Notes under the pieces: model-generated | Seen by the model: only the letters and a program-made list of their open reading frames with translations | The model's database searches: none | What the model was told of the DNA's origin: nothing | Translations under genes and position numbers: made by a program | Source of the DNA: an uncultured Nitrospirales bacterium | Lineage (GTDB): Bacteria; Nitrospirota; Nitrospiria; Nitrospirales; UBA8639 | Assembly: GCA_951812745.1 (NCBI GenBank) | Contig: OX638327.1 | Coordinates: 2,071,501-2,135,500 of the forward strand | DNA length: 64,000 nt | Direction of reading: 5' to 3' | In this document: piece by piece, positions 1 through 64,000 of the stretch | How the letters are laid out: each line of letters starts with the position of its first letter | Position numbering within the stretch: position 1 is the first letter of the stretch

Positions 1-222
1 ATCACCGGAGCGATGGTGTTTCAAGGGAGTCTGCTTCCTGCCTTGGGGGTGTTGTTAACGCCATGGGTTCCACGGAAAGAAGCCCTGTGGGGAATAGGGT
101 TGACGATCCTGGCCACGGTCTATCTCAAATTTCATTTACGGTCCCATGCCTTGAGGCCCTACCATCTGATTTTCAATGGCCTGTGCTACCTCGCGTTCGG
201 CTTACTCATTGCTTTTGGGTAA
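1..222 (+). CDS. C-terminal end of a CaCA-type sodium/calcium antiporter (partial)
   Basis: The frame is open from the first base, so this is the 3' end of a gene that starts outside the window. The 73 visible residues begin ITGAMVFQ, which resembles the alpha-2 repeat of K+-dependent or YrbG-like Na+/Ca2+ exchangers. Two hydrophobic membrane segments follow and the protein ends right after the second (LAFGLLIAFG). Family membership rests on this short motif and on the membrane pattern only. It could be another polytopic membrane protein. A gap of 155 bases separates it from thrH. Confidence 0.55.
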   Translation: MTGAMVFQGSLLPALGVLLTPWVPRKEALWGIGLTILATVYLKFHLRSHALRPYHLIFNGLCYLAFGLLIAFG

Positions 223-377
223 ATGAGTGGACGTACGCGCCGGGATTCCGGGGCCGTGTTCGGGATGAAAAGGTTTGTAGTCTCTCTCCGATTTTTATAC
301 AATACAAGACTTTCTAAAGTTCTTGCCGTGTCGTCCGTTTACTTTTCATCTGAAATTTCCGTGGTTTTGAGGGGCGT

Positions 378-998
378 ATGAAATCACCCGTGGTGACCTG
401 TTTGGATATGGAGGGTGTGCTGACTCCTGAAATTTGGTTGGCGTTGTCCGAGAAAACGGGGATTGCCGATTTACAGGTCACGACCCGGGACATTCCCGAC
501 TATGACGAGCTCATGAAGCTTCGCCTGGACATTCTGGCCAAGTTTCATCTCAAGCTGTCGGATATCACGGAGGTGGTCGCGGGGCTGAAACCCCTGGATG
601 GTGCCGTGGAATTTTTAATGTGGTTGCGAGAGCGGTGTCAGGTCATTATTTTGTCGGACAGCTATTATGATCTGGTCAGTCCCCTGATGCGACAACTGCA
701 CTATCCTTCCATATTTTGTCACACCCTGGAGATTGACGACGAAGGCTATATTCGGAATTATTCGCTTCGGCAAAAGGACCAGAAACGTCATGCGGTGGCA
801 GCCCTCAAGAGTCTGAACTTTCACGTGCTGGCTGCGGGAGATTCCTATAATGACGTGTCGATGCTGCAAGAGGCCGATGCCGGGTTTTTCTTTCGTCCCC
901 CGGATACGATTTGTTCCGAATATCCTCAATTTCCGGTTACCCGCTCCTATCCCGAGCTTATGGAGCAGTTCGTCAGTGCCGGAGGGTTCAGGCACTGA
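378..998 (+). CDS. thrH: ThrH-type phosphoserine phosphatase / homoserine phosphotransferase
   Basis: The product is a 206-residue HAD-superfamily enzyme. The N-terminal nucleophile motif is CLDMEGVLTPEIW (Asp10 with Glu12 replacing the usual second Asp), which is the ThrH signature. Motif II is ILSDS near residue 92, and the C-terminal metal-binding motif is AAGDSYND. The invariant stretch TTRDIPDYDELMK is also present. Known ThrH from Pseudomonas dephosphorylates phosphoserine and can transfer the phosphate to homoserine, linking serine and threonine synthesis. Length matches the family (about 205). The next gene encodes an unrelated lipoprotein, so no operon role is apparent. Confidence 0.9.
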   Translation: MKSPVVTCLDMEGVLTPEIWLALSEKTGIADLQVTTRDIPDYDELMKLRLDILAKFHLKLSDITEVVAGLKPLDGAVEFLMWLRERCQVIILSDSYYDLVSPLMRQLHYPSIFCHTLEIDDEGYIRNYSLRQKDQKRHAVAALKSLNFHVLAAGDSYNDVSMLQEADAGFFFRPPDTICSEYPQFPVTRSYPELMEQFVSAGGFRH

Positions 999-1116
999 AG
1001 TCGCATCGTCATCCCGTTCAGTGTGATAGTTGAGGCAACATGCCAAGTCGTGGTCGTACATGCATTACCCATCATTGCAACGGTTGGAGACTGTTGCTTG
1101 CCAAAGGAGGCAATAT

Positions 1117-1860
1117 ATGAGTCGCCTGTCTGTCGTGCATAAGGCGTGCGGTATTCTCATGATCGTGTCATTGACGATAACGGGCTGCTTGGGCTCACGG
1201 GATTGGCAGTATCCGCCTCCACCGGATAAGACGTATTTGGACGCGACGGCTGACCAGCAGGTGGCCGGCAGTCTGGTGGTCGTCCCACTTGAGGATAAGC
1301 GGGGCACGGAGGTGCGCGAGCAATATTGGGCGTCCGTGATTCCCTTCATCCCTCATGCCTCCACGGTCTATGATCGACCTGAGGAGGTTTCGAGCCCCGC
1401 ACCCGTCGACAAAGTGACCTTTTCCCCGACACGCGATTTTGCGCGTGCCTTGGCGGATGAAATTCGAAAGACGAACGTGTTTTCTTCCGTGACGTTTGTC
1501 GACCATGGCCAACCCATGCCGCCCACTGATTTTGTCTTGCAAGGGCGTCTCTATTCGACGCGGTGGGAGCGGAACATTTCCACGTACGGTTTAGGTCCCG
1601 CCGGCACGCTTTTGTGGCTGGCCGGTTTGCCGATGGGAACGACCGAGACTGAAGTGGAAATGTTCGTGCACTTAACCCCGGCGGGTGAGTCGGACAACGT
1701 GCTGTGGGGTTTTGCCATGGAATTTGAGGCGCAGGAAACGGATAGCCTCTATCGTGGGTTGGAGGATTCCGTCACGAATTACCCGACAGGCCTTCAGGAT
1801 GCGCTACGGCTTGCCGTTAAGGATTTGGTGGAAAAAGCTCCCGAACGTCTCAAGCGCTGA
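1117..1860 (+). CDS. Predicted outer-membrane lipoprotein of unknown function
   Basis: The product has 247 residues. I chose the ATG at 1117 because AAAGGAGG lies seven bases upstream and because it gives a clean lipoprotein signal: MSRLSVVHKACG, a hydrophobic core, then the lipobox LTITGC. The frame stays open upstream to 1030, but that extension is not signal-like. The mature part is soluble and alpha/beta-like with no membrane segment. I do not recognise a named domain. It resembles the many Nitrospira lipoproteins that form a two-lobed, LptE/YajG-like fold, but that comparison is inference. Confidence 0.75.
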   Translation: MSRLSVVHKACGILMIVSLTITGCLGSRDWQYPPPPDKTYLDATADQQVAGSLVVVPLEDKRGTEVREQYWASVIPFIPHASTVYDRPEEVSSPAPVDKVTFSPTRDFARALADEIRKTNVFSSVTFVDHGQPMPPTDFVLQGRLYSTRWERNISTYGLGPAGTLLWLAGLPMGTTETEVEMFVHLTPAGESDNVLWGFAMEFEAQETDSLYRGLEDSVTNYPTGLQDALRLAVKDLVEKAPERLKR

Positions 1861-1909
1861 GACAGCCGGAGGTTCCCAGGGTCATGGTCTTGCAAGGTGA
1901 GGGTCGATC

Positions 1910-2233
1910 ATGGACACCCTTATCGTTTTGGTAACGGCTTCGAGCCAGGAAGAAGCGCTTCGGATCGGTCGCCGCGTTGTGGAAAAAAAACTGGCGGCTT
2001 GTGTCACGGTCGTGCCCAACGTGACTTCCGTTTTTGAATGGGAAGGAAAAGTCTGCGAGGAACATGAATGGCTGCTGGTCATGAAATCGAATGCCGACGC
2101 CTACGAAACCCTGGAAGCCGAAGTGAAAACCCTCCACAGCTATGAGGTCCCCGAAATTCTCGCCTTGTCGGTGGTGAAGGGCTCAAGCGAATATCTGGCG
2201 TGGGTCAAGGCCATGACCCACGTACCTGGTTAG
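1910..2233 (+). CDS. cutA: CutA1 divalent-cation tolerance protein
   Basis: A 107-residue protein of the CutA1 family, trimeric ferredoxin-like proteins linked to copper and other divalent cation tolerance. Visible family features are LVTASSQEEALRIGRRVVEKKLAACV near the N-terminus, the central VTSVFEWEGKV strand pair, and the C-terminal HSYEVPEILAL motif followed by the WV segment. Length is normal for the family (105-115). It lies 49 bases after the lipoprotein gene on the same strand and may share its transcript. Confidence 0.92.
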   Translation: MDTLIVLVTASSQEEALRIGRRVVEKKLAACVTVVPNVTSVFEWEGKVCEEHEWLLVMKSNADAYETLEAEVKTLHSYEVPEILALSVVKGSSEYLAWVKAMTHVPG

Positions 2234-2386
2234 CGTGCCTGCTGGTCTCGCTTATTTCTCAGTATGATGGTGCTGGCCATTTGGCGAAAGGAATACTGAG
2301 TATTGCACCCGATTGACCCTTGAGGATACTGTTCAGTAAAGTAATTCGTCCCAAAGTCACAATCATCGTTAACCTGGGTCGCTTCC

Positions 2387-3373
2387 ATGAAATCCTCTCA
2401 TGACAGATGGACGATTGTGCTTTTTCGGGGAACGGCTGGGAACCCTCTCAGGATCAGTTTGCGCAAGACGACGGTCAAGCGAGTGCTGCTGGCCGCCGTG
2501 ATTTTGTCGGTCGTGCAAATGGGAGTACTGGCGCATTATGTGGTTCAGACGGGCCAGGTGACGGACCAGGATGCCGAACTCCAAGGGTTGAAGAAAGAAC
2601 TCAGCCAGTCCAGGGGTCAGGCGGTCGAATTTTCTGAAGCCATCGATGAAATGCGGCAGCGTGTCCTGACGATCCAATCGCTCAACGAAAAGTTGCAAGT
2701 GATGTTCGGGCTTGAACCTGAGCAAGCGGAAGACGCTGACGCCAAGGGGCAAGGTGGCGAAGAGGTTCCGTACGAGGTTGCCCGCGATGGTGCATCGGGG
2801 ATCCGGGATTTTGAATCCCTCGCTGAAGATGTGGCGGGCGAGCACGCCGGCAATCGCTGGTCCATGATGGCGACTGACCTCAAAAACGAGCTCTCCTGGC
2901 TTGATCGACAGACCGTCCGACAACTCCGCATTCTGGCCCGATTGGAAAAAACAGCGGGAGAACGTGTTGGTCTTTGGGCCGCGACCCCGTCCATCTGGCC
3001 CGTCAAAGGCCCCGTTTCTTCAAAGTTTGGACCACGTATTTCACCATTTACCAGAAAAAGGGCCTTCCATGCGGGCGTGGATATTATTGCCCCGCGAGGG
3101 GAAAAAGTGCGGGCCCCCGCCAAAGGCAAAGTGGTCGTGGCATCCTATGATTCGAGAATGGGCAATTTTATTCGGATCAATCATCGGCATGGAGTCGAAA
3201 CCACCTACGGTCATCTTTCCAAAATGCTCGTTCGGTACGGCCAGGAGGTGAAACGGGGCGACGTGCTGGGCCTGGTCGGCAGCACGGGGCGGTTTTCGAC
3301 CGGACCGCATCTTCATTACCAGATTGCCGTGAACGATAAAGTCGTCGATCCTCTCCAGTATATTTTGGACTAG
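2387..3373 (+). CDS. M23-family metallopeptidase with coiled coil (cell-wall endopeptidase)
   Basis: The product has 328 residues. A short cytoplasmic N-terminus is followed by one membrane segment (about residues 33-53), a coiled-coil stretch (about 60-110) and a C-terminal M23/LytM domain (about 210-328). The zinc site is complete: His228 and Asp232 in HAGVD, His276 in YGHLS, and His308-X-His310 in GPHLHY. Such proteins cut peptide cross-links in peptidoglycan at the outer face of the inner membrane. All ligands are present, so it is probably an active enzyme, unlike degenerate EnvC-type activators. It is the last gene before the long leader of the oxidoreductase operon. Confidence 0.88.
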   Translation: MKSSHDRWTIVLFRGTAGNPLRISLRKTTVKRVLLAAVILSVVQMGVLAHYVVQTGQVTDQDAELQGLKKELSQSRGQAVEFSEAIDEMRQRVLTIQSLNEKLQVMFGLEPEQAEDADAKGQGGEEVPYEVARDGASGIRDFESLAEDVAGEHAGNRWSMMATDLKNELSWLDRQTVRQLRILARLEKTAGERVGLWAATPSIWPVKGPVSSKFGPRISPFTRKRAFHAGVDIIAPRGEKVRAPAKGKVVVASYDSRMGNFIRINHRHGVETTYGHLSKMLVRYGQEVKRGDVLGLVGSTGRFSTGPHLHYQIAVNDKVVDPLQYILD

Positions 3374-3874
3374 CATCTTCATCCGCTGGTCCGTCTTCGG
3401 GATTGAGTCTCCCTCATAAAGAACGTAACCGGACGCGGTTTTCTCGCGTCGCTTCTCGTCGAAACAGGACCATGGGGCCAAAGGCCTAGCCTCAAAATGC
3501 CTGGATAGGGCTTCTTTTTAAAGAGGTGGGTCTTCTTTTTTGTTGCCTTCTTCCATGGTTCAGTTTTAGGATAATCGCGTAGTCCTTGGCTTAGAGGGGC
3601 GACTGCAGTGCCTTGCCGAATAGCAAGGGGTTCTGTGGTTCTCCAGAAAATCGGGAAGGGAGGCGACAGGTTGGATTATCGGAGGTCTTTACTAGAGGGC
3701 CCTATCTAGGATAATGTTGTTGAAATGGACCGGAAATACGACGAGAAAAAGAGAGCAGAGAAGAAGGAACAGAGAAAACGCACGATTCAAATGAAAGTTT
3801 TTCCCGGCAAAGTGCCGATGGGCTGAGTTGCTAACGTAAACGTATGTAAACGTATCAAGAAGGGGAGGTCCGCG
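3374..3874 (+). other. 500-base non-coding leader upstream of the 2-oxoacid:ferredoxin oxidoreductase operon
   Basis: No gene is supported in this stretch. It is purine-rich near 3730-3790 and holds a tandem 10-bp repeat just before the first start codon. I see no clear rho-independent terminator for the upstream peptidase gene and no recognisable riboswitch. The length is unusual for this gene-dense window, so an extended 5' leader or several promoters is plausible. Confidence 0.6.
3836..3855 (+). repeat. Perfect tandem 10-bp repeat (GTAAACGTAT x2) before porB
   Basis: GTAAACGTAT occurs twice back to back, ending 19 bases before the porB ATG and just upstream of the ribosome-binding site AAGGGGAGG. 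It may be an operator for a dimeric regulator spaced one helical turn apart, or a chance tandem duplication in the leader. Confidence 0.7.
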
Positions 3875-4765
3875 ATGAGCCTCGATTATGTCAAGTTTAC
3901 ACCAGGGTTTGGAAAGTTCATGCCTAAAGAATATCGTGATATGGTGGAGCATGGTCCATTTGGGAAAAAAACCTCAGTCTCTCAAGTGGGAACCTTTAAG
4001 GAGATTTTAGAAGAACACCCGATGTGTGCAGGATGTGCCATGACCCTCTTCATTCGGCTGGCTATCATTGCTTTTCCGAATCCGGAAGATACCATCACGG
4101 TGGGGACGGCGGGTTGTGGCCGGCTGGCGATCTCGCAAGCAGCCATTCCATTCGTGTACGGCAATTATGGAGACCAGAATGGGGTCGCCAGTGGATTGAC
4201 CCGCGGCCTTCGACTGCGGTTTGGTGACAAACCGAAGGACGTGGTCGTGATGGCAGGAGACGGCGGCATGGCTGATATCGGGTTCGCCCAAACCCTCCAC
4301 TCGTGGTTCAGAAAAGAAAAGTTTACCACCATTATGTTGGACAATGAGGTCTATGGAAACACCGGCGGCCAGGAAAGTGGGATGACGAACAAGAATCAGG
4401 TATTGAAAATGGCGCCGCTCGGGAAGAAGTTCGAGAAAATGGATATGTTGGGTATGGCCAAAGTTGCCGGTTGCGCGTACGTGGCGACGGTGGTTCCCAA
4501 CAACCCACGGCGAGTTGAAAGTGTGATCAAAAAGGCCGTGCTGGTCGCGAGAGAAATCGGCCCCAGCTACATCCAGGCCTACACGTCCTGTAATATCGAA
4601 TACGCGATCCCGACGGACAAGGTGATGGAAGACGCCAAGACCGTGGAGACCGACCGCTATAAATTCTCGGAATACATTACGGATGAAGCCAAGGAGTATT
4701 TGTCCCAGTTGTACGGGTACAAAGAATATCTCCCGAAACCCGCCGCCGCTGTCACAAAGCAGTAA
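3875..4765 (+). CDS. porB: 2-oxoacid:ferredoxin oxidoreductase, beta (thiamine diphosphate) subunit
   Basis: A 296-residue beta subunit. The thiamine-diphosphate/Mg motif is GDGGMADIGFAQTLHSW starting near residue 128 and ending in LDNEVYGNTGGQ. Cysteines that could bind the catalytic-domain 4Fe-4S cluster are in MCAGCAM, GTAGCGR and TSCN. The enzyme reductively carboxylates acetyl-CoA to pyruvate or succinyl-CoA to 2-oxoglutarate with reduced ferredoxin, key steps of the reductive TCA cycle. Subunit sequence alone does not settle which substrate is used. It is the first gene of the B-G-D-E-A operon, with AAGGGGAGG before the ATG. Confidence 0.9.
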   Translation: MSLDYVKFTPGFGKFMPKEYRDMVEHGPFGKKTSVSQVGTFKEILEEHPMCAGCAMTLFIRLAIIAFPNPEDTITVGTAGCGRLAISQAAIPFVYGNYGDQNGVASGLTRGLRLRFGDKPKDVVVMAGDGGMADIGFAQTLHSWFRKEKFTTIMLDNEVYGNTGGQESGMTNKNQVLKMAPLGKKFEKMDMLGMAKVAGCAYVATVVPNNPRRVESVIKKAVLVAREIGPSYIQAYTSCNIEYAIPTDKVMEDAKTVETDRYKFSEYITDEAKEYLSQLYGYKEYLPKPAAAVTKQ

Positions 4766-4830
4766 GGGCGGTCGATTGAGTGAGTGAGGAAGGATCGGTG
4801 CGTACGTGACGAGAGAGGAGGGGGAAGACA

Positions 4831-5535
4831 ATGGCGATTCGTTATAACATTCGTATGGCAGGAGTCGGAGGCCAAGGGGTCGTCACGGGCTCTCATATCT
4901 TCAGTACAGGGGTGATCAATGCCGGTGGAGAAAGCACCATCGTGCCGTTCTATGGTTCAGAAAAGCGAATGGCGCCGGTGGAAAGTTACGTGAGGGTCTC
5001 TGACGAGCCGATTTATGAAATCGGCGAAATCACGTTCCCCCATATTATCATGATCTTTCACCCGCAGGTGATTACCCATGGGAAAAGCTACACGAATCCG
5101 TTTTACTTTGGATTGAAAAAGGACGGGATTGCCCTGATCAACCACGATGGGCCGATGAGACTCGAGCCTGACCAGGAGCGTGAACTCGCCGAATTGAACG
5201 CCAAACTGTTCTATCTGCCCGCCACGACCCTTTCGCTTGACGTGGCCGGCATCGACCTGGCCACGAATATGGCCATGGTGGGCGCCATGGGCGCCATTAC
5301 GAGTCTGACGAATATGGAGGCCCTGGCCCAAGCAGTGAAAGACCGGTTTCTGGGAAAAGGCTTTGTGGTGTCCGGAGGAACGGCCGCCTTGGATAGCGTG
5401 GTCGAGAGAAAGTTCAAGAAGAAGCAGGAATTGATCGAGAAGAATCTGGCGGTGGTCCAGGCGGCCTGGGAGTTTGCCGTCGAACATGATTGGGTGCAAG
5501 CGAAACGGACGGACACCTCGCCAGCCATGGCGTAG
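4831..5535 (+). CDS. porG: 2-oxoacid:ferredoxin oxidoreductase, gamma subunit
   Basis: A 234-residue gamma subunit. The N-terminus holds the glycine-rich family motif MAGVGGQGVVTGSHIFS, followed by the typical ESTIVPFYGSEKRMAP segment, and a later LDVAGIDLATNMAMVGAMGA stretch that matches the GLA-type gamma fold. The C-terminal 40 residues are charged and helical. It forms the complex with porB, porD, porE and porA and contacts CoA. The gap to porB is 65 bases, and the ATG is preceded by GAGAGGAGGGGG. Confidence 0.9.
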   Translation: MAIRYNIRMAGVGGQGVVTGSHIFSTGVINAGGESTIVPFYGSEKRMAPVESYVRVSDEPIYEIGEITFPHIIMIFHPQVITHGKSYTNPFYFGLKKDGIALINHDGPMRLEPDQERELAELNAKLFYLPATTLSLDVAGIDLATNMAMVGAMGAITSLTNMEALAQAVKDRFLGKGFVVSGGTAALDSVVERKFKKKQELIEKNLAVVQAAWEFAVEHDWVQAKRTDTSPAMA

Positions 5536-5561
5536 TGCTTTAACCGACGAGAGAGGCCTGT

Positions 5562-5891
5562 ATGTATTTAGTTGCGAATATCGATACCGAGATTTGTGCA
5601 GCCACGAGTTGCAAATTGTGCACGCAATATTGTCCCGAGGCCAATACCATCCTGTATGACAATGCGGCCGGCGAGGATAAAGGGTTCAAATATGGAGCCG
5701 CCTACGTGGCCGTGGATCGCTGTAAGGGCTGTGCGCAGTGTGTCTGGGTGTGCGACAACATGGCCAAGCACAATGCCATCAAAATGGAAATGATTGATCA
5801 AATCGGCAATACGGCCCTGACTGAAAACGTGACCTATGGCGAAAAAACCAGCAGTGCGGTCTTGGCCAATCCCGTTCGCGGGCAAATGTAA
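5562..5891 (+). CDS. porD: 2-oxoacid:ferredoxin oxidoreductase, delta (2[4Fe-4S] ferredoxin-like) subunit
   Basis: A 109-residue ferredoxin-type subunit with two clusters of cysteines. The second is the classic C54-x2-C57-x2-C60-x3-C64. The first is slightly altered, C12-x4-C17-x2-C20-x3-C24, and precedes a Pro as usual. It passes electrons between the thiamine site and external ferredoxin. It starts 26 bases after porG. The C-terminal 40 residues are a tail without cysteines. Confidence 0.9.
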   Translation: MYLVANIDTEICAATSCKLCTQYCPEANTILYDNAAGEDKGFKYGAAYVAVDRCKGCAQCVWVCDNMAKHNAIKMEMIDQIGNTALTENVTYGEKTSSAVLANPVRGQM

Positions 5892-5958
5892 GGGATTGCG
5901 TTTGGATCACAAGGACGGTATTCGTCTTAACTAGAAAAATGCAGAGTGGAGGATAAAG

Positions 5959-6714
5959 GTGGGAGCAACCGAGTTAGAAAGAATCGTTGAACCGGGTCCG
6001 GCGGGATTTCATCCCCCGTCCGCGGCCGAATTGGGTGTCCTCCCTCCGCTACCGGAGCATGGACTGACGTTCGGGCATGAAGTTCCCGAAGAGAAGGCGA
6101 TGGAAGAAATGGCCAGGGCCATGTTCACGAGAAAAAATGCGACGATTTTTCCCGGTCCCCTGGTGTTATGGAATTGGAATGACCACGCGGCCGAGAAGGC
6201 CAGAGCCGTCCTGGAACTCGCAGCCCAAATCCCGGACGTGCTCATTATCCCGATGCCCGATTACCGCCCCAAGTACCCGAAGATCGAGCCCGAGGAAGTC
6301 ATCAACCCCAATCATCCCAATCTCACGATTTGGGGCAATAAAATTGAAGCATGCATTTTCATCGGCGTGCATTGTCATTACGCCAATCTGACGCTGAAAA
6401 TGATTCGAGCCGGCACGAATTGCTGGACGTCGGCGATTTGTGCGGAACAGGGTCATGAAGATGCCATGTTTACGGTTCGGGATTCCGATGCAGCCAAGAT
6501 TCGAAAGGCCACACAGGTGTTTAAACGCGTACGGGAGGAAATGGGGATTGCCTTGCCGGAGAGCGGCGAGAGTGTCCGTTTCACGGGGTTGCAATCCCAC
6601 GTGCACGACGGCAAAACGCATACGAATCCATTGGACATTCCACTGGGAGAAGATGGGACGGCTAGTGCCGCGGCCTTCGGGCATAAAGCCGAAGATATGC
6701 AGCGTGAAGGCTAG
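5959..6714 (+). CDS. porE: 2-oxoacid:ferredoxin oxidoreductase, epsilon subunit
   Basis: A 251-residue protein that starts with GTG, preceded by GTGGAGGA. It matches the extra (epsilon) subunit found only in the five-subunit type of oxidoreductase known from Hydrogenobacter and Nitrospira. The middle holds a region related to the alpha subunit's domain III (KNATIFPGPLVLWNWNDHAAEK). There is no thiamine motif. The last 30 residues are polar and probably flexible. Its exact role in the complex is not established. Position between porD and porA supports the call more than any single motif. Confidence 0.82.
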   Translation: MGATELERIVEPGPAGFHPPSAAELGVLPPLPEHGLTFGHEVPEEKAMEEMARAMFTRKNATIFPGPLVLWNWNDHAAEKARAVLELAAQIPDVLIIPMPDYRPKYPKIEPEEVINPNHPNLTIWGNKIEACIFIGVHCHYANLTLKMIRAGTNCWTSAICAEQGHEDAMFTVRDSDAAKIRKATQVFKRVREEMGIALPESGESVRFTGLQSHVHDGKTHTNPLDIPLGEDGTASAAAFGHKAEDMQREG

Positions 6715-6785
6715 GACTCTTATTTTCGATCACGCAACCCCAGAAGTTCGATCTGGGATTGTCGCCACCCTAGAGGGGGTAAGCC

Positions 6786-8132
6786 ATGAGTGAAGCATTA
6801 GAAACGGAAGTCAAAACCAATCCGCAAGGCGACCCGATTACCAGTACGGCTCCGGCACCTTCCAGTCCTGGCAAGAAACAGGATCCTCATGCGGAGGCCA
6901 AACGGCAACAGGTGGTTTCCCCGGAGCATATGTTTTTCGAAGCACCACGTGAGCGGGAATTCATTACGGGCAGTGAAGCCGCCAAAGAGGCCGTTCGCCG
7001 GGCCAACGTTGATCTTTCGATCGCCTATCCGATTACACCCCAAAGTGAAACCATGCAGTTGATCGGGGTGTTGTATGGAGAAGGGTACGTCAAGGAATAT
7101 TATCGGGGCGAGGAAGAATACGGCGTCATGTCGGCCATTGCCGGCGGGTCCCGTGCCGGTGTGCGGTGTTTTACCGCGACGGCCGGACCTGGCACGTTGC
7201 GGGGGCTTGAACCGATTGCCTCGTGGCCGGGACACCGCCTTCCCGCCGTGGCCATGTTTACCTGCCGGGTAGTCAATGCTCCGTTGGCCATTCAGCCCGA
7301 CAACATTGAAGTGTCGTACTTGTTGAATTGCGGCATGATCGTCTTTCACGCCGAGAATCAGCAAGACTTGTTTGACTACATCATGAAGGGGTTCATTATC
7401 AGTGAACGGAATGACGTCACCCTTCCGGTCGGAGTGTGCTGCGACGGCTTTTTCGTCACCCATGCACGTGGCTATTGCTCCATGCAGGATCGAAGCCTCA
7501 AATTGCCGCCACGAGATTCCTGGAGAGGAGCGGTTCCGGTCCTGGATGCGGAAAATCCTCCGGCCAGGTTGTCGCGCGACGCGCCCGTCCAAAAATCGAA
7601 TTTCATGGCGTACAATATCCACGCCGTGTGGCAACAAGAGGTTTGGGCGGCAGTGGAACGGTCCAGAAAATATATCGATCTCTACATGGACGGCTTGATT
7701 GAGACGAAAGACGTTGAGGGTGCCGATGTGCTGCTGATTGCGTCGGGAAGCGCCGCTGCTCAGTCACGCGAAGCCATCCGGATGTGCCAGGACAAAGGCA
7801 TTCAGGCGGGATTGATTAAAGTGAAGTCGCTTCGCCCGTTCCCCACCAGGGAACTGCGGAAACTGTGCTCGAAGGCCAAACTGATTGTCGTCCCGGAATT
7901 CAATTACGTCGGGTGGTTGGCCAAAGACGTGGCGACGGCCATTTATGGGTACTCGAAAGCCAAAATCGTGGCAGGACCGCACGTGTATGGTGGGATGTCC
8001 ATGCCGGTGGAAATGATTTTTGACGAGATCGAATGTGGGCTCACGGGGAAAAAGTCGGCGACGGTTCCTTCTTCCGCCATCATGGGCGCCGTCGATCAGG
8101 AAGCCGTTACTCACTTTATGCAAAATATTTAA
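6786..8132 (+). CDS. porA: 2-oxoacid:ferredoxin oxidoreductase, alpha subunit
   Basis: A 448-residue alpha subunit. The first 50 residues are a polar extension rich in Pro, Ser and Lys. The pyrimidine-binding domain follows with GSEAAKEAVRRANV, AYPITPQSE, a conserved EEEYGVMSAIAGGSRAG segment and TATAGPG. The CoA/domain II region contains LIASGSAAAQSREAI and later LIVVPEFNYVGWLAKD. Last gene of the five-gene operon; a strong terminator follows 22 bases after the stop. The alpha subunit at the 3' end is an order different from the alpha-beta-gamma order I know from Hydrogenobacter. Confidence 0.9.
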   Translation: MSEALETEVKTNPQGDPITSTAPAPSSPGKKQDPHAEAKRQQVVSPEHMFFEAPREREFITGSEAAKEAVRRANVDLSIAYPITPQSETMQLIGVLYGEGYVKEYYRGEEEYGVMSAIAGGSRAGVRCFTATAGPGTLRGLEPIASWPGHRLPAVAMFTCRVVNAPLAIQPDNIEVSYLLNCGMIVFHAENQQDLFDYIMKGFIISERNDVTLPVGVCCDGFFVTHARGYCSMQDRSLKLPPRDSWRGAVPVLDAENPPARLSRDAPVQKSNFMAYNIHAVWQQEVWAAVERSRKYIDLYMDGLIETKDVEGADVLLIASGSAAAQSREAIRMCQDKGIQAGLIKVKSLRPFPTRELRKLCSKAKLIVVPEFNYVGWLAKDVATAIYGYSKAKIVAGPHVYGGMSMPVEMIFDEIECGLTGKKSATVPSSAIMGAVDQEAVTHFMQNI

Positions 8133-8153
8133 ACACGCCGTTGCGATTTTCGT

Positions 8154-8192
8154 AAAAAAGCCTACCTCAACGGAATTGAGGTAGGCTTTTTT
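8154..8192 (+). terminator. Rho-independent terminator of the oxidoreductase operon
   Basis: A stem of AAGCCTACCTCAA pairs with TTGAGGTAGGCTT around a 5-base loop, and a run of T follows. A-run and T-run flank both sides, so it can act in both directions. It separates porA from surE. Confidence 0.93.
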
Positions 8193-8218
8193 ATTGTACG
8201 TGCGTCTCACGGTTCGGG

Positions 8219-8989
8219 ATGAACATCTTACTCACCAATGACGACGGCGTTGAATCTTCCGGTATCCGCACCCTGGCGAAACACCTGAAGAAACTCGGCA
8301 ACGTCTGGGTGGTCGCGCCAGAACGGCCACAAAACGCCATGGGGCGAGCCATTACCCTCCACAAGCCCCTTCGATTAAAGCAAATCGGCCGGCAGGTTTT
8401 CTCGGTGAACGGCACGCCGTCGGATTGCGTCATCGTGGCCGTGGGCCGGGTACTCCGTGACCGTCCGATCCATTTGCTGGTGTCGGGGATCAACAAAGGG
8501 CTGAATCTTGGTGACGACGTGACCAATTCCGGAACCGTGGCCGCAGCGCTCGAAGGCGCGATCCGCGGCATTCCCTCGATGGCCGTCTCACTGGATGGGC
8601 TGAAACGATTTCGATTCCCGGTGGCGGCCGGGGTGGCAGTCGAGGTGGCAACCATGGTCTTGCAGGAGGGGTTGCCGACCGATACGTTATTGAACGTCAA
8701 CGTGCCCGACGTTCAGGCTGGATCCCTGACAGGGATGCAGGTCACGTCGTTAAGCCGGCGACGATATGACAATTCCGTCATTGAAAACGTCGACCCTCGT
8801 GGGAACGCGTATTATTGGATCGCCGGAGAACAGGTGTCCTGGAACCGAAGAAAGAATTCCGACGTGGATGCCATTGCCGGCAACAGGGTTTCCCTGACAC
8901 CGCTGCATTTCGATATGACGCAGTACCGCGCCATGAAAAAGTTGACGGCATGGGCATCCGCGTTGTCAACGCGAACGAGGTCATCCTGA
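8219..8989 (+). CDS. surE: 5'/3'-nucleotidase SurE
   Basis: A 256-residue SurE. The family signature MNILLTNDDGVES supplies the two Asp metal ligands at the N-terminus, followed by VVAPERPQNAMGRAIT, NGTPSDCV, the SGINKGLNLGDDVTNSGTVAAALEG core, and GIPSMAVS. SurE removes phosphate from nucleoside monophosphates and short polyphosphate. The C-terminal 60 residues are the usual swapped arm. It heads a run surE - membrane protein - cysS - rlmB-like on the plus strand. Confidence 0.95.
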   Translation: MNILLTNDDGVESSGIRTLAKHLKKLGNVWVVAPERPQNAMGRAITLHKPLRLKQIGRQVFSVNGTPSDCVIVAVGRVLRDRPIHLLVSGINKGLNLGDDVTNSGTVAAALEGAIRGIPSMAVSLDGLKRFRFPVAAGVAVEVATMVLQEGLPTDTLLNVNVPDVQAGSLTGMQVTSLSRRRYDNSVIENVDPRGNAYYWIAGEQVSWNRRKNSDVDAIAGNRVSLTPLHFDMTQYRAMKKLTAWASALSTRTRSS

Positions 8990-9008
8990 GGGGTGGCGAC
9001 GAGACACC

Positions 9009-9620
9009 ATGCTCCAGGCACTGTATCAGTGGATGGTCTCCTGGTCGGAATCTCCGTACGCCGAACTCGCGTTGTTTCTGCTGGCGTTTGCAGAGTCCTC
9101 TGTCTTTCCGATTCCTCCCGACGTCTTACTGCTGGCATTGACCCTGGGGAATCCATCGTGGGGTCTGTATTATGCGGCGATTTCCACGATCGGCTCCGTC
9201 TTGGGTGGCATGTTCGGCTACCTCATCGGGTGGTGGGGAGGGAAGCCGATCCTGCTCCGGCTGATGGGGCAGGACCGCGTCTCCAAAATCCATGACACGT
9301 TTCAACGGTATGAGGGCTGGGCGATCCTGATTGCGGGCCTGACGCCCGTTCCCTATAAAGTGTTTACAATCGGGGCCGGCGCGTTTTATGTTAATTTTCG
9401 CGTATTTGTCGTGGCGTCGTTACTCAGCCGGGGCGCCCGTTTCTTTCTGGTCGCCGGTACCGTGCAACTGTTGGGTCCGTGGGTCAAAGAGGTCCTGGAA
9501 CAATACTTCAATCTGTTCACCGTCGCCTTGGTGACGTGCATCGTTCTGGGATATTGGATCGTCAAACGGCAAACGAAAAAGACCCTGGACCCGTCTTCTG
9601 CTTCGCCGACCTCTGAATGA
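9009..9620 (+). CDS. YqaA-like (SNARE-associated/DedA) membrane protein
   Basis: A 203-residue integral membrane protein with about five hydrophobic segments. The motif FAESSVFPIPPDVLLL, then GSVLGGMFGYLIGWWGG and LTPVPYKVFTIGAG, fit the DedA/VTT family in its YqaA subgroup. Relatives are linked to proton-dependent lipid scrambling and envelope maintenance. The substrate here is unknown. The gene starts 19 bases after surE. A smaller relative is at 52028. Confidence 0.85.
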   Translation: MLQALYQWMVSWSESPYAELALFLLAFAESSVFPIPPDVLLLALTLGNPSWGLYYAAISTIGSVLGGMFGYLIGWWGGKPILLRLMGQDRVSKIHDTFQRYEGWAILIAGLTPVPYKVFTIGAGAFYVNFRVFVVASLLSRGARFFLVAGTVQLLGPWVKEVLEQYFNLFTVALVTCIVLGYWIVKRQTKKTLDPSSASPTSE

Positions 9621-9627
9621 ACGTTCC

Positions 9628-11088
9628 GTGAAGATTTTTAACACCCTGACGAATCAAGAAGAACCGTTCGTTCCCATCACGCCTCCACGCGTGGGAATCT
9701 ACGTCTGCGGCGTCACCGTGTATGATGAATGTCATGTGGGGCATGCTCGCAGTGCGATCGTCTTTGACGTGCTCCGGCGGTATCTCGTCTATCAAGGCTA
9801 CGATGTGACCTACGTCAAAAACTTCACCGATGTGGACGACAAGATCATCAACCGGGCGGCGGAGGAAGGCATCCCCTGGGACGGAGTCGTCGAGAAATAC
9901 ATGCAGGCGTATGTGCGCGACATGAAACGGTTGGGCGTCGGTGCTCCGGACGTGGAGCCGCGGGCCACGGAACACATGCCGGAGATTCTTCAGATGATCG
10001 GCACGCTGGTGGAAAAAGGTTTTGCCTACCGGGTCGATGGCGACGTCTATTATCGGGTGGCAGCTTTTCCGGAATATGGGCGGTTGAGTCAACGTCACGC
10101 CGAAGACATGCAAGCCGGTGCGAGAGTCGAAGTGGATGAACGAAAACAGGACCCCATGGACTTTGCCCTATGGAAAGCGGCCAAACCCGGGGAGCCGGCC
10201 TGGGAGAGTCCCTGGGGGCCTGGCCGGCCGGGCTGGCACATCGAATGTTCGGCCATGTCCGTGCGCCATTTGGGTGGAACCTTCGACATTCATGGAGGCG
10301 GTAAGGATTTGACCTTTCCTCACCATGAAAATGAAATTGCGCAGTCCCGCGCCGCAACGGGACAGGCCTTCGCCCGCTATTGGGTGCATCACGGCTTCGT
10401 CACCATTGATGAGGAAAAGATGTCCAAGTCGTTGGGGAATTTTTTTACCGTACGGGACATTTTCGATCAGTCGAATTGTCCGGAACCCGTGACGGCCGAG
10501 GCGATACGCTACTTTCTGCTTTCGACCCACTATCGTGGAGACGTGAATTTTTCCAACCTGGCCGTGGCGGAAGCCAAGTCCGCGTTGGATAACGTGTATG
10601 ATCTCTTCAGCCGTCTCTCCGAGAAACCCGGGACCGATCCGGATTCCAGGACTTCTTTGGGAAAAGCCTTGACTCATTTTCAGGAGTCGTTTGAAGAGGC
10701 TATGGATGATGATCTGAATACCCCCGAGGCCTTGGCGGCGTTTCAGCAACTTCGGGCCGCGGCCAACCAAGCCCTTCAAGGGGGATTGTCCGGGAAGGGC
10801 CGGCAGGAGATTCGTGAAATCTTTCGGCAATGTGGCGCGCCGTTGGGCTTGTTTCAACTCAACGAAAACGAATGGGTCTTTCGCGAGTTGGATTTCGGCT
10901 TGGAGCAAAGCCGGATGCGCGCTGAACAGGAGTACACCGATGAGTGGATTCAAGAACAGATTCGACAAAGGGCCGAAGCGCGGGCGCGGAAAGACTTCAC
11001 CGCCGCCGACCACATTCGAGAAGCCTTGGCGGCCAAAGGGGTTCTCCTCGAGGACCGGCCGGACGGAAGTACCCGGTGGAAGCGGTGA
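9628..11088 (+). CDS. cysS: Cysteinyl-tRNA synthetase
   Basis: A 486-residue class I synthetase of normal length. The start is GTG at 9628, eight bases after the stop of the previous gene. Motifs: YVCGVTVYDECHVGHARS (zinc Cys and the HIGH-like HVGH), NFTDVDDKIINRA, GWHIECSAMS, HGGGKDLTFPHHENEIAQS (further zinc ligands) and KMSKSLGN. The C-terminal DALR-type helical region ends the protein. It charges tRNA-Cys in the cytoplasm. Confidence 0.95.
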   Translation: MKIFNTLTNQEEPFVPITPPRVGIYVCGVTVYDECHVGHARSAIVFDVLRRYLVYQGYDVTYVKNFTDVDDKIINRAAEEGIPWDGVVEKYMQAYVRDMKRLGVGAPDVEPRATEHMPEILQMIGTLVEKGFAYRVDGDVYYRVAAFPEYGRLSQRHAEDMQAGARVEVDERKQDPMDFALWKAAKPGEPAWESPWGPGRPGWHIECSAMSVRHLGGTFDIHGGGKDLTFPHHENEIAQSRAATGQAFARYWVHHGFVTIDEEKMSKSLGNFFTVRDIFDQSNCPEPVTAEAIRYFLLSTHYRGDVNFSNLAVAEAKSALDNVYDLFSRLSEKPGTDPDSRTSLGKALTHFQESFEEAMDDDLNTPEALAAFQQLRAAANQALQGGLSGKGRQEIREIFRQCGAPLGLFQLNENEWVFRELDFGLEQSRMRAEQEYTDEWIQEQIRQRAEARARKDFTAADHIREALAAKGVLLEDRPDGSTRWKR

Positions 11089-11866
11089 GGCCGGCGACTT
11101 CCTGTTTGGGATTCGCGCGGTCACGGAGGCGCTGCGGTCCGGATCGCGAACATTCATAAAAATCTTCCTGTCTCATCGCCATCGTCAATTTTCCCAGATC
11201 ATTCGTTTCGCCAAAGTCCAAGGCGTTCCCTTGCAGGTTCAACCGCGTGAACGACTCGACCGACTGGTCCCCGCCGGAAGTCACCAGGGCGTGGTGGCGC
11301 TCGTGGCGGCCAAATCCTATGCCTCGGAAGACGAGATCCTCGGGTATGCCGCACAACAGGAAGAGCCGGGGTTTTTCCTTGCGCTCGACGGAGTGGAGGA
11401 TCCACAAAATTTCGGGGCGGTCCTCAGAACGGCTGTCACCGCGGGTATTCATGGGGTGTTTATTCCGGATCGGCGATCCGTAGGCTTGACGGCGAGTGTG
11501 GCCAAAGCGTCCGCGGGCGCCGTCGAGCACGTTCGCGTGGCCCGGTGCGCCAATATCGGCAAACTGATCGACCGCTTGCAGGACCGTGCCGTGAACACTG
11601 TGGCTTTGGATCCTCGCGCTTCCAGCCTCTATACCGAACTGGATTTCAAGGGACCAACCTTATTGGTGTTTGGCGGAGAGGGCAGGGGACTCAGATCCAG
11701 GATTGTCGAACAATGTCATGCTCAAGCCCGCATTCCCATGCGTGGGCAGGTGCACTCGCTCAACGTCTCGGCGAGCGTTGCGGTGGTCGCGTATGAAGTG
11801 GTTCGACAACGGGGAGCGAAGGCGTTACTGAATCTGGATCAAGCCTTCTTGAATAGCCGCGTTTAA
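10940..11866 (+). CDS. rlmB: SpoU/TrmH-type 23S rRNA 2'-O-methyltransferase (RlmB-like)
   Basis: The conserved part begins at FLFGIRAVTEALRSGSRT, the normal N-terminus of RlmB, and continues with the substrate-binding domain and the SPOUT core: GVEDPQNFGAVLRTA, VFGGEGRGL and a final VHSLNVSASVAVVAYE knot. No ATG, GTG or TTG occurs in frame between the cysS stop (11088) and FLFGIRAV. The nearest ATG is 10940, which overlaps cysS by 149 bases and adds a basic, Pro/Arg-rich leader of about 55 residues. A non-standard start near 11090 is the alternative. Product: methylation of 23S G2251 or a similar site. Confidence 0.85.
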   Translation: MSGFKNRFDKGPKRGRGKTSPPPTTFEKPWRPKGFSSRTGRTEVPGGSGEAGDFLFGIRAVTEALRSGSRTFIKIFLSHRHRQFSQIIRFAKVQGVPLQVQPRERLDRLVPAGSHQGVVALVAAKSYASEDEILGYAAQQEEPGFFLALDGVEDPQNFGAVLRTAVTAGIHGVFIPDRRSVGLTASVAKASAGAVEHVRVARCANIGKLIDRLQDRAVNTVALDPRASSLYTELDFKGPTLLVFGGEGRGLRSRIVEQCHAQARIPMRGQVHSLNVSASVAVVAYEVVRQRGAKALLNLDQAFLNSRV

Positions 11867-12088
11867 GAGTTGGGCGGCATTCGACACGCGCACCTTTTTC
11901 ATCATATTGGCACGATGGGCTTCGACGGTTTTGACGCTGATCGCGAGACGTTCGGCGATTTCTTTATTCTTGAGGCCGGACCAAATCAGTTGAAGAATTT
12001 CCTGTTCCCGTTCGGTGAGCGCTTCGGGGCGTTTCCGCCGCATCGGAAGCAACGCTCTCTTTTTGCTTATTTTTGTCTGGACGGCCAT
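11825..12088 (-). CDS. Small LuxR-type HTH DNA-binding protein
   Basis: An 87-residue protein that is almost only a GerE/LuxR C-terminal domain: EALTEREQEILQLIWSGLKNKEIAERLAISVKTVEAHRANMMKKVRV. The first 20 residues are basic, and there is no receiver or ligand domain. The 3' end overlaps the convergent rlmB-like gene by 42 bases. Stand-alone HTH proteins of this type may work with a separate receiver or act constitutively. Targets are unknown; the pilus genes on the far side are the nearest divergent unit. Confidence 0.85.
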   Translation of the reverse strand: MAVQTKISKKRALLPMRRKRPEALTEREQEILQLIWSGLKNKEIAERLAISVKTVEAHRANMMKKVRVSNAAQLLNAAIQEGLIQIQ

Positions 12089-12221
12089 CGGGAACAGAAA
12101 TTTTTCTCAAGATGAATTATGTAGGTAATACTAGCAGGGTATTCATTGAAAAGTAAAGTGGAGAAAAGACGGTCAGGTCGCAATAAACGCGAGTTTTTGA
12201 GGAGTCACGACATATAGAATC

Positions 12222-12995
12222 ATGGATGCGCCAGGCTTCTATATTTTGTTGTTTGTGGTGGGATTGGTCATGGGGAGTTTCCTGAACGTCTGTATTCTGA
12301 GAATCCCCCACGGTGAATCCGTCATTCGGCCCGGGTCCCGTTGCCCGGAATGCAAGATGTCCCTTCGCTGGTTCGATAACGTTCCTCTCTTGAGTTTTTT
12401 CTGGTTGCGGGCACGTTGTCGATCGTGTGGGGGAAAGATTTCATGGCGCTATCCCCTGGTGGAATGTCTGAATGGAGCAGGCTATCTCGGGATCGTCTAC
12501 ACGTTCGGCTGGAACCGGAGTGCCTTCGTGTATGCGCTGTTTTTGTCGTTGCTGTTGGTCGTGACGATGATCGACGTCGATCATCTCGTGATCCCGGACG
12601 TCATTTCTCTCCCGGGCATAATCATTGGCTTGTTCGCGTCAACCTTCATTCTTCCCTTGGGTTGGACAGGTTCATTGCTGGGTATCGCGTTGGGGGGAGG
12701 AATCCTTTGGATGCTCGCGGCCGTCAGTCCCTACCTGTTCGGAAAAGAAGGAATGGGCGGTGGAGACATTAAACTCCTGGCGATGATCGGCGCGTTCCTG
12801 GGCTGGGAGCACGTGTGCATGACCTTGTTTCTTGCATCCTGTGCAGGGGCGCTGATCGGGATTGGCCTCATGGCCTTCCGGTACATGGAGCGCGGTCAAT
12901 ACATCCCTTTTGGGCCGTTCCTGGTGCTGGGGGCGGTGGCGTCACTGTTTTTTTATCAGGAATTGTTCGACATGTATGAGGCCATGTTCTTGTAG
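12222..12995 (+). CDS. pilD: Type IV prepilin peptidase / N-methyltransferase
   Basis: A 257-residue polytopic membrane enzyme. The cytoplasmic N-terminal domain has two CxxC pairs (CPECKMSLRW and CRSCGGK). The two catalytic aspartates are in TMIDVDHLVIPD and GMGGGDIKLLAMIG. It cleaves prepilins after Gly and methylates the new N-terminus. The three genes just downstream encode substrates, which supports its role here in pilus or pseudopilus assembly. Confidence 0.93.
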   Translation: MDAPGFYILLFVVGLVMGSFLNVCILRIPHGESVIRPGSRCPECKMSLRWFDNVPLLSFFWLRARCRSCGGKISWRYPLVECLNGAGYLGIVYTFGWNRSAFVYALFLSLLLVVTMIDVDHLVIPDVISLPGIIIGLFASTFILPLGWTGSLLGIALGGGILWMLAAVSPYLFGKEGMGGGDIKLLAMIGAFLGWEHVCMTLFLASCAGALIGIGLMAFRYMERGQYIPFGPFLVLGAVASLFFYQELFDMYEAMFL

Positions 12996-12999
12996 ATTT

Positions 13000-13029
13000 G
13001 TAGGTCGGATTAGCCCAGCGTAATCCGAC
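13000..13029 (+). repeat. REP-like palindrome, family A, copy 1
   Basis: Arms GTCGGATTA and TAATCCGAC around an 8-base centre, preceded by GTAG. The same palindrome type occurs at 13063, 46719, 50837 and 62227, always between genes. This copy lies just after pilD. Confidence 0.85.
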
Positions 13030-13062
13030 AGAAAGGGCATCAATCGTGTGGGCGGGTAGGAT

Positions 13063-13094
13063 GTCGGGTTACGCCTTCGGCTAACCCGACCTAC
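13063..13094 (+). repeat. REP-like palindrome, family A, copy 2
   Basis: Arms GTCGGGTTA... and ...TAACCCGAC with trailing CTAC. It faces the first copy across 33 bases, giving the paired (BIME-like) layout seen in REP families. Confidence 0.85.
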
Positions 13095-13122
13095 GGGGTC
13101 CCCGCATTCTGCTGGCCAATCA

Positions 13123-13617
13123 ATGAACATTGACAATTCCCGCACTCTTACACATCCGGCGGAAAAGCCATGGGGGTATACGTTGACGGAATTGATGATT
13201 GTCCTCGGTATTTTGGCGGTCGTGTTGGGGTTGAGCGGAACCTGGCTGGCCTCCCAACTGCCGCAGTACCGCCTGAATGGGGCGGTCCGGCAAATACGCG
13301 CGGACCTTTTGGCAGCCAGGGCACAAGCCGTCAGACAGGGCAATGAAGTCCGTGTCTTTTTTACGGACCCACAACATTATGATATTTTGGACGACGACAA
13401 CAATAACGGAAAAGCCGATCCCGGTGAAGCCGTCGAATCCCGTTCGATCCAGGAGGAGTTTGCAGGAGTTGCGATTCAATCCAATAATAATCCGATCTTT
13501 CATCCGAGGGGCACGGCCTCTAGTCTGGCCACGGTCAGGATCTCCAATGCCTCGCGAGAGAAAGCGATCACGATCAGCATCACGGGTCGCGTGAAAGTGA
13601 AACCCCCTGATGACTAA
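13123..13617 (+). CDS. GspH/FimT-type pseudopilin
   Basis: A 164-residue pseudopilin. The type III signal is an 18-residue leader ending in WG, then YTLTELMIVLGILAVVLG, with Glu at position +5 for PilD processing. The periplasmic part has the GspH/FimT pattern, including an acidic DDDNNNGKADPGE loop that looks like a calcium site. The chosen ATG lies inside a dispersed intergenic repeat (GAACATTGACAATTC), so part of the leader is repeat-derived. The stop overlaps the next gene by eight bases. Confidence 0.85.
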   Translation: MNIDNSRTLTHPAEKPWGYTLTELMIVLGILAVVLGLSGTWLASQLPQYRLNGAVRQIRADLLAARAQAVRQGNEVRVFFTDPQHYDILDDDNNNGKADPGEAVESRSIQEEFAGVAIQSNNNPIFHPRGTASSLATVRISNASREKAITISITGRVKVKPPDD

Positions 13618-13984
13618 CCACAAAGGCTTAACTCTCCTGGAAGCCGTCATAGCGATGGCTCTCTTTTTTGTCGCCGTCTTGGCCCTTGCAGGGGTGGCGA
13701 TCACGGCGAGTAAAGGCGCTGCAGCGAGTAAGCATCTGACCACTGCCGTGACCTTGGCGCAGGATAAGCTGGAACAGGTAAGAAGCGCCGGCTACGACGC
13801 AGGGTTGACGGCTTCCGTTGAAACCACGGAAGCCTATGACACCATTCCGGACTTTCCCCTGTATCAACGCGTCGTCGGGATGCAGCCCGGCCGTCCCGTT
13901 CCGGGGTTACAGACGGCGACAGTCACGGTATCGTGGGCCGACGACCGACACTCCGTGACCGTATCCACGATTCTTGCCCCATAG
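13610..13984 (+). CDS. PilV/GspI-type minor pseudopilin
   Basis: A 124-residue protein with a short leader MTNHKG followed by LTLLEAVIAMALFFVAVLAL, a typical prepilin cleavage site and hydrophobic helix with Glu at +5. The C-terminal half is beta-rich and ends in SWADDRHSVTVSTI, a common PilV/GspI ending. It overlaps the GspH-type gene and is followed after seven bases by the PilW-type gene, so the three are translated as one unit. Confidence 0.82.
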   Translation: MTNHKGLTLLEAVIAMALFFVAVLALAGVAITASKGAAASKHLTTAVTLAQDKLEQVRSAGYDAGLTASVETTEAYDTIPDFPLYQRVVGMQPGRPVPGLQTATVTVSWADDRHSVTVSTILAP

Positions 13985-13990
13985 AAAACG

Positions 13991-14599
13991 ATGAGTTCCC
14001 AACCCGTGACCAACCAAAGAGGCGTCACCTTAACGGAACTTCTGATAGCCTTGGCGTTGGGCCTGTTCACCGTCGGTGCGGTTTATAGCGTGTATCTGAA
14101 TCAGATAAAGCGTCAGATCGTTCAAGAGGACGTGTTGGCCATGCAACAAACCGCTCGTGCCGCATTGGACATGATGACCAGGGAGATTCGCATGGCAGGC
14201 TATGACCCCATGGGGGTCAATCGGGATGCCGATCCCTCGAATGATTTTTATGGGCTTAGCTACCATCCCACGGAGTTACACATTCGAGCCGATTTGAACG
14301 GAAACGGCGTGCTCACCGATTCGAAAGAGTCCATCGTCTACCTCTATGACGACTCGACCTCCACGTTGCGACGCAAAGTGGGAAAGGGCGGGCGGCAACC
14401 CGTGGCGGAGCATATCGAGGCCTTTACGTTTTCGTATCGTGACGCCTTGGGGCATCAGACGACGCACGCGCCGAGTATCCGGGCGGTTGACGTGCAGGTG
14501 ACGGCCCGGTCCGCCCACGTCGACAGCCTCTATCCCGAGAACGAGGGGTATCGGACGTTGACCCTTCGATCCCGCATTGTCCCGAGAAACCTGCCGTGA
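13991..14599 (+). CDS. PilW-type minor pilin
   Basis: A 202-residue pseudopilin with leader MSSQPVTNQRG and helix VTLTELLIALALGLFTVGAVY. Next comes the PilW hallmark DMMTREIRMAGYDP, then a region with an acidic turn (DLNGNGVLTDSKES) that may bind calcium. Minor pilins of this kind prime pilus assembly. No PilX or PilY1 gene follows; the operon ends here, which is shorter than the usual fimT-pilV-pilW-pilX-pilY1 set. Confidence 0.85.
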   Translation: MSSQPVTNQRGVTLTELLIALALGLFTVGAVYSVYLNQIKRQIVQEDVLAMQQTARAALDMMTREIRMAGYDPMGVNRDADPSNDFYGLSYHPTELHIRADLNGNGVLTDSKESIVYLYDDSTSTLRRKVGKGGRQPVAEHIEAFTFSYRDALGHQTTHAPSIRAVDVQVTARSAHVDSLYPENEGYRTLTLRSRIVPRNLP

Positions 14600-14966
14600 G
14601 GGTTTCTCGTTCTGCCTTTCCCCTCCTTTGTTGTCGTGTTCCGTGTGATTGCCTAGACTCTTCTGCTCTCATGCGTGACATCGCGTCTGTGCACCAACGG
14701 AGGCCGCCTGGACATCAAATTTCATACGTGAGCTCGCACCACCCCCGCCGGGCTAGCCAGCCCTCTCCCCAAAGCGCCGATTCCGTGGCCCGGGAACGCG
14801 GCGTGGCCGGGCCCCATCTAGAAAGGCCCCCGCGCTTACCGTGCCTCAACGATCAGGCGCCCTTGCCACGGCGACAGCATCAGACGGGACTGGACACTTT
14901 TGTAAGGAGGGGGGAGGAGAGGTAGAGAGAGGCAGCTTGTTTTTTATCAACGACACATGAGAAAAA
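14600..14966 (+). other. Intergenic stretch after the pilin operon
   Basis: It is GC-rich in its second half. A frame is open from 14596 to 14925 but has no family resemblance and a biased, low-hydrophobicity composition, so I do not call it a gene. No terminator or repeat from the other families is visible. Confidence 0.5.
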
Positions 14967-15054
14967 TGGTGCCGAAGGCGGGATTTGAACCCGCACACCC
15001 CCATGGGGCGCTAGACCCTGAATCTAGTGCGTCTGCCAGTTTCGCCACTTCGGC
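14967..15054 (-). tRNA. tRNA-Leu (anticodon CAG)
   Basis: Read on the minus strand it folds as a class II tRNA: acceptor GCCGAAG/CTTCGGC, D-arm with TGGCAGACG, anticodon stem CTAGA/TCTAG around loop TTCAGGG (anticodon CAG), a long GC-rich variable arm, and T-arm GCGGGTTCAAATCCCGC. The discriminator base is A and the CCA end is encoded. It decodes CUG. Confidence 0.97.
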
Positions 15055-15206
15055 ATGGAGCTTGTCTTGAACGGAGTGAATGAATCGTAATTATCAGCTT
15101 TTGCCTGGATAGGCGTCAAGCGTGCAACCTCGCTGTGCTGTCGCCGTGTCTTTTGTCCCTTCTTTTGTCTTTGTAGCTGCGTCATCTCATGACGCTTTAT
15201 TCCTTC

Positions 15207-15237
15207 TCCCTCTGGGAGAGGGTAGGGTGAGGGGGCC
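15207..15237 (+). repeat. GGGAGAGGG/GGGTGAGGG repeat, family B
   Basis: CTCCCTCTGGGAGAGGG forms a short hairpin and is followed by TAGGGTGAGGGGG. Closely similar units occur at 46661, 58649 and 62820 (opposite orientation). A small hairpin, GCGTCATCTCATGACGC, sits just upstream at 15181-15197. Confidence 0.8.
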
Positions 15238-15271
15238 ATGCCCAGATCAGAGGCGGGGCCCAGAATATGTC

Positions 15272-16750
15272 TTATGGTGCCGAAGTGGCATGAGAGGGTT
15301 CGGAAAGTTCCGGGTACTGTTGGCGCCAGAGTCGATGCGGGCCCTGAAGGTCTTGGGTGTCTCCGGCGATGACAATCCGTTCTCGAATGAGCCCGGCGAC
15401 GCCGAGTAAGAACGGGGCCGGAACCTGAGGCGCATCTTCGACAATCAATACGTCAAAGCGAACGCGTTTGAATAAGGGATCGGTCACGATTCTCCCCGGA
15501 GTCGCTGCGACCAACCGTTTGTTCTGCATGAAGGCTTGCCGGTTGGTGGCTTCGCTTGCGGCCAGCATCTCACGAACTTTTTGGGTGCCCCCCAGCCTGG
15601 AGATGTCGTCTTTCAACTCTTCGTATTCCGGGCGCATTTCTTTCGGAATCGCGGCCTCGGGAGACAATTCACGGATACGGGCCTGCGCGATCTCCACCTC
15701 TTTCATCAGTGCCGCAATGTTCCCCGTATAGAGCTTCCGGTATTCGCCCAGGGTCTCCACGTTTTTTCCCATGGTCTGCATGCCGAGACGTTTCCAAATG
15801 GGCAGGCGTTCGTACTTGGCGAGCACGTCATCGATGGCCTTGATTTTGCCTTGGAACTCACTCACTTGGGCCAGGAGCCGCCATTCCAGTAACTTGACTT
15901 CATCCATGTCCCGTTGTTTCTGACCTTTGTAAGCCAGGATCGGGATGAGTTCCCGGAATCGCTCATATTTCTGTCGAAGCGTATCCTTATGCGACCGGGA
16001 CTTGGCGAAAAACTTGTGCATTTGCGCTTCGAACCCCAATTCGCCGAGCGGAAACCCTTCGGCTTGCTTGAGCACCGGGACCTCGTAGCGGCTCAACAGG
16101 CTGTGAAAGGGCAGGGCGGCATTCCGGAGGGTTTTGGCCAGGAACCCGAGCAAGTGATCCACGGCGTCGTGCGTAGGCGCCACCAGCAGCACGCGTTTAT
16201 TGTGTCGCATCAAGTTCACCGCTAGGGTGCCGAGCTTCGTCCAGCGAGCGGCTTGGTCGTCATGCCAGACGGTCGTCAGCACGGCAGCCGACGCCCCGGT
16301 TCTGGCCGAGGCATTGGCTTCACGGTGTTTCGGGTCCAGCCAGGGCACCAGCCGCTCGGCCGGCCCCAGGGCGTAGGATTCTGGATGAGCGGCCATATCG
16401 GCTAATCGCTCGGATGCCAGGCGAAAGAACTCCGCGGCATCCGGCACGAGCGTATTGTCCACCGTCGATTGCCCCAGGGTGTCCTGGGTTTGGACCAGGG
16501 CGGTATCGCCCTGGCGCCGGAGCAGAAAGCCACCGGTGGGGTCCAGGTCTCCGGGAGGTACGATGGTGACGGGTACGTCTTCGAGAATCGCGGTTCCCGC
16601 GGGGACCTCCATGGCATACAGGTGCAGAGTGCCGGCCGTGCCGATCTTTTGGGTCGTGCGGGATTCGATCAACGTGTCGAGCCCCCCCGCGGCGTCTTTA
16701 TGATCTGCCAATCGGGTGGCGAAAGCGTGGAGAAGGTCAGACAGTTTCAT
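15272..16750 (-). CDS. SF1 helicase-like protein with a degenerate P-loop (probably inactive)
   Basis: The product has 492 residues. The ATG at 16750 overlaps the upstream stop by four bases (ATGA), so translation is coupled. The stretch RHNKRVLLVAPTHDAVDHLL matches motif Ia of superfamily 1 helicases, and VLIVEDAPQVPAPFLLG and IVIAGDTQDL match motifs II and III. Where Walker A (GxxGTGKT) should be, before motif Ia, the sequence is TTVWHDDQAARWTKLGTLA, with no glycine loop. Motif II reads EDA instead of DEA. The protein stops soon after motif III, so the second RecA domain is missing. A middle helical region (about 250-400) looks coiled. It may be a structural or regulatory derivative; function unknown. 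Confidence 0.65.
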   Translation of the reverse strand: MKLSDLLHAFATRLADHKDAAGGLDTLIESRTTQKIGTAGTLHLYAMEVPAGTAILEDVPVTIVPPGDLDPTGGFLLRRQGDTALVQTQDTLGQSTVDNTLVPDAAEFFRLASERLADMAAHPESYALGPAERLVPWLDPKHREANASARTGASAAVLTTVWHDDQAARWTKLGTLAVNLMRHNKRVLLVAPTHDAVDHLLGFLAKTLRNAALPFHSLLSRYEVPVLKQAEGFPLGELGFEAQMHKFFAKSRSHKDTLRQKYERFRELIPILAYKGQKQRDMDEVKLLEWRLLAQVSEFQGKIKAIDDVLAKYERLPIWKRLGMQTMGKNVETLGEYRKLYTGNIAALMKEVEIAQARIRELSPEAAIPKEMRPEYEELKDDISRLGGTQKVREMLAASEATNRQAFMQNKRLVAATPGRIVTDPLFKRVRFDVLIVEDAPQVPAPFLLGVAGLIRERIVIAGDTQDLQGPHRLWRQQYPELSEPSHATSAP

Positions 16751-17220
16751 GGCTCGCGGCTTGGATCGAGTGCCTGCTGAATACAGATGGCCACACAGCC
16801 CAGTCCACCGGTGATTGGGCGTCGATCGTATGCACACCCTCGATGTTCAGCGCAGGCAGCGACAAAAGGCACGTGTTGCGCGAAATCGAGGTCGGCGAGT
16901 ACCTGGGCCTGCAGGCGTCCATCGTCCAGCATCGACAGAATGAGGACACGGGTATGGTGGTCATCTTCCAAAATGGCGGATTTCGGCGACGGCGCGATCC
17001 TGGCACGAGCCGCTTGAACGTTCGGCAGATCCACAACCTCTTTGATCAAGGGCTTCGGAGGATGAATCACCCGTTGACTCAGCCGGACGTTTAAAGACGT
17101 CAGGTCGAGGCCGTCCCGGGCAGGCGCCTCCGCCCAGACTACGTCCCGAGCCCGTTGAGGGACAAACGCATGAGGCATGACCGAGGCCAAGACAAGACAG
17201 CCTACGATCAGACACCACAT
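16747..17220 (-). CDS. Exported protein of unknown function
   Basis: A 157-residue protein from the ATG at 17220, which gives the signal-like start MWCLIVGCLVLASVMPHAFV. The frame stays open upstream to 17265, but that adds a basic stretch of 15 residues. The mature part has no membrane segment or known motif; four cysteines lie in its last 50 residues. It overlaps the helicase-like gene by four bases, so the two are co-translated. The pairing of an exported protein with a helicase relative is unexplained. Confidence 0.6.
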   Translation of the reverse strand: MWCLIVGCLVLASVMPHAFVPQRARDVVWAEAPARDGLDLTSLNVRLSQRVIHPPKPLIKEVVDLPNVQAARARIAPSPKSAILEDDHHTRVLILSMLDDGRLQAQVLADLDFAQHVPFVAACAEHRGCAYDRRPITGGLGCVAICIQQALDPSREP

Positions 17221-17549
17221 GACCCCCGCTTTCGTGGGGGCAAGCCTAGCGCAATGACGCGGCATGCAGGCATTGTAGTGGACGCTTGCAGGACGTGTCC
17301 AGCGTGATGGGCCTTGCCGTCATTGAGACGAAAATAAGCTTCAAGGAGCCTGGAGCGTGACACGATACCCCAAGCGTTCAAGGCGTTGACCGACCATCGG
17401 AGCATAGTGTGCCGATGGCGTTGCTCGAAGTCATGCCCCCCTGCACAGCGCCCTCGTCGCCACCATCCTCGATTGGACGGCGGCCAACGAAAAGAAAAGC
17501 AACACCGATACCCCTATCGCCAGAGTGTTGGTCTTGGGGGCAGCCAACC

Positions 17550-18047
17550 CTATCTCAGGGTTTGCTCCAGTTCGGCGACGAGTTCCCCGATCTCGTCGAT
17601 CGGCACCAGGTCGAGCAGCACCGCCAGCATGTTTTGCCGGTCGTGGGCGGCGATCACGTCGTCGTCCTCCAGCCCCTCTGCCGCCGCACTCAGGACGGCA
17701 ATGGGTTCCCCGCCTTGTTGGGTGATGTCCTCCCACGTCCGGTGCTTCCGTTCCATCGCGGCGTAAAACTGATCGATGGGCACGTGCACCAGGCCGAACC
17801 GGCTGCCCCATTTTTCCCGGACGTGCTCTCGGATGGCTTCGTGCATCCGGCTGCACACGGGTTCCGGGATGCTCACGCGCACAGCGCAGGTGATCCAATA
17901 CAGAGTCAGGGCCAGCAGCTCTTTGGTGATGGCTTGAGCCTGTTGGGTGGTCAGGGTCAGTCCGTAGTCTTCGAGGAAATCGGGCGCCACGGACGGAGGG
18001 ATGAGTTCAACAAGCGCTTTCGCGGTCTGTTGGGCTTCTTCGGTCAT
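17550..18047 (-). CDS. Conserved-looking hypothetical soluble protein
   Basis: A 165-residue, mostly helical acidic protein with no signal peptide or membrane segment. The N-terminal half (LVELIPPSVAPDFLEDYGL...) and the C-terminal leucine-rich helix (LAVLLDLVPIDEIGELVAELEQTL) look like packing helices. I do not recognise the family. No clear ribosome-binding site precedes the ATG. The bases between it and the exported protein gene (17221-17549) hold no supported gene. Confidence 0.6.
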   Translation of the reverse strand: MTEEAQQTAKALVELIPPSVAPDFLEDYGLTLTTQQAQAITKELLALTLYWITCAVRVSIPEPVCSRMHEAIREHVREKWGSRFGLVHVPIDQFYAAMERKHRTWEDITQQGGEPIAVLSAAAEGLEDDDVIAAHDRQNMLAVLLDLVPIDEIGELVAELEQTLR

Positions 18048-18227
18048 GGTGAGCTAGGGGCTGGAAGGAACGAAGACAGGCACATGATAATCGCTTCCGC
18101 AGCATACGCAGCAGGGTGTTGCCGAGGCAAGCGCCTCGCTTGACACTCAAACCCGGTGAATGCCACGCTTGCCTGCGCGGTTTCTCACATACCATCCTGA
18201 TACAGAAAAGCCGGGGCGGTCGAAGCG

Positions 18228-18605
18228 ATGTCCTATCTGCTGCTGGCCATTGCGGGGTTATGGATGGCCGATGGGTTGGCCCTATTGGTGGCCCCCCTGC
18301 GGACCGTTGCCCTGGTCAGGCAGGCCCTCGCGGCGTCCCCGTCACACGCGACGTGGTCTGGGGTCACCATGGCGGCGGGCCTGATCCTACTCCTGCAGGC
18401 GTCTGATCTGACCTATCAGGGTTTATGGATGGTCACGGGGTTCGCCATGGTGGCGAAGGGGGGATTTTTTCTTTTGTCAAACGACGAAACGCGCCATTCC
18501 GTGTTGCATTGGTGTTTGAGCCGTGACGCCGTGGACTATCGCTTTTGGGGGCTGGGGTTGTGTATGCTCTCGGTGTTGCTGATCCATGCGTGTGGGTGGC
18601 TGTAG
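18228..18605 (+). CDS. Small membrane protein, first of a related tandem pair
   Basis: A 125-residue protein with about four membrane segments: residues 1-22, 44-62, 66-84 and 104-122. I do not recognise the family. Its third segment region, GLILLLQASDLTYQGLW, lines up with GLLLMIGTTDLTAFWLW in the next gene, and both proteins share length and segment layout. This suggests a tandem duplication. The stop lies inside a small GGGCGG/CCGCCC palindrome. Confidence 0.65.
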   Translation: MSYLLLAIAGLWMADGLALLVAPLRTVALVRQALAASPSHATWSGVTMAAGLILLLQASDLTYQGLWMVTGFAMVAKGGFFLLSNDETRHSVLHWCLSRDAVDYRFWGLGLCMLSVLLIHACGWL

Positions 18606-18622
18606 GGGCGGTGTCCGCCCTA
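18602..18622 (+). repeat. GGGCGG-TGT-CCGCCC palindrome, family C, copy 1
   Basis: A perfect six-base stem around TGT, preceded by TAG and followed by TAT. The identical unit is at 21305-21327, and a longer relative is at 37515-37540. It lies between the two related membrane protein genes. Confidence 0.85.
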
Positions 18623-18646
18623 TCAAGGAAAGGGGCTCGAGGGTTA

Positions 18647-19030
18647 ATGGCAGACCTCTTCATGGCGTTGACGAGCCTGGCCTGGGGCTTGGCGGGGTTG
18701 ACGATAGCCGTTGTGCCTGCGCTGGCGCCCGTCTGGTCCCGGCGGATTCTCCTGGATCCCTGGTCGCGGTTCTGGTTCGCGCAGGCGATCCTGCTGATCG
18801 GGTTGCTGTTGATGATCGGCACCACGGATCTCACGGCGTTTTGGCTCTGGGCGGTGTGCGGTGCGCTGGCCGCGATCAAGGCCTGTCTGTTGCTCGGGGC
18901 CCCGGTGTCGTGGCGGGAGCGGATGCTGCAATGGCTCGGCACGTGGCCGCCGTGGCTATACCGGGTCGGCGGGACGATCGACTTGGCTCTCGCGGTGTGT
19001 CTGGCCGCGGACCTCATTCTCCATGGCTGA
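18647..19030 (+). CDS. Small membrane protein, second of a related tandem pair
   Basis: A 127-residue protein with about four membrane segments, starting MADLFMALTSLAWGLAGL. The frame is open upstream to 18545, but that stretch crosses the end of the previous gene. Layout and the GLLLMIGTTDLT segment resemble the preceding protein. The 3' end overlaps the next gene by eight bases. Function is unknown; the pair could form a heterodimeric membrane unit. Confidence 0.65.
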   Translation: MADLFMALTSLAWGLAGLTIAVVPALAPVWSRRILLDPWSRFWFAQAILLIGLLLMIGTTDLTAFWLWAVCGALAAIKACLLLGAPVSWRERMLQWLGTWPPWLYRVGGTIDLALAVCLAADLILHG

Positions 19031-19340
19031 GACGGACGCCATGATCCAAGCGAACGACCGGGACCTGACCCGGTTGTGGGAGATCCACCAGGCGGCGGAA
19101 TGGCCGGTTGGCGTGGGCTCGCGCGAAGGCGAACTCATGACCCTGGACACGGTCGTCAGCGGGTGCGTCACCTATTTCTTCGAAGAGCACGACCTCGACC
19201 CTCAACGCGTGGTGATCCTCGAAGATTGCCTCTCCGATCTGGAGGCCGTGCTGCCGGAATTGAGCGAGGAACCCCTGGACTATTTCCAGCGCGTCAAACA
19301 GTTGGGTGCGTTACTGCTGGAAGCGGGTCGCCGACCATGA
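19023..19340 (+). CDS. Small acidic cytoplasmic protein of unknown function
   Basis: A 105-residue acidic protein with no membrane segment, starting at the ATG that overlaps the membrane protein gene. Visible features are LWEIHQAAEWPVGVGSREGELMTLDTVVSGC and a C-terminal helix rich in Glu and Leu. The overlap with the gene before it and the one-base gap to the gene after it suggest translational coupling. Family not recognised. Confidence 0.6.
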   Translation: MAETDAMIQANDRDLTRLWEIHQAAEWPVGVGSREGELMTLDTVVSGCVTYFFEEHDLDPQRVVILEDCLSDLEAVLPELSEEPLDYFQRVKQLGALLLEAGRRP

Positions 19341-19341
19341 C

Positions 19342-20328
19342 ATGAAACGCCGGCTCGTAGCGGCCCTCGTCATCGCGGGCCTTGCCCTGTCGGCCGGGGC
19401 GGCGGCCGCGGAGTTCACGTTCGTGGCCTTGGGCGACATGCCCTACGGCCCGCGTGAGCAAGCCTACCCCGCGTTCAGGGCATTGATCGCGGAGATCAAC
19501 CACAGGGCTCCCGTCTTCACCTTCCACCTCGGCGACACCAAGTCGGGCGTGGACCCCTGTTCCGACGAACTGCTGCTGGAGCAGCGGGATTTCATGAACA
19601 GCTTCGCGTCGGCCCTCGTCTACACGCCGGGCGACAACGAGTGGACCGATTGCCACCGCCTGCTTGCCGGCGCGTATGACCCGCTCAAGCGGCTGCGCTT
19701 CATCCGCGAGCACTATTTCCCGGGGGCCCGGAGTCTCGGCGGGCAGCCGATCCGCCTCGAGCGCCAGGCGGACGTCATGCCCGGCTTCGAGCCGTTCGTG
19801 GAGAACAGCCGGTTCAGCCGCGAAGGCGTGTGGTTCGTGACCGCGCACGTGGTCGGCTCCAACAACAACTTCGACGCCGTCGAGGGTTCCGATGCGGCCG
19901 GGGAATTCCTCGCGCGAGACGAGGCGAACCGGGTGTGGCTCGCGGACTCCTTCGACAAGGCCGCGGCTGCGGCCGCCGAGGCCGTGGTCCTCGCCATTCA
20001 CGCCGACATGTTCGGGGACGGGTTCGATCCGCAACGGGAAACCTTTGCCCGCGCCTCCGGGTTCAAGCGCTTCGGCGAGACCCTCGTCAGGAAGGCAAAG
20101 TTCTTTCGGAAACCGGTTCTCCTGCTGTTCGGGGACAGTCATGAGTTCCGAGTCTTTCACCCCTTTCCCCGCTCGGCCGGCAATCTGACCGCGGTGGAAG
20201 TGTATGGCGCGGAACTCATGCACGCCGTCGCGATCACGCTCCGCCTGCGCCCTGCCCCCATGTTCACGTTCGCTCCCGTGCTGAACCCGGCCCTGCCAGC
20301 ACCGCCTCGACCTTCCCGCGCCCCTTGA
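19342..20328 (+). CDS. Exported calcineurin-like metallophosphoesterase
   Basis: A 328-residue protein with a clear signal peptide (MKRRLVAALVIAGLALSAGAAAA). The mature part starts EFTFVALGDMPYGP, a metallophosphoesterase motif I, followed by FHLGDTKSG, TPGDNEWTDC, a histidine in AIHADMFG, and LLFGDSHEFR. These match the GD, GDxxE and GDSH motifs of the family. The substrate is unknown. The gene is clearly more GC-rich than its neighbours, with strong third-position G/C, which could mean transfer. An ATG at 19342 is chosen over upstream ones because it gives the signal peptide. Confidence 0.78.
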   Translation: MKRRLVAALVIAGLALSAGAAAAEFTFVALGDMPYGPREQAYPAFRALIAEINHRAPVFTFHLGDTKSGVDPCSDELLLEQRDFMNSFASALVYTPGDNEWTDCHRLLAGAYDPLKRLRFIREHYFPGARSLGGQPIRLERQADVMPGFEPFVENSRFSREGVWFVTAHVVGSNNNFDAVEGSDAAGEFLARDEANRVWLADSFDKAAAAAAEAVVLAIHADMFGDGFDPQRETFARASGFKRFGETLVRKAKFFRKPVLLLFGDSHEFRVFHPFPRSAGNLTAVEVYGAELMHAVAITLRLRPAPMFTFAPVLNPALPAPPRPSRAP

Positions 20329-20394
20329 TTGACTGGTCAAAACCCCTGTGCTACCTTGCTCGTTTGAGCCGAATCAGTTGGTAGACGAGTCCTC

Positions 20395-21309
20395 ATGGAA
20401 AAAGACCTGAAAAGCATTCTGGGCAAACTGCAATACACCGACGACGCCAAGGTCGTGCAGCAGATCACCCACCAGACCCGCCAGGTCCAGGACCGCATGT
20501 CCGGGATCAAGCACAAGATCGTGGTGATGAGCGGCAAGGGCGGCGTCGGGAAGAGCATGACCACGGTCAATCTGGCCTTGGCCCTGGGACGGCAAGGCCA
20601 CAAGGTCGGGATCATCGACGTGGATCTCAACGGGCCCTGCGTGCCTCGCATGATGGGGATTCTGGGCAAGGGGCTGGAGGTGACGCCGAATGGGGCGCGG
20701 CCGCCGGAAGGGCCCTACGGCATCAAGGTGGCCTCCATGGATTTCCTGCTGGATGACGCCGCTCCCGTCCGGTGGAAAGGCCCGATGGATCTGAGCCCCG
20801 TGTGGCTTGGGCTCATGGAGATGAACGTGATCCGGGAGTTCCTGGCCGATATTCTCTGGGGCGACCTGGACTATCTGTTGGCCGATCTTCCCCCGGGTGC
20901 CGCGGCGGATAAACCTCCGGTCATCGCCGGCTTCCTTCCGGATCTGGCCGGCGCGGTGGTGGTCACGACGCCGTCGGAAGTGGCCTCGAACGTCGTGCAG
21001 AAGTCCATCGGCTATGCCACCGAACTGGGCATCACCGTGTTAGGAGTCGTGGAAAACATGAGCCAATACCGCTGCCCGTCTTGTGGCGCCGAGAATGAAC
21101 TGTTCGACGGCAACACGGAGGGCATGTGTGAAGCCCTCAACTTGCCGTTGCTCGGCCGCATTCCGTTTGATCGAAATTTTGCGAAGACGTTCGATAAAGG
21201 GACCCCGTTGCTGGACGGAGAGTATCCCACGAACCGGCGCTTTACGGATATTGCCGGGCGCATTCAATCGATGTTGGATTACAAGAAAGTGCTGGCCGAA
21301 AATTTGTAG
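20395..21309 (+). CDS. Mrp/NBP35-type iron-sulfur carrier ATPase (ApbC)
   Basis: A 304-residue P-loop ATPase. The deviant Walker A is MSGKGGVGKSMTTVNLA near residues 45-61, then DVDLNGPCVPRMMG, LLADLPPGAAADKP (switch II/Walker B) and the C-terminal CPSC pair that binds a bridging 4Fe-4S cluster. It loads Fe-S clusters onto target proteins in the cytoplasm. A short N-terminal extension of about 40 residues replaces the DUF59 domain of larger Mrp proteins. Next gene encodes a zinc-ribbon/PCP-reductase-domain protein. Confidence 0.9.
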   Translation: MEKDLKSILGKLQYTDDAKVVQQITHQTRQVQDRMSGIKHKIVVMSGKGGVGKSMTTVNLALALGRQGHKVGIIDVDLNGPCVPRMMGILGKGLEVTPNGARPPEGPYGIKVASMDFLLDDAAPVRWKGPMDLSPVWLGLMEMNVIREFLADILWGDLDYLLADLPPGAAADKPPVIAGFLPDLAGAVVVTTPSEVASNVVQKSIGYATELGITVLGVVENMSQYRCPSCGAENELFDGNTEGMCEALNLPLLGRIPFDRNFAKTFDKGTPLLDGEYPTNRRFTDIAGRIQSMLDYKKVLAENL

Positions 21310-21327
21310 GGGCGGTGTCCGCCCTAT
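21305..21327 (+). repeat. GGGCGG-TGT-CCGCCC palindrome, family C, copy 2
   Basis: The same 21-base unit as at 18602, again directly at the stop of a gene (TGTAGGGGCGG; the stop codon TAG is part of the repeat). Confidence 0.85.
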
Positions 21328-21379
21328 TGAACGATGAGGTTTCCCTCTTTTACCTTCAACTTTCCCGCGTGAGGCCGTT

Positions 21380-22123
21380 ATGAAATTCGTCTGCTTGAAC
21401 TGCGAAACCTATATGAGTTTTGAAAAAGTGGAGAAACCCGCCGAAGGGTCGCTGGGGGTGTTTTTCGCCTGTCCTTCCTGCGAGGCGAAGGTTTCCATGG
21501 TGACGAATCCCGGCGAAACGCAAATGGTCAGCTCCCTGGGCGTGCAGCTTGGCGGGCGGACGGTGGCCCCTTCCCCATTGGAAATGACGCGGGGCACGTT
21601 GAAAGAAGACGTCGGGGCTCCTGCGCCGTCGGGGTCCATGGCGGACTATCTGAACGACAAAATCCACGCCGGACAGAGCGCGAGCCCCGCAGCCGGTGCG
21701 CCTGCGAAGGAAGGCGAGTCCGGCGGCTGTCCGTTTTCCGCGATGGTCGCGCAGATGGGATTGACCGGCGGCGAAGCCTCGACTGGTACGCAACCGGCCG
21801 CGCTGCAATGGAGCCCCGATGCGCAGGAACGGTTGGGGAAACTGCCGTCGTTCGTGCAGCCGATGGTTAAGAGCAGTGTGGAAACGTATGCGCGCAAGAA
21901 CGGCTATTCGACCGTCACGCTGCAAGTCATGGATGATTCGAAGAATTCATCAAACGGCATGACGTGGTCGCCGGAAGCCGAAGAGCGATTGAGCAACATT
22001 CCGGATTTCATTCAGCCCATGGCCCGTAAGGAAATCGAACGGCTGGCCCAGGAGCGCGGCACGACCACGGTCTCCGCCGAACTGATGGACGAAGCCAAGG
22101 AAAAGTTCATGAAGTTCATGTGA
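21380..22123 (+). CDS. Zinc-ribbon protein with two PCP-reductase-like domains
   Basis: A 247-residue soluble protein. The N-terminus holds a zinc ribbon (CLNCETYM... CPSCEAK). A low-complexity linker follows, with a further Cys in GGCPF. The C-terminal half has two tandem copies of the short PCP_red domain known from the light-independent protochlorophyllide reductase: WSPDAQERLGKLPSFVQPM and WSPEAEERLSNIPDFIQPM, each ending in a VTL/VSA...MDDSK/MDEAK helix. No chlorophyll genes are near. It is downstream of the Mrp ATPase, with a 70-base gap holding a palindrome, which hints at an Fe-S or redox role. Confidence 0.8.
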   Translation: MKFVCLNCETYMSFEKVEKPAEGSLGVFFACPSCEAKVSMVTNPGETQMVSSLGVQLGGRTVAPSPLEMTRGTLKEDVGAPAPSGSMADYLNDKIHAGQSASPAAGAPAKEGESGGCPFSAMVAQMGLTGGEASTGTQPAALQWSPDAQERLGKLPSFVQPMVKSSVETYARKNGYSTVTLQVMDDSKNSSNGMTWSPEAEERLSNIPDFIQPMARKEIERLAQERGTTTVSAELMDEAKEKFMKFM

Positions 22124-22226
22124 CGAGGATTTCCCCGTGATGTACGTGATCTGCCGCGGCAGAGTCGTCACGAAATACGGCGTCTTCATCGTAAGCAGAA
22201 TAACAGAAGAAGGGTAAGTCCTTCGG

Positions 22227-23693
22227 CTACGACGAGCAACTCACCACGATCTGCTTGCCCCAATCCGGCGGCGGGGCGGCATACTCGTTCATTTCGGGTT
22301 GGTCATCGAACGGGCGGCACAGCAGTTCCCGCAGGCGGTCAATCTCTGAATAATCCCGGTGCCGAGTCGCCCGTTCAATCGCGACCTGGACCAGATAATT
22401 CCTCAAGACGTATTTGGGATTGCAGGCATCCATGCGCGCCTTGCGTTCGACGTCCACGCTGCGTTCGGCTTTGAGCCGCGCACGATACCGATCCGCCCAC
22501 CAGTCGAATCCTTCCCGGTCGAGAAACCGATCCCGTAGATGCTCGTTTGCCGAGGGGTCCTGGTTGAAGAACCCGAGCGCTCGAAAGAAATTCGTGTAGT
22601 CCACGTGGTTGCTATGCATGAGCGCGAGCAGATCGCGCCGAAGCTTGTCGTCGCCGTCGCGGGCTTCTTTCAGCCCCAGCTTGGCCTGCATCAAGTCCGT
22701 ATAGGTCTGCTGCATGGTCGCTTCATAGATTTCGGGGGCCCCAAGGACATCGGCTTCCTCGACCAACGGGGAGAGTGCCTGCGCAATCGCACGGACGTTC
22801 CAATAGCCGATATCGGGCTGGTTCTGAAACGAGTAGCGGCCGCGATGATCGGAATGATTGGGAATAAACCCCGGGTTGAAATCATCCATGAAGCCATACG
22901 GCCCATAGTCGAGGGTCAGCCCGAGGATCGACATGTTGTCGGTGTTCATGACCCCGTGCGCCCAGCCCACGGCCTGCCACTGGGCAATCAACCTGCCGGT
23001 TCGTTCGGCCACCTCACGCAGGAATCGCGCATAGGGCTCCGGCCCGTCGACGAGATGCGGGAAATGGCCGGCCAGCACGTAATCGGCCAGGGTCTTGAGA
23101 TGATCATGTTGACGGCGGTAAAAGAAGACTTCAAAGGTCCCGAACCGGACGTGACTCGGGGCCATGCGTACGAGCATCGCGCCGGTCTCCACGCTTTCCC
23201 GAAGCACGGCTTCATCGCTGCCGATGAGACACAAGGATCGGGTCGTCTGGATGCCCAAGCCGTGCATGGCCTCACCGCACAGATATTCCCGGATCGTCGA
23301 ACGAAGCACCGCCCGCCCATCGCCGTCCCGTGAAAAGCGCGTCAACCCCGCACCCTTCAGATGCAGGTCCCATGTCTCGCCCCGGCTATTGCGCACTTCG
23401 CCCAACAGAATCGCCCGGCCATCCCCAAGCGGCGACACGTAGTGACCAAACTGGTGACCCGCATAGAGCATGGCAATAGGCTCACTACCCGGCAGGAGGA
23501 GTTTGCCGCCCATGGCCTGATGGAACTCCGGGCGCTTGGCTTCATCCGGATCCAGGTCGATCAAGGCCGCGGCCGAAGGATTGAAACTGACCAGATGCGA
23601 GGTTTGAAACCCCGTGGGCGTCACCCGTTCAAAGAAGACTTCGGGCAGCCGGGTATAGGTGTTGTCAAAGTTCAACGTTTCGAGTGTCCGCAT
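22227..23693 (-). CDS. selO: Protein adenylyltransferase SelO (YdiU family)
   Basis: A 488-residue pseudokinase-fold enzyme that transfers AMP to target proteins. Motifs: LYAGHQFGHYVSPLGDGRAILLGE, the active-site LHLKGAGLTRFSRDGDGRAVLRS, and VGWAHGVMNTDNMSILGLTLDYGPYGFMDDF with the metal-binding Asn and Asp. The C-terminus ends VVSCSS, so the residue that is selenocysteine in animal SelO is cysteine here, as in most bacteria. Length is normal for the family. The gene stands alone on its strand. Confidence 0.93.
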   Translation of the reverse strand: MRTLETLNFDNTYTRLPEVFFERVTPTGFQTSHLVSFNPSAAALIDLDPDEAKRPEFHQAMGGKLLLPGSEPIAMLYAGHQFGHYVSPLGDGRAILLGEVRNSRGETWDLHLKGAGLTRFSRDGDGRAVLRSTIREYLCGEAMHGLGIQTTRSLCLIGSDEAVLRESVETGAMLVRMAPSHVRFGTFEVFFYRRQHDHLKTLADYVLAGHFPHLVDGPEPYARFLREVAERTGRLIAQWQAVGWAHGVMNTDNMSILGLTLDYGPYGFMDDFNPGFIPNHSDHRGRYSFQNQPDIGYWNVRAIAQALSPLVEEADVLGAPEIYEATMQQTYTDLMQAKLGLKEARDGDDKLRRDLLALMHSNHVDYTNFFRALGFFNQDPSANEHLRDRFLDREGFDWWADRYRARLKAERSVDVERKARMDACNPKYVLRNYLVQVAIERATRHRDYSEIDRLRELLCRPFDDQPEMNEYAAPPPDWGKQIVVSCSS

Positions 23694-24537
23694 CCGTCTA
23701 TTATCTTCCAGGCCGGAACCGGCTGCAACGGGAAACTCGCTTGCTCCATCCGCCCAGGGCCGGTGTCAAGCGCACATCCTATCGTCCTTCTGGATCAGGA
23801 AGTTCCACTGGCGGCCGCAACTGCGGTAGAAGGTCTTTCTTGAGTAGGGGTGCACATGGTTTCGCCCCCCAGATGATAGGGTGAGTCACCCTGCATTCTG
23901 TCAGCGAATTAGTGAACATTTACAAGGATAACTCCATTGGTGTGTTATTGAGAATGAAGAAGGAAGCGGCGGCGTGAGATGCCGCGGCGACAATTACGAA
24001 TGACAAAGAAAACGCTGGATCCCCGAATTCGCGAGGATGATAGAAAGGAAAAAGAAAGGGCGGCTTTCCGCTTTGGGGAAAGCTTTGGGAAAGAAAAGAC
24101 CGGGTTAGAAAATCTTGGCTATCAACGCCCGGAAGGGGTTGACGGCTGATCCGGGTTGAGTCTCGCTTTTCACTTGGGAGGACGACTCGGTTTTGTCGGC
24201 TTTTTTCGTTACTTTTTGTTCGCAATGAAGACTTCTGTACAGGATGCTGAATTCACTCATGATGGCCCCTCCAAAGGTTTGAGCAAGAACTATCCTGTAT
24301 TAAGCAAAGGGTGTGCCAGGTTTTACAGGTTGAGGCCTTCCGCGAAACCACCGAAAAAACAACCTGTTAGGAATAGAAGTCGCCTGATCGGCCGACTAGG
24401 TGTGGACGACAAGCAAAAACGCACATGCTCGGGTGAGCGAAATCGCACCAAATCCATGACTGATCTTGGGGAAAAGTCGAGAAGAAAGCCGCAACCCGTG
24501 GCTTCGTCACAGAGGAACGTGGCGAGACGGCTCTTCT
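23694..24537. other. Large intergenic region with repeat fragments
   Basis: No convincing gene in 844 bases. A copy of the family D repeat (GTCAGCGAATTAGTGAACATTTAC) lies near 23899-23921, a 15-bp palindrome AGGGTGAGTCACCCT at 23878-23892, and a CTGGATCCCCGAATTCG unit near 24010 that recurs in altered form at 34463 and 50800. Frames open here give Arg/Pro-rich, family-less products. The SelO promoter should be near 23700-23800. Confidence 0.55.
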
Positions 24538-26178
24538 CTACTCCTTGGGCTTGACGTGAGCCGCCACTATGGAGTCGGACATGGGCCGGTGCGCGGCCAA
24601 CCCCCGAATGAACAGGTCACATTCCTTTTCTTCGAATTCACCGACCCATTCGTAGAGTTTCGACATCACGGTGTGGTCCACGAGTCGCGTTTCGGCCAGG
24701 TTCAGGGTGACGGTTTTCCCTTCCTGGAGCAACCGGTTCAGGTGTTTGCGCAAGGGGATCCAGGTGCTGAAGACGGCGGATTCCCGTACCACGATGGTCG
24801 CCGATTTCTCGTCTTCCTGCGTGATCTCGGCATTCAGTTTGAAAAACGAGGGGATCGGGGCGCCGTTGAAGACGTGAATGAGGACCTTCACGGCAATCCC
24901 GATCCCAATGCCCATCAGGAGGTCCGTGGCCAGCACGCCGATGACCGTGGACACGAACACGATGAACTGGTCTTTGCCCAAATGGTACATATGGAGAAAC
25001 TCGTGGGGGGACGCCAACCGGAACCCGGTAAACACCAGCAAGGCGCCCAGAGCCGCCAGGGGGATCTGGTTGATCAGCGCCGGGATCAAGGCCACGCAGA
25101 CCAACAGGAACGTGCCGTGAAACATGTTGGCGAACCGTGTCCTGGCCCCGTTGTCGATGTTGGCTTTGCTGCGCACGATTTCCGAAATCATCGGCAGCCC
25201 GCCCACGAAGGCCGAGACGGTATTGCCGACCCCGACGGCCAGCATGTCCCGGTCCAGATCCGTCTTGCGTTGCCACGGGTCGATCTGGTCGATGGCCTTG
25301 GCGCTGAGTATCGACTCCAGGCTCCCGATCAGGGCGAACATGATCACGTACCTGATGCCGATCGACGTGGTCAGGCCCGAGAAATCCGGGAACGTGAGTG
25401 CGCTGAACATGTTCGCCGGCACGTCCACCAGAAACTTCGCGCCCAACGCATACGTCTGTCCGTTGAAGGTATAGGTGCCGTCCTGGCCGATATCCAAATA
25501 CAGGCCCATCGGCACCGCGACGAGCAACACGATCATCGGCGCCGGGATCACTTTGAGTTTGGGGTTCCTGATGAACGGATATCCGAACACGATGAGCAGG
25601 CTCACGATCCCGATCAGGCCGACCTTGGGGTTCATGTCCATAATGAACGTGGGAATGTTGGCCAGCAGGTGCAGGGGCGAGCCCTCGGGACTGAGCCCCA
25701 TGACCACCGGGAACTGCTTGGCGATGATGATGACCCCGATGGACGCCAACAACCCGTGGATGGCCGTCGTCGGGAAAAACTCCCCCAGGATGCCGGCGCG
25801 GAAGACCCCGAACAGGATCTGGATGATACCCGCGGCCACCCCGACGCCGAGCGCCAGCCGGTAGGCCTGAAAGTCGGCAGCGGGGTCCTTCCCGCCGGTA
25901 AACCCGAATTCCGTCACGCAGCCGATGGCGATGACGATGAGCCCCGCGGCCGGGCCCTTGATCGTCAGTTCCGAATTACTGAAAAACGTGGCCAGGATGC
26001 CGCCGATAATGGCGGTAAAGATGCCGGCGATGGCAGGATACCCGCAGGCCAGGGCGATCCCGAGACACAACGGCAGCGCGATCAGAAACACCAGAAACCC
26101 TGACAGCAGGTCGGCCTTCCAGTTCTGCCGGAGCCCGGTCAACGTGCCTTGCGGGATGTCTGCTTTTTCGGCGCTCAT
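24538..26178 (-). CDS. SulP-family anion transporter with C-terminal STAS domain
   Basis: A 546-residue permease. I chose the ATG at 26178 (GGGGGAGACGAGT precedes it); upstream start codons fall in or near a terminator. Membrane part, about residues 20-430, has the SulP pattern with ADLLSGFLVFLIALPLCLGIALACGYPAIAGIFTA, then GPAAGL, and LESILSAKAID. The last 100 residues form a STAS domain (TIVVRESAVFSTW...TVTLNLAETRLVDHTVM). SulP members carry sulfate, bicarbonate or other anions. Because a Na+/H+ antiporter (NhaD) is upstream on the same strand, a Na+-coupled bicarbonate role like BicA is plausible, but the sequence does not prove it. Confidence 0.85.
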   Translation of the reverse strand: MSAEKADIPQGTLTGLRQNWKADLLSGFLVFLIALPLCLGIALACGYPAIAGIFTAIIGGILATFFSNSELTIKGPAAGLIVIAIGCVTEFGFTGGKDPAADFQAYRLALGVGVAAGIIQILFGVFRAGILGEFFPTTAIHGLLASIGVIIIAKQFPVVMGLSPEGSPLHLLANIPTFIMDMNPKVGLIGIVSLLIVFGYPFIRNPKLKVIPAPMIVLLVAVPMGLYLDIGQDGTYTFNGQTYALGAKFLVDVPANMFSALTFPDFSGLTTSIGIRYVIMFALIGSLESILSAKAIDQIDPWQRKTDLDRDMLAVGVGNTVSAFVGGLPMISEIVRSKANIDNGARTRFANMFHGTFLLVCVALIPALINQIPLAALGALLVFTGFRLASPHEFLHMYHLGKDQFIVFVSTVIGVLATDLLMGIGIGIAVKVLIHVFNGAPIPSFFKLNAEITQEDEKSATIVVRESAVFSTWIPLRKHLNRLLQEGKTVTLNLAETRLVDHTVMSKLYEWVGEFEEKECDLFIRGLAAHRPMSDSIVAAHVKPKE

Positions 26179-26210
26179 ACTCGTCTCCCCCATGTGGACT
26201 ATTCGTGACA

Positions 26211-26262
26211 CAAAAAAGCCGGTTGCCATTCAGGGACCACGTTCCTGAATGCCCAACCGGCT
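26211..26262 (-). terminator. Rho-independent terminator between nhaD and the SulP gene
   Basis: On the minus strand the arms AAGCCGGTTG and CAACCGGCTT, extended by CATTCAGG/CCTGAATG, form a long hairpin followed by a T-run (TTTTTTG). It lies about 220 bases after the nhaD stop and just before the SulP start, so the two genes probably have separate transcripts or partial read-through. Confidence 0.85.
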
Positions 26263-26478
26263 TGTACTGTGGCCGGCCTGAGACAGCCGACAGCCAGCTA
26301 CCCTACATGCCTTTATTCCAAGAACCTCCCGCCAGCGCGCGGACGGGACTTTCTCAACAGCCGTTACGATCGTTCGGAGATCCGAATTGCTTCCTCTGCG
26401 TTGTCGTTCGCCAAATTGTAGCCCGCACGCATCCGGGGAGCAATGGGTTTTCTTGCCGCCAACTCGCGGACAAGTGCA

Positions 26479-27915
26479 TCAAAAGCGACTCGAGTTGATC
26501 CATAGATGGCACAGGATGCTCACCGCATACCCGAGCGCAATGGCCGGGGTCCATCTGAGATGACTGAAGAACGTATATTTGCCCCGCGCCTGCCCCATCA
26601 ACGCCACACCGGCGGCCGAGCCGATGGACAACATGCTCCCCCCGACCCCGGCCGTTAAGGTCACCAACAGCCATTGGCCTTGAGACATATCGGGATGCAT
26701 CGTCAGCACGGCAAACATCACCGGAATGTTGTCGACGATGGCGGACAGGATACCGACCATCGTATTCGCAAACGTGGGTCCCCAGTCAATATACATCACC
26801 TGCGCCACCACCGCGAGGTAGCCGAGAAAGCCCAACCCTCCCACACACAGGACGACCCCATAGAAAAACAGCAGGGTATCCCATTCCGCCCTGGCCACGT
26901 GCTGATAGATTTCGAATGGGATCATGTCGCCAAGCGTTTCCTGAGATTTCTTCTCACTCCATGTCCCCGGTGCCGCGTATCGATTGTGCGTCCTCTGCAG
27001 GTAAAACCCGAAAAATTTCAGGTAAGCCAGGCCGGTCATCATGCCCACCATGGGGGGGAGATGGAGGAAATTGTGAAAACTCACGGCCGTACAGATCGTA
27101 AAAAAGAACAGGAGCATGATCACGTGGGCGCCCCGCTTCATGCGTACGATTTCGTCGGACGGCGCCGGAGAGACCTGCGGCACGGCAAAGTGCATAATCG
27201 CGGCCGGCACCACGTAGTTGACCACCGAGGGCACGAACAGGAGGAAGAATGTGAAGAAGCCCACGATCCCTTTTTGCCATACCATCAACGTCGTGATGTC
27301 GCCGAAGGGACTGAAGGCCCCGCCCGCGTTGGCCGCCACCACGATATTGATACACGCCAGGCTGACGAACCGGGGACTGTCCTGACCGACCGCCAACACC
27401 ACGGCGCACATCAGCAAGGCCGTCGTCAGGTTGTCCGCCACCGGCGAGATGAAGAACGCCAGGATTCCCGTGAGCCAGAACAGTTGGCGGTAGGTGAATC
27501 CCTTGCGCACCAACCACGACCGCAGGCTTTCGAAGACCAGCCGTTCTTCCATGGCGTTGATGTACGTCATGGCGGCGAGCAGGAATAACATCAATTCCGC
27601 ATATTCGAGGATATTGTGACGGAGCGCATGCTCAACGGCATGCGGGTCGTCGCCGGGATACGACCACGCCACTATTGCCCAAATGATTCCCGCCGCCAAC
27701 ATGACGGGCTTGGATTTCCTGAGGTGCGTAAATTCCTCGGCCATGACCAGCGCATAGGCCAGGACAAAGATGCCCAGCGCGAAATACCCGACGGCTGATT
27801 GGCTCAGATCGACGTGAGTGATCGAGTCGTCCGTCCCCCAGCCGACATCGGGAACGCCGAGCAGCAGCGCAAAGGCACCGAGGAGCCCCATGGGTATTAA
27901 TCGTGTCTTCATCAT
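26479..27915 (-). CDS. nhaD: NhaD-type Na+/H+ antiporter
   Basis: About 478 residues from ATG at 27915 (a second ATG follows directly). An N-terminal signal-like helix is followed by about a dozen membrane segments typical of the IT superfamily. Family motifs: WSYPGDDP, ELMLFLLAAMTYINAMEERLVF, SPVADNLTTALLMCAVVLAVG and NIVVAANAGGAFSPFGDITTLMVWQ, with a conserved D and the second DN in AIVDNIPVMFAVL. NhaD expels Na+ for H+ at alkaline pH. The frame is open 42 codons further upstream, but that part is not membrane-like. The heme protein gene ends 126 bases upstream. Confidence 0.88.
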   Translation of the reverse strand: MMKTRLIPMGLLGAFALLLGVPDVGWGTDDSITHVDLSQSAVGYFALGIFVLAYALVMAEEFTHLRKSKPVMLAAGIIWAIVAWSYPGDDPHAVEHALRHNILEYAELMLFLLAAMTYINAMEERLVFESLRSWLVRKGFTYRQLFWLTGILAFFISPVADNLTTALLMCAVVLAVGQDSPRFVSLACINIVVAANAGGAFSPFGDITTLMVWQKGIVGFFTFFLLFVPSVVNYVVPAAIMHFAVPQVSPAPSDEIVRMKRGAHVIMLLFFFTICTAVSFHNFLHLPPMVGMMTGLAYLKFFGFYLQRTHNRYAAPGTWSEKKSQETLGDMIPFEIYQHVARAEWDTLLFFYGVVLCVGGLGFLGYLAVVAQVMYIDWGPTFANTMVGILSAIVDNIPVMFAVLTMHPDMSQGQWLLVTLTAGVGGSMLSIGSAAGVALMGQARGKYTFFSHLRWTPAIALGYAVSILCHLWINSSRF

Positions 27916-28041
27916 GATCCGTTTGCCGTTAGCACTTTGTGGGAAACGTAACAAAGACCGGAAGACATCTTCAATGATTTGGGAAGAAAAATAGAAGGAA
28001 CCCGGGCCGCATGGGAATGGTCGCGGACTTTTTACACACAT

Positions 28042-28620
28042 TTAACTATCCAGAGGCACTTCGATGACCAGCCCGCCCATCACGTCATTGAGTTTGAAGT
28101 CGCGCTTCGGAGATTCGACGTGCGCATTGTGACAGGACACACAGGCCCGGCTCACGGCCCGGTCCGGATAGATCGCCTGAAAGTAGCGTTTGTCATTCGA
28201 CGTCACTTCGCCTTCCATGACCTCGCCGAATTCCACGACTTGCTCCAACATCTCCCGTTCGTGATCCGACGCGGGCACATTTTGGGGATTCAGCGGCCAG
28301 AGACTGACCAACCGGTAGCGAAACGGCGCATCACGAAGACGCAGGCTGCGCGATGCTTCGCGCAAAAACTGTGCGGGTAGCGGCAAAGTTTTGTCATGGG
28401 CCCACTCTTCCGACGCATTCACAATCAGCATGGCTTCCATACGCTCGACAACGTGCTGTGTATAAAACGTCCTGTCGGCCTCAATCACCCCGTGAAGGTA
28501 ATCGGCTGCGGTTCTTGCAGAAATGCCCTGGACGGGCAGTCGTTGAGTGTTGAGCGTCCATCCTGCTCCAAGCCCCAGCACAAAGATCACGACGTATAAC
28601 GCGAAGGTTCGTTTCTTCAT
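28042..28620 (-). CDS. DUF3365 (Tll0287-like) c-type heme protein
   Basis: A 192-residue exported protein: membrane anchor at residues 7-24, then a DUF3365 domain with conserved YFQAIYPDRAVSRACVSCHNAH. The heme-attachment motif is C160-V-S-C163-H164. Proteins of this type are PAS-like periplasmic heme sensors. No kinase or cyclase domain is fused to it. The gene lies upstream of nhaD on the minus strand, and divergent from the two-component system at 28810, with 189 bases between; this layout suggests a redox or gas input shared by the signalling and ion-transport genes. Confidence 0.85.
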   Translation of the reverse strand: MKKRTFALYVVIFVLGLGAGWTLNTQRLPVQGISARTAADYLHGVIEADRTFYTQHVVERMEAMLIVNASEEWAHDKTLPLPAQFLREASRSLRLRDAPFRYRLVSLWPLNPQNVPASDHEREMLEQVVEFGEVMEGEVTSNDKRYFQAIYPDRAVSRACVSCHNAHVESPKRDFKLNDVMGGLVIEVPLDS

Positions 28621-28809
28621 GTTTTCACGTCACTGGATTGAATCCGGATTCGGCCAAGCTATGGCTGCATCATACCTGAAACCGGGTTCGACTCACCAGA
28701 GGACTTTTCCGGACCCCTCGTCGCCTCTGTGCACCCATCGTGCGGCAATTGGGGCCTCCGGTTTGACACCCCCACGCGTCACCCCTAAGATTACGCACGG
28801 AGTGCCGCA

Positions 28810-30738
28810 ATGCGAATTTTTCGACGATTCAACAACCTCCCGATTGAGAAAAAACTCCTTCTGGTCTCGGTCATTCCGATCCTCACGCTTGCCGTCCTCA
28901 GCATCATCACTTTTAACAGCGTTCAGACCTTTTCCCAGGATGAAGACCGGCTCAACCAAGTGTATCATGTGCAAACCACTGCCGCCGACTACTTGCGACT
29001 GATTGTCGATTTGGAGACTGGCTTCCGCGGATTCGTCCTGACCCTCCAACCGAAATTTCTGAATCCCTATCATGCCGCGAAACAACGCGTGTTGGAAGTC
29101 GGACGTACCCTCGCCCAGATGGTCGAACATGATCGGGCACAACATGCTGAAATCCTGAACGTTCAGGCCCTGGTCTATACGTTGCTGGGGGATAAGGACC
29201 GGTTGCTCGAACAAGCCAAGCTGGGCCATGCGGAGCAAGCGCTCGAGTACATCGAATCCGGGGCCGGACGGAGACTGATGCTGAGTATCCGTGAAGAAAT
29301 TGCCCGTTTCGACAAGCGGGAAGGCGAGGTCTTACGGCAAACCCTGAAACGCACATCCAATGACCGGGCCTTTCTGTTGACCGTGATCGTGGGTGGCGGA
29401 TCATTGGCGCTCATCCCCATGGTGTTCGTGCTCCGCCTGTTGGCGCAATCGATAGCCGGCCCCTTGGTTTCGCTGGCCAAATCCGTTGAAAACCGGGCGG
29501 GCGGGACGGTCCCGGACGTCCAGGTCCTGGACCGGGGCGATGAAATCGGCGACCTGACCAGGGTGATGCACGAAATGGGGCAACAGATTCGGGAATTCAT
29601 CGGCCAAATCCAAACGTCGGAAGCCGCGTTGCGCAACCTGAATATTGATCTGTCGCATTCCGAATCCAAATATCGCGGGATTGTGGACCACGCCCCATTC
29701 GGTATTTTTACTGCCAGGGACGGGCGCATTATTTTCTGCAATCGTGAGAATTGGAAACTGGCCGGACATGATCCGGACAATCCCCTGGATCCGGAACGTA
29801 TCTGGGACGCCGTCCACCCCAATGACCGCGCCCAAGTGCATGAGGCGTTCGCCAAGGCGACGGCGCAACATGTGCCCTTTGAAAACGTCTTTCGGTTCGT
29901 TCACTCCGACGGGACCACGCGCAAGGTCCTGAGCCGGGCAATCCCTATCCAGGACGCGCAAGGCGGCAATTCGCTGTACCAGGGCTTCAACGTCGATATC
30001 ACGGCGTTTGAACAGATGAAAGAAGAACTCAGCCGGGCGGAACGGCTCGCCACCCTGGGACAGGTGGCGGCCGGTATCGCGCATGAAATTCGCAATCCCC
30101 TCGTCGGCATCGGCTCCACGACGTCCCTGCTCATGGATGACTTTTCGCCCGAAGACGCGAAACGGGCGGACCTGCACACGATCCTCAAGGAAACCAAGCG
30201 GCTGGACAGGATCGTGACGCAGATTGTCGAATATGCCAGACCCCGCGACATCGTCCCGGGGTCGTTCGAGATGGCCGCGCTTATCGAAGAAACCCTGGAT
30301 CTCGTGCGTCACTCCGCCGGCCGGAAACCCTTCGACGTGACCGTGTCCTTTGCGCCGGACCTTCCCGCGCTCGAAGCCGACCGTGACCAGATCAAACAGG
30401 TGGTCCTCAACGCGATTCAAAATTCCGTCGAGGCGTTAGGAGAGCCCGGAGCAATCCGGGTGGAAGCACAAGAGGAATTACGGGATGGGCACCGGGGACT
30501 GCTCACCACTATTCAGGATAATGGCAAAGGCATCACTCCCGAGGATCTCCCCAAAGTTTTCGATCCCTTTTTCACGATGGGGAAACGACGCGGCACCGGG
30601 TTGGGATTGGCCATCTGCCGGAATATCATTGAAGCCCATGGGGGCAACATCCGGGCCGACTCCCAGGTGGGCGACGGCACCGTCATCTCCATCTGGCTTC
30701 CGTTAACTCTTCAACCTCAACCCGCGGGGGTGGCCTGA
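28810..30738 (+). CDS. Membrane-bound PAS sensor histidine kinase with CHASE3-like sensor
   Basis: A 642-residue kinase. Order: membrane segment (about 17-40), helical periplasmic sensor of CHASE3 type (about 40-190), second membrane segment (about 195-220), HAMP (to about 275), PAS (about 285-400), HisKA with His425 in GIAHEIRNPL, and HATPase with NAIQNSVEAL (N box), DNGKGI (G1) and GTGLGLAICRNIIEAHGG (G2). All catalytic boxes are intact. It is coupled to the response regulator gene one base downstream. The CHASE3 assignment rests on its helical character and on LETGFRGFVLT. Confidence 0.9.
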   Translation: MRIFRRFNNLPIEKKLLLVSVIPILTLAVLSIITFNSVQTFSQDEDRLNQVYHVQTTAADYLRLIVDLETGFRGFVLTLQPKFLNPYHAAKQRVLEVGRTLAQMVEHDRAQHAEILNVQALVYTLLGDKDRLLEQAKLGHAEQALEYIESGAGRRLMLSIREEIARFDKREGEVLRQTLKRTSNDRAFLLTVIVGGGSLALIPMVFVLRLLAQSIAGPLVSLAKSVENRAGGTVPDVQVLDRGDEIGDLTRVMHEMGQQIREFIGQIQTSEAALRNLNIDLSHSESKYRGIVDHAPFGIFTARDGRIIFCNRENWKLAGHDPDNPLDPERIWDAVHPNDRAQVHEAFAKATAQHVPFENVFRFVHSDGTTRKVLSRAIPIQDAQGGNSLYQGFNVDITAFEQMKEELSRAERLATLGQVAAGIAHEIRNPLVGIGSTTSLLMDDFSPEDAKRADLHTILKETKRLDRIVTQIVEYARPRDIVPGSFEMAALIEETLDLVRHSAGRKPFDVTVSFAPDLPALEADRDQIKQVVLNAIQNSVEALGEPGAIRVEAQEELRDGHRGLLTTIQDNGKGITPEDLPKVFDPFFTMGKRRGTGLGLAICRNIIEAHGGNIRADSQVGDGTVISIWLPLTLQPQPAGVA

Positions 30739-30739
30739 T

Positions 30740-32134
30740 ATGCGTGCATCAATTTTCGTCACGGATGATGATGAAGTCGTTCGCTCGTCGATTACCCGCC
30801 GGCTCGTGCGTGGCGGGCACGACGTGCGCAGCTTCGACTCGGGAGAGGCTCTGCTTGAAGGGTTGGACCACGATGTTCCCGACATCATCCTGCTCGATCT
30901 GAAAATGTCGGGCATGACCGGCCTCGAGACTCTCAAACATGTCCGGCCCAAGGCCCCGCAAACGCTGGTTATCCTGTTGACGGCCTACGGAACCATTGAA
31001 GACGCCGTCGAAGCCATGCGACTGGGCGCGTATGACTTTTTGATCAAGAGCGTCGATCTGTCCGGCGTCGGTCCGGTGGTCGAACGCGCCATCGACTATC
31101 TGACACTCCGTCGCCGGGTCAGTTTTGAAAACCAAAGCAGCGCCGGGCGCTATGCCCTCACGAATCTCATTGCCGACAGCCCCGTTATGCGAGAACTGGT
31201 GGCCCAAGTGCAGGAATTGAGCCAAAACGCCAAGACCACCGTTCTGCTCCAGGGCGAAACGGGAACGGGCAAGGAATTCATCGCCCGCGTCCTGCATCAC
31301 AATGGTCCCCGAGGGGACGCGCCCTTCGTCGGCGTCAATTGCACGGCCATTCCCCAGGAATTATTCGAAAGCGAACTGTTCGGCTACGAACGCGGGGCGT
31401 TTACCGGCGCCGCCCAGCGTAAACCGGGGCTCTGTGAACAGGCTGAAGGCGGCACGCTGTTCCTGGATGAAATCGGTGATCTGAATCCTTCCATGCAGGC
31501 CAAGCTGCTTCGCGTCCTGCAGGAACGCTCATTCAAACGGTTAGGTGGCCAGGAAGATATTACGGTGGATTTCAGGCTGATTGCCGCGACGAATCGGGAT
31601 TTGAAAAAGGAAGTGAGCCAAGGGACGTTTCGGGAGGATCTGTTTTTTCGGCTCAACGTCGTGTCGTTGGAACTTCCGCCCCTGCGACAACGCGTTGAAG
31701 ATATCCATCCCCTGAGCCTGCGCTGCTTGTTGCACCATAGCCGGGATATCAATAAAGACATCGGCGAGATCGACCCGGGCGCCCGAGAACTGCTTGAGCG
31801 CTACGCGTACCCGGGGAACATTCGCGAACTGGAGAACGTCATCGAACGAGCCGTGATCTTTTGTCGTGGGAAAACGTTAACCTCTGAAGACTTGCCCGGG
31901 GAACTCCATGAGACGACCCAAAAAATCATTTCATCCACAACGCAAGCCGACGAAGCGATTCTCAGGGTGGAGATGGCGTTAGGACGGCAAACACTGGCGG
32001 AAACGGAATTCGCGATCATCGAGGAAGTCATGAAGCTCTGCGGACAGAATAAGAGTTTAGCCGCTCAGAAATTAGGCCTCACCCGGTTTGCGCTGGACCG
32101 GCGCTTGAAAAAGATTTCTGATGAGTCGGAATAG
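30740..32134 (+). CDS. NtrC-family sigma-54-dependent response regulator
   Basis: A 464-residue activator. Receiver domain: acidic pocket Asp9-Asp11, phospho-acceptor Asp53 in LLDLKM. AAA+ domain: Walker A GETGTGKE near residue 172, the sigma-54 contact loop GAFTGA at 219-224, Walker B-like GGTLFLDEIGD, and the arginine-finger region. The C-terminal Fis-type HTH is KSLAAQKLGLTRFALDRRLKK. It needs sigma-54 and the partner kinase in the same operon. Targets are unknown; the divergent heme protein/nhaD unit is a candidate. Confidence 0.93.
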   Translation: MRASIFVTDDDEVVRSSITRRLVRGGHDVRSFDSGEALLEGLDHDVPDIILLDLKMSGMTGLETLKHVRPKAPQTLVILLTAYGTIEDAVEAMRLGAYDFLIKSVDLSGVGPVVERAIDYLTLRRRVSFENQSSAGRYALTNLIADSPVMRELVAQVQELSQNAKTTVLLQGETGTGKEFIARVLHHNGPRGDAPFVGVNCTAIPQELFESELFGYERGAFTGAAQRKPGLCEQAEGGTLFLDEIGDLNPSMQAKLLRVLQERSFKRLGGQEDITVDFRLIAATNRDLKKEVSQGTFREDLFFRLNVVSLELPPLRQRVEDIHPLSLRCLLHHSRDINKDIGEIDPGARELLERYAYPGNIRELENVIERAVIFCRGKTLTSEDLPGELHETTQKIISSTTQADEAILRVEMALGRQTLAETEFAIIEEVMKLCGQNKSLAAQKLGLTRFALDRRLKKISDESE

Positions 32135-32857
32135 CCGGTCCGGGAAAACCCTAACCGTGTCACCCCACCCCGTCGACCACATGGCATCTCCGACCAACAC
32201 CTATCAAATTGCCGGACTCGATGACCGGGGGGCCGAGGCTTCAATCGGCAGGTCGAAATGAAAGTCCTGAGTGGAACGGTTCAGGCCAGCTTCCGATTTC
32301 AAGGAGAGGCCTATTGGGGCAATCAGGAATTGTGGGAGGAACATCTCGATCCTGAGCCCAAGGGAATACTAACTCGACTGTTGCAGGCAATCCGAAGCAC
32401 GTTCCGCGGAGGCGAGGCCCGTTACGCAGACTTTAGGAGGACCCATAGCAAAGGCCGGAATAACTCTTCAATAACCTTGGAAGAAAGATATCCTCCATGA
32501 AGGCTTGCCGTTCAGATCACCCCGTACAACCAGACTGTTCGTCTCTTCATGGTTTCGATACGCCTCTCCCGTTTGACCGGCTGTGCCCCGGATGCGACGC
32601 AGCCGAGTGATCATCATACCTGAACTGGGTTCGGCTCATCATAGCCGGATGCGTTCCTTCATTCGTTGATAATTTCTACCGCTTCCCTTCGTACCCGAGT
32701 GCCCCTCCTTTGTTGTAAGAAGGGGCGAAGGGGAGGTAGAGTGGTTCGATCCCTCGCCCCTGGCAGGAGCGAGTCTGCCCCGGACTTGATCCGGGGGTTG
32801 GGGTGAGGGGGCATCCGCAATGTTCAAGGCAACCCGTTCATTGAAGGAGGCACGTCC
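32135..32857. other. Intergenic region of 720 bases with repeats and one doubtful small frame
   Basis: It holds CATACCTGAACTGGGTTCGG near 32617, which resembles CATACCTGAAACCGGGTTCG near 28670, and family B-like units at 32699-32735 and 32800-32815. Apart from the doubtful 80-codon frame at 32258 there is no gene. A ribosome-binding site for the SDR gene is at its end (GAAGGAGG). Confidence 0.55.
32258..32500 (+). CDS. Doubtful small open frame, 80 codons
   Basis: Starts MKVLSGTVQASFRFQGE and ends in a basic tail. The N-terminal half has protein-like composition, with WGNQELWEEHLDPEPKG, and the C-terminal half is Arg/Ser-rich. No ribosome-binding site and no family resemblance. It could be a decayed fragment. 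Confidence 0.2.
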   Translation: MKVLSGTVQASFRFQGEAYWGNQELWEEHLDPEPKGILTRLLQAIRSTFRGGEARYADFRRTHSKGRNNSSITLEERYPP

Positions 32858-33592
32858 ATGGACCCGAAAGTCGCACTGATCACCGGTGGCGCACGCGGCA
32901 TCGGAAAAGGGATCGCCCTCGATCTGGCGACACGGGGATGGTCTGTGGCCATTTGTTATCGAACCAGCGAACAGGAGGCGGAAATCACCACCCAAGCCAT
33001 CGTCGAGCGAGGAGGCCGGGGGCTCGCCGTTCGTTGCGACGTGTCCGATCCCGCGGCCTGCCGGGATCTGGTCAGCCGGGTCGAGGGGCACTGGGGAAAG
33101 ATCGACGTCCTGGTGAACGGGGCGGGACCGTATCACCGGGTCAACGTGTTCGACGAAACACCGGAAGGCTGGGCAGACATGTTCACCAATAACCTGCACC
33201 CGGTTTTTTATTTGGCTCAAGCGGTGGAGCCCGGCATGAAAGCGCGGAAGCGCGGCCGCATCATTTCATTCAGTATGGCCAACGCGGACAAGATGGAAGC
33301 CCAGCCCATGATCACGGCGCATTACATCGCCAAGGCGGGCATCCTGATTATGACGCGGACCCTGGCCAAACTGTTGGCCCCGCACGGGATTACGGTCAAC
33401 GCGATTTCACCGGGCTTTATCGATTCGGGGAGTGCGCCTCCCGGAGAACTCGAGGGGATGGCCAAGAAAGTTCCGGCCGGGTACATCGGCGACGTGAACG
33501 ATACGGTCTCGGCCGTGAGGTATTTGCTATCCGACGAGGCCCGGTACGTGACGGGGGCGAACATTCACGTCAGCGGCGGGTGGGGCCTGTAA
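32858..33592 (+). CDS. Short-chain dehydrogenase/reductase (FabG-like)
   Basis: A 244-residue classical SDR. The cofactor loop is TGGARGIGKG near residues 9-18, with the NAG motif as VNGAG. The catalytic residues are Ser in SFSMANADKM and Tyr/Lys in AHYIAKAG. NADP is likely because Arg follows the second beta strand (YRTSEQ). FabG reduces 3-oxoacyl-ACP, but many other SDRs have this sequence type and the lack of a fatty-acid operon leaves the substrate open. GAAGGAGG precedes the ATG. The 3' end overlaps lipB by 23 bases on the other strand. Confidence 0.85.
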   Translation: MDPKVALITGGARGIGKGIALDLATRGWSVAICYRTSEQEAEITTQAIVERGGRGLAVRCDVSDPAACRDLVSRVEGHWGKIDVLVNGAGPYHRVNVFDETPEGWADMFTNNLHPVFYLAQAVEPGMKARKRGRIISFSMANADKMEAQPMITAHYIAKAGILIMTRTLAKLLAPHGITVNAISPGFIDSGSAPPGELEGMAKKVPAGYIGDVNDTVSAVRYLLSDEARYVTGANIHVSGGWGL

Positions 33593-34280
33593 CGGGGCAG
33601 TCCAGCCCGAACACGTCCCCGAAACACTGCGCGATCCGATGACGGACTTCGTCCGGCTCCACCTGCCGGCGCAACACTTCCGCCATCGACGTGACGCGGC
33701 AGCCGTCAACGCCGCACGGCACGATACCGGCAAACGGCGCAAGATCCACCGTCACGTTCAACGCGAAGCCATGCAAGGTCACGCCGCGAGCGATCTTCAC
33801 GCCGATCGCCGCGATTTTGGCTGGCGGCCCGTCCGGGTCGTCGGGATTGTTCACCCAGACGCCGACGAACCTGTCCGTACGGTAGCCGTTGATCCCCCAT
33901 CCCGCCAACACGCGAATGAGCACCTCTTCCAACATGCACACGTACGCCTTCGGGCCTGCACAAAACTGCCGGAGCCGCACAATCGGATACCCCACGATCT
34001 GCCCGGGTCCGTGATAGGTCACAGACCCGCCGCGCTCGGTTTCAATCACTCGAAGCCCTCGATCCCCGGGCGTCGCCCGTAGCCCGTTCCAATGCGCGGT
34101 CTTCGTGGTCCGGCCGAGCGTCATCACCGGCTCGTGTTCCAACAGCACCAACGTATCCGGTCGATCATCCGCACGCCGTTCATCGTGAAGACGCCATTGG
34201 AATCGACGGGCCGCTTCGTACTCCATCAACGGAATCGAGAGCACCACACCCGGCCGGTTCGGCAACGAGGAAGGATCCAT
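33570..34280 (-). CDS. lipB: Octanoyl-[acyl-carrier-protein]:protein octanoyltransferase
   Basis: A 236-residue LipB, which moves octanoyl groups from ACP to lipoyl domains. Motifs: LLEHEPVMTLGR, the RGGSVTYHGPGQIVGYPI loop, KIAAIGVKIARGVTLHGFALNV (with the catalytic Lys in AAIGVKI) and the Cys in VPCGVDGCRVTSM. All catalytic residues are visible. Length normal. It converges with the SDR gene. LipA is not in the window. Confidence 0.93.
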   Translation of the reverse strand: MDPSSLPNRPGVVLSIPLMEYEAARRFQWRLHDERRADDRPDTLVLLEHEPVMTLGRTTKTAHWNGLRATPGDRGLRVIETERGGSVTYHGPGQIVGYPIVRLRQFCAGPKAYVCMLEEVLIRVLAGWGINGYRTDRFVGVWVNNPDDPDGPPAKIAAIGVKIARGVTLHGFALNVTVDLAPFAGIVPCGVDGCRVTSMAEVLRRQVEPDEVRHRIAQCFGDVFGLDCPVTGPTRR

Positions 34281-35694
<1,414 letters not shown>

Positions 35695-35816
35695 AAACCG
35701 AGAAGCGATCTGGTGTGCATTCAACACAGTTGCTTCGCTCCGCTCAGGCCAAGCTCAGGATGACAGATGAGGCGGATTGCGCAGGATGGTGGCTTCTCCC
35801 TCATGCAGGCAAAGAC

Positions 35817-35846
35817 TGTCAACGAATGACTGAACATTGACAATTC
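35817..35846 (+). repeat. Family D dispersed repeat (GTCAACGAATGACTGAACA...)
   Basis: The fullest copy of a unit that recurs at 13113, 23899, 34493 (inverted) and 44209. It ends in ATTGACAATTC. No internal palindrome. It lies between the dead IS110 transposase and lpxC, in a 275-base gap that otherwise holds CTGGATCC-type repeat fragments. Confidence 0.75.
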
Positions 35847-35969
35847 CTGTGGAAGCAGGAATCCAGGGGCGTTCTGTTGATGGACCAAGAAAAAGGCAAG
35901 AACCCTGGATCCTCGATTACGAATGTTGAGGATGACAGGAGGGGAAGGGAGTAGGGTGTAAGAAGGGAG

Positions 35970-36914
35970 TCAGAACGCAGAGTTTGCAGGGAGAGGCATG
36001 GCATGGATCGAGTCTTGTTTCACAAGATCGGCCAAATCGGTTGCATGCTTCTCAGGGGGTCCCACCAGCGTCCAGGCCTCGGGGTTGTCCAGGATCGCCT
36101 GGACAAGTTGGGTGTGGAGATGATGGCCTGAACGTTTGCCGATAATATGACCGATGACGTGGATGCTCAGGAGGGCCAGATCTCCAATGAGGTCCAACAC
36201 CTTATGGCGAACGCATTCGTCAGGGAAACGGAGCGTCCCTTCATTCATCATGCCGGTTTCCGTAAACACGATGGTGTTGTCCAGGGAACCGCCTTTCCCC
36301 AAGCCACGGTCCCATAAGGCTTCCACTTCATGGGAAAACGCAAAAGTCCGGGCGTGGGCGATATTGGCCTCGAACTCTACCGTGGACCACTCGTGTTCAT
36401 AGGTTTGCTGTTGGATCAATTGGTGATCGTAGTCGATCGTATAGGTGATCCTGGGAAACGGTGAGGGAAGAATGGAGATCCCTCGATTGTCGTCACCGAT
36501 ATGAATGGGTTCCAAAATTTTAAGATAGGTTCGAGGACGTTCCTGGGGCAGAATCCCGGCAAGTTGAATGAGTTTGGCAAAGGGCGCCGCACTGCCGTCC
36601 ATCGCCGGAACTTCTTCCGAATCGATATCGATAAAGGCATTATCGATGCCAAAACCCCAGAGGGCCGAAAGCACGTGCTCGGTCGTTTGGATCTGGAAGC
36701 CATTGGAACCGACCGCCGTGCACAACTCCATGGGTCTGAGATTACGGATCGACGCCTGGCAAGTCTCGACGTGACTGTTGACTTTCCGTCGGAACACAAT
36801 GCCGTTGTCCACGGGCGCCGGGGAGAGGCTGACCTTTGAAGGACTTCCCGAATGGAGCCCCACTCCGGAAGCGGATATGCTTTGCCCAATGGTCTGTTGT
36901 CGTTGTCCTAACAT
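35970..36914 (-). CDS. lpxC: UDP-3-O-acyl-N-acetylglucosamine deacetylase
   Basis: A 314-residue LpxC, the committed step of lipid A synthesis. Catalytic and zinc residues are visible: Glu79-His80 in TTEHVLSAL, His237 and Asp241 in RHKVLDLIGD, and His264/His265 in RSGHHLH. The ISASGVGLHSG motif is near the N-terminus. The presence of lipid A agrees with a Gram-negative envelope. A 243-base AT-rich stretch upstream (36915-37157) should hold its promoter; I cannot define the boxes. Confidence 0.95.
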   Translation of the reverse strand: MLGQRQQTIGQSISASGVGLHSGSPSKVSLSPAPVDNGIVFRRKVNSHVETCQASIRNLRPMELCTAVGSNGFQIQTTEHVLSALWGFGIDNAFIDIDSEEVPAMDGSAAPFAKLIQLAGILPQERPRTYLKILEPIHIGDDNRGISILPSPFPRITYTIDYDHQLIQQQTYEHEWSTVEFEANIAHARTFAFSHEVEALWDRGLGKGGSLDNTIVFTETGMMNEGTLRFPDECVRHKVLDLIGDLALLSIHVIGHIIGKRSGHHLHTQLVQAILDNPEAWTLVGPPEKHATDLADLVKQDSIHAMPLPANSAF

Positions 36915-37157
36915 GTTTGTCTGAGTCGGGTTCTATTTGAACCGGAATGAAGATTTCATAAGAACGGGAATTCATATTCCATAAAAAGTTTCCTTAATGA
37001 GTTATGCAAATTTTAGGCCATATAAAGGCATCCAGTGGTTTCTCGTAACACATTGAAATATAATGATAAATAAAAAACGGTGTTGCACGTTATTGAAAAT
37101 GATGTGAAAAGTCAATAGTGGTGTTGTAAAAAAACAGCATAGAGGATTGATCCACGG

Positions 37158-37484
37158 TCAGGATCGAAAGGGTTCCAATAAGTAGCGCAAGGACTTGGGG
37201 AACTGATCGAATGCCTCGGTGCGGGCGAGTCCGGTAATGATCCCGCTGTGTTTCTTGTGTAATCCGGACTCGATAACGGCCTGGACGTGGAGTTTCCATC
37301 TCAAGGCATCGTCGCCGAGCAGTTGCGCCTGTTCCTCGGCGGTTTTGGTTTTGAATAGGGCGGAGAGACACCGGATGGTTTTTTCCACGCTATCATAAGG
37401 CGGGGCAAGCTTCAGCGCCGCATAAAAGGCTTCCAGGTTCTGACGGAATTCGTTGAGGAGGGCTTGGTCATCGTGCCGTGACAT
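37158..37484 (-). CDS. Hypothetical soluble protein, 108 residues
   Basis: Starts MSRHDDQALLNEFRQNLEAFYAALKLAPPYDSVEKTIRCLSALF; mostly helical with no membrane segment. The frame extends to a TTG at 37502, but the ATG at 37484 is the more likely start. I do not recognise the family. It sits between lpxC and trkA on the same strand but with wide gaps on both sides. Confidence 0.6.
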   Translation of the reverse strand: MSRHDDQALLNEFRQNLEAFYAALKLAPPYDSVEKTIRCLSALFKTKTAEEQAQLLGDDALRWKLHVQAVIESGLHKKHSGIITGLARTEAFDQFPKSLRYLLEPFRS

Positions 37485-37514
37485 GACGGAGGAGCGTTCC
37501 AACCGTTTTTCTAT

Positions 37515-37540
37515 GTAGGGGCGGGCCTACGTGCCCGCCG
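37515..37540 (+). repeat. GGCGGGC/GCCCGCC palindrome, family C relative
   Basis: GTAGG precedes the arms GGCGGGC and GCCCGCC, separated by CTACGT. Related to the 18602 and 21305 units by the TAGGGGCGG start. Confidence 0.8.
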
Positions 37541-37556
37541 TAACCAGGGATACGGC

Positions 37557-38246
37557 TTATTCGGAATTACTGAATCCGTCCAGATCATGTTCTTTCCCGA
37601 TCATGACCAGGACGTCGCCTTTTTCGATCATATCGTCGGGGGAGGGAGTGAAATTAAAGGTATCTTCCTTCTTTAATTTTCCCTTGATCATGCGATTCAC
37701 TTGTTTCTTGATGCCGATGATGTTGAGGTTGTGCAACTCGCGGATCTTGGTTTCCTCGATGCTCATGCCGGAAAACCGGTCGGGCACGGCGACTTCCTCG
37801 ACACTGTATCCGGGCGCCAATTCGAGATAGTCCAACACCTCGGGGGAAACCAGTCGATGCGCGAGCCGGATCGCGGCGTCCCGTTCGGGGTAGATCACTT
37901 CGGTGACCCCGAGATTGCTGAGGATTTTCCCGTGAGCGTTGGTGACGGCCTTGGCAATGATGGAGGTGATCCCCATTTCGGTCAACGTTTGGACGATGAG
38001 GATACTCGCCTCGATGTTTTCGCCGATGCTCACCACCGCCACGTCGACGTTTTGCGTGCTGACGGCTTTCAGCGCGCGCTCGTCCGTGGCGTCGCACTGG
38101 ACCGCAAAGGTCGCAATATCACTGATGGATTGAATTTTCGCCTCTTCACTGTCGATGGCGAGGACTTCACAGCCCTTTTGCACCAACGATTCCGCGACGC
38201 TATAGCCGAATCGGCCCAGGCCGATGACCGCGAACAGACGTTTCAT
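37557..38246 (-). CDS. trkA: TrkA/KtrA-type potassium channel regulatory subunit
   Basis: A 229-residue protein of two domains. Residues 1-125 are an RCK_N Rossmann domain (VIGLGRFGYSVAESL, DSEEAKIQSI). Residues 140-229 are an RCK_C domain (VEEVAVPDRFSGMSIEETKIRELHNLNIIGI). It binds NAD(H) or ATP/ADP and gates a TrkH/KtrB-type membrane channel. The channel gene is not in this window. The gene lies upstream of the hypothetical gene on the minus strand. Confidence 0.88.
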   Translation of the reverse strand: MKRLFAVIGLGRFGYSVAESLVQKGCEVLAIDSEEAKIQSISDIATFAVQCDATDERALKAVSTQNVDVAVVSIGENIEASILIVQTLTEMGITSIIAKAVTNAHGKILSNLGVTEVIYPERDAAIRLAHRLVSPEVLDYLELAPGYSVEEVAVPDRFSGMSIEETKIRELHNLNIIGIKKQVNRMIKGKLKKEDTFNFTPSPDDMIEKGDVLVMIGKEHDLDGFSNSE

Positions 38247-38297
38247 GGTTGTATACCACTCATCTGATGACGTGGGTCGTGGTGGAAGCCGTCCTAC

Positions 38298-39113
38298 CTA
38301 TGCTGAAGAGGGGTCTTCAGGCGGGGGTGGCGCTTTTGCTGGTTCCGTGTTTTTAAAAAAAGGGCTTAATAAGTCGATGGGCAAGGGAAACAGAATGATG
38401 GAACTTTTATCCCCGGCGACGTTCATGACGGTATCCATATACCGCAATTGCAGGGCGGCCGGATTCTGGCTCAGGACGTTGGCGGCATCGGAGAGGCGTT
38501 GGGAGGCCTGAAATTCTCCTTCGGCATGGATGACTTTCGACCGTCGCTCCCGTTCGGCTTCCGCCTGTCTCGCAATCGCCCGCTGCATTTCCTGGGGGAG
38601 ATCCACGTTTTTGACTTCGACGGCGGACACCTTGATGCCCCAGGGTTCGGTGGCCTGGTCGATAATCCGCTGCAAGTCCGCGTTGATTTCATCCCGTTTC
38701 GAGAGCAGGTCGTCCAAGTGGCTCTGGCCCAGGACGCTCCGCAAGGTCGTTTGGGCGATCATGGAGGTGGCATAATAATAGTCCTCCACCCCGACAATGG
38801 CTTTTTCCGATTCCACCACGCGAAAATAGATCACCGCATTGACTTTGACCGAGACGTTGTCTTTCGTGATGACGTCCTGGGGAGGCACGTCCATGGTCAC
38901 GGTTCGGAGGCTTACGCGAACCAGTTTATCGATCAACGGGATGATGATCACAATGCCGGGTCCATTCTTCCCGATGAGGCCTTTGGCCAGACGGCCTACG
39001 CGAAAAATGACGGCTCGCTCATATTCCCGCAGGATATACAACCCTTTCGAGATCAGGATGACGAAACCCAGGAACAGGATAAACAGCATGGTGGAATTCA
39101 AGGGTGACTCCAT
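38298..39113 (-). CDS. SPFH/stomatin-like membrane protein
   Basis: A 271-residue slipin. A short N-terminal membrane helix (about 8-27) precedes the SPFH domain: [44 protein letters not shown], then a long helix rich in Glu/Arg ([25 protein letters not shown]). The C-terminus ends with a Pro-rich tail. It is co-transcribed with the NfeD-type gene three bases upstream, the standard partner, in which the two form a membrane complex for protease or microdomain functions. Confidence 0.9.
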
Positions 39114-39116
39114 TGT

Positions 39117-40484
39117 CTATTGGCTTTCGCTTTGAGGTTCCAGTGGTTTGACGTGGACCGTGAGCCCCTCGACTTGCGTGATTTGAATAGGCTGTCCTTC
39201 GGTCACCGGCGCCGAACTGACGGCGTCCCAGATTTCACCCTGGAAAAAAATTTTCCCGGTCGGCATCAGATTCGTTTTCGCGGATCCGATGCGGCCGATC
39301 ATCCCTTCGCTGCCGGTGGACGTTTGCCTGCGTAAGGCACGGACGCCGAAATTGACCACGAGAAACGTAAACCCGACCGCCAGGGCGATGACGGGAAGCA
39401 TAACAGACCAGGAGATCTGATAATAGGGGAAATCCTCGTTGAAGAGAAACAGCGACCCTAGCACCATCGCGGTGACCCCGCCGATGGCCAACAACCCGTA
39501 ACTGGTGACGGTCACTTCCAGGATCAACATGACGATGCCCAGAATGAACAGCAGGACGCCTGCGTAGTTCACGGGAAGGGACTGGAGGGAATAGAAGGCC
39601 AGGATCAGGCTGATGGCGCCGACCACGCCTGGCAGGATCGCGCCCGGGCTATAGAGTTCCGCGATCAACCCGATGGTGCCGATGGTCATGAGCACGTAGG
39701 CGATATTCGGATCGCTGATGGCTTTCATGGTTTCGAGTCGCCAACTCATGGGGAAATCCTGGATGCGCACGTCTTGCGTCTGAAGGGTGACGGGCTGTTC
39801 ACCAAGGGCGAGTTCCCATCCGTCGAGTTGTCGGAACAGGTCATCAAGGTCCGACGCAATCAGATCCACCACGCCCAGTTCCCGGGCTTGCGTGGCGGTG
39901 GCCGAGACGCTTTTCTTGACGGCGTTTTCCGCCCATTCGACGTTCCGGCCCCGGCGTTCGGCAATGGACCGGATGTAGGCGACCGCGTCATTCTCCACCT
40001 TTTCCTTCATCACCTCGTCCATTTCCCCACCTCCCATGGCCACGGGGTGGGCCGCTCCGATATTGGTCCCCGGCGCCATGGCCGACACGTGCGCCGCCAA
40101 GGTGAGGAAGACCCCGGCCGACGCGGCCCGGCCGCCGGTAGGAGCGACGTAGACCACAATGGGAAGTTGGGCTCCCGTGATGTCTTTAATCATCAAACGC
40201 ATCGACGTGTCCAGTCCGCCGGGCGTATCGAGTTGAAACACGAGCAACTGGGCGCGTTCCTGCTCCGCATGGGCAATGGCTTCGTGGAGATATTCGGCCG
40301 CGACGGGATTGATCACACCTTCATACGCGGCGGTGACCACCAGGGAAGGTTCAGCCCGGGAGAGGCCGATGTGACAAGAGAAAAAGAGCACGCTCAGCGC
40401 GATGAGCGCGTGTCCTTTCCGATTGTGCCACACCGAAGCAGGAGTGGACCAAAACCGGGAAGGCGTTGTGCGAAAGATAGTCAA
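39117..40484 (-). CDS. NfeD-family membrane serine protease
   Basis: A 455-residue full-length NfeD. N-terminal signal, then the ClpP-like 1510-N domain: LLVFQLDTPGGLDTSMR, GGRAASAGVFLTLAAH (Ser nucleophile in ASAG) and AVKKSVSATATQA with the catalytic Lys. The middle has four or five membrane helices (about 275-390) and the C-terminal NfeD-C OB domain ends in GRIGSAKTNLMPTGKIFFQGE. The stop overlaps nothing; the stomatin-like gene starts 3 bases downstream. An IS1-type element sits 70 bases upstream of its start, so its promoter may be in that gap. Confidence 0.9.
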   Translation of the reverse strand: MTIFRTTPSRFWSTPASVWHNRKGHALIALSVLFFSCHIGLSRAEPSLVVTAAYEGVINPVAAEYLHEAIAHAEQERAQLLVFQLDTPGGLDTSMRLMIKDITGAQLPIVVYVAPTGGRAASAGVFLTLAAHVSAMAPGTNIGAAHPVAMGGGEMDEVMKEKVENDAVAYIRSIAERRGRNVEWAENAVKKSVSATATQARELGVVDLIASDLDDLFRQLDGWELALGEQPVTLQTQDVRIQDFPMSWRLETMKAISDPNIAYVLMTIGTIGLIAELYSPGAILPGVVGAISLILAFYSLQSLPVNYAGVLLFILGIVMLILEVTVTSYGLLAIGGVTAMVLGSLFLFNEDFPYYQISWSVMLPVIALAVGFTFLVVNFGVRALRRQTSTGSEGMIGRIGSAKTNLMPTGKIFFQGEIWDAVSSAPVTEGQPIQITQVEGLTVHVKPLEPQSESQ

Positions 40485-40546
40485 TGCGGAGGAAACCTCC
40501 TACAGAAACCATCTTACGACCCTCTCCGAAGGCTGTCAAGAAAACG

Positions 40547-40554
40547 CACCTGTT
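40547..40554 (+). repeat. Left target-site duplication, CACCTGTT
   Basis: The eight bases CACCTGTT directly flank the left inverted repeat and recur at 43408-43415 at the right end. The length fits IS1-family insertion. Confidence 0.9.
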
Positions 40555-40576
40555 GGTAGTGTCTCAGTTTGAATTT
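40555..40576 (+). repeat. Left terminal inverted repeat
   Basis: Starts GGTAGTGTCTCAG and ends GAATTT; 22 bases, a perfect match to the reverse complement of the right end. Confidence 0.95.
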
Positions 40577-40619
40577 ACCGCCTCTCTCTTTTCCAATCCC
40601 GTTGTGTTAAGATCCCCGT

Positions 40620-40862
40620 ATGCCCAAAGGCCCGACAGGACAGAAACGGCCTGGTGATGTGATCGGAACCGCCATCAAGGTGGCGAAGATTGCGACCGGC
40701 GAAGTCGTAGACGAAACCATGGCTGGTAAAGAGTACGCGCAGAAGGGCGGAATAAAAGGCGGAAAGGTCAGGGCCCAGCGGCTATCACCCGAGAAGAGAC
40801 AAGAAATTGCCCAAAAGGCTGCACGGGCTAGATGGGGAGAAAAGGGGACATTAGCGCAATAG
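40620..40862 (+). CDS. Small basic passenger protein, 80 residues
   Basis: A Lys/Gly-rich protein: MPKGPTGQKRPGDVIGTAIKVAKIATGE, then GGIKGGKVRAQRLSPEK, ending in RQEIAQKAARARWGEKG. The C-terminal SPEKRxEIAxKAAxARWG motif occurs in many small bacterial proteins of unknown, possibly nucleic-acid-binding function. It is the first gene after the left inverted repeat, 43 bases inside the element. No partner gene is coupled to it. Confidence 0.75.
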   Translation: MPKGPTGQKRPGDVIGTAIKVAKIATGEVVDETMAGKEYAQKGGIKGGKVRAQRLSPEKRQEIAQKAARARWGEKGTLAQ

Positions 40863-40870
40863 GAACGAGT

Positions 40871-40900
40871 TTGCAGGAAATTACGTGAATCTTATATAGT
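40871..40900 (+). promoter_or_regulatory. Candidate sigma-70 promoter for the passenger operon
   Basis: TTGCAG and TATAGT with an 18-base spacer, 57 bases upstream of the toxin start. Fair match only. Confidence 0.4.
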
Positions 40901-40956
40901 TTCTTTTTTGGGGTGCAAGATGGCATCTCTTTCTAGAAATTCGGCTTTGTTTAAAC

Positions 40957-41364
40957 ATGGGATGTCACTGGACATTTTACGATTATGTGGATACAAAAGG
41001 TCAGAATATCATTAATTTATGGTTAAATAAAGAAGGGGAACAGGCAAAGGCCAAGTTTAATAGTAGAATCAATATGTTGGAATCAATTCCACATGGTCAG
41101 TGGAGACGACCATGGGTAGATACACTCAAGGATGAATGTGCTGGGCTTTTTGAAATACGAGTGAAATCATGTGGTTTGGAATTCAGAATTTTGGCTTTTC
41201 ATGGCCCTGGGCAACACTGTCCAACGTTAGCACTAGGGATAATTAAGTCTGGAGACAAGGTTCCTGTAGAAGATTGTAAACGAGCCTTGGACATTAAAGG
41301 CATTGTTTGGGCTCATCCATCTGAAAGGAGAGTTGTTCATGACCGCGATGGAGAAAAAGAATAA
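40957..41364 (+). CDS. HigB/RelE-like (Gp49-type) toxin, passenger gene
   Basis: A 135-residue protein with the RelE-superfamily pattern: NKEGEQAKAKFNSRINMLES, then LKDECAGLFEIRVKSCGLEFRILAFHGPG and a final IIKSGDKVPVEDCKRALDI. Proteins of this kind cut mRNA at the ribosome. It overlaps the downstream antitoxin by 26 bases, the usual HigBA order. The C-terminal 25 residues are longer than in most relatives. Activity is inferred from the fold only. Confidence 0.75.
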   Translation: MGCHWTFYDYVDTKGQNIINLWLNKEGEQAKAKFNSRINMLESIPHGQWRRPWVDTLKDECAGLFEIRVKSCGLEFRILAFHGPGQHCPTLALGIIKSGDKVPVEDCKRALDIKGIVWAHPSERRVVHDRDGEKE

Positions 41365-41902
41365 ATTTCTGCAAGAAGTTAGAGACTACAAATATCGTCA
41401 TGAGTACGTCTCCGCAAACATCGTAAATGGCTTGGCCTTTCAAATCGGGCTTATGCGGGACGCACAAGAATGGACTCAAGATGAATTAGCTAATCGCTGT
41501 GGTGAAACAGTCGAGTCAATTTCTCGCTTGGAAGATCCTAATGACGATGGATATACATTAAAGTCTCTCCTGCAAGTAGCTAAGGCGTTTGATGTTGCAT
41601 TGCTCGCCCGGTTCGCGCCATTTGGCGAATTAGCCGATTGGGTGATCAATCTAAATGATGAAAAGTTGACTCCGCTCCCATACGAAAATGAACAGTTGAA
41701 CCTCTTCTCTCAAGTTGAGACAATTATCGATCCTGACGACATAGAACTCTTGGATACATGGCAATTCGACCTTCCAGTAAGCTCGGCTATTGGAACCTCG
41801 TGGTCACCATCCTCAAGGAAGGCTGCCAAAGATGCTAGTCTCCCCAAAATTGCGACTAGACGTGACGCTAATAATCTCTCTTACTTGGGTAAGGTTGCAT
41901 AA
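41339..41902 (+). CDS. XRE-family antitoxin with long C-terminal extension, passenger gene
   Basis: A 188-residue protein starting at 41339, with AAAGGAG as ribosome-binding site. The HTH is in residues 25-80: MRDAQEWTQDELANRCGETVESISRLED. The next 100 residues are acidic, with no known motif, far longer than the 90-100 residues of simple HigA antitoxins. It starts inside the toxin gene, and the third gene follows after two bases, so all three are co-translated. Confidence 0.75.
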   Translation: MTAMEKKNKFLQEVRDYKYRHEYVSANIVNGLAFQIGLMRDAQEWTQDELANRCGETVESISRLEDPNDDGYTLKSLLQVAKAFDVALLARFAPFGELADWVINLNDEKLTPLPYENEQLNLFSQVETIIDPDDIELLDTWQFDLPVSSAIGTSWSPSSRKAAKDASLPKIATRRDANNLSYLGKVA

Positions 41903-41904
41903 AT

Positions 41905-42324
41905 ATGGAATTACGTGACGATATTCGACAAACTCTCGCTACTGAATTCCATTTTGCCGTTGGCAAAATGGAACAATCACAGCAGGTAAGCCTTGAACTG
42001 CTTTACTACTATAGTGCTTTTTTCGGAGCCATACAGCGTGCGCTGAACTTGGAATGGAACCGCGAATTGGCACTTTGTCACATGGTCATGAATTCTTCAT
42101 ATAAAGAAATGCAGGCCGCTGTAGAACAACAAATGATCAATTTTGTCCCGCCCACCTTACCAGAGAACCTAACGAATGCGTGTAAGGAAATTGCTCGTTT
42201 ATTCGATACTAATGCCATGACTCTAGAAAATCTTTACCCTCTTTTAGCGAGAATTGCCGAGTTGTCATATGCCACAACGGGAAACGGTCACTATAATATT
42301 ATGAAAGGGAATTTGCGGTTATAG
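41905..42324 (+). CDS. Third protein of the passenger operon, unknown function
   Basis: A 139-residue helical protein with no membrane segment: MELRDDIRQTLATEFHFAVGKMEQSQQVSLELLYYYSAFFGAIQRALNLEW. It starts two bases after the antitoxin stop, so it is part of one operon. I know no family match. Possibilities are a chaperone for the antitoxin, as in SecB-like three-gene TA systems, or a second antitoxin. Neither is shown by sequence. Confidence 0.65.
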   Translation: MELRDDIRQTLATEFHFAVGKMEQSQQVSLELLYYYSAFFGAIQRALNLEWNRELALCHMVMNSSYKEMQAAVEQQMINFVPPTLPENLTNACKEIARLFDTNAMTLENLYPLLARIAELSYATTGNGHYNIMKGNLRL

Positions 42325-42478
42325 GCAGCCTTTCTCTTCCATAACCTGTCCTGCACCTCCAGTCCTCTCTCATCTAAATCGCTTTCCTGTTTTCTCACCA
42401 TCCGTATAGCAGAAAGTAAGGAATAACAAGACTCGCTTTGTCTTGTCTATTTGCCGACATTTATAATGAAAAATATGC

Positions 42479-42507
42479 TTGACAAGCAAGCATTAATTTC
42501 ATATAAT
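42479..42507 (+). promoter_or_regulatory. Perfect consensus sigma-70 promoter of the IS1-type transposase
   Basis: TTGACA, a 17-base spacer, TATAAT: an exact match in both boxes. The -10 box ends only six bases before the transposase ATG at 42514, so transcription should start at or near that ATG. The mRNA would be leaderless or nearly so. Confidence 0.85.
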
Positions 42508-42513
42508 AGCATC

Positions 42514-43398
42514 ATGAACACGTTGCCAGACACCAAACGCATTCAGATTCTCTCCATGTTGGTTGAAGGCTCCAGCATGCGGACGGTTTCGCGCATTGTG
42601 GGCGTGAGCATCAACACGGTGACGAAACTCTTGGTGGAAGCCGGACAAGCCTGTGAAGCCTACCATGATGAACACGTTCGGAACGTCCACGCCTCAAAAG
42701 TGCAATGCGATGAGATCTGGAGCTTCTGCTACGCCAAGCAAAAGAACATGCGGGCAGCCCATGCAGCCCCTGAGCAAGCTGGTGACGTGTGGACGTGGAC
42801 GGCCCTTGAGAGTGAATCTAAGCTGATCCTGTCCTGGATGGTGGGAGATCGTGACGCGGGTTACGCCACGGAGTTTATGAGAGACTTGGAGTCACGGCTG
42901 GCAAACCGAGTGCAACTCACCACGGACGGACACCGAGCTTACCTTGAAGCCGTGGAAGACGCCTTCGGGAACAACATTGATTTTGCGCAACTGATAAAAC
43001 TCTACGGGGAATCGTCTGAGCCAGGCCCGGAACGGAAATATAGCCCGTCTGTCTGCAAGGGCGCACGAAAGCACACTGTCCAAGGCAATCCAGAGAAGAA
43101 GCACGTGTCAACGTCTCACGTGGAACGCCACAATCTCACCATGAGAATGAGCCTGCGACGGTTCACCAGATTGACGAATGCCTTCTCCAAAAAGATCGAG
43201 AACCATTGTCATGCGTTGGCCCTGTACTTCGTGTTCTACAATTTCTTGAAGATTCACAAGAGCCTGCGGGTCACTCCTGCTATGCAAGCCGGATTGACGG
43301 ATCAAGTGTGGGAATGGGAAGACGTGCTGAATCTGATTGATGCTCGGAAACCGGAACCGAAAAAGCGGGGACCCTACAAAAAGAGAAATTCAAACTGA
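42514..43398 (+). CDS. IS1-family transposase
   Basis: A 294-residue transposase. The N-terminal HTH is [34 protein letters not shown]. The DDE catalytic core is [15 protein letters not shown] and a downstream Glu in [17 protein letters not shown] region. The C-terminal tail is basic ([12 protein letters not shown]). The ATG at 42514 is the usual family start; an upstream in-frame ATG (42451) would extend the protein across the promoter. The stop falls within the right inverted repeat. The frame is intact. Confidence 0.9.
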
Positions 43399-43407
43399 GA
43401 CACTACC
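43386..43407 (+). repeat. Right terminal inverted repeat
   Basis: Reads AAATTCAAACTGAG...CACTACC, the reverse complement of the left end with no mismatch. Confidence 0.95.
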
Positions 43408-43415
43408 CACCTGTT
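43408..43415 (+). repeat. Right target-site duplication, CACCTGTT
   Basis: Exact copy of the left flank. Removing the element and one copy restores a continuous sequence between nfeD and the antitoxin gene. Confidence 0.9.
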
Positions 43416-43442
43416 GGGCACACGGGAAACATGTGTGGGTGC

Positions 43443-43724
43443 TTATACCAATTCCAAGCGCACCTCGCGCCCGATGGCCGTGGCCGCTTTCTGCAACGTC
43501 GCCAAGGTGACCGCTTCATTCTCGGCGTCCAGCAACCGGTTCAAGGCACTGCGGCTGGTCTGCATTCGCCGCGCCATCTCCGTCTTGGTGAGCCCCTCTT
43601 GTGCCATCGCCGTAGCGACCTGACGCGCCAGCACCCGTTTGATGGCACCGGCGGTAACTTCTTGCCGGATGCCATCTTCGTCCAGCCAGCTATCGAACGA
43701 TGATCCGATGTTCTTCTTTCTCAT
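43443..43724 (-). CDS. HigA-type XRE antitoxin
   Basis: A 93-residue DNA-binding protein. The HTH is in the second half: GLTKTEMARRMQTSRSALNRLLDAENEAVTLATLQKAATAIG. Its start overlaps the stop of the toxin gene by four bases (ATGA). The gene belongs to the resident chromosome, not to the IS1-type element, which ends 28 bases before its stop. Antitoxins of this type repress their own promoter. Confidence 0.85.
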   Translation of the reverse strand: MRKKNIGSSFDSWLDEDGIRQEVTAGAIKRVLARQVATAMAQEGLTKTEMARRMQTSRSALNRLLDAENEAVTLATLQKAATAIGREVRLELV

Positions 43725-44071
43725 GGGCGTTCTCCCTGCTTGCGCCTTAGTGCCAACTCAATATCTTGCTTCGGGGTTTTCCGGCTCTTCTTGATGAAGC
43801 CGTGCAGCAATACAAGCCTCCCTTCATCCACGCAGAAAATGACCCGCGCGATCCTGCTTCCGCTGAGATTACTGCGCACTTCCCAGAGACCATGGCCCAG
43901 TGAGCGCACCAGCGGCATCCCAAGTGGCCAGGAAAATTCCACATCCTTGATATCTTCACCGATGATCTTACGGTCGGCAGGCTTGAGGCTCTTCAGCCAT
44001 TCCCGAACCGGTTCCCGCCCACTATCAGAGCGGTAGAAGTATGCGGGCAGACGTTTCAATTCCCGGGTCAC
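43721..44071 (-). CDS. HigB/RelE-like (Gp49-type) toxin
   Basis: A 116-residue protein counted from a GTG at 44071. Motifs: LPAYFYRSDSGREPVREWLKSLKPADRKIIGEDIKDVEF, then LGHGLWEVRSNLSGSRIARVIFCVDEGRLVLLHGFIKKSRKTPKQDIELA, the Gp49/HigB consensus. No ATG occurs near the start, so GTG or an upstream TTG (44086) must be used. Toxin is followed directly by antitoxin. It is separate from the similar pair in the adjacent transposon. Confidence 0.85.
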   Translation of the reverse strand: MTRELKRLPAYFYRSDSGREPVREWLKSLKPADRKIIGEDIKDVEFSWPLGMPLVRSLGHGLWEVRSNLSGSRIARVIFCVDEGRLVLLHGFIKKSRKTPKQDIELALRRKQGERP

Positions 44072-44449
44072 GGTCGAATGTATCAAAAATGGTACTGCAA
44101 AGACAATGAATACCTGTCCCTGGTCGGTGTCGGAGCCCTGGAACAGAATTCTGTGGCCCTGCTTACGACTGCGGGGAAAACGGAACGACAGAAAGAAAGG
44201 GCGATAGTTGTCAACGAACGACTGAACAACACAAGAGAAGGGCAGCCATATGGCTGCCCTTCTGCTTTTTGCAGTGAGCATCCAGTCCGCGACGCGGGCC
44301 ATGGATTATGCAGTTACTTAAATTTAGAACGATTAGTCAATTATTGTTTTGTCGGGACGGCTAGCGGCAGAAGTGGTGGCATTAGGATATGGCCCTACGG
44401 CAAGATGATGTTGAGGGATAAGTTGCAACCCCAAGGGCGGGCTCCTAGA
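44072..44449. other. Intergenic region with family D repeat and an orphan terminator
   Basis: Holds a family D repeat copy at 44209-44232 directly followed by a strong hairpin terminator. A frame is open across the whole region into trmI but has no family features before 44450. Confidence 0.6.
44236..44270 (+). terminator. Perfect-palindrome rho-independent terminator without an upstream plus-strand gene
   Basis: A 28-base palindrome built on AGAAGGGCAGCCA, followed by GCTTTTT. The T-run is on the plus side, but the gene before it (HigB-like) lies on the minus strand. It may be a leader attenuator for trmI or a leftover of a lost gene. Confidence 0.9.
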
Positions 44450-45334
44450 ATGCGGGCGATGCCCACCTTTCAACCAGGTCAACGCGTCCATCTGGTCGAC
44501 AAAAAAGGGCGGCAGTATGCCCTCACGCTCAAAGCCGGCGATCGGTTTCAACACAGCGGGGAGACCATTCCGCATGACGATCTCATCGGACAACCCGACG
44601 GGACCGTAGTCCGTCTTTCCGGGGGGAAGACCATGATCGCCTTGATCCCCACCTTGGCGGAATACACGCTGAAGATGCCTCGGGGCGCGCAAGTCCTGTA
44701 CCCCAAAGATATCGCCATGATCCTCATGTGGGCCGACGTATACCCGGGTGCCTCCGTGTTCGAAGCGGGGGTCGGCTCCGCGGCGTTGACGCTGGGGTTG
44801 CTGCGTGCGGTCGGCGACCGCGGGCAAGTCGTGAGCTATGAAAGACGGGAGGACTTCGCTCGAACCGCAATGAAAAATATCGAGCGATTCCTGGGTCCCG
44901 TGGCCAACTTCCATTTGGTGCAACGCGATGCCCATGAAGGCATCGGCTGGGACGTGGACGGCACACCCCACGTTTTCGATCGGGTGATTCTGGATTTACC
45001 GGAACCCTGGAACGTGGTGCCGCACGTGCCGGCTGTGCTCAGAGCCGGCGGGATTTATCTGAGTTTTGTCCCGACGGTGCCCCAGGTGGTGCAGACGGTG
45101 GAGGCCCTGCAACGGACCAGGGCCTTCGGACTGATCGAAACCTTCGAGACCCTTGTGCGCCCTTGGAACATCGACGGACGTAGCGTCCGGCCGGACCTGC
45201 GAATGATCGCCCATTCGGGATTCATCACCGTGGCCCGGCGCATGGAAAAGGGCGAGGCCCCTGCGGGGCCGACCCCTGCTGTCGCGCCCGGTGATGAAAG
45301 CGAAACCGAGGACCCGATATTTGAAGGCGGCTGA
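44450..45334 (+). CDS. trmI: tRNA (adenine-N1)-methyltransferase TrmI
   Basis: A 294-residue class I methyltransferase that makes m1A58 in tRNA. Features: N-terminal domain FQPGQRVHLVDKKGRQYALTL with HDDLIGQPDGTVV, the segment RGAQVLYPKDIAMILMWADVYPGASVFEAGVGSAALTLGL (SAM-binding motif I) and VILDLPEPWNVV (motif IV). The start is uncertain: ATG at 44450 or 44459. Longer upstream forms would run through a terminator. The C-terminal tail is acidic. Confidence 0.88.
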   Translation: MRAMPTFQPGQRVHLVDKKGRQYALTLKAGDRFQHSGETIPHDDLIGQPDGTVVRLSGGKTMIALIPTLAEYTLKMPRGAQVLYPKDIAMILMWADVYPGASVFEAGVGSAALTLGLLRAVGDRGQVVSYERREDFARTAMKNIERFLGPVANFHLVQRDAHEGIGWDVDGTPHVFDRVILDLPEPWNVVPHVPAVLRAGGIYLSFVPTVPQVVQTVEALQRTRAFGLIETFETLVRPWNIDGRSVRPDLRMIAHSGFITVARRMEKGEAPAGPTPAVAPGDESETEDPIFEGG

Positions 45335-45384
45335 ACCCGGTTTCATCCTATGCGGATCTACCGGGACAGGGTGGTCGTGAGGCG

Positions 45385-45762
45385 ATGAAAACACTGCTCA
45401 TTGCAGACGATGACCCCGATCTCCGGTTGTTGCTTCAAACCACCCTGGAAGATCCGGCCTATCGCATCCTGGAAGCTTCGGACGGGGAATCGGCCCTGCA
45501 CCTGGTCCGGCAGGAAAGGCCTGACGTGGTGATCCTGGATCGGATGATGCCGAAACTCGATGGCCTTGAAGTGGCCGAAGCCGTGCTGGCTGATCCGGCC
45601 ATCCGGCATATCCCCCTGATTCTCCTGACGGCCCTGGAACAGCCGGCAGTCGGTGGCGGTGAGCCGGCACCGGAGGTTTTTGCTTATCTGCTCAAACCCT
45701 TCAGCCCCTTGCAACTGCTTGAAACCGTCCGGCAGGCACTCGACCAAACAAGCATGGCTTAG
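45385..45762 (+). CDS. Single-domain response regulator (CheY-like)
   Basis: A 125-residue receiver without output domain: DDDPDLRLLL near residues 8-17, Asp52 in VILDRMMPKLDG, and Lys104 in YLLKPFS. Only 13 bases separate it from the HD-GYP gene, so it probably controls that enzyme by phosphorylation-dependent contact. No kinase gene is next to it. Confidence 0.9.
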   Translation: MKTLLIADDDPDLRLLLQTTLEDPAYRILEASDGESALHLVRQERPDVVILDRMMPKLDGLEVAEAVLADPAIRHIPLILLTALEQPAVGGGEPAPEVFAYLLKPFSPLQLLETVRQALDQTSMA

Positions 45763-45775
45763 CCTTGGGTCGCCG

Positions 45776-46615
45776 ATGAAACTTTCTCAGGAATTCGTCC
45801 CGGATGATGATCTCAACAAACAACTGCGTTCGGCCAAGTCGCAACTGGCCCTGTATGCCAAAGATCTGAAAGCCTTGTTGTCCCGTGAACGAAAAAAATC
45901 GCACAAACTGGAAACGACGAACAAACAGTTGCAGGCCTATGCCCAGGACCTGAAGGCGGCCTATTCGGCTCAACAACAGAAAACGCGCGAACTCGAAAAA
46001 GCCTATGCCGATACCGTGGTCCGCCTGACCCTGGCTTCCCGGTACAAGGACGAAGAGACCGGCGAGCACATTCAACGTCTGAGTCACTACAGCAGAATTC
46101 TGGCGCTGGTCATCGGGCTCGATGACCAGGACGCACAACTGATTTTCGACGCGGCGCCCATGCATGACGTGGGGAAGGTCGGGATCCCCGACAGGATCAT
46201 GCAAAAACAGGGACCGTTGGATGAACAGGAATGGGACATCGTCAAACAACACCCGATCCTGGGCGCCAATCTGTTGGCCGGGTCCCCGTCGTTGTTATTG
46301 CAGACCGCGCGAGAGATCGCCCTCACGCATCATGAACGGTGGGACGGGAGCGGCTACCCGCAAGGGTTGAAAGGCGAGGCCATTCCCTTGGGCGGGCGCA
46401 TGGTCATGTTGGGGGATACGTATGACGCGCTTCGGAGCGTGCGCCCGTATAAACCGGCCTTTTCTCATGAGAAGGCGTGTGACATCATCCTGAACGGCAA
46501 CGTGCGCACCCAACCCCGGCATTTCGACCCGACGCTCCTCGAAGCCTTTCGGGACAAGCACTTGGAGTTCGATGGGATTTTTTCGGAAATCCGGGAGGAA
46601 GAATCGACGCCGTAG
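45776..46615 (+). CDS. HD-GYP domain cyclic-di-GMP phosphodiesterase with N-terminal coiled coil
   Basis: A 279-residue protein. Residues 10-85 form a coiled coil with heptad-like ESNKQL/LKAL patterns. The HD-GYP domain has RYKDEETGEHIQRLSHYS, His130-Asp131 in MHDVGKVG, and HHERWDGSGYPQGLKG at 185-200. All metal and GYP residues are present, so it should be an active phosphodiesterase. The receiver gene upstream probably supplies its input. Confidence 0.92.
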   Translation: MKLSQEFVPDDDLNKQLRSAKSQLALYAKDLKALLSRERKKSHKLETTNKQLQAYAQDLKAAYSAQQQKTRELEKAYADTVVRLTLASRYKDEETGEHIQRLSHYSRILALVIGLDDQDAQLIFDAAPMHDVGKVGIPDRIMQKQGPLDEQEWDIVKQHPILGANLLAGSPSLLLQTAREIALTHHERWDGSGYPQGLKGEAIPLGGRMVMLGDTYDALRSVRPYKPAFSHEKACDIILNGNVRTQPRHFDPTLLEAFRDKHLEFDGIFSEIREEESTP

Positions 46616-46660
46616 CCCTGTATTAAACCCGCTCTCCTGGCGGGAGAGAGCCTGCCCCAC

Positions 46661-46710
46661 AACTCCCTCTCCCCCGGTGGGAGAGGGCTGGGGTGAGGGG
46701 GAGGTAGAGG
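46661..46710 (+). repeat. GGGAGAGGG/GGGTGAGGG repeat, family B
   Basis: CTCCCTCTCCC... pairs with GGGAGAGGG..., then GGGTGAGGGG. Immediately followed by a family A palindrome. Confidence 0.8.
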
Positions 46711-46718
46711 GCAAAGAT

Positions 46719-46748
46719 GTCGGATTACGCTATGCTAATCCGACCTAC
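46719..46748 (+). repeat. REP-like palindrome, family A, copy 3
   Basis: Arms GTCGGATTA and TAATCCGAC with CGCTATGC in the centre, then CTAC. Lies between the HD-GYP and rhodanese genes. Confidence 0.85.
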
Positions 46749-46771
46749 GGCCTGCTCGCGGAATACTGGGC

Positions 46772-47200
46772 TCAGCGTCCCGGGAAATCGACTGGATACC
46801 CGGCTTCGGCCCAGGCGTTCATGCTTCCGATGACGTTATACACGTATTGGTATCCGAGGCCGGCCAGCGTTTCGGCGGCGATGTTGCTCCGGTGCCCGGA
46901 TTGACAGTACACGACAATATGATCGTCAGGCTTTGCACCGATTTCCGTGTGGCGGCGGCCAATCTCCCGAAAATCGATATTGCCGTCGGTGCCGGGAATG
47001 AAGCCCGTCATATGTTCATCGCCGGTGCGGACGTCAATCAGAAAAAATCCTTTCTGCTGGAGGCTCGGAGCTTTTTGCAGTCCCCGGTTCAACTCCTGGA
47101 CGGTCAGCACGTACGTTTGTTGAGCCGAGACGGAACCACCCAGCACCATCAACGCGAGTGAGAGACCCATGAGGCCACTGAGAATTGTCCGGATCTTCAT
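46772..47200 (-). CDS. Exported rhodanese-like protein
   Basis: A 142-residue periplasmic rhodanese. The ATG at 47200 is preceded by GGGAGG and gives the signal peptide MKIRTILSGLMGLSLALMVLGGSVSA. The rhodanese domain holds FLIDVRTGDEHMTGFIPG and the active-site loop YCQSGHRS with the catalytic Cys, ending in GLGYQYVYNVIGSMNAWAEAGYP. It could carry sulfane sulfur in the periplasm. It is divergent from the following lipoprotein gene. Confidence 0.88.
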   Translation of the reverse strand: MKIRTILSGLMGLSLALMVLGGSVSAQQTYVLTVQELNRGLQKAPSLQQKGFFLIDVRTGDEHMTGFIPGTDGNIDFREIGRRHTEIGAKPDDHIVVYCQSGHRSNIAAETLAGLGYQYVYNVIGSMNAWAEAGYPVDFPGR

Positions 47201-47246
47201 ATATAACCTCCCTGTCGAAATAGTGTGGAGGAGAATCAGGAACGAC

Positions 47247-47627
47247 ATGCACTTCCTGCGTATGGAATATCCTATGCCCACTTTCGGAATTTGGTCAAGA
47301 GCCGGCGTAGCTCTCATCCTCACGCTGGGGGTCGCGATGGGGGGATGTGGCGGCGGCGTTCAGGTCATCCGCGAGGGTCCGGATTCCGGCGTCGTCCGGT
47401 ATCTGTACAAAGGGAGCGATGGACACCTGTACACATCCAAGCGAGCAGAGGCGTTTGACCAGATTCGCGAGTTTTGTGAGGGCCCCTATCAAGTGCTTAA
47501 GGAAGGAAAAACACAAGGCCGGCAACGGGTGGTCGAGGGCATGGGAGGCGCGGAAGTCGTGACCGAAAACTGGTGGGGCATCCGGTTTCAATGTACGAAG
47601 GAAACGATGAGGCCATTTGTAAGATGA
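47247..47627 (+). CDS. Small predicted lipoprotein
   Basis: A 126-residue protein; the ATG at 47247 is preceded by AGGA and GGAGG further up. The signal ends in the lipobox GVAMGGC, with a hydrophobic core before it. An ATG at 47274 would also work and leaves the same lipobox. The mature part contains YLYKGSDGHLYTSK and two cysteines that may pair. I do not recognise the family. Confidence 0.7.
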   Translation: MHFLRMEYPMPTFGIWSRAGVALILTLGVAMGGCGGGVQVIREGPDSGVVRYLYKGSDGHLYTSKRAEAFDQIREFCEGPYQVLKEGKTQGRQRVVEGMGGAEVVTENWWGIRFQCTKETMRPFVR

Positions 47628-47789
47628 AAGCAACGGACCAATGACAGAAGGAAAAAAGCAGAGCCACCGAGCATTTGCTTCCTTGGTTGGTGACGGGGTA
47701 GATTGACGCGGCTTGATACATGCTCATGTTGAGGGGGAATCGTTACGTTCATGCCGTGACCAGAGGATGGTGAGGGTGACAAACAGTCT

Positions 47790-49619
47790 ATGTGTGGAAT
47801 TATAGGCTATATCGGGAATGACAACGCCGCTGATGTGCTCATAGAGGGCCTGAAGCGTCTGGAGTATCGAGGCTATGATTCCGCGGGGATCGCCGTGTTG
47901 CAGCATGGCCGGATCGAGATTCGACGAAGCGTCGGCAAACTGCTGCACCTGGAAGACGCGCTGAAAAAAGAACTCCTCTCCGGGACGGTCGGGATCGGGC
48001 ATACTCGATGGGCCACGCACGGCAAACCGTCCGAACAAAACGCCCATCCCCATCGTTCCGGCAACGTCGTCATCGTGCACAACGGCATCATTGAAAATTA
48101 CCTGGCCCACAAACGGCGTTTGGAAACCGCGGGGTACCGGTTCCAATCCGAGACGGATACCGAAGTGATCGCCCATCTACTGGCGTTGCACATGGAAGAG
48201 GGGCACTCCCTCGAACAGGCGTTTCGCGCGACGGTGCGGGAATTACACGGGAGCTATGCCATTGCCGGTCTGTGTGTCAGCGAACCCGAGACCCTCGTGG
48301 TGACCAAATCGGGCTGTCCGCTGGTTGTGGGGCAGGGTGACAAAGCCGCGTTCCTGGCTTCCGACGTGACGCCGTTATTGGCCCATACCCGCCACGTGAC
48401 GTTTTTGGAAGATGGGGACATCGGGACGTTGACGCCGCTCGGCGTGACGGTGACCGGCGTGGACGGGCACCCCGTCCACAGGGACGAGGTCCGGATCGAC
48501 TGGAACGCGGAGGCCGCGGAAAAAGGCGGGTACCCGCACTTCATGCTCAAGGAAATTCACGAGCAACCCCAAGCCATTCTCGATACGCTGCGGGGTCGCT
48601 ACAGCTATGACTCGGGTGAAGCGGATTTGCCGGATTTGGCGATCACGCCCGACCAGTTACGGGACGCCCGGTCGATCTGGATCGTCGCGTGCGGAACGTC
48701 CTGGCACGCCGGCATGGTCGGGAAATATTTGTTGGAGGAACTCGTGCACAAACCGGTCCAGGTCGATATCGGCTCGGAATTCCGGTATCGCAACCCGATG
48801 GTGCAGGAAGGGGACGTGTTTATCGCCCTCTCGCAATCGGGAGAAACCGCGGATACGCTGGCTGCCGCCAGGGAGGCCAGACGATTGGGTGCCTACGTCC
48901 TGTCGATCGTGAACGTCGTCGGCAGCACGCTGGCCAGGGAATCCGACGGTGTGATTTACACCCGTTGTGGCCCGGAGATCAGCGTGGCCTCGACCAAGGC
49001 CTTCACCGGCCAGGTCATGGCCCTGTATCTCCTGGCCCTGCACGTCGGGAGAGTGCGCCAAGTCCTGAGCGTGGAAGACGGGCAATGGTGGCTGGATCAA
49101 TTTATGGCCTTGCCCGGACACGTCGAACGCGTCATCAAACGCGAAGCCGAATTCGTGGCGATGGCGCATCGGTTTTACGAAAAAAAGAACTTTCTCTATC
49201 TCGGACGCGGGATCAACTATCCGATTGCGTTGGAGGGCGCACTCAAGCTCAAAGAAATTTCCTACATCCACGCGGAAGGGTATGCGGCGGGAGAAATGAA
49301 GCACGGCCCCATCGCCCTGATCGACGAAGACATGCCGGTGGTGGTCCTGGCCCCGCGGGACCGGCTATACGAAAAAACCGTGAGCAATCTGATGGAAGTC
49401 AAAGCGCGGAGCGCGCCGGTCATTGCGTTCGTGAGTGAGAGCGAACAGGAACTCGAAGCCCTGGCCGATTGCGTCTTCAGGATCCCCAACACCCATGCCT
49501 TGCTCTCACCGATTCCCTTCACCGCCGCGCTGCAATTATTGGCGTATCACATCGCGACCCTCCGCAACATCGACGTGGACCGCCCCCGAAACCTGGCGAA
49601 AAGCGTGACCGTGGAATAG
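47790..49619 (+). CDS. glmS: Glutamine--fructose-6-phosphate aminotransferase
   Basis: A 609-residue GlmS, normal length. The N-terminal nucleophile Cys2 is in MCGIIGYIG; glutaminase motifs are GYDSAGIA, GHTRWATHG and NGIIENY. Two SIS isomerase domains follow, with CGTSWHAG, ALSQSGETADTLAA, STKAFTGQ and the C-terminal RPRNLAKSVTVE. It makes glucosamine-6-phosphate for peptidoglycan and lipid A. I see no sign of the glmS ribozyme upstream, as expected outside Firmicutes. Confidence 0.96.
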   Translation: MCGIIGYIGNDNAADVLIEGLKRLEYRGYDSAGIAVLQHGRIEIRRSVGKLLHLEDALKKELLSGTVGIGHTRWATHGKPSEQNAHPHRSGNVVIVHNGIIENYLAHKRRLETAGYRFQSETDTEVIAHLLALHMEEGHSLEQAFRATVRELHGSYAIAGLCVSEPETLVVTKSGCPLVVGQGDKAAFLASDVTPLLAHTRHVTFLEDGDIGTLTPLGVTVTGVDGHPVHRDEVRIDWNAEAAEKGGYPHFMLKEIHEQPQAILDTLRGRYSYDSGEADLPDLAITPDQLRDARSIWIVACGTSWHAGMVGKYLLEELVHKPVQVDIGSEFRYRNPMVQEGDVFIALSQSGETADTLAAAREARRLGAYVLSIVNVVGSTLARESDGVIYTRCGPEISVASTKAFTGQVMALYLLALHVGRVRQVLSVEDGQWWLDQFMALPGHVERVIKREAEFVAMAHRFYEKKNFLYLGRGINYPIALEGALKLKEISYIHAEGYAAGEMKHGPIALIDEDMPVVVLAPRDRLYEKTVSNLMEVKARSAPVIAFVSESEQELEALADCVFRIPNTHALLSPIPFTAALQLLAYHIATLRNIDVDRPRNLAKSVTVE

Positions 49620-49642
49620 GTCATCCAAGATCCCCCGTGAGT

Positions 49643-50143
49643 ATGTTCCATCTGTGGCTTGTCCCGACGGGTGCCGTGTACGACCGGCTCGCCGGTGTGA
49701 TCGCCGACCTGAGCGTTCGGTATGATGGCCCGGCGTTCGATCCCCATCTCACCCTGCTTGGCCGACTCGAGGGTGAAGAGGCATCCCTGGTTGACCGCAC
49801 ACACCAGTTGGCGCGCGCGCTTCAGCCTTTTGAGGTTCGGCTCAAGGAGCCGGGCTATGAGGAACAATACTTTCGCTGCCTCTTCCTGCCGGCGGAGCCG
49901 TCTTCACCCTTCTTGGAGGCTCACCGACAAACCACGCAGATCTTCGACGCACAACCGACGAGTGCGTTCGACCCGCACGTCAGTCTCTTGTACGGGATGT
50001 TTCCCGAAAACCTGAAGCGAGAGATCATCAATGCCCTGCCCGCGGACCTCCCGGGAACCCTTCTCCTCTCACGCCTCCAACTCATTCGCGCCGGTTCAAC
50101 GAACCCGCAGGACTGGCGGGTCGCGGCAACCCTGGATCTTTGA
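49643..50143 (+). CDS. 2H-phosphoesterase superfamily protein (cyclic phosphodiesterase-like)
   Basis: A 166-residue protein with the two HxT/S motifs of the superfamily: His35-x-Thr37 in FDPHLTLLG and His112-x-Ser114 in FDPHVSLLY. Relatives hydrolyse 2',3'-cyclic nucleotides or ADP-ribose 1'',2''-cyclic phosphate. A GTG six bases upstream is the alternative start. The substrate cannot be read from the sequence. It starts 23 bases after glmS. Confidence 0.85.
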   Translation: MFHLWLVPTGAVYDRLAGVIADLSVRYDGPAFDPHLTLLGRLEGEEASLVDRTHQLARALQPFEVRLKEPGYEEQYFRCLFLPAEPSSPFLEAHRQTTQIFDAQPTSAFDPHVSLLYGMFPENLKREIINALPADLPGTLLLSRLQLIRAGSTNPQDWRVAATLDL

Positions 50144-50218
50144 ACGGGCCTACTGTCCGTGGAGGCGGGACAGGTATGCTGTCAGATCCTGTTAGGGGAA
50201 TTGTTGAGGCTGTAAGGA

Positions 50219-50581
50219 TTATTCAGGAACATGGAGGGGAAACGTGTGAATCGTGTAAAGGTGGGGTTGGTCGTTTGTCTTGTGTAATGAGTGTTCTGTT
50301 CTTTTTCGATACTCTTTTACCATTTCATCCGATACATCACTGGGATAGCAGAGAGGTGAAGCCCCGCCGGGCTTGCTATAGGCACTCCGTTTGCCACACC
50401 GTCTTCCTGCTCGATCAACATTATATGGACAAGGGCAATTGCCGCTATAGCGCGCAAGAGATTCTTTGATTAGAATTTGTTTGATTTCGGCATCGACTCT
50501 TGTCTCTTTCGGGGTCGTCGCTAAAGCCGTTCCGAAAATAAGAAGAAGAACCAAGGCCGAGAGTTTCGCGACGTTTTCCAT
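50219..50581 (-). CDS. Exported cysteine-rich small protein
   Basis: A 120-residue protein with signal peptide MENVAKLSALVLLLIFGTALA. The mature part has the recurring family pattern CPCPYNVDRAGRRCGKRSAYSKPGG and SPLCYPSDVSDEMVKEYR, with at least four cysteines. The pattern occurs in many bacteria but no function is known to me. The overlapping plus-strand frame is not a gene. Confidence 0.78.
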   Translation of the reverse strand: MENVAKLSALVLLLIFGTALATTPKETRVDAEIKQILIKESLARYSGNCPCPYNVDRAGRRCGKRSAYSKPGGASPLCYPSDVSDEMVKEYRKRTEHSLHKTNDQPHLYTIHTFPLHVPE

Positions 50582-50907
50582 AATAATTCAATATGCTTAT
50601 ATATTAATATTAAGTCAATAAGTTTCTGCGCTGAAAAGACACGCAATAGTGCACTGATGAGGACGTGAATCGGTTCAGATAGCTAAAGACTCAAAATGTG
50701 ATCAATGGGAAAAGAACAGCGTTAAAGAGGCTATGCAGTGTCGTAGGGGACGGCCCTCGTGCAGTCTCACCGGGTTCGCAGGTTCCAACTGCAAAGGCAC
50801 TGGATCCCCGATCGGGTCGGGGCTGACAGCGGGATTGTCGGGTTACGCTTCGCTAACCCGACCTACTACGACTTGCACATGAAGGAGGGTGTCGCGGCGA
50901 GGAGTTC
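50582..50907. other. Intergenic region with a REP-like palindrome
   Basis: Contains a family A palindrome at 50837-50866 and a CTGGATCCCCGATCGGG unit at 50800. The AT-rich part near 50590-50640 probably holds the promoter for the cysteine-rich protein gene. No gene is supported. Confidence 0.6.
50837..50866 (+). repeat. REP-like palindrome, family A, copy 4
   Basis: Arms GTCGGGTTA and TAACCCGAC with CGCTTCGC between, then CTAC. Confidence 0.85.
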
Positions 50908-51483
50908 TTATTGCCGGGCAAAGGCAAACGAATGGGTGGCAGTTTCCCGGCCGTTTTCGTAGACGGTCCATTCCTGGTTGATATGACGGTCGTCGATCAA
51001 GGTGAGGGTGAGTTCGTGCATGTGTTTGTTCTGCAAGGAATGCATGCCCGTGCCGTCGATATAGGACATGGTAATGGAATTTCCCGTCACCGGGCTGCTC
51101 GTTCTCATCCGTGGCTGATTGCCCAACAGGCAGTAATGCGTCATGACCATCTGGTGCCCGTCCTGCGTATAGATCGAGATCATTTCCTTGGGTGTACCGG
51201 GAAAAACGCGTTCGATCACCGCCGTGCCCCTTGCCGTTAAGGCATATTCCACGATGATGGTTTCCTGCCCGTCGAGCGCCTGTTTGCTGCCCTGCCAGGT
51301 TCCCACCAACGTTTTGACCACTTCAAACGGCATGGGAAGCTGGGAAGGATGTTCGGCCAAGGCCTGTCCGGACCAGAGCCCCAACAGGCTTCCTCCCAGT
51401 AGGAGCAGAAGGACGTGCGGCCGCACACCTCTTGATTTGGCGGTTTGGATTTCGGGTTGGCGTCGGCTATTCTGTCGCACCAT
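50908..51483 (-). CDS. Exported protein of unknown function (lipocalin-like layout)
   Basis: A 191-residue protein with an N-terminal basic region and membrane/signal helix (about 23-44). The mature part is beta-rich, with GTWQGSKQALDGQETIIVEYALTARGTAVIERVFPG and MVMTHYCLLGNQPRM, then DDRHINQEWTVYENGRE. This layout resembles small THAP4-like or DUF1579-type beta barrels, but I am not sure. It stands alone. Confidence 0.7.
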   Translation of the reverse strand: MVRQNSRRQPEIQTAKSRGVRPHVLLLLLGGSLLGLWSGQALAEHPSQLPMPFEVVKTLVGTWQGSKQALDGQETIIVEYALTARGTAVIERVFPGTPKEMISIYTQDGHQMVMTHYCLLGNQPRMRTSSPVTGNSITMSYIDGTGMHSLQNKHMHELTLTLIDDRHINQEWTVYENGRETATHSFAFARQ

Positions 51484-51547
51484 AATTTACTATAAGACGT
51501 CTGTACCGGAGAGTCAAAACGAATTCCGGTGAAATCGGGACAAGATC

Positions 51548-52012
51548 GTGTCCAAAAAGACGCGGGGAGCAGCAGGACGACTTGAAGCCATTTGGATCAA
51601 GCGCATGAAGCGTGGTTCCATGGACTGCGTGGACCAGGCGACCCTGCAATCGGGAGAGGGACTGATCGGCAATGCGAATCAAGGCGGCAGGCGACAGGTT
51701 ACGATCCTTGAACGGGAAATCTGGGAGGAGTTGATGACGGAAGTTTCCGGTACGTTGCCGCCGTCGGCGCGCCGGGCGAATTTGTTGGTCCGCGGCCTCA
51801 GCTTATCCCGTTCCAGGAAGCGCGTCCTCGGGATCGGGTCGTGTCGCATTCGCATCCTGGGTGAAACCAAGCCGTGTGAACGCATGGAGGAAGCCTGGCC
51901 CGGACTGCAAGCCGCCATGTCCCGATCCTGGGCCGGTGGGGCGTTTGGTGAGGTATTGGACGATGGCGAGATCGTGGTCGGGGATCCGGTGTTTTGGGTG
52001 GAGGAATCATAA
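51548..52012 (+). CDS. MOSC-domain protein
   Basis: A 154-residue protein of one MOSC domain: GRLEAIWIKRMKRGSMDCVDQ, GNANQGGRRQVTILEREIWEEL and LGIGSCRIRILGETKPCERMEEAWPGLQ with the conserved Cys. MOSC domains carry sulfur or bind molybdopterin and can act on N-hydroxylated substrates. No molybdenum enzyme lies near. The membrane protein gene follows after 15 bases. Confidence 0.85.
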   Translation: MSKKTRGAAGRLEAIWIKRMKRGSMDCVDQATLQSGEGLIGNANQGGRRQVTILEREIWEELMTEVSGTLPPSARRANLLVRGLSLSRSRKRVLGIGSCRIRILGETKPCERMEEAWPGLQAAMSRSWAGGAFGEVLDDGEIVVGDPVFWVEES

Positions 52013-52027
52013 TCGTGATGCAGTCTC

Positions 52028-52453
52028 ATGATCTTTGAAGGGTCCGGCCTGTGGGCTTTGTTTCTGAGCGCCTTCCTTGCCGCCACGTTGCTCCCCGGCG
52101 GGTCCGAGGCCGTGTTGGCCATATTGGCCGTTCGTGGTGAGTATGATCCATGGACCCTCTTGGCAGTGGCCTCGGCGGGGAATACATTGGGCGGGATGAG
52201 CACGTGGGGCTTCGGACGTTTGTTCGGGTGGTGGTATCCGGCCTCAGGGTTCACCCGACCCCGGCATCAGCGGTCTATCCGGTGGTTGCAGCAATGGGGG
52301 AGCCCGGCCCTGCTCTTGTCGTGGGTCCCGGTGGTGGGAGATTCGTTATGTCTGGCCGGCGGGTGGCTCCGCGTGCATTGGCTGGCGGCGTTGGTGTGGA
52401 TCGCCATCGGGAAAACGGCACGGTATGGCGTCATCATATATGCGGCCTCGTGA
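52028..52453 (+). CDS. YqaA-like small membrane protein
   Basis: A 141-residue integral membrane protein, about four segments: MIFEGSGLWALFLSAFLAATLLPGGSEAVLAILAV, GNTLGGMSTWGFGR and PVVGDSLCLAGGWLRV. It matches the short YqaA branch of the SNARE-associated/VTT superfamily and is related to the larger protein at 9009. Function unknown. Confidence 0.82.
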   Translation: MIFEGSGLWALFLSAFLAATLLPGGSEAVLAILAVRGEYDPWTLLAVASAGNTLGGMSTWGFGRLFGWWYPASGFTRPRHQRSIRWLQQWGSPALLLSWVPVVGDSLCLAGGWLRVHWLAALVWIAIGKTARYGVIIYAAS

Positions 52454-52503
52454 CCCGTTTTCCGCAGCCAATCTCGCCCAGGCCGCCGGTCACGAGTAAC
52501 GGG

Positions 52504-53040
52504 TCAGGGTTGAGCAGAGGGCCGGATCGTTCCGATGTGAACCGGAGCCTGTGTGCCGTCTTTGCAATAGCGCTCCAGTATCTCGTGAATCACCCGAAAC
52601 GCCAGCTTCGACCACGGAACCTCGTCTCGTTTGAACAGAGCGACTTCCATGCTTTCCATCCCCACACCGAATGCGGCCGTTTTCATGGTTCCGCGAAACA
52701 CGACGTACACCTGGCTCACGTGAGGGATGCTGAAGACCGCGTACAGCCGGGAGATCTCAACCTCGGCTTCGGCCTCTTCCAGGGTCTCCCGAGCCGCGGC
52801 TTCTTCCAGGGTTTCGTCCTTTTCCATGAATCCCGCGGGAAACGTCCACAGTCCGGAACGCGGTTCGATAGCCCGCTTGCACAAGAGGATCCGGTCCTCC
52901 CATTCGGGAAGACAGCCCACCACGATTTTGGGATTTTCATAGTGAACGGCGTGACATCGTTCACAGACGAACCGGAGCAACGAATCCCCCTCGGGGATTT
53001 TCATGACGAGGGGTGCTCCGCAGGCGCTGCAATAGTTCAT
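52504..53040 (-). CDS. NUDIX hydrolase with N-terminal zinc ribbon
   Basis: A 178-residue protein. The N-terminal zinc ribbon is YCSACGAPL...FVCERCHAVHYENP. The NUDIX box is GFMEKDETLEEAAARETLEEAEAEV, complete with the REEx-type metal-binding Glu residues. The architecture matches the NudC-like/ADP-ribose pyrophosphatase class. The start at 53040 is chosen because it gives the zinc ribbon; a frame extends to 53076. The substrate is likely a nucleotide sugar or NADH but not proven. Confidence 0.88.
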   Translation of the reverse strand: MNYCSACGAPLVMKIPEGDSLLRFVCERCHAVHYENPKIVVGCLPEWEDRILLCKRAIEPRSGLWTFPAGFMEKDETLEEAAARETLEEAEAEVEISRLYAVFSIPHVSQVYVVFRGTMKTAAFGVGMESMEVALFKRDEVPWSKLAFRVIHEILERYCKDGTQAPVHIGTIRPSAQP

Positions 53041-53160
53041 CACGTTCACCAATCGTGTGGAGATAAGGGGGAGCAAGAGGAAACGATGTTTCCGACTTGC
53101 TCGTTCCCATCAGGTATGCTTGAATACGTTGTCCACAATCGACCCATGATAACAGGAGCG

Positions 53161-54288
53161 ATGCGGTTCGTGAAGGTTCCTTTGTTGGATTTACAGGCCC
53201 AATTCCAGCAGATCCGTTCGGACGTCCTGGCGGCGATCGAAGAGGTCTGTCAGGAACAGAGCTTCGTGCTGGGTCGCCGGGTCGAGGCCTTCGAATCGGC
53301 CATTGCCGAGTACCTCGGGTGCCGGTACGCCATCGGTGTGGCCTCGGGTAGCGACGCCTTGCTGCTTTCCTTAATGGCGGCGGGGGTGAAACCCGGCGAT
53401 GAAGTGATCACCGTGCCGTTTACCTTCTTTTCCACGGCCGGCGGCATCTCGCGTTTGTACGCGGTGCCCGTGTTCGTGGACGTCCGGGCCGATACGTTTA
53501 CGATCGATACCGAACAGATCGAGCAGAAGATCACCCCTCGCACGAAAGCCATCATCCCGGTGCATCTCTTCGGTCAGTGTGCCGCCATGGAGCCCCTCAT
53601 GGAGCTGGCTGATCGACACGGCATCGCGGTCATTGAAGACGCTTGCCAATCCATCGGCGCCAGTCGCCGTGGTCGAAACGCCGGGACCTTCGGGTATTCG
53701 GGGTGCTTCAGCTTTTTCCCGTCGAAAAACCTCGGAGGCGTGGGTGACGGCGGGTTGATCGTCACGAATGACGGGGACCTCCGTGAATTGCTCCTCGCGT
53801 TGCGGGTCCACGGGAGCCGGTCGGATTACCATCACGATCATATCGGGCTCAACAGCCGGCTGGATGCCCTTGAGGCGGCGGTCTTGCGGGTCAAGCTGCA
53901 ACACCTGGACAATTGGAACGCGAAACGAGCCCGGAACGCGGCGAACTACAATCGGCTTTTGACCGAAGCCGGGTTACTGGAGCACGTGACGTTGCCGGCA
54001 ACGGATCCAGACAACGTCCACGTCTTTAACCAGTATACCCTGCGTGCTCAAAGACGAGACGAGTTGATGGCCTATTTGAAGGAACACGAGATCGGCCATA
54101 AAGTATATTACCCCGTCCCCCTGCACCTACAGGAATGTTACCAACCGCTCGGCTATTCCAAGGGGGATCTTCCGGTTTCCGAGCAACTGGCTCAGGAAGT
54201 GTTGTCCCTGCCGGTGTATCCCGAACTCACCGATGCTCAGATGGAAGCGGTGGTGACGCGGATCAGCGAATTCTACAGCGGCCGTTAA
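53161..54288 (+). CDS. DegT/DnrJ/EryC1/StrS-family aminotransferase
   Basis: A 375-residue PLP enzyme for sugar nucleotides. Start ATG is preceded by AGGAGC. Motifs: VASGSDALLLSLMAAGVKPGDEVITVPFTFFST, VIEDACQSIGA, the Schiff-base Lys in FFPSKNLGG, GDGGLIVTNDG and HVFNQYTLRA. These enzymes aminate a keto group in sugar biosynthesis for the cell surface. A long in-frame opening upstream (to 52150) has no family content and is not part of the gene. No dehydratase neighbours. Confidence 0.9.
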   Translation: MRFVKVPLLDLQAQFQQIRSDVLAAIEEVCQEQSFVLGRRVEAFESAIAEYLGCRYAIGVASGSDALLLSLMAAGVKPGDEVITVPFTFFSTAGGISRLYAVPVFVDVRADTFTIDTEQIEQKITPRTKAIIPVHLFGQCAAMEPLMELADRHGIAVIEDACQSIGASRRGRNAGTFGYSGCFSFFPSKNLGGVGDGGLIVTNDGDLRELLLALRVHGSRSDYHHDHIGLNSRLDALEAAVLRVKLQHLDNWNAKRARNAANYNRLLTEAGLLEHVTLPATDPDNVHVFNQYTLRAQRRDELMAYLKEHEIGHKVYYPVPLHLQECYQPLGYSKGDLPVSEQLAQEVLSLPVYPELTDAQMEAVVTRISEFYSGR

Positions 54289-54537
54289 ATCCGTTCCGAC
54301 GTTCCTGCATCTTCACAGGCTCAATTATTTCGAAGACGGCTTTACTTCTTCTTGACTCTTGCGGTTGTCATGACAAAAAATGAAGGGAAGCTTTGTCCCA
54401 AGCCGTATACCGGCATCTAACCTCGAGCGAGAACTCTCGGAGCGGATGAGACTATACCTCACGTGGGAACTCTTGCTTGAAAATGGCAGTTGAGTACTGG
54501 GACGGACGCTAGAACCGTGGTAAGTCGTGAAGCAGAT

Positions 54538-55236
54538 ATGGAAAGGAAAGATGCTGTGCCTAAAGGTTTCATAGGCCAGGTGATTGGGCCACTGATCACA
54601 GTGTTAATTCTTTTTGGCGTCTATCTCGCCAGAGAAACACTGGTGAACGATTTCGTTGTTCCAACGGTGAAAAAATCCCTCGAGGATGGGAAGTTTCTGA
54701 GAGATCAGATCGCCGACGGAAAATTTGTTGTTGTAGATGAAAATGAATTCGCTGAGAATCATCCGATTGAGCCTAAATACATCAAGGAACTCAAGGACGG
54801 TAAGTATAGCAAGCTTCGGGAGAGTATTGAATCCATGGTGCAGGAGAATATCCAACCCATAAAAGATCGAGCACAGAAACTAGAGGATCAGATGAGTCGT
54901 GTAGAGGCTATCCACAAAGCAGAGTCAGAAGGTTATATTGAAGTGCACCTCTATGAATCTAAACAAGATGCTGATCAAGACGTTCTAGTTCTAGATGCTG
55001 AAGATCCGGTTATAGGTCATTGGTTGACAAATGGCCATTACTACCAGCTAAGGCCTCTTCGTGGAGACGGCGAGGAACAGTGTGTGAAACTTCGCCTTGA
55101 CAAAGGGATCCTAGATAAAAAAGCACATGGCAGGCTCTATGAGACGCAATTCCACAGGCTTTTTACTGGTAGCACATCCAGGGGCCTAGGCAACGCCTCC
55201 ATCGAGTTAAAAAAATTAGAAGACTGTAAGGAGTAG
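54538..55236 (+). CDS. Membrane-anchored protein of unknown function
   Basis: A 232-residue protein with one N-terminal membrane segment (VIGPLITVLILFGVYLA) and a large charged C-terminal part containing a helical coiled region (about 100-140). I chose ATG 54538; TTG 54490 would add 16 residues. The gene is AT-richer than its surroundings, as is the convergent DUF2235 gene, and this pair may have come in together. No family recognised. Confidence 0.6.
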   Translation: MERKDAVPKGFIGQVIGPLITVLILFGVYLARETLVNDFVVPTVKKSLEDGKFLRDQIADGKFVVVDENEFAENHPIEPKYIKELKDGKYSKLRESIESMVQENIQPIKDRAQKLEDQMSRVEAIHKAESEGYIEVHLYESKQDADQDVLVLDAEDPVIGHWLTNGHYYQLRPLRGDGEEQCVKLRLDKGILDKKAHGRLYETQFHRLFTGSTSRGLGNASIELKKLEDCKE

Positions 55237-55347
55237 AAGCCTATGATTGGACTGGTTTTTTGGTTGATGCACGGTGCCTTAAGTTATAGGGTGTAGCCAA
55301 TCACTTGCCCCCGCAGGTCGATATTGCCTACCTTACTATACTCATCA

Positions 55348-56415
55348 TCAGTGGCGAAGTCCTGCTATCCCCAATCGTTTGGTCTTGTCAATCCTCCCGT
55401 TCTCATCTACTATCAAATATTTCCTGTTACGCAAGGCGTAAGGCCGGTAGCCAGTTACTTCGTTGAAGCGGTCGAGGACGGTGTGGTGAATTATAGGTAG
55501 GTGCTTAGACGACGGCTTGTCATTCACGTTGACGCGCACGAAACGGGGGGCCAGTGTTGTCTTTGCAATAAGGCTGGCTCGTTGTTGTTCGTGCATGATA
55601 CCCCTGTGCAAGGGATGAATCTCAATGTCGTCTCTACATATCGCTTCGTCTTTACGTTCGTTCTTTTCTTGCAATCCCCTATAATAAATCTTTGGGGGAT
55701 CCAGGAGTGTTAACCCCCCGTTTTCGGCTTCTTCGCACATAAATCTCAGTGTAATGTCGGAAAGCCCGTCAAACCAATAGCCGCCACCAATATCGGAATG
55801 TACGCCAGCGAACCAGACTTCCTTCACATTCTCCCGATGATTAAAAAGTGTCGGCTGAAAAGCCACACGCTTTTCGTCTATGGAAACCAGATGTACAGCA
55901 GATTCTACATGTCCACCCAATGTCCCGTTTTCAAAAACAATTCCACTGGCGGGGAAAGTTCCTTTCTGTAAATCCAGGGAGCCCTTGGTCGCTGCCACCG
56001 TGTCAAACACACCCAAAAACTTGACAGACTTGACCTTTTTATTGTGCTCGCGAATTTTTGCAGCAAACATTCTGGCAATGGCCGCGCCACGGCTGAAACC
56101 GAAAACGTATACAGCATCTCCATCCTTGAATTGCTGCAGATCATTTTTTGCCTGTTCAATGATGTCTTCCATATCGCCAGAGGGCGGTGCAAACAGAGCG
56201 TTCCATTTTTGCTTACACCAACTGCCGCGAGTGCCGATGCCGGAATAGTAAAAACTGTGCTGCCCAAGAAGATTTCGATTGGGCTTATTCTGCAAATTAC
56301 CATCGAACAGGGCATGAAGTTTCAGCACATTGCTGATGCTTCCATCTGCAAAAAAGTCTCCTGCGTCGCCGGGGTCATTGCAGGTACCATCAAAGCAGAA
56401 AATCAATTTGGCCAT
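55348..56415 (-). CDS. DUF2235 alpha/beta-hydrolase (phospholipase-like)
   Basis: A 355-residue protein of the DUF2235 family. Features: KLIFCFDGTCND at the N-terminus, the nucleophile elbow GFSRGAAIARMFA (Ser in GxSxG), GVFDTVAATKG (Asp) and HSDIGGGYW (His), giving a possible Ser-Asp-His triad. Relatives include type VI secretion phospholipase effectors (Tle1) and many uncharacterised enzymes. No secretion genes or signal peptide. AT-rich and convergent with the membrane-anchored gene at 54538, with 112 bases between. Confidence 0.82.
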   Translation of the reverse strand: MAKLIFCFDGTCNDPGDAGDFFADGSISNVLKLHALFDGNLQNKPNRNLLGQHSFYYSGIGTRGSWCKQKWNALFAPPSGDMEDIIEQAKNDLQQFKDGDAVYVFGFSRGAAIARMFAAKIREHNKKVKSVKFLGVFDTVAATKGSLDLQKGTFPASGIVFENGTLGGHVESAVHLVSIDEKRVAFQPTLFNHRENVKEVWFAGVHSDIGGGYWFDGLSDITLRFMCEEAENGGLTLLDPPKIYYRGLQEKNERKDEAICRDDIEIHPLHRGIMHEQQRASLIAKTTLAPRFVRVNVNDKPSSKHLPIIHHTVLDRFNEVTGYRPYALRNRKYLIVDENGRIDKTKRLGIAGLRH

Positions 56416-56488
56416 TTTGGGTTTCCTCTTGTAAAGTTTTTCGGGCTCGTTCGAACTCTATCATTTCACAATTGAAAGTTCAGTCCTC

Positions 56489-56848
56489 TTATCCGAGGAC
56501 CATGGGGAGGGGCCGGAGTTCGCGCCGGATCGGGTCGAGGATCAGTCCCAGAGCTTCGAGGGAGACCATGCCGAACAGGAGGCTGTCGCCATCCTCGCCG
56601 AAAATGACGGGGGAGGCCGCTCGCTCTCCGTTGATGGCAAAGATCGCATCCCCGATTTCTCTGGTCATGTGGGTCCCATCGGCGAGTGTGAAGACCCGCG
56701 TGCCGTGCGGTTCGATGCCGATTCGTTTCAAGCGTTTCTTGGGGACGACGGAGTAAATCGCTCCCGAATCCACCAAAAATTCCAGATGGGTCTTTCTGCG
56801 AGGATTCGCGGGGTTGATGATACTGGCTTTGATGAAGGTGAGACCCAT
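56489..56848 (-). CDS. Retropepsin-like aspartic protease domain protein
   Basis: A 119-residue protein, one aspartic-protease-type domain: LEFLVDSGAIYSVVPKKRL holds the DSG motif, FTLADG is the flap region and LLFGMVSLEALGL resembles the hydrophobic-hydrophobic-Gly motif. Such single domains act as dimers. The ATG at 56848 is taken because the family core starts soon after; a frame extends to 56902. It may be a partner of some other system; unknown. Confidence 0.8.
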   Translation of the reverse strand: MGLTFIKASIINPANPRRKTHLEFLVDSGAIYSVVPKKRLKRIGIEPHGTRVFTLADGTHMTREIGDAIFAINGERAASPVIFGEDGDSLLFGMVSLEALGLILDPIRRELRPLPMVLG

Positions 56849-56906
56849 TGCCTGCCTATGGAATGTTGCGTTCAACGTACGCAGGGCGTCGGAAATAGTC
56901 AACCTG

Positions 56907-57314
56907 TCATGATCCGCGTTTTTCTTGCGGGTATGTCGCTCGAATGGTGCTGCTGAGCCCGCCGCGGGCCGTAAAGGTGCCGGTCACGATGGCCCATTCG
57001 GGCCGGCAGGCTTTCACGAAATCCTGAAGGATCCTGTTGACGGCGTTTTCGTAAAAGATGCCGACGTTGCGATAGGCATTGATGTAGAGCTTCAGCGACT
57101 TGAGTTCGACGCAGGCTTTTTGCGGCATGTAGTGAATCGTGATCGTGCCGAAGTCCGGGAGTCCGGTTTTCGGACAGATGGCGGTGTATTCCGGGATCTC
57201 GATCGTGATCTCATAACCGGGGAATTGGTTGGGCCAGGTTTCCAAGGGGGGAAGAGGCGCGGCAATCCCGCTTTCGGCGTGTTGTTTCGTATATCCTTGC
57301 TGCGCGCGTTTCAT
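56907..57314 (-). CDS. queF: NADPH-dependent 7-cyano-7-deazaguanine reductase (QueF)
   Basis: A 135-residue short (unimodular) QueF. Catalytic Cys47 and Asp54 are in AICPKTGLPDFGTI. The substrate motif reads ELKSLKLYINAYRN, with Leu where most QueF have Ser. It reduces preQ0 to preQ1 in queuosine synthesis. The ATG at 57314 is preceded by GAAGGGC; ATG 57332 and further upstream are possible. No other queuosine gene is in the window. Confidence 0.92.
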   Translation of the reverse strand: MKRAQQGYTKQHAESGIAAPLPPLETWPNQFPGYEITIEIPEYTAICPKTGLPDFGTITIHYMPQKACVELKSLKLYINAYRNVGIFYENAVNRILQDFVKACRPEWAIVTGTFTARGGLSSTIRATYPQEKRGS

Positions 57315-57518
57315 GCCCTTCACACTCCTCATGATCCACCCAAGGCTGCGTGAATCACGCCTGCCAGTGTACCTTGTCGCATCAAATGTCCGCAATCGTG
57401 AGGGGCGGATGCAAAAACAATCGGCATGTTGAGAAGCGGGTGAGGCGTCTGGTATTTTCTCAGGATTGCCATGTCCTGTACGTATCAACGATAAATGCCC
57501 ATAGCCGGGAACGACGTT

Positions 57519-58022
57519 ATGACCGTAGTCGACAGCGATGATTTTGTGAAGGCGCTCCAGGATATCGGATTTGATTTTTTTACCGGCGTCCCGGACACCA
57601 TTCTGGGCGGTATCATTGAAGTGCTGAGCGATCGCCGGCTCTATACGCCGTCGGTTCGTGAAGACGAGGCGGTGGCCATGGCCGCGGGGGCGTTTTTGGG
57701 CGGGAAAATCCCCGTGGTCCTCATGCAGAATTCAGGGCTGGGGAACGCCATGAACGTGCTGATGTCACTCCACCTGATCTACCGGATCCCGTGCCTGCTG
57801 ATTATTTCCTGGAGGGGATTCGAAGGGAAAGATGCGCCCGAACATCTGGTGATGGGGCAAACCATGCCGCAGTTGATGGAGACGATCCGGATTCCGTATC
57901 GAACATTGTCTTCGGAAACCCTGGTCGAAGATCTGCGATGGACCGCGCAGACCTTCATGGAACAACGCATTCCCGTGGCGTTGTTCTTGAAAAAGGGCGT
58001 GGTGAAAACGATCCAACCGTAA
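57519..58022 (+). CDS. Phosphonopyruvate/sulfopyruvate decarboxylase, alpha subunit
   Basis: A 167-residue pyrimidine-domain subunit of a thiamine-diphosphate decarboxylase (frame open from 57495; I prefer 57519). Motifs: DIGFDFFTGVPDTILGGIIE, VREDEAVAMAAGAFLGGK with the activating Glu, and MQNSGLGNAMNVLMSLHLIY. The pattern fits phosphonopyruvate decarboxylase (Ppd) and sulfopyruvate decarboxylase (ComD). Single-chain Ppd is about 380 residues; here the two domains are separate genes, as in ComDE. First gene of a five-gene run. Confidence 0.85.
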   Translation: MTVVDSDDFVKALQDIGFDFFTGVPDTILGGIIEVLSDRRLYTPSVREDEAVAMAAGAFLGGKIPVVLMQNSGLGNAMNVLMSLHLIYRIPCLLIISWRGFEGKDAPEHLVMGQTMPQLMETIRIPYRTLSSETLVEDLRWTAQTFMEQRIPVALFLKKGVVKTIQP

Positions 58023-58052
58023 TGGGTGGCGGACGAGAGAAGGCTGAAGACT

Positions 58053-58637
58053 ATGCGACCTGAAGAAGGGGTGATGCAGAGCAGGGCTCAGGCGATTCAG
58101 TCCCTTTTTGACATTCTTGTCGATCAACCGGTGATCGTGTGTAATGGGTTCCCTTCGCGGGAAGCCCAGAAAATCAAGGACCGGGCCGGCACCTTTTACA
58201 TGATCGGGTCGATGGGCGTCGCGGCGTCCATCGGGTTGGGGCTGGCCTTGGCCAAACCGGATCAGCAGGTCGTGGTGTTTGACGGCGACGGGAACGTGCT
58301 CATGGGGATGGGCACGTTGGCCACGATCGGCGCCGTACGCCCCAAGAACCTGACGCACGTCGTGTTCGATAACGAGGTGTATGGGACGACCGGCAATCAG
58401 CCGTCCTATTCGCGAGTCGTGCGGCTGGACCAGGTCGCCAAAGCGGCCGGGTACGCCACGGTCGAACGGGTTTGGGAACGGGAAGATATCATGTATGAAT
58501 TCAAACATATGCTCGCCAACGATGGTCCGCATTTCCTGCTGATCAAAGTCAACGAGCAGATCGAAGACGCGGATCGGGTCGCGTTGGATCCGCCTGATAT
58601 TACCGAACGGTTTCGTGCGGCCGTGGGGCCAGATTAG
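58053..58637 (+). CDS. Phosphonopyruvate/sulfopyruvate decarboxylase, beta (thiamine) subunit
   Basis: A 194-residue subunit carrying the thiamine-diphosphate motif FDGDGNVLMGMGTLATIG and the paired Asn in VFDNEVYGTTGNQPS. The latter resembles ComE sulfopyruvate decarboxylase as well as Ppd. The start may be GTG 58026 or ATG 58053; the latter is chosen. It pairs with the alpha subunit to release CO2 from a 3-substituted pyruvate and leave a phosphono- or sulfo-acetaldehyde. Confidence 0.87.
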   Translation: MRPEEGVMQSRAQAIQSLFDILVDQPVIVCNGFPSREAQKIKDRAGTFYMIGSMGVAASIGLGLALAKPDQQVVVFDGDGNVLMGMGTLATIGAVRPKNLTHVVFDNEVYGTTGNQPSYSRVVRLDQVAKAAGYATVERVWEREDIMYEFKHMLANDGPHFLLIKVNEQIEDADRVALDPPDITERFRAAVGPD

Positions 58638-58648
58638 CAACAATGGAA

Positions 58649-58680
58649 CCCTCTCCCCTTGGGAGAGGGAAGGGTGAGGG
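58649..58680 (+). repeat. GGGAGAGGG/GGGTGAGGG repeat, family B
   Basis: CCCTCTCCCCTTGGGAGAGGG forms a hairpin, followed by AAGGGTGAGGG. It lies inside the operon between the beta subunit and aminotransferase genes. Confidence 0.8.
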
Positions 58681-58702
58681 AACATAGGATGAGATCAAGC
58701 TC

Positions 58703-59797
58703 ATGATACTGCTCAATCCAGGTCCGGTAAACGTCTCGGACCGCGTCAGAAACGCCTTGATGGGGCCGGATATCTGTCACCGGGAATCCGAATGCGCGGA
58801 ATTGATCGGCAATATCCGTCGAAAGCTGCTGGGAGCCTTTGTGCCGAGCGCGGAATCGGACTACACCGCGATTCTGCTGACCGGCTCGGGCACCGCCGCG
58901 GTGGAAGCTTCCATCATGTCAAGTCTGCCTCCGGGAAAGCGGCTGATTCACGTCAATAACGGGGTGTACGGAGAACGGATTTCGTCCATCATTGCGACGC
59001 AACGCCTCGGGATCGCCGAAATCAAATGCAAGTGGGATACCCCGCCCGACCCGGAAAAGATTCTAAGGTCTTTGAAGCAAGAGCCGGCGGCACATGGGGT
59101 GGTCATGGTGCATCATGAAACCACGCTGGGGCTTGTCAACCCGGTTCACGAAATTGCCGAACACGTCGACAGCCGCGGGGCCGTCTTTATCGTGGATGCC
59201 GTCAGCGGGTTGGGCGGAGAACCCCTCGATATTGCCGGTCGTCACATGTACATGGTAGCCGGGACCGCGGGAAAGTGCATTCAGGGATTTCCGGGGGTTT
59301 CGTTCGTCCTGGTTCGCAAAGGCTTTATGGAAAACGTGGTGAAGTATCCCAAACGCTCGTGGTATTTGAACCTGGGAAATTATTACACGGCGCAAGAAAA
59401 CGGCATGGTCCCCTTTACGCCGGCCGTCCAGTTGTATGCCGCGTTTGATGTAGCCTTGTCGGAACTCCTGGAAGAGGGGGTGGCGAATCGAATCCAGCGT
59501 TACGGCCGCATGGCCGCTTTGATCCGGGAACGCATGGAAACCCTCGGAGTGCGGGCCGTGCTTCCCCCCGAGCGTCAGTCGAATTCGTTGACGGCGTTTT
59601 ATTTGCCGGAAGGACTGACGTACGCCGTCCTCCATGACCGCCTGAAGGAGCGCGGCTACGTCATTTATGCCGGTCAGGGACATTTAGAGTCGGAAATCTT
59701 CCGCGTGGCGAACATGGGGGCCTTGCAGGCAACACACGTGGACGGATTTCTGGGTGCGTTTGAAGAGGTGTTGAAGCACGAGCGCCGGTCAACATGA
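58703..59797 (+). CDS. 2-aminoethylphosphonate--pyruvate-type aminotransferase (PhnW-like)
   Basis: A 364-residue class V PLP enzyme. Motifs: LLNPGPVNVSDRVRNAL and DICHRESE at the N-terminus, TGSGTAAVEASIMS, Asp165 in IVDAVSG, and the Schiff-base Lys191 in AGTAGKCIQG. This pattern is that of 2-aminoethylphosphonate aminotransferase. Here it probably works in the synthesis direction, aminating the aldehyde made by the decarboxylase. Taurine formation from sulfoacetaldehyde is the alternative. The stop overlaps the next ATG by four bases. Confidence 0.88.
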   Translation: MILLNPGPVNVSDRVRNALMGPDICHRESECAELIGNIRRKLLGAFVPSAESDYTAILLTGSGTAAVEASIMSSLPPGKRLIHVNNGVYGERISSIIATQRLGIAEIKCKWDTPPDPEKILRSLKQEPAAHGVVMVHHETTLGLVNPVHEIAEHVDSRGAVFIVDAVSGLGGEPLDIAGRHMYMVAGTAGKCIQGFPGVSFVLVRKGFMENVVKYPKRSWYLNLGNYYTAQENGMVPFTPAVQLYAAFDVALSELLEEGVANRIQRYGRMAALIRERMETLGVRAVLPPERQSNSLTAFYLPEGLTYAVLHDRLKERGYVIYAGQGHLESEIFRVANMGALQATHVDGFLGAFEEVLKHERRST

Positions 59798-60531
59798 AAG
59801 CGGTCATCCTGGCTGCCGGGCTGGGGAGGCGGCTGCACGTCCTGACCAGGCATCGCCCCAAGTGTTTGATTGAAATCGGGGGGAAGCCGCTTCTGTATCG
59901 CTATTTCGATTCCCTGTTGCCTCTGGGCGTGACCCGAATCTGTGTGGTAGTCGGGTACAAACAAGAAAGCATTCGCGAGGCCGTGGCGTCATACCCCTCC
60001 ACAATGGACGTGACGTTCCTGGTCAATGAGGATTTCGAACGGGGGAGCATCGGCTCGTTGTGGACGGCCCGAGGAGCGTTGGACGACGACGTGGTGATCA
60101 TGGATGCCGACGTCCTGTTTCATCCCGCCGTCCTCGCGCGACTGGTCGCCTCTTCGCATCCCAATGCCCTGTTGATGGATGAAACGGTGGCGCAAGAAAC
60201 CGAAGAATGTATGGTCGTGGTGCGGCAGGGACGGGTGGTGGCGTTGTCCAAGCACGTGCCGGACGAGTATGACCTGGTGGGCGAAGGCGTCGGGTTTTTA
60301 CGCGTGGAGCATGCTGCCGTGCCGCGGTTGCTGCAATCGGTGGAGCGGCGCGTGGATCAGGGACGACTGGATATGGAATACGAAGACGCGTTGGAAGATT
60401 TTTTCCGTGAAATCCCCGTGGGGGTCGAGAAAGTCGGGGGCCTGCCGTGGATCGAGATCGACTTTCCCGAAGATCTGGAACGAGCGGAACAAGACATCCT
60501 GCCTCGGTGTACTGTTCCGCTGACCGCATGA
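59794..60531 (+). CDS. Sugar/phosphonate nucleotidyltransferase (PntC-like)
   Basis: A 245-residue Rossmann nucleotidyltransferase: AVILAAGLGRRL, RPKCLIEIGGKPLLYRYFDSL, VVGYKQESI, the substrate-binding NEDFERGSIGSLW, and metal-binding Asp in VIMDADVLFH, with WIEIDFPEDLERAE near the end. In PntC pathways such an enzyme activates 2-aminoethylphosphonate with CTP. Its overlap with the aminotransferase gene supports that function here. A sugar substrate cannot be excluded. No choline-kinase or mutase domain is fused. Confidence 0.87.
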   Translation: MKAVILAAGLGRRLHVLTRHRPKCLIEIGGKPLLYRYFDSLLPLGVTRICVVVGYKQESIREAVASYPSTMDVTFLVNEDFERGSIGSLWTARGALDDDVVIMDADVLFHPAVLARLVASSHPNALLMDETVAQETEECMVVVRQGRVVALSKHVPDEYDLVGEGVGFLRVEHAAVPRLLQSVERRVDQGRLDMEYEDALEDFFREIPVGVEKVGGLPWIEIDFPEDLERAEQDILPRCTVPLTA

Positions 60532-60532
60532 T

Positions 60533-61336
60533 ATGGCCGACGGTCTGAATCCTTTTGCCATCCTCACCGGAGCCTCACGAGGGATCGGAGCCGCGTATGC
60601 CCGCCTCCTTGCAAGACGGGGCTATGACTTGTTGCTGGTCTCCCGTGACGAGATGCGCCTCACGACCCTTTCCCGTGAACTCGAGACGAACCACCGCGTT
60701 CAGGCCCACGTGTTCATCGCCGATCTGGCCCAACCCGATGCCGCTCATCAATTATTCGTGGAAAGCCGGCGATACCGGCAGACCCCGGATATGCTGATCA
60801 ATAACGCCGGTTTTGGCTTGTACGGGGAATTCGTCGCTCAACCACTGCCGCGTATCCAGGAGATGCTTCATCTGCACGTTCAAACCGTGGTGGAAAGTAT
60901 TCGGTTGTTTCTGCCGGGGATGATCGAGCGCGGGTCCGGGACCATTATCAACGTGGCCTCCATCGTCGGCCTGCTCCCTATCCCGTATTTCGCGGAATAT
61001 GCCGCCACCAAAGCGTTCCTGGTGTCGTTTTCAGAAGCGTTGGCCGAGGAAACGCGCGATACCGGCGTTCTGATTCAAGCCTGTTGCCCGGGACAAACGG
61101 AGACCGATTTTCATACCTCCGCCGGCTTTCGTCCCACTAGCCGTATTTCCATGCAAACGGCTGATCAGGTTGCGCACGTGTCCCTGGCCGCGTTACGGAA
61201 CAAGCATCCCGTTGTCACCATCGGCTGGCAAGGCCGGCTGACGGCGTTGGTGATAAAATGGTTGCCACGGCGTTTCCTCATCAGAACTGCAGGGCGATTT
61301 ATCCGGACGGCAGCGCGGTCAGGCCCCACTGCTTGA
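60533..61336 (+). CDS. Short-chain dehydrogenase/reductase
   Basis: A 267-residue SDR that starts one base after the nucleotidyltransferase stop. Motifs: LTGASRGIGAAYARLLARRG, NNAGFGLYG, INVASIVG and the YxxxK motif in EYAATKAFLVS. The C-terminal 60 residues form an extended basic helix typical of the DltE/YqjQ-like subgroup. In a phosphonate context it could reduce an aldehyde, but nothing in it is specific. The 3' end overlaps the convergent SRAP gene by 18 bases. Confidence 0.85.
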   Translation: MADGLNPFAILTGASRGIGAAYARLLARRGYDLLLVSRDEMRLTTLSRELETNHRVQAHVFIADLAQPDAAHQLFVESRRYRQTPDMLINNAGFGLYGEFVAQPLPRIQEMLHLHVQTVVESIRLFLPGMIERGSGTIINVASIVGLLPIPYFAEYAATKAFLVSFSEALAEETRDTGVLIQACCPGQTETDFHTSAGFRPTSRISMQTADQVAHVSLAALRNKHPVVTIGWQGRLTALVIKWLPRRFLIRTAGRFIRTAARSGPTA

Positions 61337-62011
61337 CGGTTCGTCCAAGGCTTCGAGACACCGCGCGTCATCCACTCGTGGATCATTGACCCGCCTGCCG
61401 ACCGGAACCGCGATCATGGCGTCTGCGGGGTAAGGCGTCAGGAACGGGACAAGACGAGTCGTATCCTGCAACCCGGAATCGAGCCACGGCTCATACGCCC
61501 CGGGATGGACAATGACCGGCATCCGGTCATGAATCGAGGCCAGACGTTCGTTGGGCGTGGTGGTGAGGATCGCGCACGATTCTATGGTCTTCCCATCTTC
61601 ACCATTCCACCGACTCCACAGCCCGGCAAACGCAAACGGGCGCCCATTTTTCAACCGAATATAGTAGGGCTGCTTTCTTGCGCCTTCCCGTTTCCATTCA
61701 TAGTAGCCGTCCGCCGGCACCAGACAGCGACGTTCTCGAAACGACTTTTGAAACGATGGCTTTTCCGCTACGGTTTCCGCCCTGGCATTGATGAGCTTCA
61801 TCCCCATGGCGGGATCCCTGGCCCACGAGGGGATTAAGCCCCACCGCAGCATGATCGCTTCACGTTTCCGTTCCCGGAGCCCCGCTCTCACGCAGGCGAC
61901 CCATTGGGAGGGCGCCACGTTATAGCGCGGGGGGAGGACCGGGATGGCTTCGAGTCGAAACGCTTCCGTGAGAACGTCGGGCGTGCAGGTTAAGGTGTAT
62001 CGTCCGCACAT
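61319..62011 (-). CDS. SRAP-family (YedK/HMCES) abasic-site DNA-protein crosslink protein
   Basis: A 230-residue protein with catalytic Cys2 (MCGRYTL), the RYNVAPSQ segment, MLRWGLIPSWA, INARAETV, and the ADGYYEWKR motif with Glu. The final HDRMPVIV motif holds the conserved His. It forms a covalent bond with abasic single-stranded DNA and shields it. The gene stands alone on the minus strand. Normal length for the family. Confidence 0.93.
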   Translation of the reverse strand: MCGRYTLTCTPDVLTEAFRLEAIPVLPPRYNVAPSQWVACVRAGLRERKREAIMLRWGLIPSWARDPAMGMKLINARAETVAEKPSFQKSFRERRCLVPADGYYEWKREGARKQPYYIRLKNGRPFAFAGLWSRWNGEDGKTIESCAILTTTPNERLASIHDRMPVIVHPGAYEPWLDSGLQDTTRLVPFLTPYPADAMIAVPVGRRVNDPRVDDARCLEALDEPSSSGA

Positions 62012-62264
62012 TGCGCTTGCGCTCCGTGCTGGGGAAAAAGATGTGTCTGATATCGACTTTTCTGTTCCCCCTCCTTTGTAGGAGGGGTGCGGGGAGGTAG
62101 ACTCTGTGAGCTAGGCCGACGACTCCCCAACTCCATGGACGTGTGGCTCTACCCCACCCTGCCCTCCCCTTACAAAGGGGAGGAAGAAGACGGTCTTACT
62201 TTTCCAGGTCCCTTCTTATAGAAACCGTAGGTCGGGTTGGCGTAGCGTAACCCGACAATCCCAG
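62012..62264. other. Intergenic region with several repeat units
   Basis: Holds CCCCTCCTTTGTAGGAGGGG at 62067-62086, a related CCCTCCCCTTACAAAGGGGAGG-type unit near 62162-62185, and a family A palindrome at 62227. No gene is supported. Confidence 0.65.
62227..62256 (-). repeat. REP-like palindrome, family A, copy 5 (inverse orientation)
   Basis: GTAG at the left, arms GTCGGGTT and AACCCGAC, the mirror orientation of the copies at 13063 and 50837. Confidence 0.85.
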
Positions 62265-62735
62265 CTATCTCTCCTGCGTTCTGAAGTGAAGTCTGACCGT
62301 CAATTCTCCATCAACGGGATCGTCGCCGTTCATTTGGGGATCGAACGTCCATTGTTTGAGCGCTTGTACTCCGGCCAGATTGATGAGTCGATTTTTCGCA
62401 GGCACCAAAACCACGAGCGTGGTCTCCGCCGTCTTGCTGACGAGAATGCGGGCTTTCATCCACTCATCGACTGCCTGTCCTTGTAACGCCGGCGGCATGG
62501 TGGGCCACGGGGTGTACTTGGGGATCGGACCAAGCTGTTGGTCCTTGTTCAACCTGAATCCATGCACGTGCACGGTTTCCAGGACCTCCACCTGTTCATC
62601 CTCCAGATGATCCAACTCATGGGTGGGATCGTCGACATGGCCATGGGTGGAATCACCGACTTGGCTCCATACAAACGGGGGGCTCATGACCAGCAAGGCA
62701 CTCGCCATCACGAGAACCATCCGGACGTGCTTCAT
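62265..62735 (-). CDS. Exported protein with a TonB-like C-terminal domain
   Basis: A 156-residue protein with signal peptide MKHVRMVLVMASALLVMSPPFVWS. A His/Asp/Glu-rich stretch (residues 30-60) could bind metal. The last 60 residues match TonB C-terminal patterns: ARILVSKTAETTLV and ALKQWTFDPQMNGDDPVDGELTVRLHF. Unlike real TonB it has no membrane anchor and is short, so it probably does not power transport. Function is unknown; it may interact with an outer-membrane partner. Confidence 0.72.
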   Translation of the reverse strand: MKHVRMVLVMASALLVMSPPFVWSQVGDSTHGHVDDPTHELDHLEDEQVEVLETVHVHGFRLNKDQQLGPIPKYTPWPTMPPALQGQAVDEWMKARILVSKTAETTLVVLVPAKNRLINLAGVQALKQWTFDPQMNGDDPVDGELTVRLHFRTQER

Positions 62736-62819
62736 CCTGCAAACCTCCTTTATCTTTCTTCTTTCACGCGGAAACGGGAATCCAGTAATTTATGATCCTG
62801 TATCATTTCTCCCGGCTCT

Positions 62820-62862
62820 ACCTCCCCCTCACCCCAGCCCTCTCCCTCGGGGAGAGGGAGGA
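62820..62862 (-). repeat. GGGAGAGGG/GGGTGAGGG repeat, family B (inverse orientation)
   Basis: CCTCACCCCAGCCCTCTCCC... followed by GGGGAGAGGGAGG, the reverse of the copies at 46661 and 58649. It lies just past the end of the LytTR gene. Confidence 0.8.
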
Positions 62863-62872
62863 AGAACACGCA

Positions 62873-63679
62873 TTACACGCGCAGAAGATGGCCGCGGAGT
62901 GCTCGAGACTGACTGCGGCTTACTCGTATTTGTTGCGTATTCGTCAAGGTCACAACATAGGATCCTCCCGGCATGGGAGTGATCTTCCTGATGGCCTCGA
63001 CGTTGACCAAGGCTCCGCGACCGACTCGAAGAAACCGCTTGGGGTCCAGCTTGGCTTCCAATGTTTTCAAGCGATAGTTCATCGTATAGCGTTCCTTGCC
63101 AAACGTGGTCACGTGCATCAGTTCACCCTCCGAGACCGCCGAGGCAATATGGTGAACGGGTAACAGATAAATATCGTCCTGTTTTCGAATGGGCAACCGA
63201 TCGATATAGTGCGCTGCAAGCGCCGGAGATGCCCGTTCCGCCGGTGCGGACGGCTTGTCACGCCTGCCCTGAGCGGAGTCGAAGGGTTCCTGCTCTGCCA
63301 AGGCATCCCGTTCGAGTCGTTCATGGGCACGATCGATCGTTTTGCGGAGGCGGTCTCGATCAACGGGTTTGAGAAGGTAGTCCAACGCTTCAAGTTCAAA
63401 GGCACTGACAGCGTACTCATCAAACGCCGTGACAAAGGCCACCAGCGGGATTCGCCCGTGGCGCAAGGACCGGACGATGGACAGCCCATCCATTTCCGGC
63501 ATTTGCAAATCGAGCAAGGCCAGATCGGGTTGCGTGCGTTCAATCAATCGAATGGCCTCTGTGCCGGTTTGGGCTTCCCCCACAATATCGACGTCGTCAA
63601 ATGATCGCAGCATGGTCACAAGAAATTGCCTCGCCGGACGTTCATCATCAGCCACGATCACACGTAACGTCATGCTCAT
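62873..63679 (-). CDS. LytTR-family response regulator
   Basis: A 268-residue protein: receiver domain (residues 5-125) with Asp11/Asp12, phospho-acceptor Asp57 in ALLDLQMPEMDG and the conserved Lys in YLLKPVD; then a linker; then a LytTR DNA-binding domain (about 160-268) with VTTFGKERYTMNYRLKTLEAKLDPKRFLRVGRGALVNV. In the linker, EPFDSAQGRRDKPS is encoded by a dispersed intergenic repeat. The start overlaps the kinase stop by four bases. Confidence 0.93.
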   Translation of the reverse strand: MSMTLRVIVADDERPARQFLVTMLRSFDDVDIVGEAQTGTEAIRLIERTQPDLALLDLQMPEMDGLSIVRSLRHGRIPLVAFVTAFDEYAVSAFELEALDYLLKPVDRDRLRKTIDRAHERLERDALAEQEPFDSAQGRRDKPSAPAERASPALAAHYIDRLPIRKQDDIYLLPVHHIASAVSEGELMHVTTFGKERYTMNYRLKTLEAKLDPKRFLRVGRGALVNVEAIRKITPMPGGSYVVTLTNTQQIRVSRSQSRALRGHLLRV

Positions 63680-64000
63680 GCCAGTCGCTCTCCACGTCCT
63701 TGGTGAAGCGATGGGGCGCGCGTCGCCTCATGACCGTCAAGTGGAAGCAGGAGGTTCACGACCGTTCCATGCTCCGGGCTACTGTTGATGTCTACCGTTG
63801 CGCGTTCGTCATAGTGCAGCAACAACCGTTGTTTGATATTGGACAGCCCCAGCCCGGTTCCCCGGTCATTCCCATTACGGACGCGGCCCGTTGCGCCCCC
63901 CGTGTTCCATACTTGAAGGTGCAGCAGCGTGGAGGGACGCCGTTCCCGGCCATCGCCCGCTTCCTCAATCCAGGCCGTAATCCGGACCTGTCCCCCGCCG
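63676..64000 (-). CDS. LytS-type sensor histidine kinase, C-terminal part (partial)
   Basis: The visible 107 residues are the end of the HATPase domain: an N-terminal GGGQVRITAW strand, VWNTGG, the ATP-lid motif GTGLGLSNIKQRL, and a tail after GTVVNLLLPL. The gene enters the window from the right edge on the minus strand. Its stop and the LytTR regulator ATG overlap (ATGA), so the two are one operon. The sensor domain is outside the window. Confidence 0.88.
   Translation of the reverse strand, partial: GGGQVRITAWIEEAGDGRERRPSTLLHLQVWNTGGATGRVRNGNDRGTGLGLSNIKQRLLLHYDERATVDINSSPEHGTVVNLLLPLDGHEATRAPSLHQGRGERLA

Follow-up and report, generated by a model that had tools for sequence, protein, structure and literature searches.

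A three-gene operon of an uncultured Nitrospirales bacterium is best read, with moderate confidence, as a TAC-like tripartite toxin-antitoxin (TA) system whose antitoxin is watched over by a new all-helical, non-SecB guardian; the chaperone-like action of this third protein is inferred, and no experiment supports it. The operon lies in the 64,000-nucleotide stretch of DNA analysed here (the window), whose source genome is a single 2.35-Mb contig. In the literature consulted for comparison, TAC systems rest on SecB-like chaperones (PMC11618068, PMC5105189), the chaperone protecting the antitoxin by binding its C-terminal extension (PMC8165232, PMC11618068, PMC5105189).

In the proposed mechanism, the toxin would be a HigB/RelE-type nuclease that cleaves mRNA in a ribosome-dependent manner, and the HTH part of the antitoxin would repress the operon and help hold the toxin. 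The extension, which ends in the window in a ClpX-degron-like Val-Ala, would destabilise the antitoxin unless bound by the third protein. If the third protein were diverted, perhaps by a phage protein, degradation of the antitoxin would follow and the toxin would halt translation; the unit travels as cargo of an IS1-like transposon. Binding to the extension, proteolysis and the phage trigger are all inferred. That the third protein acts on the extension as a TAC chaperone does is inferred from the TAC precedent, the Val-Ala end and the match of the toxin profile to HigB1. If this is true, an unrelated family would stand in the SecB position behind Gp49-XRE, MqsRA and other pairs, partner control of antitoxin stability would be a general, convergent design, and the trio would be a compact system in which such control by a dedicated partner becomes testable.

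The operon and its toxin-antitoxin pair

The toxin, the XRE antitoxin and the third gene form one tight operon (Table 1): the antitoxin gene overlaps the toxin gene by 26 nt, its ATG has an AGGAG about 10 nt ahead of it, and the third-gene ATG comes 2 nt after the antitoxin stop. The first-pass annotation, made from sequence alone, had described a three-gene TA-like operon with this overlap and a 2-base gap, and its coordinates and description held. It had also claimed a 100-residue acidic extension of the antitoxin, of which the length proved to be about 95 and the acidity held only in part, and it overlooked both the degron-like antitoxin end and the surrounding transposon. A promoter and terminator scan of the locus gave signals at or below shuffle level.

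Table 1. Positions of the operon, the transposon around it and related features elsewhere (window numbering unless a locus is named)
Feature	Coordinates	Strand	Basis or remark
Left 8-bp target duplication CACCTGTT	40547..40554	.	identical to 43408-43415; single site in congener L089
Left terminal inverted repeat GGTAGTGTCTCAGTTTGAATTT, IS1-like transposon	40555..40576	+	perfect 22-bp inverted match to 43386-43407
Small basic "KGG" ORF, 80 aa, second passenger	40620..40862	+	63% identical ORF in the genome's second element
Toxin, Gp49/HigB-type (RelE superfamily), 135 aa	40957..41364	+	Pfam Gp49 above cut-off
XRE antitoxin, 187 aa, HTH core to about residue 92, ~95-residue extension	41339..41902	+	homologous to L049 antitoxin
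Third protein (139 aa) of a new all-helical family; proposed antitoxin guardian, not SecB-related	41905..42324	+	family alignment, model, linkage
IS1-like DDE transposase, likely start ATG 42514	42451..43398	+	DDE_Tnp_IS1 29 bits, cut-off 24.1; 88% identical second copy
Right terminal inverted repeat	43386..43407	-	repeat search
Right 8-bp target duplication CACCTGTT	43408..43415	.	identical to left copy
Second IS1-like element, outside window	L118 1057-4961 (G000:C1:2043556-2047460)		duplication CACAAGTG
~220-aa third-gene family	L039 4548-5216, L040 3023-3688, L053 3588-4250, L058 3513-4208, L063 1162-1902		
DUF3467-type third genes	L048, L051, L052, L054, L056, L057, L059, L060, L061, L062, L064, L069		

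The toxin (P0001) matches Pfam Gp49 with 32.8 bits against a cut-off of 23.9, and a PDB search with a toxin profile of 17 relatives found its best match in HigB1 of the M. tuberculosis TAC system (E=3e-4). In the alignment, R68, R77 and K97 are probably equivalent to the catalytic R68, R77 and K95 of HigB1, the equivalence of K97 being judged by inspection. Membership in Gp49/HigB is thus met by the profile match and the catalytic basic residues; RNase activity and toxicity are inferred. Some Gp49-like toxins of the relatives fall below the Pfam cut-off.

The antitoxin HTH scores 22.2 against Pfam HTH_3, just under the cut-off of 23. Beyond this domain lies a C-terminal extension of the TAC type (ChAD), the presence of which is shown and the ChAD function of which is inferred; its first ~60 residues are acidic, its last ~35 basic, and it terminates in Lys-Val-Ala. 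The window trio shares the toxin and the antitoxin HTH core with two-gene higBA or Gp49-XRE type II systems, from which the long extension and the conserved third gene set it apart. In HigA1 the C-terminal Val-Ala serves as ClpX degron (PMC8165232), and the last residues of CmdA are LAA (PMC11618068); the window antitoxin likewise ends in Val-Ala, and several relatives end in LVA, LVTA, LVYA, ALAA or MAAAA. The data do not support a degron shared by every partner antitoxin: terminal Ala occurs in 10 of 21 antitoxins with a new-family partner (p=0.16 against partnerless antitoxins). No common motif was recognisable among the extensions of the partner antitoxins.

Antitoxin tails differ in length with the third gene, the medians being 110 for DUF3467, 90 for the 220-aa family, 68 for the new family, 50 for SecB (two loci) and 32 for partnerless antitoxins. 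The tails were longer than those of partnerless antitoxins with both the new family (p=2e-4) and DUF3467 (p=3e-6). The partnerless control set is small and hand-picked, and these differences are indications only.

An undescribed all-helical protein family

The third protein has no family match in Pfam, NCBIfam, PADLOC or PHROGs, and single-sequence searches with it gave no match in 296 genomes of the phylum, a GTDB pattern scan, plasmids, phages or viral contigs. Orphan status was nevertheless rejected, about two dozen relatives having been found via an antitoxin profile. Scanning GTDB genomes with a five-row alignment of antitoxins led to 19 loci, among them L049 of a Dehalococcoidia genome, where a 34%-identical third protein stands behind a related toxin and antitoxin; profiles from the window/L049 pair of third proteins were used to find further members. 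The phylum of L049 yielded 3 carriers among 400 genomes, and the class to which one of the three belongs yielded 10 among 177. One phage contig also had a relative. In the phylum of L053 there were 3 carriers among 198 genomes, and the class of one of them had 10 among 241, the weakest matches there being doubtful. Matches with doubtful frames in L113 (E 8e-4) and L127 (4e-4) were left out of the counts. The hosts are Chloroflexota, the phylum of a deltaproteobacterial locus and a phage contig. Among 246 sampled genomes of its own phylum, only the window genome carries the family, and the plasmid and phage record collections held no relatives.

Full-length relatives are 25-41% identical. In an alignment of 13 members along their length (about 138-144 aa), E14, R45, G128, Y130 and G135 are invariant, and the C-terminus bears the signature SY(S/A)TTGNGYYLxxKGxLK. 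The closest pair, L081/L082, gave a dN/dS of about 0.20, indicating purifying selection on the third gene.

AlphaFold on a four-row alignment predicted a confident all-helical fold of seven helices (pLDDT 91.6, pTM 0.86). Foldseek of this model against the PDB and viral models gave no match at E<0.001, and no similarity of the fold to any chaperone was found. The first-pass annotation had held that the third protein does not look like SecB, and this stood: there is no Pfam SecB match, hhalign of the family against SecB was null, and the model is all-alpha where SecB is alpha/beta. The hhalign comparisons with DUF3467 and the 220-aa family were likewise null. Among other candidates, the DUF7952, BovA and portal-like matches were at chance level and each confined to one member, and PDB sequence matches of the family profile were mostly leucine-rich repeats, reflecting composition. 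The third protein is a member of a new family, all-helical and without sequence relation to SecB. The evidence bears out the earlier suggestion of a new accessory protein and takes it further, with chaperone action remaining an inference.

Linkage to toxin-antitoxin pairs and an exchangeable third slot

In 21 of the 22 third-gene loci with readable upstream sequence, the third gene is immediately preceded on its own strand by a toxin and an antitoxin; L079 and L086 are truncated by contig ends. The exception is L123 (third gene 586-1092), where an apparent ParE remnant precedes the gene without a complete TA pair; a transposase-like end was seen by eye upstream of the third gene there. At L071 (664-1036) the toxin frame is broken and continues in another frame while the antitoxin and third gene are intact, for which decay and assembly error are both possible. 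The third ORF is shown to be a real gene by this linkage, the full-length relatives and the low dN/dS.

One alternative is that the third gene is an unrelated passenger, standing behind the TA pair by chance in a transposon. The element does hold another passenger (the KGG ORF), and at L123 no complete TA pair stands in front of the third gene. This explanation is very unlikely, since the linkage extends over distant hosts and different TA families, mostly where no such transposon was detected, and the gene is under purifying selection.

The third gene follows Gp49-like toxins paired with XRE antitoxins from three subfamilies, as well as MqsR/MqsA in L111 (Pfam 2.4e-16 and 1.6e-25) and, by eye, in L126; in L121 and L125 it follows a toxin and a zinc-finger-like antitoxin, a pair left unassigned. 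The L111 MqsA has 203 aa against 131 positions in the Pfam model and terminates in MAAAA. What third-gene loci share across these TA families is an antitoxin extension and the third protein. A further copy, in L076, is borne on a phage contig, adjoining a portal gene (PDB portal match 2e-23) on one side and a terminase-like ORF, recognised by eye and without a PDB match, on the other.

Extension-chaperone pairs are transferable between TA families, MqsRA included (PMC5105189). The window trio resembles TAC/HigBAC systems (M. tuberculosis HigB1-HigA1-SecB(TA); CmdTAC) in the order toxin-antitoxin-third gene, the RelE-superfamily toxin, the C-terminal antitoxin extension, the Val-Ala end as in HigA1, and the occurrence of its third-gene family behind MqsRA, as with SecB. 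It differs in its all-helical third protein without relation to SecB, and any chaperone dependence is inferred. The trio stands outside the SecB-based TAC family, whose defining SecB-like chaperone it lacks.

A less likely possibility is that the third protein serves as a second antitoxin or a co-repressor, which binds the toxin or the TA complex directly or modulates repression, the extension being a mere linker. The tight operon and the linkage fit this equally well, and there are tripartite systems whose third gene plays such a role (HipBST, PMC9325769). However, one family serving both Gp49-like and MqsR toxins is hardly expected of a direct toxin inhibitor, the partner antitoxins have extensions, and no DNA-binding domain was found in the third protein.

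The third slot itself is conserved and its occupant exchangeable. In related Gp49-XRE operons the third position holds DUF3467 (Pfam), a 220-aa family (A7) or SecB (L007, L009), and a few such operons with short antitoxins have no third gene. Regular absence of the third gene from homologous operons had been named at the outset as a refutation. On this point the outcome is divided: the third-gene family almost never occurs without a TA pair, whereas among kin of the window TA pair the third position is more often filled by another protein or, in the few short-antitoxin cases, empty. Within the window genome, a paralogous operon (L038, G000:C1:972000-980000) has DUF3467 as its third gene, the congeners L039 and L040 have related three-gene operons with a ~220-aa third protein, and a related antitoxin sits in a three-gene operon of a Thiothrix plasmid. 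The L038 operon (3601-5919) runs from toxin through XRE antitoxin with a long extension and DUF3467 to a gene for a RES-domain toxin.

These DUF3467 (PF11950) and ~220-aa operons share the slot, the extended kind of antitoxin and the transposon type with the window trio, and differ in that their third proteins have no sequence relation to the window protein. DUF3467-type proteins are the commonest third gene behind extended XRE antitoxins. DUF3467 was considered as a hidden SecB and rejected: hhalign with SecB was null, and the model (beta-beta-beta-alpha, pLDDT 79) had no PDB match at E<0.001. No description of DUF3467 in TA operons was found in the literature searched, which left most subscription journals outside coverage, and the sole paper naming DUF3467 is unrelated. 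The ~220-aa family, with an MKL..ARSIWLF start and a DTRSSTED motif, has essentially no Pfam, NCBIfam or PDB match.

A slot accepting such unrelated proteins (DUF3467, ~220 aa, SecB and the new family) is also what exchangeable sensors would produce, and the third protein might be a dedicated phage or stress sensor or trigger on the antitoxin rather than a chaperone, or a second effector. The phage-borne copy, and the defence-like ClpP-like protease and ATPase in the second transposon copy, speak for this. The idea is unlikely, the third protein being small, single-domain and helical, without a known sensor or catalytic motif. For the guardian reading stand the linkage, the different TA families, SecB in the same slot, the longer tails, the Val-Ala end of the window antitoxin, the transferability of extension-chaperone pairs, the phage-borne copy and the transposon; against it stand the lack of experiments, of a general degron-like end, of a common extension motif and of a chaperone fold match, and the small, hand-picked control set.

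An IS1-like transposon with the trio as cargo

A complete IS1-like transposon (40555-43407), bounded by perfect 22-bp inverted repeats and an 8-bp target duplication, carries the trio as cargo. A repeat search found the inverted repeat 40552-40576/43386-43410 enclosing the KGG ORF, the trio and the transposase, and in congener G828 (L089) the flanks are contiguous without the element, as an empty site. The IS1-family features of a DDE transposase, terminal inverted repeats and a short target duplication are all met. The element is called "IS1-like" because two classical features are not: the NCBIfam IS1 equivalog scores 74.5 bits against a cut-off of 100, and the transposase is one continuous ORF without the two-ORF frameshift.

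A scan agnostic to end sequence (18-bp ends, at most 4 mismatches, exact duplication, trio enclosed) recovered seven complete elements (window, L051, L053, L054, L060, L062 and L069), all with GGT ends and 8-bp duplications; the same scan on 30 shuffled loci recovered none. Their third genes are of the new family in the window, the 220-aa family in L053 and DUF3467 in the other five. Around most other loci with the third-gene family no such ends turned up, even when the criteria were relaxed, and the trio thus occurs independently of these elements as well. IS1-like cargo transposons offer a simple explanation for the spread and swapping of modules, and the GGTAGTG..TCAGTTTGAA ends with 8-bp duplications provide a sequence handle for finding more cargo.

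The window genome holds exactly one further pair of such ends, bounding a 3905-bp element (L118). Where the window element has the trio, this one encodes a ClpP-like protease (Pfam match 1.6e-19) alongside an AAA/STAND-like ATPase; it also has an 88%-identical transposase, a KGG ORF and, by eye, a predicted membrane protein, and its cargo looks like a further undescribed one of the defence type. Tn3-family transposons also carry TA genes near the transposase (PMC7157771). The window element differs from them in being IS1-like, with 8-bp duplications and a three-gene cargo whose third gene is exchangeable, and in having a relative in which protease and ATPase replace the trio. Neither IS1-like elements with such cargo nor the third-protein family were found described in the literature searched, most subscription journals again being outside coverage.

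A bolder reading would have the helical non-SecB guardian plugged, with the antitoxin extension, behind unrelated TA pairs, so that chaperone addiction evolved more than once, in a slot that also takes DUF3467 or ~220-aa proteins, with IS1-like transposons shuttling the modules as exchangeable defence cargo. We lean slightly against this version.

KGG-type ORFs recur in both elements of this genome, the second one at L118 1696-1941, and similar ORFs were seen by eye near the trios at L085 1287-1505 and L067 3386-3628. Just outside the transposon, a second Gp49-XRE pair lies on the minus strand at 43443-44302; it is chromosomal and is present too at the empty site in congener L089.
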